Origin: a virus
Length of the DNA stretch: 20,042 nt
Strand: one strand, 5' to 3'
Virus record (IMG/VR): IMGVR_UViG_3300020160_003442
Coordinates: 1 to 20,042 of that record
In this document: in pieces, positions 1 to 20,042 of the stretch
Position numbering within the stretch: position 1 is the stretch's first letter
How the letters are laid out: each line of letters begins with the position of its first letter
The notes under the pieces: generated by a model
The model's input: only the letters and a program-made list of their open reading frames with translations
Told to the model about the DNA's origin: nothing
The model's database searches: none
Made by a program: the position numbers and the translations under genes

Positions 1-25
1 GAAGTATGGCGTCTGTGTTTTCCAT
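1..25 (-). CDS. possible 5' end of a gene leaving the left edge
   Basis: Reading leftward on the minus strand, an ATG at 25 opens a frame of eight codons (MENTDAIL) to the window edge with no stop. The A/T-rich stretch with the palindrome at 26-51 lies directly upstream, as expected for a gene divergent from the zinc-ribbon gene at 96. Only eight codons are visible, so this is a placement guess and no function can be offered. Confidence 0.3.
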
Positions 26-51
26 TCGACAAATATATTATAATTTGTCGA
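26..51. repeat. 9-bp inverted repeat with a third half-site copy
   Basis: TCGACAAAT (26-34) and its reverse complement ATTTGTCGA (43-51) flank an 8-base A/T spacer. The same TCGACAAAT recurs directly at 48-56, overlapping the right arm. Three half-sites between apparently divergent starts look like an operator, but it could also be a hairpin. No binding protein is identified. Confidence 0.45.
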
Positions 52-71
52 CAAATAACAGCTTTCTTTTT

Positions 72-81
72 TTAATATATA
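72..81 (+). promoter_or_regulatory. candidate late promoter motif TTAATATATA
   Basis: Exact match to the recurring motif, ending 14 bases before the ATG at 96. It would drive the zinc-ribbon gene and the gene at 318. Confidence 0.6.
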
Positions 82-95
82 CAAAAAAATATTAG

Positions 96-317
96 ATGAT
101 GGATAGAATATGCTGCAATCCTTGGTGCAAGGCGCTATTCGAATATTCTTTGCCTGAAGGGTCGAAAGAAGAAGATTCTCCGGTTCAGTGTCCTAAATGC
201 AAAAGCTTTGATTCGGACCTCAGCGGCGGCGTCACATGGAATACAAAGGAGTACGAAGGCGGAAGGTTCGACGGAATGCCACATCAGATAAGATATAGAA
301 TAACCAATTACAGATAG
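96..317 (+). CDS. small zinc-ribbon-like protein
   Basis: A 73-residue protein with two cysteine clusters, C6-C7-x3-C11 near the N-terminus and C32-P-K-C35, the pattern of a one-site zinc ribbon. Family and function are not recognised; small zinc ribbons in phages may bind nucleic acid or stabilise virion proteins. There are two possible starts, ATG at 96 and ATG at 99. The TAG stop is followed immediately by the ATG of the next gene at 318, so the two are probably co-translated. A late-type promoter motif lies just upstream, which suggests late expression. Confidence 0.75.
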   Translation: MMDRICCNPWCKALFEYSLPEGSKEEDSPVQCPKCKSFDSDLSGGVTWNTKEYEGGRFDGMPHQIRYRITNYR

Positions 318-1166
318 ATGAAAGCTCACTTTTTTGACATAGACGCAATAGTTTCTTCGGACGCGAAAGTCTGGATAGTGGATCGAAAGAGTCCTAAGTT
401 TCCTGTTATGAAGATATCTGAACATGAATTCAATCTTATAAGAAGCGGAATATACAAAGGACAGGGAAACCAGATAAAGTTCGCGGGAAAAGACTATTGG
501 ATTCCCGAAGAAATGATAGGAGACCTGAAGATCAGATGCAAAAGGCTCAAATCTGATGTTTCAAATCTTGGATTCTCGATGAGAGAATATATGGATCAAG
601 ATATTATAGAATCATTGGAGTTTAAGATCGCAGCTGATATATTGGCGCCGCTTAAAAACTCGCAGGACGACATATATTTCATATGTTCCAAAAATGCCAA
701 GCATAATTATGAGAAGATGATCTCCAAAATAGAAGAAAAGCTCGAAGATGTAGGAGTATCTGTAAAAAAATACTATTTTATCTCTGAGACTTTCTATGAA
801 AGAGACGACGATGCCATCTCGCACAAAAAGACGAGGCTTCTTCTGCAGCACCTTGTTGGCAAAAGAACAGACGATGATAGATTTTCTGACGAGAATATCG
901 CGCAGTATGATGAGATATTCTACTACGACGAAGATTCTGGATCCTTCGAAAATTCATCTAGCATAAACGATCTGCTCAAATTGGCCATTGGAAATACATC
1001 GGAATCAATAAGAGAAGAAATCAAGCGTTTGATTTTGGAAAAAAAGCCGATTCTTTCTTCCGTGCTGGTAACTCCAAACATGTCCAACCGTCTGGTGTTC
1101 AAAAAGACAAAGCTGGAATTGCATAATCTTATAAGGACTTTCGAGGCCTTTTGCTGGAAGAGATAG
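318..1166 (+). CDS. HAD-superfamily-like protein, diverged, function unknown
   Basis: A 282-residue protein. The N-terminus HFFDIDAIV (4-12) looks like HAD motif I with the two aspartates D7 and D9 kept, but the usual Thr/Val that follow are altered. A hydrophobic strand ending in Ser (IYFICS, 119-124) could be motif II, lysines 170-171 motif III, and FYYDED (201-206) the acidic motif IV. A long insert rich in charged helix separates motifs I and II. This could be a phosphatase, a 5'-nucleotidase-like protein or a catalytically dead fold. It starts directly after the stop of the zinc-ribbon gene and converges with the gene ending at 1171. The fold assignment is inference from motif spacing; sequence similarity is weak. 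Confidence 0.7.
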   Translation: MKAHFFDIDAIVSSDAKVWIVDRKSPKFPVMKISEHEFNLIRSGIYKGQGNQIKFAGKDYWIPEEMIGDLKIRCKRLKSDVSNLGFSMREYMDQDIIESLEFKIAADILAPLKNSQDDIYFICSKNAKHNYEKMISKIEEKLEDVGVSVKKYYFISETFYERDDDAISHKKTRLLLQHLVGKRTDDDRFSDENIAQYDEIFYYDEDSGSFENSSSINDLLKLAIGNTSESIREEIKRLILEKKPILSSVLVTPNMSNRLVFKKTKLELHNLIRTFEAFCWKR

Positions 1167-1170
1167 GATA

Positions 1171-1791
1171 TTATTTGCCCTGTTCTCTGTTCATCATAGC
1201 CTGTTTTATCATATCGTTGAGCCTCCTGTTGTCTGTGATCTCTCCATCCGCCTTGGCGGATTCCGACTGCTCTTCTATATTTGGCTGCTCCGGCTCTATT
1301 TCGTTATATCCTAAGTCTTTTCTTAGAGTCTTGTAGAATTTTTCGAGCTCGGTTTTCTGTCCTGAAAGAAACTTCGAGTTTTCTCTTATCTGTCCTACGG
1401 TTTGGTTGACCACTTCGTGCATTCTCGCGGAATTGTCTCCGTTGTCTACCTGTCTCATCTGGGTTAGAAGATTCTTCCTGGTCATCTTGGCTAGAAAGAT
1501 GGCCTCTGCGTACACCATTGCGTCTTCCTTCATCTTGCTCTTTATATATGGATGCTCCTTCAGCTTGGGCACATCTCCTAGATATAGGTCCACCAGCGGC
1601 TCCAATACGTCCATCGCCTGCTGGCTTGCCACCGTGAGGTCCGAATCGTAGTCGTATATCTCTATTTCTCCCAGGTCAGGAAGATCTTCTGGTTTCGCCA
1701 AATGCTTGGAGAAGTCGAAATCTCCGCTTTCCGACTGTATCATGTCGAATTCGTCTTGTATCCTGTTCTTTTCTTTATCCGATTTAGACAT
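1171..1791 (-). CDS. acidic helical protein; candidate small terminase subunit
   Basis: A 206-residue protein, strongly acidic in its first 50 residues and mostly helical afterwards. A long amphipathic helix (about 105-165) is likely to form a coiled coil, and the tail is charged. No family is recognised. In T4-like phages the gene beside the large terminase usually encodes the small terminase (gp16), an oligomeric helical protein of about 160-200 residues. Size, predicted structure and position fit, but here the gene lies on the opposite strand from the large subunit. Its start overlaps the last 8 bases of the ribbon-helix-helix gene, indicating translational coupling. The small-terminase role is inference. 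Confidence 0.6.
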   Translation of the reverse strand: MSKSDKEKNRIQDEFDMIQSESGDFDFSKHLAKPEDLPDLGEIEIYDYDSDLTVASQQAMDVLEPLVDLYLGDVPKLKEHPYIKSKMKEDAMVYAEAIFLAKMTRKNLLTQMRQVDNGDNSARMHEVVNQTVGQIRENSKFLSGQKTELEKFYKTLRKDLGYNEIEPEQPNIEEQSESAKADGEITDNRRLNDMIKQAMMNREQGK

Positions 1792-1966
1792 TCTGTGCTA
1801 TAGTGTTTTTTGTTGCCTCTTTCTTTAGGAATCCTTTCAGTATCTTGTCTATTAGCTTGGATTTGTTTATAGAGTGCTCTTCGCAGTATCTCTCGAACTG
1901 CTGGTAGGTTTCTATGTCTATAGAAAATCCCGCCTTTACTTTGTTTATTCCTGATTTCCTTCCCAT
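1784..1966 (-). CDS. ribbon-helix-helix DNA-binding protein
   Basis: A 60-residue protein matching the Arc/CopG/MetJ ribbon-helix-helix layout: a basic N-terminus, a beta-strand AGFSIDI (12-18), helix A (about 19-30) and a second helix starting N-K-S-K-L-I (34-39). Such proteins dimerise and bind DNA with the paired strands, usually as autorepressors. The gene is divergent from the large terminase, with 76 bases between the starts, and overlaps the following helical-protein gene by 8 bases. It could repress both transcription units, or act in recognising a packaging site. Domain call is fairly secure; role is inference. Confidence 0.75.
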   Translation of the reverse strand: MGRKSGINKVKAGFSIDIETYQQFERYCEEHSINKSKLIDKILKGFLKKEATKNTIAQNV

Positions 1967-1970
1967 AGAG

Positions 1971-1980
1971 TATATATAAT
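1971..1980 (-). promoter_or_regulatory. near-match to the late promoter motif
   Basis: On the minus strand this reads ATTATATATA, one base off the TT(A/T)ATATATA consensus. It ends 4 bases before the ribbon-helix-helix start at 1966, the same tight spacing seen at 7170 and 8409. Confidence 0.45.
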
Positions 1981-2012
1981 TTCAAAAAAGTGTATTTTTT
2001 CCACTTTTCTAT

Positions 2013-2022
2013 TTTATATATA
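2013..2022 (+). promoter_or_regulatory. candidate late promoter motif TTTATATATA
   Basis: Exact match, ending 20 bases before the large-terminase ATG at 2043. Confidence 0.6.
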
Positions 2023-2042
2023 CATAAAATTAAATTGTCTTA

Positions 2043-4178
2043 ATGACAGTCAAACCAAACGAAGTCGAAAGACAGATGGTCTTCACAAGCAAGATCGTCG
2101 AAGAGGCGACAGATAAGATAAATGATGGTATAGTAGTCAAGAGATACCAGAATCCATGGCTCAAAAGCGAAGTGGGGATCCGCAGGGCGGGCGTCTCTTT
2201 CAGGATGTCTGCCGACGAACAGCAAGAATACGTGAGATGCGCTCTCGACATACACTACTTTACCGAAAAATACTGCAAGACGAAGAGAGAAGACGGATCT
2301 GTCGGGTCTATACTTCTGAGAGACTACCAGAAGGAGATACTCGACAATTTCGTCAACAACCGTTTCAACATACTCATGGCTTCTAGGCAGGTAGGAAAGA
2401 CCGTTTCATCTGCCATATTCATACTGCACACGATATTGTTCAGCAACGACAAGAACGTGATGATCGTCGCCAACAAAGGAGATACGGCCATCGAGATCGT
2501 GGATAAAGTTAAGTCTATATACACTCTGTTGCCTTTCTTCTTGAAACCTGGGGTCAAGACATGGAACCAGAAGTCTCTTACTTTCGAGAATGGATGCCGC
2601 ATCAAGACTTCTGCCCGTTCCAAGACTCCTGCGATCGGTTTTACCATCGACGTTCTCTATCTCGATGAGTTCGCGCATATTCCTTCGAACATCATAGAGC
2701 CATACTATACGGCCGCGTTTCCTACGGTTTCCGCCGTCCAGAACTCGAAAATCATCATAACATCGACTCCTAACGGAATGAACCTGTTCCATAGGCTTCT
2801 TACGGACGCGGAAAGGCCTGACGGAGATCCTCTGAAGAACAACTACAAGCCGCTTCGCGTATATTGGTATCAGGTTCCAGGAAGATTCGTATCCTATATA
2901 AGGCTCAATTCTCACAAGCTGTATCAGCATGGCGTCACCAAAGATGAAATTTTCGCGTTCGTTAAGGAGAGATTCGGACATCTTACCAATATCAAGATGG
3001 AGTTCAATATGGACCAGCAGAAAGACGTCATACATGTATTCAACAACGATCGCTGCACAAGCGATGAAGTGAGAGAGTTTTCTTTTTTGGACTCCAACGG
3101 ATACCAGACATCAATTTTGGCGGTCGCCGAAGTCACTACCTGGAAAGACGAGGCGGTCAAAGACATTGGAGGAGAAGACGCGTTCAATCAGGAGTATGGA
3201 TTGAGATTCATAAACTCTAGCAAGTCTCTACTGTCTGAGTCTATAATAGACGAGCTTCTTAAATCCAAAAAGAACTATGTGCATGAAGAGATATACGAGA
3301 TAGGTTCAAAGCTCAAGTTCTCTTATGAGGATCTTAAATGGATCGACGACGAAGATTCGTTCGTTCCTGTCAGGAGGAAGGACTACAAATATGTTCTTTC
3401 GGTGGATATATCAGAAGGCCTTGGACAGGACTATTCCATAATAAACATATTCAGGATATCCGAGAAGCCTATCGAGGTGATAGAGTCTCAGAAGCATAAA
3501 TACAAATCTGTCGTAGACTTCTTCAGGCTGGAGCAGATAGGAATATATAGGAACAACTTTATTTCTGTCAAGCAGCTCGCCGAGCTTCTGTATCTTATAG
3601 TATTCGAGTATCTAAATCCTGAAAACGTCAAAGTGGTTCTTGAGCTAAACAACTACGGAAACACTCTTTTGGCCGAAATGCCGCATGTTTTCGATGGCAA
3701 CAACAATTATGGATCTTCTGTCTTCGTGAGATACAAGCATAGAATAGACGCTTCTGAAGAAAAGATAGGGCTGAAAGTAGGCGAAAACAAGAATCTTATG
3801 GTCAAAGACTATCAAGATCTCATGTATGGAAAGAGCTTCTTCATAACAAACGAGGACAATATAAGAGAGATAACGACATTCGTCAAGCATGTCACCAATG
3901 CTGGAAACGTGAGATATGCCGCCGATGTCGGGCATGACGATACCGTGATGACTATAGTCAACTCCACCACTATATTCTCAAAGCCTGAGTTTAGGGAAAT
4001 GGCGGAAGAATGGGGAAATAAATATAGTCCCAAAGAGTTTATGTCCTATGTCAACGAGTGTCTAAAAGAAATAGACTTTGTAGAAGGACTCGACTATGGT
4101 CAGGTGTTGAAGGCAAGAAGGCAATATATCAACAGGCCCAAACAATCAGGCGGTAATTTGTGGTTTGGGTCCAAATGA
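2043..4178 (+). CDS. terL: terminase large subunit (T4 gp17-like)
   Basis: The 711-residue DNA-packaging motor protein, an N-terminal ATPase and C-terminal nuclease that docks on the portal and pumps and cuts DNA. The ATPase is seen in Walker A ASRQVGKT (113-120), Walker B VLYLDE (204-209, with catalytic D208/E209) and the coupling motif TSTPNG (240-245). The nuclease is an RNase H-like fold with acidic residues at D455 (in LSVDISEG), E534 (VLELNNYG) and D632/D633 (GHDDTV), corresponding in order to the T4 gp17 nuclease triad. T4 gp17 has about 610 residues, so this one is longer, mostly in the linker and nuclease regions. The ATG at 2043 is the first in frame after the intergenic region; no Shine-Dalgarno sequence is present. 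It is preceded by a late promoter motif and meets the clpS gene tail to tail. Confidence 0.97.
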   Translation: MTVKPNEVERQMVFTSKIVEEATDKINDGIVVKRYQNPWLKSEVGIRRAGVSFRMSADEQQEYVRCALDIHYFTEKYCKTKREDGSVGSILLRDYQKEILDNFVNNRFNILMASRQVGKTVSSAIFILHTILFSNDKNVMIVANKGDTAIEIVDKVKSIYTLLPFFLKPGVKTWNQKSLTFENGCRIKTSARSKTPAIGFTIDVLYLDEFAHIPSNIIEPYYTAAFPTVSAVQNSKIIITSTPNGMNLFHRLLTDAERPDGDPLKNNYKPLRVYWYQVPGRFVSYIRLNSHKLYQHGVTKDEIFAFVKERFGHLTNIKMEFNMDQQKDVIHVFNNDRCTSDEVREFSFLDSNGYQTSILAVAEVTTWKDEAVKDIGGEDAFNQEYGLRFINSSKSLLSESIIDELLKSKKNYVHEEIYEIGSKLKFSYEDLKWIDDEDSFVPVRRKDYKYVLSVDISEGLGQDYSIINIFRISEKPIEVIESQKHKYKSVVDFFRLEQIGIYRNNFISVKQLAELLYLIVFEYLNPENVKVVLELNNYGNTLLAEMPHVFDGNNNYGSSVFVRYKHRIDASEEKIGLKVGENKNLMVKDYQDLMYGKSFFITNEDNIREITTFVKHVTNAGNVRYAADVGHDDTVMTIVNSTTIFSKPEFREMAEEWGNKYSPKEFMSYVNECLKEIDFVEGLDYGQVLKARRQYINRPKQSGGNLWFGSK

Positions 4179-4180
4179 TA

Positions 4181-4459
4181 CTAGTTTGCTTCCATAGTGA
4201 CCGAAAGGCCTGCGTTCTGAAGTTTTTCTTTCATTTCTGAAATAGTCTCATAGTCTCCGTATTTAACGTCGCATACTCCGTTGAAGTGTACTATATGCGC
4301 GCATTGGTTCGCCTGCTCTTGCTCGTGTCCACATATCTTCATCAGGCATGTTATTACCCAATCGAAACTATTGAAGTCGTCATTGTGTAGATCCAGCCTA
4401 TATGGCTTAGATAGTATTTCTTCTACTTTTGACTCTACTTTTTCTTTTACTTTGCCCAT
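4181..4459 (-). CDS. clpS: ClpS-like Clp protease adaptor
   Basis: A 92-residue protein spanning the ClpS core. In bacteria ClpS binds proteins with bulky hydrophobic N-terminal residues and hands them to ClpAP for degradation (the N-end rule), while inhibiting SsrA-tag delivery. The signature is intact: LHNDDFNSFDWV (24-35) with N26-D27-D28 lining the N-degron pocket, a hydrophobic helix ending L39-M40, and H58 in the IVHFNG strand (56-61), matching the conserved histidine that grips the N-terminal amine. The N-terminal extension (1-18) is highly charged; in bacterial ClpS this segment is what engages the ClpA pore. The gene follows the HAD gene on the minus strand with a 24-base gap. No ClpA or ClpP gene is visible, so it would act on host machinery. 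Confidence 0.88.
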   Translation of the reverse strand: MGKVKEKVESKVEEILSKPYRLDLHNDDFNSFDWVITCLMKICGHEQEQANQCAHIVHFNGVCDVKYGDYETISEMKEKLQNAGLSVTMEAN

Positions 4460-4483
4460 GGCCCTTTTCTTATTTTTTTTTTA

Positions 4484-5017
4484 TTATATAGAAGATCCTT
4501 GAACTGTTGTCGCCGTCTTTCTGACTACGTCTACAATAGTGCTTTTTATGTCTTGTGATTTTGCCCATTCGACGAACTTAGGAAGATGTTCTTCTCTGTC
4601 GTCATAGAATATGAGCTCTGGAACGCCAAGCTTCGAAATCGTCTGTTCCAATAGATGGCATTTGAATATGAAAGTGTCTCCTCCCCAGTTAAGATGTACC
4701 TCGTCGAATTCTATGTTGTTTTCTCTCAAAAGCTTCAGTACTTTATCTCTCATTCCTGGAACTTTTTCCAATCTTCCTGTTGCCAATATGACATACGCGT
4801 CAGGATCCGCTACGGCCTGCAGATATCTTTCGTATGTCCATTCGTTTTTCGGAATGTCGAATATCTCGTCGTCTATTGATTCTGGCTTTCCCCACCATCC
4901 TCTATGTGGCCATTCCGTTCCGGTTTTTTCTTTCCAGATTTCTTTTCCTTCTTCTGGAAGCGGTGTGTGAAACAATGTGTCGTCGAAGTCGAAGCAGATG
5001 AGTCTTTCGTATTTCAT
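4484..5017 (-). CDS. HAD-family hydrolase, HAD_SAK_1 type
   Basis: A 177-residue HAD hydrolase with all four motifs: FDFDDT (9-14, nucleophile D10 and acid D12), ATGR (79-82, with T80 as motif II), K119, and YDDREEH (138-144, metal-binding D139/D140). The cap segment with GWWGKP (40-45) resembles the Swiss-army-knife RNA-repair HAD group, whose members may remove phosphates from nucleic-acid ends. The substrate is not determined. The gene is the first of a minus-strand pair with clpS and has a late-type promoter motif 22 bases upstream. It is divergent from the membrane protein at 5098. Confidence 0.85.
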   Translation of the reverse strand: MKYERLICFDFDDTLFHTPLPEEGKEIWKEKTGTEWPHRGWWGKPESIDDEIFDIPKNEWTYERYLQAVADPDAYVILATGRLEKVPGMRDKVLKLLRENNIEFDEVHLNWGGDTFIFKCHLLEQTISKLGVPELIFYDDREEHLPKFVEWAKSQDIKSTIVDVVRKTATTVQGSSI

Positions 5018-5039
5018 GCCTGGTTTTTTATTTTACAAA

Positions 5040-5049
5040 TATATATAAA
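5040..5049 (-). promoter_or_regulatory. candidate late promoter motif TTTATATATA
   Basis: Exact match on the minus strand, ending 22 bases before the HAD-gene ATG at 5017. A weaker CCAATATATA (5065-5074, plus strand, 8 of 10) lies 23 bases before the divergent gene at 5098. Confidence 0.55.
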
Positions 5050-5097
5050 ATATTTTGATATATACCAATATATATACTTTAAAAAATATTCATTTTT

Positions 5098-5661
5098 ATG
5101 ATAAGAAATAGGATAATGATTTCTCTCGCCATTGCGGTAGTCGTTCTTTTCTGCTCTCTTTTGGTGGTTTTCAGGCTATACAGGCATGAAAGAGAAGAAA
5201 GCCTTCGATATAGGAACAATATTATGGCGATAATCAAAGACAATGCTCGTCAGCAAGAGCTTACTGTAAGAGAGCTTAGAGATTTGTATCCTAAATATGA
5301 TTCTCTCGCCAAATATTTGGATATAAAGTCCAAGCGAATAACCAATATCGTGGATACCAGATACCGATTCAGAGATTCTGTGGTAACTTCTACCGTATTG
5401 AAGATAGACAGCGTTTCTGAAAGAAGCTTCTTTTCTATAAAAGAAAAATGCTATGATTTCTCTGGATATGTAGAAAAGGACTCCATATCATTCACCAATA
5501 AAGAATTCAAAGATAACATTACTACTTTTCTATATAAAGACTGGGAAAAGAAATATCTATGGGGTCTACTGAAGTTCAGACCTTATTATAGCGTCAAAGT
5601 ATACAGCGAATGTATGAAGGATACCATAGAGGTGGTCAATAACATAAAGATAAAGGACTAA
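5098..5661 (+). CDS. membrane-anchored coiled-coil protein, spanin-like
   Basis: A 187-residue protein with one N-terminal membrane helix (about 7-27) followed by charged R/H-rich residues, a helical stretch (30-80) and a beta-rich C-terminal part, ending in a conserved-looking hydrophobic patch YLWGLLKFRPYYSVKVYS (152-169). This layout resembles Bacteroidota DUF6549-type proteins, which are common in phages and prophages of that phylum. It also resembles an inner-membrane spanin (Rz), which helps disrupt the outer membrane at lysis. No lipoprotein partner is nested in it or adjacent. The gene is divergent from the HAD gene. The link to lysis is inference. Confidence 0.7.
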   Translation: MIRNRIMISLAIAVVVLFCSLLVVFRLYRHEREESLRYRNNIMAIIKDNARQQELTVRELRDLYPKYDSLAKYLDIKSKRITNIVDTRYRFRDSVVTSTVLKIDSVSERSFFSIKEKCYDFSGYVEKDSISFTNKEFKDNITTFLYKDWEKKYLWGLLKFRPYYSVKVYSECMKDTIEVVNNIKIKD

Positions 5662-5687
5662 AACAGAAAAAAAACGGTATTTTATCG

Positions 5688-5697
5688 TTAATATATA
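5688..5697 (+). promoter_or_regulatory. candidate late promoter motif TTAATATATA with upstream element
   Basis: Exact match, ending 24 bases before the ATG at 5722. The 17 bases before it, beginning AAAACGG at 5671, share an arrangement with the promoter at 10648-10657, suggesting an extended element. Confidence 0.6.
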
Positions 5698-5721
5698 TAG
5701 ATATAAAAAATAAAGACAAAA

Positions 5722-6381
5722 ATGAAACATATCAGGAAATTTGAAAAGTTCAGAGTTCTGAAAAACAGGGAAGAGATAATCAAGGAATCTGTTCTTCAAG
5801 TGAACGATATCTATAAGGTCAAGACTATGATAGACATACCTCAATCTTTGATAAATGCTTATGTTAAGAAGGTTAAAGATACAACAGGTAAAAACCTACG
5901 TCAGTTTTTTGGCGACGTAGATATCGCGGAGGAAATCGTTAAGTATATCACTCTAAACAACACGGATGTGGAGAAGATACCAGGAAACGCTCTAATGGGT
6001 GGTGCTCAAGGTCAAGGTCAGGCACAAGGACAAAGTCAGGTACAGGTACAGACTGAAGGTGAGGCACAAACTCAAGGTCAAGGTGAGGCACAAACTCAAG
6101 GACAAACTCAAGGACAGGCGCAGGGTCAAGGACAGGCGCAAGGTCAAGGACAGGCACAAGAGGGAGATTTTGAAGAACCACAAGGACAGGGTCAAGGTCA
6201 GACACAAGGACAAGGACAAGGTCAGGCACAAGGACAAGGTCAGGCGCAAGGTCAAGGACAGGCGCAAGGTCAAGGACAGGCACAAGGTCAAGGACAGGCG
6301 CAAGGTCAAGGACAGGCGCAAGGTCAAGAAGAAGAAGAAGGACAAGAAGAAGGACAAGGAGAAGAAGAACTTCCGGCCTAA
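5722..6381 (+). CDS. Gly-Gln repeat protein with capsid-targeting-like N-terminus
   Basis: A 219-residue protein in three parts. Residues 1-92 are an ordered, charged helical region opening with MKHIRKFEKF, the N-terminal motif shared with the next three genes. Residues 94-204 are almost entirely GQ and AQ dipeptides, coded by imperfect 6- and 18-base DNA repeats. Residues 205-219 form an acidic tail rich in Glu. The N-terminal motif resembles the T4 capsid-targeting sequence (MKTYQEF-type), and IKE at 20-22 fits the T4 prohead-protease pattern (I/L)-x-E. A prohead core or scaffold protein removed or packaged during maturation is a reasonable guess, but no family is recognised. The repeat keeps other frames open, creating false ORFs on both strands. 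Confidence 0.8.
   Translation: MKHIRKFEKFRVLKNREEIIKESVLQVNDIYKVKTMIDIPQSLINAYVKKVKDTTGKNLRQFFGDVDIAEEIVKYITLNNTDVEKIPGNALMGGAQGQGQAQGQSQVQVQTEGEAQTQGQGEAQTQGQTQGQAQGQGQAQGQGQAQEGDFEEPQGQGQGQTQGQGQGQAQGQGQAQGQGQAQGQGQAQGQGQAQGQGQAQGQEEEEGQEEGQGEEELPA
6004..6333 (+). repeat. imperfect hexamer and 18-mer repeats coding GQ/AQ
   Basis: The region is built from variants of CAAGGN and CAGGCN hexamers. The best-ordered part is four consecutive 18-base units, CAAGGTCAAGGACAGGCG or one-base variants, at 6247-6264, 6265-6282, 6283-6300 and 6301-6318. Two further units lie at 6121-6156. Copy number probably varies through replication slippage or recombination. Confidence 0.85.
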
Positions 6382-6401
6382 TAAATATTTAATAGAAAAA
6401 G

Positions 6402-6430
6402 AATCCACCAATTTAGGTGGATTTTTTTTT
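6402..6430 (+). terminator. intrinsic terminator after the GQ-repeat gene
   Basis: An 8-bp perfect stem AATCCACC/GGTGGATT (6402-6409 with 6416-6423), a 6-base loop and a run of T to 6430. The T run continues directly into the promoter motif at 6429-6438. Confidence 0.88.
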
Positions 6431-6438
6431 AATATATA
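6429..6438 (+). promoter_or_regulatory. candidate late promoter motif TTAATATATA abutting a terminator
   Basis: Exact match whose first two T's are the end of the terminator T-tract. It ends 4 bases before an ATG at 6443 and 10 before the ATG at 6449. Confidence 0.6.
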
Positions 6439-6448
6439 TGTAATGAAT

Positions 6449-6676
6449 ATGAGATATTTAATGAAATTCGAGGGATTCAAAGAGTTGGATTTCATAAATA
6501 CCGTTACTTATAAAGGGTATGTAAGGAATAAATTCGAACCGGGTGATATGGATAAATTGCTTGAATGGCGATTCCGACTCAAAGAGCTTATGGACCAATC
6601 ATCCGATCAGTTCGACATAATAAATTATGGCAAAGAAATCAAAGCCGTCGATTTTATACTATCAAAGCATTTTTAA
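6449..6676 (+). CDS. small protein with capsid-targeting-like N-terminus, unknown
   Basis: A 75-residue charged protein beginning MRYLMKFEGFKEL. An in-frame ATG at 6443 would add Met-Asn. The later start is preferred because it aligns the N-terminus with those at 5722, 6681 and 7170 (M-K/R-x-I/L-x-x-F-E). No family is recognised. The gene has its own promoter motif directly after a terminator and is followed 4 bases later by the next gene, so the two are probably one transcript. It is a plausible virion internal protein by analogy with T4 internal proteins; this is inference. Confidence 0.7.
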   Translation: MRYLMKFEGFKELDFINTVTYKGYVRNKFEPGDMDKLLEWRFRLKELMDQSSDQFDIINYGKEIKAVDFILSKHF

Positions 6677-6680
6677 TACG

Positions 6681-7166
6681 ATGAAATACATAAAGCTTTT
6701 TGAAAGCATACATGATGAGAGGCTCGCGGAAGAGACATGGGGAATAGATCCTTTCGAGCTTAGAGACATAGTTCAGATGTGTATCGAGGACTGTGGTGTA
6801 TTCTGCGAATTCGAAATATATCTTGGCATATCTTCTATTAATCAAAAAAATAGGTGGGACGGAAGCAAATACGACAGTGAACAGTTTTCTTCGATTTTCA
6901 AAGTCCTTTCTGACCGCATCGAACGAGATAATAGCATGCGTGCCTTTCCGTCTAAAGATTGTGTCGATGATGCACTGAAAGATGGAAAGTATCTGAAGAT
7001 ATGTGTTTTTCTAATCGGAGAAGAAGCGGCGATCAAAGCCGTCGATATAAGGAATTCCATAAACGAAAGGCTCTCGGCTTTCGGCGCTGGATATGCATGT
7101 AAGTTTATCGAATGGATAGGCAACGACTCGGTGGAGATAGTTTTCGAAAAGGAAATTAATATATAG
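6681..7166 (+). CDS. unknown protein with capsid-targeting-like N-terminus
   Basis: A 161-residue protein opening MKYIKLFESIHDERLAEE. An upstream in-frame start at 6627 exists, but it lies inside the previous gene, and the shared N-terminal motif marks 6681. LAE at residues 15-17 fits the (I/L)-x-E pattern of T4-type prohead protease sites. The rest is a mixed alpha/beta domain with several cysteines (in the stretches MCIEDCGVFC, KDC and YACK) and is not recognised. The gene's last codons overlap the promoter motif of the next gene. A packaged internal protein is suggested by the N-terminus only. Confidence 0.75.
   Translation: MKYIKLFESIHDERLAEETWGIDPFELRDIVQMCIEDCGVFCEFEIYLGISSINQKNRWDGSKYDSEQFSSIFKVLSDRIERDNSMRAFPSKDCVDDALKDGKYLKICVFLIGEEAAIKAVDIRNSINERLSAFGAGYACKFIEWIGNDSVEIVFEKEINI
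7156..7165 (+). promoter_or_regulatory. candidate late promoter motif TTAATATATA inside the 3' end of a gene
   Basis: Exact match overlapping the last codons and stop of the gene at 6681-7166, ending 4 bases before the ATG at 7170. A T4-type late start site would fall at or next to that ATG. Confidence 0.55.
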
Positions 7167-7169
7167 AAT

Positions 7170-7820
7170 ATGAGATACCTGAAGACATTCGAAAGCCATG
7201 GAAAGGAAGATATATTGATCATAGTGGATGTTCAAAAATCATTCAATAAGTACTTTACCGAAGCTTATGTGGATGCTTTGAAAAAATACTGCAAAAGATT
7301 CAAAAGAGTTTATCAGATATGGGACAACCATGTTGATGGAAAGAACGTCGACAAAGACTATCTGTACGATTTGGATCCTTCTGTTCCCGACCATTCGGAT
7401 CTCTATGATTTTCCTAACCAGGAAGAGCCTATCGAAAAGAGATATAACTATGACGTAGACGCGGATTTTTATAAAAACGTCTTGAGCGAAGACGTGTATA
7501 GAGAAATCAGCGAAAAGGAAGATTCTAGCGAGATAAAAAAAGGAGATGTCTTTCCTACGAAAGAAGGAACTCTTCTGGTCTATATCGGAAACAATCACAA
7601 ATGGTATCATATGCCTAAGAGGCTACATGAGCTTTTTCAGGAGTTGTGCGAAGCACAGACACTAAATGAGGGAATCGGAAAGCTTGGAGACGTCGTGCTG
7701 GTCGGAGGAGCAGACGGAGAGTGTCTCGAAGATATAGAGACTGCTGCGGTAGCGATGGGCGTAAGGCTTAGGATGAACAGGAAATATGTCTATTCTGCCA
7801 AGCATTGTCCGATAGGATAG
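7170..7820 (+). CDS. isochorismatase-like cysteine hydrolase with capsid-targeting-like N-terminus
   Basis: A 216-residue protein. After the leader MRYLKTFES comes ILIIVDVQKSF (15-25), the first strand of the isochorismatase/nicotinamidase fold with the catalytic Asp (D20). Near the C-terminus VVLVGGADGECLEDIETAAVAMG (about 174-196) matches the family's nucleophile region, with C185 in the expected cysteine position before the alanine-rich helix. The catalytic lysine is not pinned down, and a charged insert occupies the middle. Family members hydrolyse nicotinamide, isochorismate, ureidoacrylate or carbamoylated substrates; the substrate here is unknown. The leader may direct the enzyme into the capsid. 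It is followed 16 bases later by the small basic protein gene. Confidence 0.8.
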   Translation: MRYLKTFESHGKEDILIIVDVQKSFNKYFTEAYVDALKKYCKRFKRVYQIWDNHVDGKNVDKDYLYDLDPSVPDHSDLYDFPNQEEPIEKRYNYDVDADFYKNVLSEDVYREISEKEDSSEIKKGDVFPTKEGTLLVYIGNNHKWYHMPKRLHELFQELCEAQTLNEGIGKLGDVVLVGGADGECLEDIETAAVAMGVRLRMNRKYVYSAKHCPIG

Positions 7821-7836
7821 AAAAATTTCATTCGAT

Positions 7837-8046
7837 ATGCCTGCCAAATCAAAACAGCAATTCAGATACATTTATGCGATGAGAAGGAAGTACGGATCCA
7901 AAAAGAAAGCGCCTAAAGGCATGAAATGGGTATTCAACAAAGATTGGACCGACAGAGTATCGTATAAGGATCTTCCTAAGAAGATAAAAGAAAGATATGT
8001 GATGAGATTCGTCGATTATCTAAACGAGATTCTACGCTACGACTAG
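7837..8046 (+). CDS. small basic protein, unknown
   Basis: A 69-residue, very basic protein (many Lys and Arg). The opening MPAKSKQQFRYIYAMRRKYG resembles a widespread group of short phage proteins that begin with Pro-x-Lys-Ser-x-x-Gln and have no known function. The composition suggests binding to nucleic acid or to an acidic partner. It follows the hydrolase with a 16-base gap, probably on the same transcript. Its last 15 bases overlap the end of the convergent gp25 gene. Confidence 0.7.
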   Translation: MPAKSKQQFRYIYAMRRKYGSKKKAPKGMKWVFNKDWTDRVSYKDLPKKIKERYVMRFVDYLNEILRYD

Positions 8047-8409
8047 ATATACGTCTAGGTCTTTTATCTGGAAGAATACTTCCATCACTTCTTCGAATCT
8101 TTCCGGATGTTCTAAAAAAGTAACTTTTAGAATATAGTCTATTCCTGATATTTCTGGTATATATGTGCTTATTTGAATATTGAGTTCTTCTTCTATCGTT
8201 TCCGCTGATAATTTTGTTTCATGTAGATAAACTGGTAGATCGCCTCCGAATTCTGGATCGAAGAATAACTCTCCTTTGTTCGTGAATAGTATCATTTCCC
8301 ATTTCTGCACGATTACTCTCAATACTTCGTCTTCGATGAGTGCTTTGTCTCTGAATCTTGGATGTCCTGGATAACCTAAATAGAAGTCTGTAAAATTGAA
8401 GCTTGCCAT
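8032..8409 (-). CDS. gp25: baseplate wedge protein (T4 gp25-like)
   Basis: A 125-residue protein of the gpW/gp25 family, which forms part of the inner baseplate wedge of contractile tails and helps start sheath assembly. The family core is visible: an N-terminal helix after D21 (KALIEDEVLRVIVQKWEMIL), the GE-x-x-F-D-P-E-F-G-G-D-L motif (46-57), and the later helix with the strand YIPEISGIDYILKVTF. Length is close to T4 gp25 (132 residues). The promoter motif ends 4 bases before the ATG. It is tail to tail with the small basic protein, and the clamp loader lies just upstream on the same strand. Confidence 0.9.
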   Translation of the reverse strand: MASFNFTDFYLGYPGHPRFRDKALIEDEVLRVIVQKWEMILFTNKGELFFDPEFGGDLPVYLHETKLSAETIEEELNIQISTYIPEISGIDYILKVTFLEHPERFEEVMEVFFQIKDLDVYLVVA

Positions 8410-8413
8410 ATTC

Positions 8414-8423
8414 TATATATAAA
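8414..8423 (-). promoter_or_regulatory. candidate late promoter motif TTTATATATA
   Basis: Exact match on the minus strand, ending 4 bases before the gp25 ATG at 8409. It allows late expression of gp25 separately from the upstream clamp-loader gene. Confidence 0.6.
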
Positions 8424-8435
8424 ATGAAATATCCC

Positions 8436-9395
8436 TTATCTATTTAGAATCTCTTTCAGCTTGCCTATTATTGTCATTCCTATTATTATAGGATCTGATT
8501 CTGAATCTAGCTTTCCACCATAGTCTGCTATTATGAAGTTGCATTCGAATAGCCTTTCTGCGCTTTTTCCATTCTGTATAGACCAGTCTATGAAAGGCCT
8601 TCCTAATAGCTTTATCATCGATCCGATTTTATCTGGTCCGAATTTTGACATCAAGAAGTGATAGGTATCTTCATATCCTGATTTTTCATAGAGATGGTCA
8701 TATAGCTCTGATTTTGTCTTCGAGCTTATGTTAGATGATCCTCCTATCTGTCCGGTCTGTATGAAGTCCTGCACCTCTACCAATATGCTTCTGAAATCAG
8801 GAAACTTCTTGCTTATTATCTGAACTAGTTGTTCTTTCGATATCTCGCTGCCTTCTTTTGGCATTATCTCGTTTTGTATCTTCTTGTATATTTCTGTCTT
8901 CAGCTGCTTTTCTTCTTCCAGATTTGAGCAGTCGAAGCATATAGTCTTTATTCTCGACTTGAGGCCGTCCGATATCTTTTCTATGTGGTTTGTGGTTATT
9001 ATAAACCTCACACTGTTGTTGTATTTCTCTATGAATGCCTTGAAGGCGTCTTGGAATTGCGGAGAGACTCTTTCGAATTCGTCTAAGAATACATATTTTA
9101 TGTCTGACGATGATTCGAACATCGGAGTGAATCTGCAGAAGTTCTGAATCTCTTCCCTAAGAACTTCTATGGAGGTATCCATGGAGCAGTTTAGCTCTAG
9201 AAATGGAGTTTCTTTTGAGTATTTTCCTATGAGAATTCGCGCCAAGCTGGTCTTTCCGGTTCCGTAGTGACCATAGAATATATAATGCTGTCCTACTCCA
9301 TTTTCGAATTGCTTCCTTATCCTATTTGGAAGGATTATATCATCTATTTTTTTCGGTCTCCACTTTTCCCAGAGCAATATGCTATTTACTGACAT
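8436..9395 (-). CDS. gp44: sliding-clamp loader large subunit (T4 gp44-like)
   Basis: A 319-residue AAA+ ATPase of the RFC/gp44 type that opens and loads the sliding clamp for the replisome and, in T4, for late transcription. It shows WEKWRPKKIDD (9-19), Walker A GHYGTGKTS (42-50), Walker B VFLDEFE (102-108), sensor 1 TTN (134-136) and the S147-R148 of the SRC-type arginine-finger motif. The ATG at 9395 is preferred over an upstream TTG at 9413, since the protein then begins MSVNSILLWEKWRP as in the family. T4 gp44 has 319 residues. No late motif precedes it, consistent with earlier expression. The small subunit gp62 and clamp gp45 are not in the window. Confidence 0.93.
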   Translation of the reverse strand: MSVNSILLWEKWRPKKIDDIILPNRIRKQFENGVGQHYIFYGHYGTGKTSLARILIGKYSKETPFLELNCSMDTSIEVLREEIQNFCRFTPMFESSSDIKYVFLDEFERVSPQFQDAFKAFIEKYNNSVRFIITTNHIEKISDGLKSRIKTICFDCSNLEEEKQLKTEIYKKIQNEIMPKEGSEISKEQLVQIISKKFPDFRSILVEVQDFIQTGQIGGSSNISSKTKSELYDHLYEKSGYEDTYHFLMSKFGPDKIGSMIKLLGRPFIDWSIQNGKSAERLFECNFIIADYGGKLDSESDPIIIGMTIIGKLKEILNR

Positions 9396-9445
9396 TTTAT
9401 CGAGTTTTATCAAATAATATATGATTTATTGGAGAGGAAGTTTAT

Positions 9446-9455
9446 TTAATATATA
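9446..9455 (+). promoter_or_regulatory. candidate late promoter motif TTAATATATA
   Basis: Exact match ending 5 bases before the gp15-like ATG at 9461. The preceding GGAGAGGAA (9431-9439) is also found before the portal promoter at 16510-16518. Confidence 0.6.
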
Positions 9456-9460
9456 TCCTT

Positions 9461-10627
9461 ATGATAGGAGATAAGTTCAACTTCGAAGACGTTTTTTTCC
9501 GAGATCTTACGGTGTGTGTTCTGGATACTCTCGAAGGTCAGATAAAATGGACCAATAGATTCACGTCCGGCGATGTCTTTGTTCCGGTTCCTATATATTA
9601 TTCTTTGACGGGAGATGAAAGATTTCTTCTAGATTCTTTTTCAGACGACATAGTTTCTGAAAATAGATTTGTCGAGCTTAATACAGACATGATACCAAGA
9701 GGCCATCTTACTATGACCGGCTTCAATATAAAATCCGACGAGTTCGCGAATCCTAATGTTTGGCTGCGTATGGTTGTTGAGAACGAAAAGGAGATACGAA
9801 AAGTTCTTTCTAAGGTAAGGGCCGTTCCTATAACCGTCAATTATGACCTTACTATACTGCTTTCTAGCGAAATAGACACATTTAAGTGTAGTCAGGCGAT
9901 TCTAGACACTCTTTGGATATACAAATTCATGTACTTCGAACACAATTTCATGAATATCGATGCCATAATGGTCATGCCGGATAGCAATTCTATAGAGATG
10001 AACAGAGAAAAGAACCTAACTAGCGACAACAATATTAGGCTAAAATGCTCATTCACCGTAGAGACCTATTATCCTGCATTTAGGAGAGACAGAGTCAATG
10101 GGGTCGGATATCCGAGAGATTTTGGATCTGGAATGGTCGATGGAAATGACTTCGTTCTTTCTGGGGGATATTCTGACTATTTTTCACAGCCAAATGGACA
10201 AAGTATCATTGTGCCTCGAGAGTCTTCTACCAATAATTCTTTGCCTGGAATTATAAATATTCCTAAAGTTCCTATTTATCCGCCGACGCCGAAGCCTCCT
10301 TATCAACCTTATCCATATGTTCCTGGTAGAGTTCCTTCCTGGGTCGACGGTCCTGACGGATTTACTAAATATGGACAGACAGGAAGCTTCTATGATACTC
10401 AACAATCCAATGTGGTGGATACATCCGGCTCGGTTCCTGGCTCGGTTCCTGGCTCGGCTCCTGGCTCGGCTCCTGGCTCGGCTCCTCAGAACGAATATTC
10501 TGTTTTTCCTAAGAGAACAAGATGGTTCAACAACATATTGCGTTCTAGAGAGAGGTCTGGCGGTAGTTCAAACGATCCGGTCATATCGCAACAGAATGTC
10601 GCTCCTAGACGCGATGAAGAAAAATAG
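9461..10627 (+). CDS. gp15: tail terminator/sheath stabiliser (T4 gp15-like) with extended tail
   Basis: A 388-residue protein. Residues 1-210 follow the T4 gp15 plan: FEDVFFRDLTVCVLDTLEGQI, then a phosphate-like strand TSGDVFVPVPIYY (35-47), an M-I-P-R strand (about 77-80), an AVPITVNYDLTILL segment and a final FTVETYYPAF strand. gp15 caps the tail tube and sheath and joins the tail to the head. T4 gp15 has 272 residues; here the extra length is a disordered C-terminal extension rich in Pro, Tyr, Ser and Gly (about 250-388), including five S-(V/A)-P-G tetrapeptides coded by 12-base repeats. The assignment rests on pattern similarity and is reasonable, not certain. Confidence 0.75.
   Translation: MIGDKFNFEDVFFRDLTVCVLDTLEGQIKWTNRFTSGDVFVPVPIYYSLTGDERFLLDSFSDDIVSENRFVELNTDMIPRGHLTMTGFNIKSDEFANPNVWLRMVVENEKEIRKVLSKVRAVPITVNYDLTILLSSEIDTFKCSQAILDTLWIYKFMYFEHNFMNIDAIMVMPDSNSIEMNREKNLTSDNNIRLKCSFTVETYYPAFRRDRVNGVGYPRDFGSGMVDGNDFVLSGGYSDYFSQPNGQSIIVPRESSTNNSLPGIINIPKVPIYPPTPKPPYQPYPYVPGRVPSWVDGPDGFTKYGQTGSFYDTQQSNVVDTSGSVPGSVPGSAPGSAPGSAPQNEYSVFPKRTRWFNNILRSRERSGGSSNDPVISQQNVAPRRDEEK
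10427..10486 (+). repeat. five tandem 12-base repeats coding G-S-V/A-P
   Basis: GGCTCGGTTCCT occurs twice (10427-10450) and GGCTCGGCTCCT three times (10451-10486), in frame within the gp15-like gene tail. Length changes by whole units would keep the frame. Confidence 0.95.
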
Positions 10628-10647
10628 AAAAAAACGGCTTTTTGACG

Positions 10648-10657
10648 TTAATATATA
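10648..10657 (+). promoter_or_regulatory. candidate late promoter motif TTAATATATA with upstream element
   Basis: Exact match ending 30 bases before the ATG at 10688. The upstream AAAACGG at 10631 lies at the same distance as in the 5688 promoter. Confidence 0.6.
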
Positions 10658-10687
10658 CTCATATACATAAAAAAAATTATTGAAAAT

Positions 10688-11971
10688 ATGAAGAATCTTA
10701 AACTTGAACTGTTTAACTTTAAGAAGAATCTTTCGCTTGATCAAGAAGAGATCTCTGTTATAGTTGAGGGACATATGAATGCTTGCAACAACGCCTCTGA
10801 AAAGAGCATCATTGCTTCTCTTAACGAGAGGCTCAAGCCATATACATACGACAAGGAAGTAAGGTCTCTTTTGGAGAATCTGAATGATGATATGAAGAGC
10901 TTCGAGCTTCTTTATGAGCTTAAGAACCTATACAATGTGCTTAACACTAAAAACGGCGGAGAGCTATATAGACAGCCTATAAACGTTCTTCTTCAGACTA
11001 TCAATCTCGAGTCTGACCAGGACAGAATGTCTAAAGTTCTTAACGAGCTTGCAGTATATGACTGGGTTCCTGAGATAAAGCTGTTTGTTCATAACCTAAC
11101 TAAGTCTCCTGAAAAGAGAAATAATCTTCTCAGCGGCGGAAAAGGCGAGTCTATCTACACCATAGTAGAATCCGTCGAAGATGGTCATATTGCTTTGGTC
11201 AGAGACGCTTGGTTCCTTCTCAGCGAAAGCGTTATAGAGAAGACGCTTCTGGAAAACCATATCAAAGAAGAGGCTGATCTCAAGTCTATGAGAATGCTCG
11301 AGACTGCGATGAAATACGCTTCTGTTACTGAAGACAGAGTAAACTTCAGGATTTCTGAGTATCTTACTATAGGATTGTCTGTCGCGAAGAAAGGAAAAGT
11401 CTATATAAACGATGACGAGATGAACGAAGAGACCACTTTGGAAAGCCTTTTCAACTCTCCTATCGTTCCTATCGTTAACAAAAACTTCTATCCTGTTCTT
11501 CTGGAAGTTTCTCAAAATCTTGACAAATTCGTAGAGCTTGACGTGGTTAAAAGAGTTAACAATCTCATCAATCCATATCTTGAGTGTTTCGCTTTCAACT
11601 ATAAAAACGCAACTTTCTTATACAGATGCGACGAAAGATACGGAAACTCTTTCTACAAATACGAGTCTGCGTTGGAATTGGTAAACGAAGTTAGAAACGA
11701 GCTAAACTATGACCTTACTTATTTCTACGAAAACAAGCTTGGAAAAGAGCTTATCGTTAAGAGAAAGCTTGAAGACAAAGAAAGAGAAGTTTCTCTTAAA
11801 TTGGAAGACGTTTGCTATAACATCGACAAGCTTAAGGGATCCATCAAGATGATCGGAGAGTCGGAAGTTCTTTCTACCGCTCTTAAAAACCTCGAAAAAA
11901 GAAAGACTTTTTTAGATGCCGAGCTTTTAGGCGTTAAAGAGCTTCAATATAAAGAAAGAATAAAGCTATAA
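10688..11971 (+). CDS. abundant-type helical phage protein, unknown
   Basis: A 427-residue, largely helical protein with a likely coiled coil near the C-terminus (about 355-420). No family is recognised. The base use differs from its neighbours: Leu is mostly CTT, Val mostly GTT and Ser mostly TCT, with few of the ATA, AGG and GTC codons common elsewhere. That pattern is typical of highly expressed genes. The gene stands alone between an extended late-type promoter and a strong terminator, so it is its own transcript. The N-terminus MKNLKLELFNFKKNL loosely resembles the leaders of the 5722-7820 cluster. A major virion or scaffold protein fits, but this is inference. Confidence 0.8.
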   Translation: MKNLKLELFNFKKNLSLDQEEISVIVEGHMNACNNASEKSIIASLNERLKPYTYDKEVRSLLENLNDDMKSFELLYELKNLYNVLNTKNGGELYRQPINVLLQTINLESDQDRMSKVLNELAVYDWVPEIKLFVHNLTKSPEKRNNLLSGGKGESIYTIVESVEDGHIALVRDAWFLLSESVIEKTLLENHIKEEADLKSMRMLETAMKYASVTEDRVNFRISEYLTIGLSVAKKGKVYINDDEMNEETTLESLFNSPIVPIVNKNFYPVLLEVSQNLDKFVELDVVKRVNNLINPYLECFAFNYKNATFLYRCDERYGNSFYKYESALELVNEVRNELNYDLTYFYENKLGKELIVKRKLEDKEREVSLKLEDVCYNIDKLKGSIKMIGESEVLSTALKNLEKRKTFLDAELLGVKELQYKERIKL

Positions 11972-11990
11972 TTTATTTCTTGCTTGCATA

Positions 11991-12018
11991 AAAATCCTCC
12001 AAAATTGGAGGATTTTTT
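11991..12018 (+). terminator. strong intrinsic terminator
   Basis: A 10-bp perfect stem AAAATCCTCC/GGAGGATTTT (11991-12000 with 12007-12016), a 6-base loop and T's to 12018. It closes the gene at 10688-11971 and insulates the sigma-factor gene. Confidence 0.9.
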
Positions 12019-12053
12019 ATTTTTTAAACTTTTATATTTTTATATGCTATAAC

Positions 12054-12089
12054 ATGAAGCATAAAAATCCAGATGGATTTAAAAATTAA
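12054..12089 (+). CDS. possible 11-codon upstream ORF before the sigma factor
   Basis: ATG at 12054 reads MKHKNPDGFKN and stops at 12087-12089, 9 bases before the sigma-factor ATG. A short hairpin (AAATCC at 12065-12070 with GGATTT at 12075-12080) lies within it. It could be a leader peptide controlling sigma-factor translation, or chance; evidence is weak. Confidence 0.2.
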   Translation: MKHKNPDGFKN

Positions 12090-12098
12090 TGCTTATGA

Positions 12099-12464
12099 AT
12101 GTATCTTAACAACAAAGAACTCTACATCGAGCTTGTAGTGAGCAAAGCGCAAGGAAGATTGACGCGAAACGCTCAGAAGATGCTCGAGCTTCTAGCCAAG
12201 AAGACCATCAAGAAGATGAGGTATTGGTCGAACGACGACAAGCTAGATTGCTACCAGAGCGGCCTGCTCTACGTCTTCCAGAACTGGTATAACTTCAACG
12301 AAGAAAAATCCGTAAATGCCTTCGCATATTTCACCGAGATATTCAAGCGAGGAATCGCCAAAGGCTACAACGACCTATATAAGAAAAAGGGCGACAACGA
12401 ACATCAGATAAGGCTAATCTCCATCGAGGGAAGCAACGATGGCATGGGCCTTCACTCATTGTAA
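12099..12464 (+). CDS. gp55: late-transcription sigma factor (T4 gp55-like)
   Basis: A 121-residue minimal sigma factor that would direct host RNA polymerase to phage late promoters. In T4, gp55 recognises TATAAATA and needs the sliding clamp and gp33. Sequence support: LTRNAQKMLELLAKK (21-35), then a region-2-like segment with DDKLDCYQSGLLYVFQNW (46-63) and NAFAYFTEIFKRGIAKGYNDLY (73-94), closely matching gp55 proteins of T4-like marine phages. T4 gp55 has 185 residues, so this is short. The C-terminus MGLHSL could be the clamp-binding tail, as in T4, but that is inference. The start is ATG at 12099. It lies alone on the plus strand, after a terminator and convergent with the small ORF at 12465, and has no late motif in front. 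Confidence 0.9.
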   Translation: MYLNNKELYIELVVSKAQGRLTRNAQKMLELLAKKTIKKMRYWSNDDKLDCYQSGLLYVFQNWYNFNEEKSVNAFAYFTEIFKRGIAKGYNDLYKKKGDNEHQIRLISIEGSNDGMGLHSL

Positions 12465-12551
12465 TCAAATGAAATATTCTTTCGACAATATATAGACATA
12501 CGACATAGAAACGCCGCCGTCTTTCATGGCGGCGACTATATCGTTTTCCAT
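12465..12551 (-). CDS. possible 28-residue small protein
   Basis: On the minus strand ATG at 12551 reads MENDIVAAMKDGGVSMSYVY and eight more residues, with a TGA at 12465-12467 that abuts the sigma-factor stop. Codon use (GCC, GAC, GGC, GTC) matches genuine genes here, and the region is otherwise empty. It lies 32 bases after the gene ending at 12584. The coding strand contains a 7-bp GC-rich hairpin (12512-12534), so a structured RNA is an alternative. Function unknown. Confidence 0.4.
   Translation of the reverse strand: MENDIVAAMKDGGVSMSYVYILSKEYFI
12512..12534. other. GC-rich 7-bp hairpin
   Basis: CGCCGCC (12512-12518) pairs perfectly with GGCGGCG (12528-12534) around a 9-base loop. There is no following T run, so it is not an obvious terminator. 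It overlaps the small ORF at 12465-12551, where the repeat encodes Ala-Ala and Gly-Gly. Confidence 0.5.
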
Positions 12552-12583
12552 AAACCCTTCAAAGTCCTATATGCGAAAGGAAT

Positions 12584-12790
12584 CTATACGCTCGGTTTTT
12601 CGGTTATCTTGATAGAAATCTCGACTTCTACGTTTCGGTTGGCGAACTTGCTCAAAGCCTTGTCGACGAAATCTGAAGGGTTGTATAGGCTCACTTGGTT
12701 CTTTCCTGTAGTTGTCTCGATTCCGAAATTGTCTTTTGCTTCGAATACGCGTCCTTCGTATCTTTCGGTAGAAGATTCTTCTATTTTCAT
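12584..12790 (-). CDS. small hypothetical protein
   Basis: A 68-residue protein starting MKIEESSTERYEGRVFEAKDNFG. An in-frame ATG at 12832 would add 14 residues but lies inside the terminator hairpin after glutamine synthetase, so 12790 is preferred. The sequence appears beta-rich with an S-L-Y-N-P turn and a terminal strand VEVEISIKI. No family is recognised. The leader is A-rich with no Shine-Dalgarno sequence. It follows glutamine synthetase on the same strand, though a terminator stands between. Confidence 0.6.
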   Translation of the reverse strand: MKIEESSTERYEGRVFEAKDNFGIETTTGKNQVSLYNPSDFVDKALSKFANRNVEVEISIKITEKPSV

Positions 12791-12818
12791 ATTGTCTTTT
12801 TTATTTTCAAATATACAG

Positions 12819-12846
12819 AAAATGCCTTTCATACGAAAGGCATTTT
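12819..12846 (-). terminator. bidirectional-type terminator hairpin after glutamine synthetase
   Basis: A 12-bp perfect stem AAAATGCCTTTC/GAAAGGCATTTT with a 4-base loop (12831-12834), 2 bases past the glutamine synthetase stop. The A and T ends make it usable on both strands. Confidence 0.85.
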
Positions 12847-12848
12847 GT

Positions 12849-13901
12849 TTATTCTAATATAGTTCTTACCATTCTTTCGACGATAAGATAGGGATCTGCG
12901 TTTGAGGCAGGCCTTCTGTCTTCTATGTATCCGATCGCTTTTGATTCGTTTATCGTAGAAGGTATCCTTATGGACTTTGTCCTGTCTGCTATTCCCCATC
13001 CGAAATTGTCTATCGATGAGGTCTCGTTTGTGCCGGTCAGCCTGGCCTCGTTGTTCTTTCCATATACGGCGATATGCTCTGCGTGCTTTTTGGAAAGCCT
13101 TTCGCACATATCTATGGCTATGGCTTTTTTGTTCTCTTTGTCATCTCTTATCTTCTTCGTCGAAAAATTCACATGCATTCCTGATCCGTTCCAGTCATTT
13201 CCCGCGAAAGGCTTTGGATCCAGTTCTATTCTATATCCATATTTTTCGCTTAGTCTATGTAGTATGTATCTTGATATCCATAGCTGGTCCGCTCCTTCTT
13301 CCGCCGTTACCGTTCCTACCTGATATTCCCATTGTCCTAATGCGACCTCCGCGTTTATTCCGGATATAGAAATGCCTGCGGATATGCATAAGTCTGCATG
13401 TTCCTCGACGAATTCTCTTCCGGACACGTTGTTTGTTCCGACCGCGCAATAGTATTCTCCCTGTGATCTTGGATTTCCTTTATCTGGCCATCCTATAGGC
13501 CTATTCGTCTTTTGGTCGAATATGAAATATTCTTGCTCCCATCCATACATCGTCTCATCGTCGTATTTGCGTAAGATTGCATTCATCTTGTATCTTGTGT
13601 TGCTTTCGTGTGGAGTTCCGTCTGTGTTGAATACCTCGCATAGAACTAATATGGAATCTTTCGAAAAGGGGTTTATGAAGAAGTTTTTAGGAACCAGCAT
13701 TAGCTCGGATTTGGAAGTCTCCGCCTGATATGTGGAAGAGCCGTCGAAGTTCCAAAACGGAGCGGCTCTTTTCTCGGTTTTATATTGCTTAAGCAGCTTT
13801 TTCGTTTCTGTTTCGCAATCTATTATTTTGGTCTTTGATCTAAGCTGTTGTGTTTCGCACCCATCCAGCCATATATATTCCAGCTTCTTCATTTTTTTCA
13901 T
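12849..13901 (-). CDS. glnII: type II glutamine synthetase
   Basis: A 350-residue enzyme that joins ammonia to glutamate with ATP. It is of type II (the eukaryote-like decameric GS also found in some bacteria), about 350 residues, not the roughly 470-residue GSI. The whole family plan is present: beta-grasp WLDG and RSKTK (11-25), NFDGSST (51-57), WEQEY (121-125, metal ligands E122 and E124), INAEV (182-186, E185), QWEYQVG (190-196, E192), GMHVNFST (241-248, H243), RLTG (287-290) and EDRRPASN (327-334, E328 and active-site Arg). Nothing key is missing, so it is likely active. Start could be 13901 or 13892 (MKKLEYIWLDG); an ATG at 13970 adds an unconserved stretch. It has its own terminator and no late-type motif. 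Confidence 0.95.
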   Translation of the reverse strand: MKKMKKLEYIWLDGCETQQLRSKTKIIDCETETKKLLKQYKTEKRAAPFWNFDGSSTYQAETSKSELMLVPKNFFINPFSKDSILVLCEVFNTDGTPHESNTRYKMNAILRKYDDETMYGWEQEYFIFDQKTNRPIGWPDKGNPRSQGEYYCAVGTNNVSGREFVEEHADLCISAGISISGINAEVALGQWEYQVGTVTAEEGADQLWISRYILHRLSEKYGYRIELDPKPFAGNDWNGSGMHVNFSTKKIRDDKENKKAIAIDMCERLSKKHAEHIAVYGKNNEARLTGTNETSSIDNFGWGIADRTKSIRIPSTINESKAIGYIEDRRPASNADPYLIVERMVRTILE

Positions 13902-14074
13902 TTTTTCATTTTTTATATTTATTAAAAAAAAATGCACTTTTTTGTCATATGTCTCTAAAAATAGGTGCATATGTTGAAAAAATTTGTCTTTTTTAATACA
14001 TATTCTTTTAATTTTAAGATATAGATCAAAAAAAAATAAATTTCATATTTTTCGATTTTTTTTTCTAAAACTTT

Positions 14075-14094
14075 TTTCTATATTGCTATAGAAA
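14075..14094. other. 8-bp hairpin in an A/T-rich leader
   Basis: TTTCTATA (14075-14082) pairs with TATAGAAA (14087-14094) around TTGC, 20 bases before the ATG at 14115. The whole 13902-14114 gap is very A/T-rich and has no ORF of note. It also holds a distant ATGCAC/GTGCAT pairing near 13932-13969. It probably carries promoters for the divergent glutamine synthetase and the gene at 14115. Confidence 0.35.
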
Positions 14095-14114
14095 TAATAT
14101 TCATTTTAATAGCT

Positions 14115-14414
14115 ATGAATAAGATTATTTTGCAATTGTGGGAAGAATCGGAAAGAGGATCAGGAGTTCGTCCTGATGGATGTTCTATGCATATAAACTC
14201 TGAATATAGAGATTTATATGTATCTTCTATATACTCTGGTAGATTTTCTGGACAGGTTCCCGATGAATATGAAAGAATACTTGGAAAGCCTATGGATGCC
14301 TATATCAACGATGCGATGTTCTCTATATTGTCTATAGATAAGAACATTAGGATCGGGCAGAACCAGATGAACAATCTTATAGAAATGGAAGATATAATAA
14401 TAAAAGAGGAGTAA
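14115..14414 (+). CDS. conserved-looking small protein, unknown
   Basis: A 99-residue soluble protein. The segment WEESERGSGVRPDGCSMHIN (9-28) and V-P-D-E-Y-E-R (48-54) recall uncharacterised small proteins found in Bacteroidota genomes and phages, but no function is known. Its TAA stop overlaps the ATG of the next gene (TAATG), so the two are translationally coupled. The gene is divergent from glutamine synthetase. Confidence 0.65.
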   Translation: MNKIILQLWEESERGSGVRPDGCSMHINSEYRDLYVSSIYSGRFSGQVPDEYERILGKPMDAYINDAMFSILSIDKNIRIGQNQMNNLIEMEDIIIKEE

Positions 14415-14761
14415 TGATAAGCGCTTTCTATTTTTTGGCATTGTTGTTTTTTTTAAACGAAGTATACCATTTATTCAACAAAAACAGGCTCGACCTTCTT
14501 TTTGAAAAAAAAGATCCCGAAAATATAAGAAAGATAGATATAATCTACTATGTTCTTAGAGTGGGATCTGCCATATGGCCTTTTATAGGATTGTTTTCTT
14601 CATATTGGGGTCTTTTTTCAGGAATCATATTGGCTGGCCTTTTTAAATTCGCTGCCTATCATGCCGACGATATATTATATTCGGCATATTCGAGATATTT
14701 TTATCCTATTATCTCTATGATTATTTATCTTTCGATATTCATTGTGGGATTCATACGTTGA
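14414..14761 (+). CDS. small multi-pass membrane protein
   Basis: A 115-residue hydrophobic protein with about four membrane segments (near 3-20, 43-62, 63-82 and 95-114), separated by short charged loops including a Lys/Asp-rich loop (22-41). No family is recognised. A four-helix membrane protein of this size in a phage could be a holin or an immunity/exclusion protein; no neighbour supports either. It is coupled to the gene before it by a one-base overlap, and its last 11 bases overlap the end of the convergent gp4-like gene. Confidence 0.65.
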   Translation: MISAFYFLALLFFLNEVYHLFNKNRLDLLFEKKDPENIRKIDIIYYVLRVGSAIWPFIGLFSSYWGLFSGIILAGLFKFAAYHADDILYSAYSRYFYPIISMIIYLSIFIVGFIR

Positions 14762-15278
14762 ATCTCTTTAGATGCTCTTCTGTTATTATTATAAAGTCGT
14801 AGCCTTTTTTATCGCACCATTTTATCATAGTTTCCCATTTCTGCTTGTTTTTGTAGGCCATCTTCAAGTCGTATTCGAAGCTTTTTAGCTTCTTTATTCC
14901 CTTTTCTGGAACCGAAAGCTTTCCTTCATTTAGGTCTTGCACCATTTTATACTCTTTCATTGGCTTAACTTCCATCACTACTTCTCTCAGAACTCCTTGA
15001 GAGTTTCTCATCTTGTAGAAGAAGTCCGGATAGTATCTATGTTTCTTTATTTCTATATTGCCGTTTTCAAAGTGAGTCATCTGGTATGGTATTTCTATGC
15101 ATTCCGCTCCCCATTGGAATATCTCCTCTTTCATGTCAAGCCATACCATTATTTTCTTCTCCCACGAGCTTCTATAGAAAACTCCGCCATACGAGTTTAG
15201 CTTTATTACTTTTTCTTTGTTTTTTGGAACGTAGTTTCCTCCGTGATATTTGCTGTTGTTTGGCCTGGAGTTTATCAT
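14751..15278 (-). CDS. gp4: head completion nuclease (T4 gp4/gp50-like)
   Basis: A 175-residue protein with a PD-(D/E)xK nuclease core of the TnsA/gp4 type. YRSSWEKKIMVWLD (about 34-47) is the hallmark helix containing the conserved Glu, and HRYYPDFFY (about 78-86) gives the active-site Asp. REVVMEVKP (about 96-104) gives the E-x-K pair. In T4 gp4 is needed to finish DNA-filled heads so that tails attach. T4 gp4 has about 150 residues. The ATG at 15278 is chosen since the frame further upstream (to 15494) runs back through the divergent gene. It shares a symmetric promoter region with the gene at 15321. Confidence 0.85.
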   Translation of the reverse strand: MINSRPNNSKYHGGNYVPKNKEKVIKLNSYGGVFYRSSWEKKIMVWLDMKEEIFQWGAECIEIPYQMTHFENGNIEIKKHRYYPDFFYKMRNSQGVLREVVMEVKPMKEYKMVQDLNEGKLSVPEKGIKKLKSFEYDLKMAYKNKQKWETMIKWCDKKGYDFIIITEEHLKRFNV

Positions 15279-15293
15279 TTGTCTAGTGTTTTT

Positions 15294-15305
15294 TTTATAT
15301 ATAAA
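15294..15305. promoter_or_regulatory. palindromic back-to-back late promoter motifs
   Basis: TTTATATATAAA contains an exact TTTATATATA on both strands (plus 15294-15303, minus 15296-15305). Each ends exactly 17 bases from its start codon (15321 plus, 15278 minus), so one 12-base site could serve both genes. Confidence 0.6.
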
Positions 15306-15320
15306 TAAAATATCTTTTTT

Positions 15321-16016
15321 ATGGGGGAACTTTTGGAAAGAGTCAAGCTCAGCTTGCTCGTTTATGGAAATGGAATAGAAGAAAATTTCAAGAACAATTC
15401 TGCCTTTATGGTGGATTCTTATTCTAAAAGCTCTGATATGGTGAAGTCTATGGATGTTTCTAAAATACAAGAAGGATATTTCTATTTTTTTCATTATCTA
15501 GATTCTTCTAATTGGATGAAATATTCTCCGGTTTTTGTAGTTGGCCACAAAAAGTTTGGAAATCAAATAATAGTATTCGCAATAAATTTGAATTTCATAC
15601 CTTTAGAGGTCAGGCCTATTATTTTTGATGAATATCTTACCGAAAAGGATCTAGAAGAGGATCTTCCTATAAAGACTGAATACGAAAGAACTTATAATGA
15701 GCTGAAGTCTATTGGATTTGAATATACTCTAATGGAATACAACGCTATACAGATAAAGATGGTTCATAAAATAAACATGCATCTTCTTCCTAGATTCCTA
15801 TACTCTCAACATCCTATGGCGACGTATGATCCTAAGAAGCTGATTCAGATATGGAACAAAAAGCTAGAGACAAAAGAGGCCAGAGACAAAGAAATGATGG
15901 GTGCCATAATCCAGGACTTCTATTCTATAGACAAAGAAATATCAGAGAGATATGTTGTTTTGAAAGAGCATATAAAGAGGCTTCAGAAGAGCGTGAGGAA
16001 ATATGGCGGAAAATAG
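15321..16016 (+). CDS. unknown protein, possible virion or DNA-end protein
   Basis: A 231-residue protein. The central part, GYFYFFHYLDSSNWMKYSPV (about 52-71) followed by IIVFAINLNFIPLEVRP (about 83-99), resembles a family seen in T4-like marine phages in which a G-x-x-Y-x-F-x-Y strand precedes an N-L-x-(F/Y)-(I/L)-P motif. That family's role is not known to me with confidence. The C-terminal third is a long charged helix. It has a late-type promoter shared with the gp4-like nuclease and stands two genes before the portal, which suggests a structural or packaging role. Confidence 0.7.
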   Translation: MGELLERVKLSLLVYGNGIEENFKNNSAFMVDSYSKSSDMVKSMDVSKIQEGYFYFFHYLDSSNWMKYSPVFVVGHKKFGNQIIVFAINLNFIPLEVRPIIFDEYLTEKDLEEDLPIKTEYERTYNELKSIGFEYTLMEYNAIQIKMVHKINMHLLPRFLYSQHPMATYDPKKLIQIWNKKLETKEARDKEMMGAIIQDFYSIDKEISERYVVLKEHIKRLQKSVRKYGGK

Positions 16017-16055
16017 AAATTTTCCATATATTTGTAGAGTATTAAACTCTTCTAT

Positions 16056-16502
16056 ATGAAATACTCCACTTATATCGCTGCGGCAGAGCGTCTGTCTATC
16101 TTAGGCCAGAAAAAGAAAGCATCTTCTCTTGTAGAGCATGCCATAAGGCAAGAGAGGAGAAAAATAGATGAGCTGAATTTCAACATATTGGTTGGAGAAG
16201 TCAGGCGATTCGATGGTGCGAAATTCCACTCGGTTCAGGTCCTTAGAGAAAGAGAGGCAAATACTCTTATGTGTATATTCCATTCCGACGTCAATACTCA
16301 CCGAATATGTGCTAATCTCAAATCGAATGGTGATGTTGTCTGGTCTGACGGAAATCTGTTCTCGGATCGTCAGTCTGTAAGGTGCTACGAAAAGCTCTTG
16401 CGTTGTCTTTCTTCCTACCATCCTGATATCAAAAAGCTACTTTCCGAAATAGAGGTACATAAAGATTCTATAAGAGTTTTGGGAAGGACATTCTACGTCT
16501 AG
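16056..16502 (+). CDS. unknown protein upstream of portal
   Basis: A 148-residue protein. The N-terminal part is helical and basic (MKYSTYIAAAERLSILGQKK to about residue 40), followed by a mixed alpha/beta region with three cysteines (73, 85 and 109, approximate) and a C-terminal strand. No family is recognised. No exact late motif precedes it, so it may be read from the promoter at 15294. Its transcript ends at the hairpin terminator 16517-16556. Confidence 0.65.
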   Translation: MKYSTYIAAAERLSILGQKKKASSLVEHAIRQERRKIDELNFNILVGEVRRFDGAKFHSVQVLREREANTLMCIFHSDVNTHRICANLKSNGDVVWSDGNLFSDRQSVRCYEKLLRCLSSYHPDIKKLLSEIEVHKDSIRVLGRTFYV

Positions 16503-16516
16503 CATCTGCGGAGAGG

Positions 16517-16556
16517 AACGCGAGATTTAATATATACGTTAAATTTCGCGTTTTTT
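16517..16556 (+). terminator. terminator hairpin containing the portal promoter motif
   Basis: A 14-bp stem AACGCGAGATTTAA/TTAAATTTCGCGTT (16517-16530 with 16539-16552, one G-T pair), an 8-base loop and six T's (16551-16556). The promoter motif at 16527-16536 lies in the top of the stem and the loop. Confidence 0.85.
16527..16536 (+). promoter_or_regulatory. candidate late promoter motif TTAATATATA
   Basis: Exact match ending 26 bases before the portal ATG at 16563, embedded in the hairpin of the terminator for the preceding gene. Confidence 0.6.
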
Positions 16557-16562
16557 AATTAG

Positions 16563-18287
16563 ATGGCATCTTACAACTACAATAATACAAGAGATTCTCA
16601 GGGAATGGGATTCGTCAATTCCGCGGTCGAAAACAAAGGCCTGTTCAGCAGGATATTGAGGAATCTTTCTAACTATGGAATGAACTACGACGACATGATC
16701 GTCAGAAACCAAGTCGGTATAGGAATAAACGAAGATCCTTATGCCGCCAAAGGAAACTCTATGTATGACTTCTTCTCTCAGAGAGCTGTCGCTTCCGTGC
16801 TCAGCAGAAAGTCCATACCATATCTGGACAAAGGATATGCAGATAAGAGAAGAATATTGAGAGAATATTCGATAAAAGACGAGATAAGAGACATGGTCAG
16901 CATGGTCGCGGACGAATGTATCGTATACAACGACGACAGGGACTTCTGTTCGCCAAGGCCTATAGGAAACGACTATTCTCAGGAGATACAGGACAAATAC
17001 CAAGAGTATTTCGAGAAGATATACAGCAAATATGGATTTTCAGACAGCATAACTGCCTGGAACATGATGAAAGACTTCCTAATCGACGGATTCGTGGCGG
17101 TCGAGATAATATACGACGACAAGAAGAAGAACATAATAGGATTCAACAGGCTTAGGCCGGAGACTATAGTTCCTGCATACGAGCCAAATGTCGGACATCT
17201 ATGGATACAGTTTCCTGAAGATCCGCAGCTCAGAAGGATATTCCTAGACTCTCAGATAGTATTCGTTTCTTATTCTACACAGAACGACTATTCCGAGACT
17301 TCGTATCTGGAAGGTCTGATAAAGCCTTACAACCAGCTGAAGATACTCGAGCAGACGAGGATAATGTTCAACGTCATAAACGCGACTATCTATCAGAAGT
17401 TCACTATTCCTATCAAAGGCCTTTCAAGGCAGAGAGCGGAAGAGCAGATAGGCCAGCTGATACATGACTATTCCGAAGAAGTCGAATGGGACGATACTCT
17501 TGGAACGCTTACTCTCAATGGAAGCAAGCATCTTCCTTACAACAAGCAGATTTGGTTTCCAGAAGGAGACGCCGGTTCTCCCAACATGACTCTAGAATCT
17601 CCTCAGGGACATGACCTAAACGAGGAAAGCATGCTCAAATGGTTCCATCAAGCGCTCAAGCGTGCTTCTAAGATTCCGATCCAGCGATTCGAGGCAGAAA
17701 GCGGTGGGGGTACATTCATTGCAGATACTGCGGGCCTGACAAACGACGAAGTCAAGTTCCACAACTTCATAAGCAGACTTAGGGCAAACTTCAAAGAGCT
17801 TATCGTCAAGCCGCTCAAGCTTCAGATGCTTATCGAGTTTCCTGAATTGAAAGATGATGAGATAATAATGAACCAGATGGATATCGTCTTCTATTCTAAT
17901 CAGATATTCGAAGAGTGGAAGAAGATAGCCAATTTGGCGAAGAGGGCGGAGGCCATAACTACTCTTACTGGTATAATGAATGGAGAAAAGCCTTATTTCC
18001 ACATCGAATGGATCATGGATCATGTATTCAAGCTCACTCCAGAAGAAAAGGCAGACAATCAAAAATATTGGGCAAAAGAAGCTGGCGGCGCTGGCGCTAC
18101 GGGCGATATCGCCGGCGGTGCAGAAGGAGGCGCTCCTGCAGAAGGAGGCGCTCCTGCAGAAGGAGGCGCTCAGATGGGTACAGAAGGAGGTGCTCAGGCA
18201 CAGGCTCCAGCGGCACAGGCCCCAGCACAGGGTGGAGGACAGGCTGCGCCGGAAGCTCCTGCACAAGGAGGCGAATTCGAATTCTAA
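16563..18287 (+). CDS. gp20: portal protein (T4 gp20-like)
   Basis: The 574-residue portal protein, the dodecameric ring at one head vertex through which DNA enters and leaves and on which the terminase docks. Recognisable stretches include KRRILREYSIKDEIRDMVSMVADECIVY-like helix and strand (about 95-122, here described by position), the clip-region LKILEQTRIMFNVINAT segment (about 259-275), the K-Q-I-W-F-P-E-G loop (about 333-340) and F-I-S-R-L-R-A-N-F helix (about 402-410), all in T4 gp20 order. T4 gp20 has 524 residues. The excess is a C-terminal tail (about 507-574) of Gly, Ala, Gln and Pro ending EFEF, partly coded by 18-base repeats. Promoter and upstream terminator are fused. Confidence 0.94.
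   Translation: MASYNYNNTRDSQGMGFVNSAVENKGLFSRILRNLSNYGMNYDDMIVRNQVGIGINEDPYAAKGNSMYDFFSQRAVASVLSRKSIPYLDKGYADKRRILREYSIKDEIRDMVSMVADECIVYNDDRDFCSPRPIGNDYSQEIQDKYQEYFEKIYSKYGFSDSITAWNMMKDFLIDGFVAVEIIYDDKKKNIIGFNRLRPETIVPAYEPNVGHLWIQFPEDPQLRRIFLDSQIVFVSYSTQNDYSETSYLEGLIKPYNQLKILEQTRIMFNVINATIYQKFTIPIKGLSRQRAEEQIGQLIHDYSEEVEWDDTLGTLTLNGSKHLPYNKQIWFPEGDAGSPNMTLESPQGHDLNEESMLKWFHQALKRASKIPIQRFEAESGGGTFIADTAGLTNDEVKFHNFISRLRANFKELIVKPLKLQMLIEFPELKDDEIIMNQMDIVFYSNQIFEEWKKIANLAKRAEAITTLTGIMNGEKPYFHIEWIMDHVFKLTPEEKADNQKYWAKEAGGAGATGDIAGGAEGGAPAEGGAPAEGGAQMGTEGGAQAQAPAAQAPAQGGGQAAPEAPAQGGEFEF
18120..18173 (+). repeat. three tandem 18-base repeats in the portal tail
   Basis: GCAGAAGGAGGCGCTCCT at 18120-18137 and 18138-18155, with a third copy at 18156-18173 differing in its last two bases. 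Each encodes A-E-G-G-A-P or A-E-G-G-A-Q. Confidence 0.9.
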
Positions 18288-18303
18288 AAGAAAATATAAA
18301 AAG

Positions 18304-18331
18304 AAAGCCTCTCATAATCGAGAGGCTTTTT
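18304..18331. terminator. bidirectional terminator between portal and the minus-strand operon
   Basis: A 10-bp perfect stem AAAGCCTCTC/GAGAGGCTTT (18304-18313 with 18320-18329) with a 6-base loop. A T run follows on the plus strand, and an A-rich flank before it gives T's on the minus strand. It ends the portal transcript and the convergent gene ending at 18331. Confidence 0.9.
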
Positions 18332-18804
18332 CATGCGGCTTTTCCTAGCCGAGCTTCTATATAGAAGAACTTTACCTGATAGTGCAGTATCATCTGCTTC
18401 ATCTTTATGTCTATGTTGGCGTCCATCAGATTCGAGACCACCTTTCCCATAGGAGTCTCCAGCCGCCTGCATTTCAGCACGAGCTTTTCTACGATTCCTT
18501 CTTTCAGTATGAAAGTCATTCCCTTTATGTGTATCGCCGAGTCTTTTAGATTCTGTCCCTGCTTTGGCTGGACATAGTCGCCTTCGTTTGTGTATGCCAA
18601 TATCGAAATAGATTCTATGTCGAATTGTATCTTCCTGTCTGGATTCATAAGGCTTGCCAGCTTTATCTCTCTTTTGTAAGAGACCCACTCTCCGTATTTG
18701 GAGAGCATCTCTTCGTATTGGTCTATCGAAACAGATTCCAATTCGGCGACTTCCCATTCGAACTCGCCGACTCGGTCTTCTCCGTCTAGATACATCTGTC
18801 CCAT
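18331..18804 (-). CDS. unknown protein in operon with the exoribonuclease
   Basis: A 157-residue protein with an acidic N-terminal third and a basic C-terminal helix (MKQMILHYQVKFFYIEARLG, about 134-153). No family or catalytic motif is recognised. Its ATG lies one base after the TAA stop of the exoribonuclease gene (TAAAATG), so the two are one operon and likely coupled. It ends at a strong terminator. Partnership with the RNase is inference from the tight spacing. Confidence 0.7.
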   Translation of the reverse strand: MGQMYLDGEDRVGEFEWEVAELESVSIDQYEEMLSKYGEWVSYKREIKLASLMNPDRKIQFDIESISILAYTNEGDYVQPKQGQNLKDSAIHIKGMTFILKEGIVEKLVLKCRRLETPMGKVVSNLMDANIDIKMKQMILHYQVKFFYIEARLGKAA

Positions 18805-18805
18805 T

Positions 18806-20042
18806 TTAGAATCTCGTGAAGTTTATCTGCTTTTTCTCTAGATCCACCGATTTGACTACTACCTTTATAGGGTCTCCGAGCCTTATCTGGTTACCCATAG
18901 AATCGTATGCCATATACTTATCCGCGTCTGCCGTCCATTTTCCTTCGAGCGTTTCTATCCTTATGAGTCCTTCGCATTTGCTTTCTACTATCTCTGCATA
19001 GATTCCTCTGTCCATAACTCCAGTCACTATGGCATCGAACACTTTTCCGATCTTGTCTTGAAGATATTCCGCCTGCTTGTATTTTATCGAATCTCTCTGT
19101 GCCTTTGCCGCGATGAGCTCTCTGCTGGAACACCATTTCGCCTGCTCTTCTATCTTAGTAGGATTTCCCTGCTTTCCGCTGGTCAGCTTGTCGAACAATA
19201 TCCTATGCGTTATTAGGTCCGGGTATCTTCTTATCGGCGAAGTGAAGTGCGAATAGTGCGTGAATCCAAGCCCGTAGTGTCCTATATTCTTTATAGTATA
19301 TACGGCCTTGGACATACATCTCGTCACCAGCGTCTCTATCATGTTTTCTTCAGGAGTTCCTTTGATGTCCATTATGAGCTTGTTGAGGTTTTTCTTTAGC
19401 TGGTCTCCTTCTTCGGATATCTCGAATCCATATCCGAAATTGTCGCATACTCCTTTTAGAGAAGAAAGCTTCTCTTCGTTCGGCTTGTCGTGAACTCTGT
19501 AAACATTGTGCCATTGCTCTTTTGCTAGAAGCTTGGCTACTGATTTGTTGGCCAATAGCATGTATTCTTCTATCAGCTTGTTTGCTTCTTTCTGCTCTTT
19601 GAAGTATACTCCGATTGGCTTCTTGTTGTCTTCGGCAAGCTTGAACTTGACTTCTATTCCACCCATTTCTATAGATCCGTTCTTTATCCTTGCTTTCCTT
19701 ATCTTTCTGGCAAGCCTGTCGAGCTCTCTTATCTCTTTGCTGAATTCTCCTTCTCCGCCTTCTATTATCTCCTGCGCCTCTTCGTATGTGAATCTCCTGT
19801 CCGAATGTATCACCGTTTTTCCATGCCATTCTTTTTTGGTCTTTCCGTCTTTGTCTAGCGTGAATATTATGGAGAAGGCAAGCCTGTCCACATTTGGCTT
19901 AAGAGAGCATATTCCGTTTGAGAGCCTTTCTGGAAGCATCGGGACGCATCTGTCTACTAGATAGACAGAAGTGGCTCTTCTGTATGCTTCTTTGTCCAGT
20001 TCGGTTCCGAATTTGACATAATGCGCTACATCCGCGATGTGC
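18806..20042 (-). CDS. rnr: RNase R/II-family 3'-5' exoribonuclease, 5' end outside the window
   Basis: At least 411 residues, with the frame open to the right edge, so the N-terminus is missing. The visible part starts inside the RNB catalytic domain: HIADVAHYV, then AYRRATSVYLVDR, MLPERLSNGICSL, and GHYGLGFTHYSHFTSPIRRYPDL (by type), which carries the conserved Arg pair of the active site. The C-terminal 80 residues form an S1 RNA-binding domain (GVMDRGIYAEI). The catalytic aspartates lie just upstream of the visible part and cannot be checked. Such enzymes degrade RNA from the 3' end; the S1 domain allows structured RNA to be handled. RNase R is preferred over RNase II from sequence likeness, not proof. 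Followed by the coupled gene at 18331. Confidence 0.9.
   Translation of the reverse strand, partial: HIADVAHYVKFGTELDKEAYRRATSVYLVDRCVPMLPERLSNGICSLKPNVDRLAFSIIFTLDKDGKTKKEWHGKTVIHSDRRFTYEEAQEIIEGGEGEFSKEIRELDRLARKIRKARIKNGSIEMGGIEVKFKLAEDNKKPIGVYFKEQKEANKLIEEYMLLANKSVAKLLAKEQWHNVYRVHDKPNEEKLSSLKGVCDNFGYGFEISEEGDQLKKNLNKLIMDIKGTPEENMIETLVTRCMSKAVYTIKNIGHYGLGFTHYSHFTSPIRRYPDLITHRILFDKLTSGKQGNPTKIEEQAKWCSSRELIAAKAQRDSIKYKQAEYLQDKIGKVFDAIVTGVMDRGIYAEIVESKCEGLIRIETLEGKWTADADKYMAYDSMGNQIRLGDPIKVVVKSVDLEKKQINFTRF

What the first reader, a model, noticed from the sequence alone, without database searches (positions are those of the whole stretch)
5722..7820. Four adjacent genes share an N-terminal leader resembling the T4 capsid-targeting sequence
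The products begin MKHIRKFEKF, MRYLMKFEGF, MKYIKLFESI and MRYLKTFESH: a common M-(K/R)-x-(I/L)-x-x-F-E pattern followed by otherwise unrelated proteins. T4 internal proteins begin MKTYQEF-like and are guided into the prohead by that leader, which is cut by the gp21 protease at (I/L)-x-E. IKE (20-22) in the first and LAE (15-17) in the third fit that pattern. This could be an internal-protein packaging system carrying diverse cargo, including an enzyme, to be injected with the DNA.
Basis: partly seen in the sequence, partly recalled or inferred. Interest (0 to 1): 0.75.

Follow-up and report, generated by a model that had tools for sequence, protein, structure and literature searches.

The report
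Address tags for giant-phage capsid cargo
Four neighbouring genes of a giant phage begin with the same short protein tag, and that tag turns out to sit on dozens of otherwise unrelated proteins throughout the largest known phage genomes, where it most likely directs them into the virus head so that they are injected into the host together with the DNA.

Summary
The window is a fragment of a T4-type Mahaphage (portal 80% identical to a 634,780-bp genome). The leader M-K-(Y/H)-(L/I)-K-x-F-E starts 63, 57 and 38 of about 940 genes each in the complete 634-, 642- and 636-kb relatives (0-0.6 expected), on proteins that align nowhere else. The 735-kb relative uses a second dialect (e.g. MKTFNQFINE|G); its pattern finds IPII and IPIII alone among 91 ORFs of a T4 stretch. 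Phage PAU uses a third, clustered beside portal and protease. Positions 4 and 7 match the residues T4 needs for capsid targeting. Leader genes carry the same AATATATA element as head genes. All relatives searched encode a gp21-type protease; in the four genomes read it is fused to scaffold-like repeats full of (I/L)AE. The same cargo carries different dialects in different genomes. The fourth protein has an isochorismatase/nicotinamidase fold. New: the scale (roughly 5-13% of genes), the dialects and the diverse enzyme cargo.

The parts
5722..6381 (+). Leader protein 1 (219 aa): leader, conserved ~70-aa domain, hypervariable Q/G-rich and acidic tail
   Evidence: orthologs in at least 80 viral contigs; 40% identical ortholog in the 735-kb phage
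5722..5787 (+). Leader of protein 1, residues 1-22, ending in conserved I(K/R/S)E | S/A
   Evidence: E22 invariant, position 20 I (L in the 735-kb relative)
6449..6676 (+). Leader protein 2 (75 aa), MRYLMKFEGF...; orthologs MK(Y/H)(L/I)KLFEGF
   Evidence: seven orthologs, 75-83% identical
6449..6472 (+). Leader of protein 2, residues 1-8
6681..7166 (+). Leader protein 3 (161 aa), MKYIKLFESIHDERLAEETW...; no relatives found outside the leader
6681..6731 (+). Leader of protein 3, residues 1-17, with a possible LAE|E site
   Evidence: not testable, no orthologs
7170..7820 (+). Leader protein 4 (216 aa): leader, variable linker, isochorismatase/nicotinamidase-fold hydrolase with invariant D20 and C185
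7170..7193 (+). Leader of protein 4, residues 1-8 (MRYLKTFE), low confidence (pLDDT under 50) in the model
5690..5697 (+). AATATATA element upstream of protein 1
6431..6438 (+). AATATATA element upstream of protein 2
7158..7165 (+). AATATATA element upstream of protein 4
16529..16536 (+). Same AATATATA element upstream of the portal gene
16563..18287 (+). T4-type portal protein (gp20 family): places the window in a T4-type head lineage
2043..4178 (+). T4-type large terminase subunit
12099..12464 (+). Late sigma factor, T4 gp55-like; candidate reader of the AATATATA element
   Evidence: phrog_234, E 5e-7

Best explanation
The leader is a capsid-targeting sequence of the kind known from T4 internal proteins, in a lineage-specific dialect. 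Cargo proteins are made late together with head proteins. The first ~8-22 residues (hydrophobic residue 4 and F7 being the key contacts) bind the core of the prohead, which in these phages is probably the repeat region fused to the protease. During maturation the protease cuts after a Glu at or soon after the leader, the peptide leaves with the core fragments, and the cargo stays in the head and enters the next host with the DNA. Shown here: the leader, its abundance, its positional match with T4, protein-level selection, the shared upstream element, the protease and repeat region, leader exchange on the same cargo. Inferred: core binding, cutting, packaging, injection and the function of each cargo.
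For: Leader on 63/934, 57/965, 38/925 genes, expected 0-0.6; 142 such proteins share only MKYLKxFExF, mean column identity 4%. Mixed synonymous codons, so selection is on the peptide. T4 IPI/II/III begin MKTFKEF/MKTYQEFIAEA, and T4 targeting depends on residues 4 and 7 (PMC9026906). The 735-kb relative has [FY]xxF[ILVF]xE in the first 22 residues of 39 genes against 1, 1 and 2 in the next three bins; the dialect-B rule run on a T4 stretch returns only IPII and IPIII. PAU: 14 MKT(L/I)xxL(F/Y)E starts, 0 in the control pattern, several beside portal and capsid maturation protease; a leader gene there is annotated internal capsid protein. Same cargo with different dialects: MIIKKYIKFINE|EFDHL and MKYLRTYE|GFDHL, 85% identical over 167 residues after the leader; the hydrolase with MRYLKTFE|SH and MKVIKFSDYLKE|SQ. 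AATATATA precedes 22/24, 21/28 and 10/14 leader genes with a 15-60 nt gap against 60/196, 74/208 and 23/178 others; it or a close variant precedes portal, protease and major capsid genes; permuted motifs show little difference. Protease in all relatives, with 11-12 repeats holding (I/L/V)(A/S)E in the nearest contigs; conserved (I/M)(N/H)E|N in the major capsid arm and threefold enrichment of (I/L/V)NE in the leader region.
Against: No virion proteomics exists for this clade in what I could read. General (I/L)xE is hardly enriched, and the fourth protein lacks it, so many leaders may be cut at another site (perhaps after F-E) or not at all. T4 internal proteins score negative against the dialect-A matrix, so the match with T4 in the window's own dialect is sparse (K2, hydrophobic 4, F7). 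About 40% of leader genes lack the upstream element, as expected inside operons but not proven.
Confidence: 0.8

Rival explanations
1. The leader sends late proteins to another virion part or assembly site (tail, baseplate, membrane) and is not cut.
For: The upstream element is shared with long structural-looking, possibly tail, genes too; most leaders have no clear (I/L)xE; some leader proteins are a phage lysozyme and a peptidoglycan-binding protein, as tail proteins often are.
Against: Same positions as the T4 capsid-targeting residues; dialect B recovers T4 IPII/IPIII; PAU leaders sit beside portal and protease; NUDIX, SET and hydrolase cargo is not tail-like.
Confidence: 0.1
2. The leader is an intracellular address, for example import into a phage nucleus or binding to a replication factory.
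For: It is a short N-terminal peptide on many unrelated proteins. No test of a nuclear shell was made here.
Against: Leader genes share the element of virion genes; the phages are T4-type with T4-like portal, terminase and protease, and dialect B matches T4 internal proteins.
Confidence: 0.05
3. Common descent: a gene with this start was copied many times and diverged, and the leader has no function of its own.
For: Some cargo are paralogues (e.g. the TYxxAAxKLxxxGHxxRA family), and leader genes tend to be neighbours (15 adjacent pairs against 3.3 expected in one genome).
Against: Unrelated folds carry it (SET, NUDIX, HD, UPF0227, isochorismatase, lysozyme); the leader stays while the linker behind it varies in length and sequence; leader types are exchanged on the same cargo.
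Confidence: 0.03
4. The shared start is a translation or promoter feature at the level of DNA or RNA.
For: AATATATA often lies 12-13 nt before the ATG, so expression signals and leader go together.
Against: Codons for the same residues are mixed (TTA, CTA, CTT, TTG, ATT, ATA, ATC at position 4), and F7/Y7 and E8/D8 exchange conservatively.
Confidence: 0.02

Closest known systems
T4 capsid-targeting sequence of internal proteins IPI, IPII, IPIII and Alt, cut by gp21 (PMC9026906, PMC3012670)
   Same: Short N-terminal peptide on unrelated proteins, K2, hydrophobic or aromatic 4, F7, Glu at the end, T4-type portal, protease and core
   Different: T4 has three IPs and Alt; here roughly 50-125 candidates per genome above chance. 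The window's dialect has K5 and E8 and no fixed (I/L)xE. The protease is fused to the repeat region instead of separate gp21 and gp22.
phiKZ/SPN3US inner-body and ejection proteins with prohead-protease propeptides (PMC7411985, PMC9026906)
   Same: Giant phages with many head proteins cut after Glu
   Different: Those are described by their cleavage motif without a common leader peptide; here a common leader is the main feature and the phages are T4-type.
Head-packaged NUDIX, Macro and ART enzymes and polyvalent proteins (PMC9503650)
   Same: Enzymes carried in the head and used early in infection
   Different: There packaging is inferred from fusions to head proteins or gene position; here from a detachable N-terminal address.

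Membership tests
T4-type capsid-targeting sequence / internal protein | Short N-terminal peptide shared by otherwise unrelated proteins of one phage | tested here: met
T4-type capsid-targeting sequence / internal protein | Hydrophobic/aromatic residue at 4 and F at 7, the targeting residues of IPIII | tested here: met
   The seed regex requires them, but orthologs found through the cargo of protein 4 keep L/I at 4 and F/Y at 7 too
T4-type capsid-targeting sequence / internal protein | Cleavage site (L/I)-x-E within about 20 residues | tested here: inconclusive
   Conserved in protein 1; absent before the domain of protein 4 in 80 orthologs; (I/L)xE 39% against 32% in controls, (I/L/V)NE 16% against 5%
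T4-type capsid-targeting sequence / internal protein | Genome encodes a gp21-family prohead protease and a core protein | tested here: met
   Protease in all eight relatives, mostly below Pfam's cut-off but next to portal and capsid genes. Not in the 20-kb window itself. That the repeat region is the core is inferred.
T4-type capsid-targeting sequence / internal protein | Expressed with head genes | tested here: inconclusive
   Shared AATATATA element with portal, protease and capsid genes; no expression data
T4-type capsid-targeting sequence / internal protein | Protein found in the mature head and ejected with DNA | not testable with these tools
   No virion proteome of the clade found
Isochorismatase/nicotinamidase superfamily (protein 4) | Fold | tested here: met
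   the 27 best rows are all of this superfamily, Z 8.0-9.7, next row 5.9; model pLDDT 79. Foldseek E-values alone were not significant
Isochorismatase/nicotinamidase superfamily (protein 4) | Catalytic Asp and Cys (Lys third) | tested here: inconclusive
   D20 and C185 invariant in 30 sequences; the Lys was not placed, and Pfam does not recognise the family

The most novel reading that the evidence does not exclude
Mahaphages, the largest known phages, load from about 50 to more than 100 different late-made proteins per genome, many of them enzymes, into their heads through one shared detachable N-terminal address with several interchangeable dialects, so that a substantial proteome arrives in the host with the DNA.
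Probability: 0.6. Interest if true: 0.87.

Novelty: new variant of a known kind. Interest (0 to 1): 0.73.

Why it matters
It would give a sequence rule that predicts, straight from a genome, which proteins of uncultured giant phages travel inside the head. That turns dozens of hypothetical genes per genome into candidates for early host take-over and counter-defence, offers an explanation for part of the large gene content of these phages, and gives new short tags for loading proteins into phage heads. T4 is the textbook case with four such proteins; the largest phages may have more than ten times as many.

Tried and rejected
leader pattern with one N too few (wrong frame); its counts are meaningless and were replaced. 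Pfam and PHROGs gave no family for the four proteins apart from a low-complexity match, and for the fourth not even with 30 orthologs; a profile search of the PDB gave only a weak isochorismatase row at E 2, so the fold comparison was needed. General (I/L)xE as the cut site of all leaders was tested and is not supported. Chryseobacterium phage MA9V-1 was looked at for virion proteomics: only a gel without identification. PTm1, Lak-B4 and the 462-kb LR756500 show no excess of dialect A; Lak was not searched under its own code. Literature searches found no description of such leaders in huge phages, in an open-access library only.

Full report
WHAT WAS CHECKED. The window is a 20,042-base virus record. 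Its portal and terminase are T4-type, and the portal is 80% identical to that of LR745206.1 (634,780 bp), 78% to LR756502.1 (642 kb), 50% to LR756504.1 (636 kb) and 46% to LR756501.1 (735 kb). By their lengths these are the largest genomes of the Mahaphage clade, predicted to infect Bacteroidetes (PMC7162821). I read all four genomes in pieces, called ORFs with a simple longest-first rule, and tested the leader genome-wide. ORF counts are therefore approximate, and genes across the 20-kb borders may be cut.

THE LEADER IS REAL AND COMMON. The regex M[KR].[ILVM]..F[EDQ] within 40 residues of a gene start occurs 29, 24, 13 and 1 times in the 634-, 642-, 636- and 735-kb genomes, against a mean of 0.6-0.8 for 200 permuted versions (maximum 6-9). 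A matrix built from these finds 63, 57 and 38 genes, with 0-0.6 expected from internal methionines. The matrix was built from the same genomes, so these counts are partly circular; the internal methionines and two independent contigs of 436 and 385 kb (18 and 10 matches, 0 for the reversed pattern) are the control. An alignment of 142 leader proteins has the consensus MKYLKxFExF and nearly nothing else. Codons are mixed at every conserved residue. The tag is nearly absent from bacterial and archaeal genomes.

DIALECTS, AND THE LINK TO T4. T4 IPII and IPIII begin MKTYQEFIAEA, IPI MKTFKEF. In IPIII residues 4 and 7 govern targeting and 8 and 10 cutting, and gp21 cuts after L/I-X-E (PMC9026906). 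Dialect A of the window has L/I at 4 and F at 7. The 735-kb relative mostly lacks dialect A but has dialect B, e.g. MKTFNQFINE|GKLG, MIKKYIQFINE|ASSD, MIKTFDEFINE|SDYR: the pattern [FY]xxF[ILVF]xE is in the first 22 residues of 39 genes against 1, 1 and 2 in the next bins. Applied to T4 60-109 kb, the dialect-B rule returns IPII and IPIII alone among 91 ORFs. The window's own lineage also has dialect B (19, 23 and 19 against 0-4). Phage PAU has a third form, MKT(L/I)xxL(F/Y)E, 14 times against 0 in control, with a cluster at 100-113 kb around portal and capsid maturation protease. A looser rule covering the variants gives 138, 147, 72 and 101 genes with 20-25 expected by chance, so about 50-125 per genome above chance, or 5-13% of genes; the exact number depends on the rule.

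SAME CARGO, DIFFERENT LEADER. Reciprocal best matches made without the first 22 residues show exchange: MIIKKYIKFINE|EFDHLKSRG in one genome and MKYLRTYE|GFDHLSERG in another, 85% identical over 167 residues. The hydrolase of the window carries MRYLKTFE|SH in its clade and MKVIKFSDYLKE|SQ in the 735-kb phage. Protein 1 keeps a conserved domain behind a leader that differs, and the join is I(K/R/S)E|(S/A) or LTE|N. These pairs suggest that the Glu of F-E in dialect A corresponds to the Glu that ends dialect B, but that is an inference from alignment.

PROTEASE AND CUT SITE. A gp21-family protease is found in all relatives (only one match passes the curated cut-off), near the portal and capsid genes where examined. 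In the four genomes the ORF runs on into a region of tandem repeats such as YSEYIAENLDKNIA, each with (I/L/V)AE; the nearest contigs to the window have 11-12 of them. This looks like a scaffold that is cut into pieces, in line with the T4 rule, and PTm1's equivalent is annotated as prohead core scaffolding protein and protease. The N-terminal arm of the major capsid protein has a conserved (I/M)(N/H)E|N. In leader proteins (I/L/V)NE is three times enriched near the start (21/135 against 105/2016; [ILVMF]NE P 1e-5 among 1600 patterns tried) and not further on. But (I/L)xE overall is not clearly enriched, and protein 4 has none before its domain. So cutting is likely for part of the set and unproven for the rest. 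Some orthologs of protein 4 have D8 instead of E8; Asp at the cut site of T4 IPIII blocks cutting but not targeting.

SHARED EXPRESSION. Upstream of leader genes the word AATATATA is among the strongest signals (P 1e-14 in two genomes). With upstream gaps of 15-60 nt, 22/24, 21/28 and 10/14 leader genes have it, against 60/196, 74/208 and 23/178 others; words of like composition differ little. The non-leader genes that have it include terminase, portal, protease and long structural-looking proteins. The window shows it before proteins 1, 2, 4 and the portal, and encodes a gp55-like late sigma factor. It lies either 12-13 or 25-34 nt before the ATG; the near class might act in translation as well, so calling it a late promoter is an inference.

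CARGO. Among leader proteins are two NUDIX hydrolases, a SET domain, an HD domain protein, a UPF0227 protein, a phage lysozyme, a peptidoglycan-binding protein and a weakly Toprim-like protein; most have no family. Protein 4 has the isochorismatase/nicotinamidase fold by comparison of the model (27 best rows, Z 8.0-9.7, then 5.9), with invariant D20 and C185. A nicotinamidase-like or other amide hydrolase delivered early could act on NAD metabolism, which phage defence often targets; that is speculation. Head-packaged NUDIX enzymes have been proposed before from fusions and gene order (PMC9503650).

VERDICT. It works like the T4 capsid-targeting sequence; whether it is a member is left open in two respects, because the cleavage feature is inconclusive and virion presence is untested. 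The new part is scale, dialects and the enzyme-bearing cargo in the largest phages.

Noticed in passing
window 16056-16502: Protein just upstream of portal (MKYSTYIAAAERLSILGQ...) has the TYxxAAxKLxxxGHxxRA domain seen behind leaders elsewhere, but no leader; its counterpart in LR756502 at 222007 begins MKHLRKFEELNYSTYTSAVDKL. A leader seems to have been lost.
   Followed up: partly
window 6000-6370: Q/G-rich tail of protein 1 is a hypervariable repeat that differs in length and units in every relative, followed by an acidic end EEELPA; similar Q/A/G-rich stretches end the portal and lie in the protease-scaffold of the 735-kb phage.
   Followed up: partly
L002:14671 onward and relatives: Prohead protease fused to 11-12 tandem repeats with (I/L/V)AE in one ORF, apparently a built-in self-cutting scaffold.
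   Followed up: partly
window 4181-4459, minus strand: Small protein with a PHROG match described as ATP-dependent protease; by eye it looks like a ClpS adaptor. An N-end-rule adaptor would be notable in a phage that may make many new N-termini by cutting.
   Followed up: no
window 12849-13970, minus strand: Gene that looks by eye like glutamine synthetase in the structural region, kept at the same place in LR745206 and LR756502.
   Followed up: no
L098, L102, L115, L125, L130, L152, L157: Many leader proteins share a weakly conserved stretch of the form I..IL.EL.DDGF, a possible repeated cargo family.
   Followed up: no
L237 (Chryseobacterium phage MA9V-1): Starts MKNFFSFINEANS and MKTFTCFINEAKR: dialect B in a cultured phage that could be tested.
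   Followed up: no
upstream of genes in W01, W05, W02 (L097-L193): AATATATA in two distance classes, 12-13 and 25-34 nt before the ATG; the near class would give nearly leaderless mRNA if it is a promoter.
   Followed up: partly
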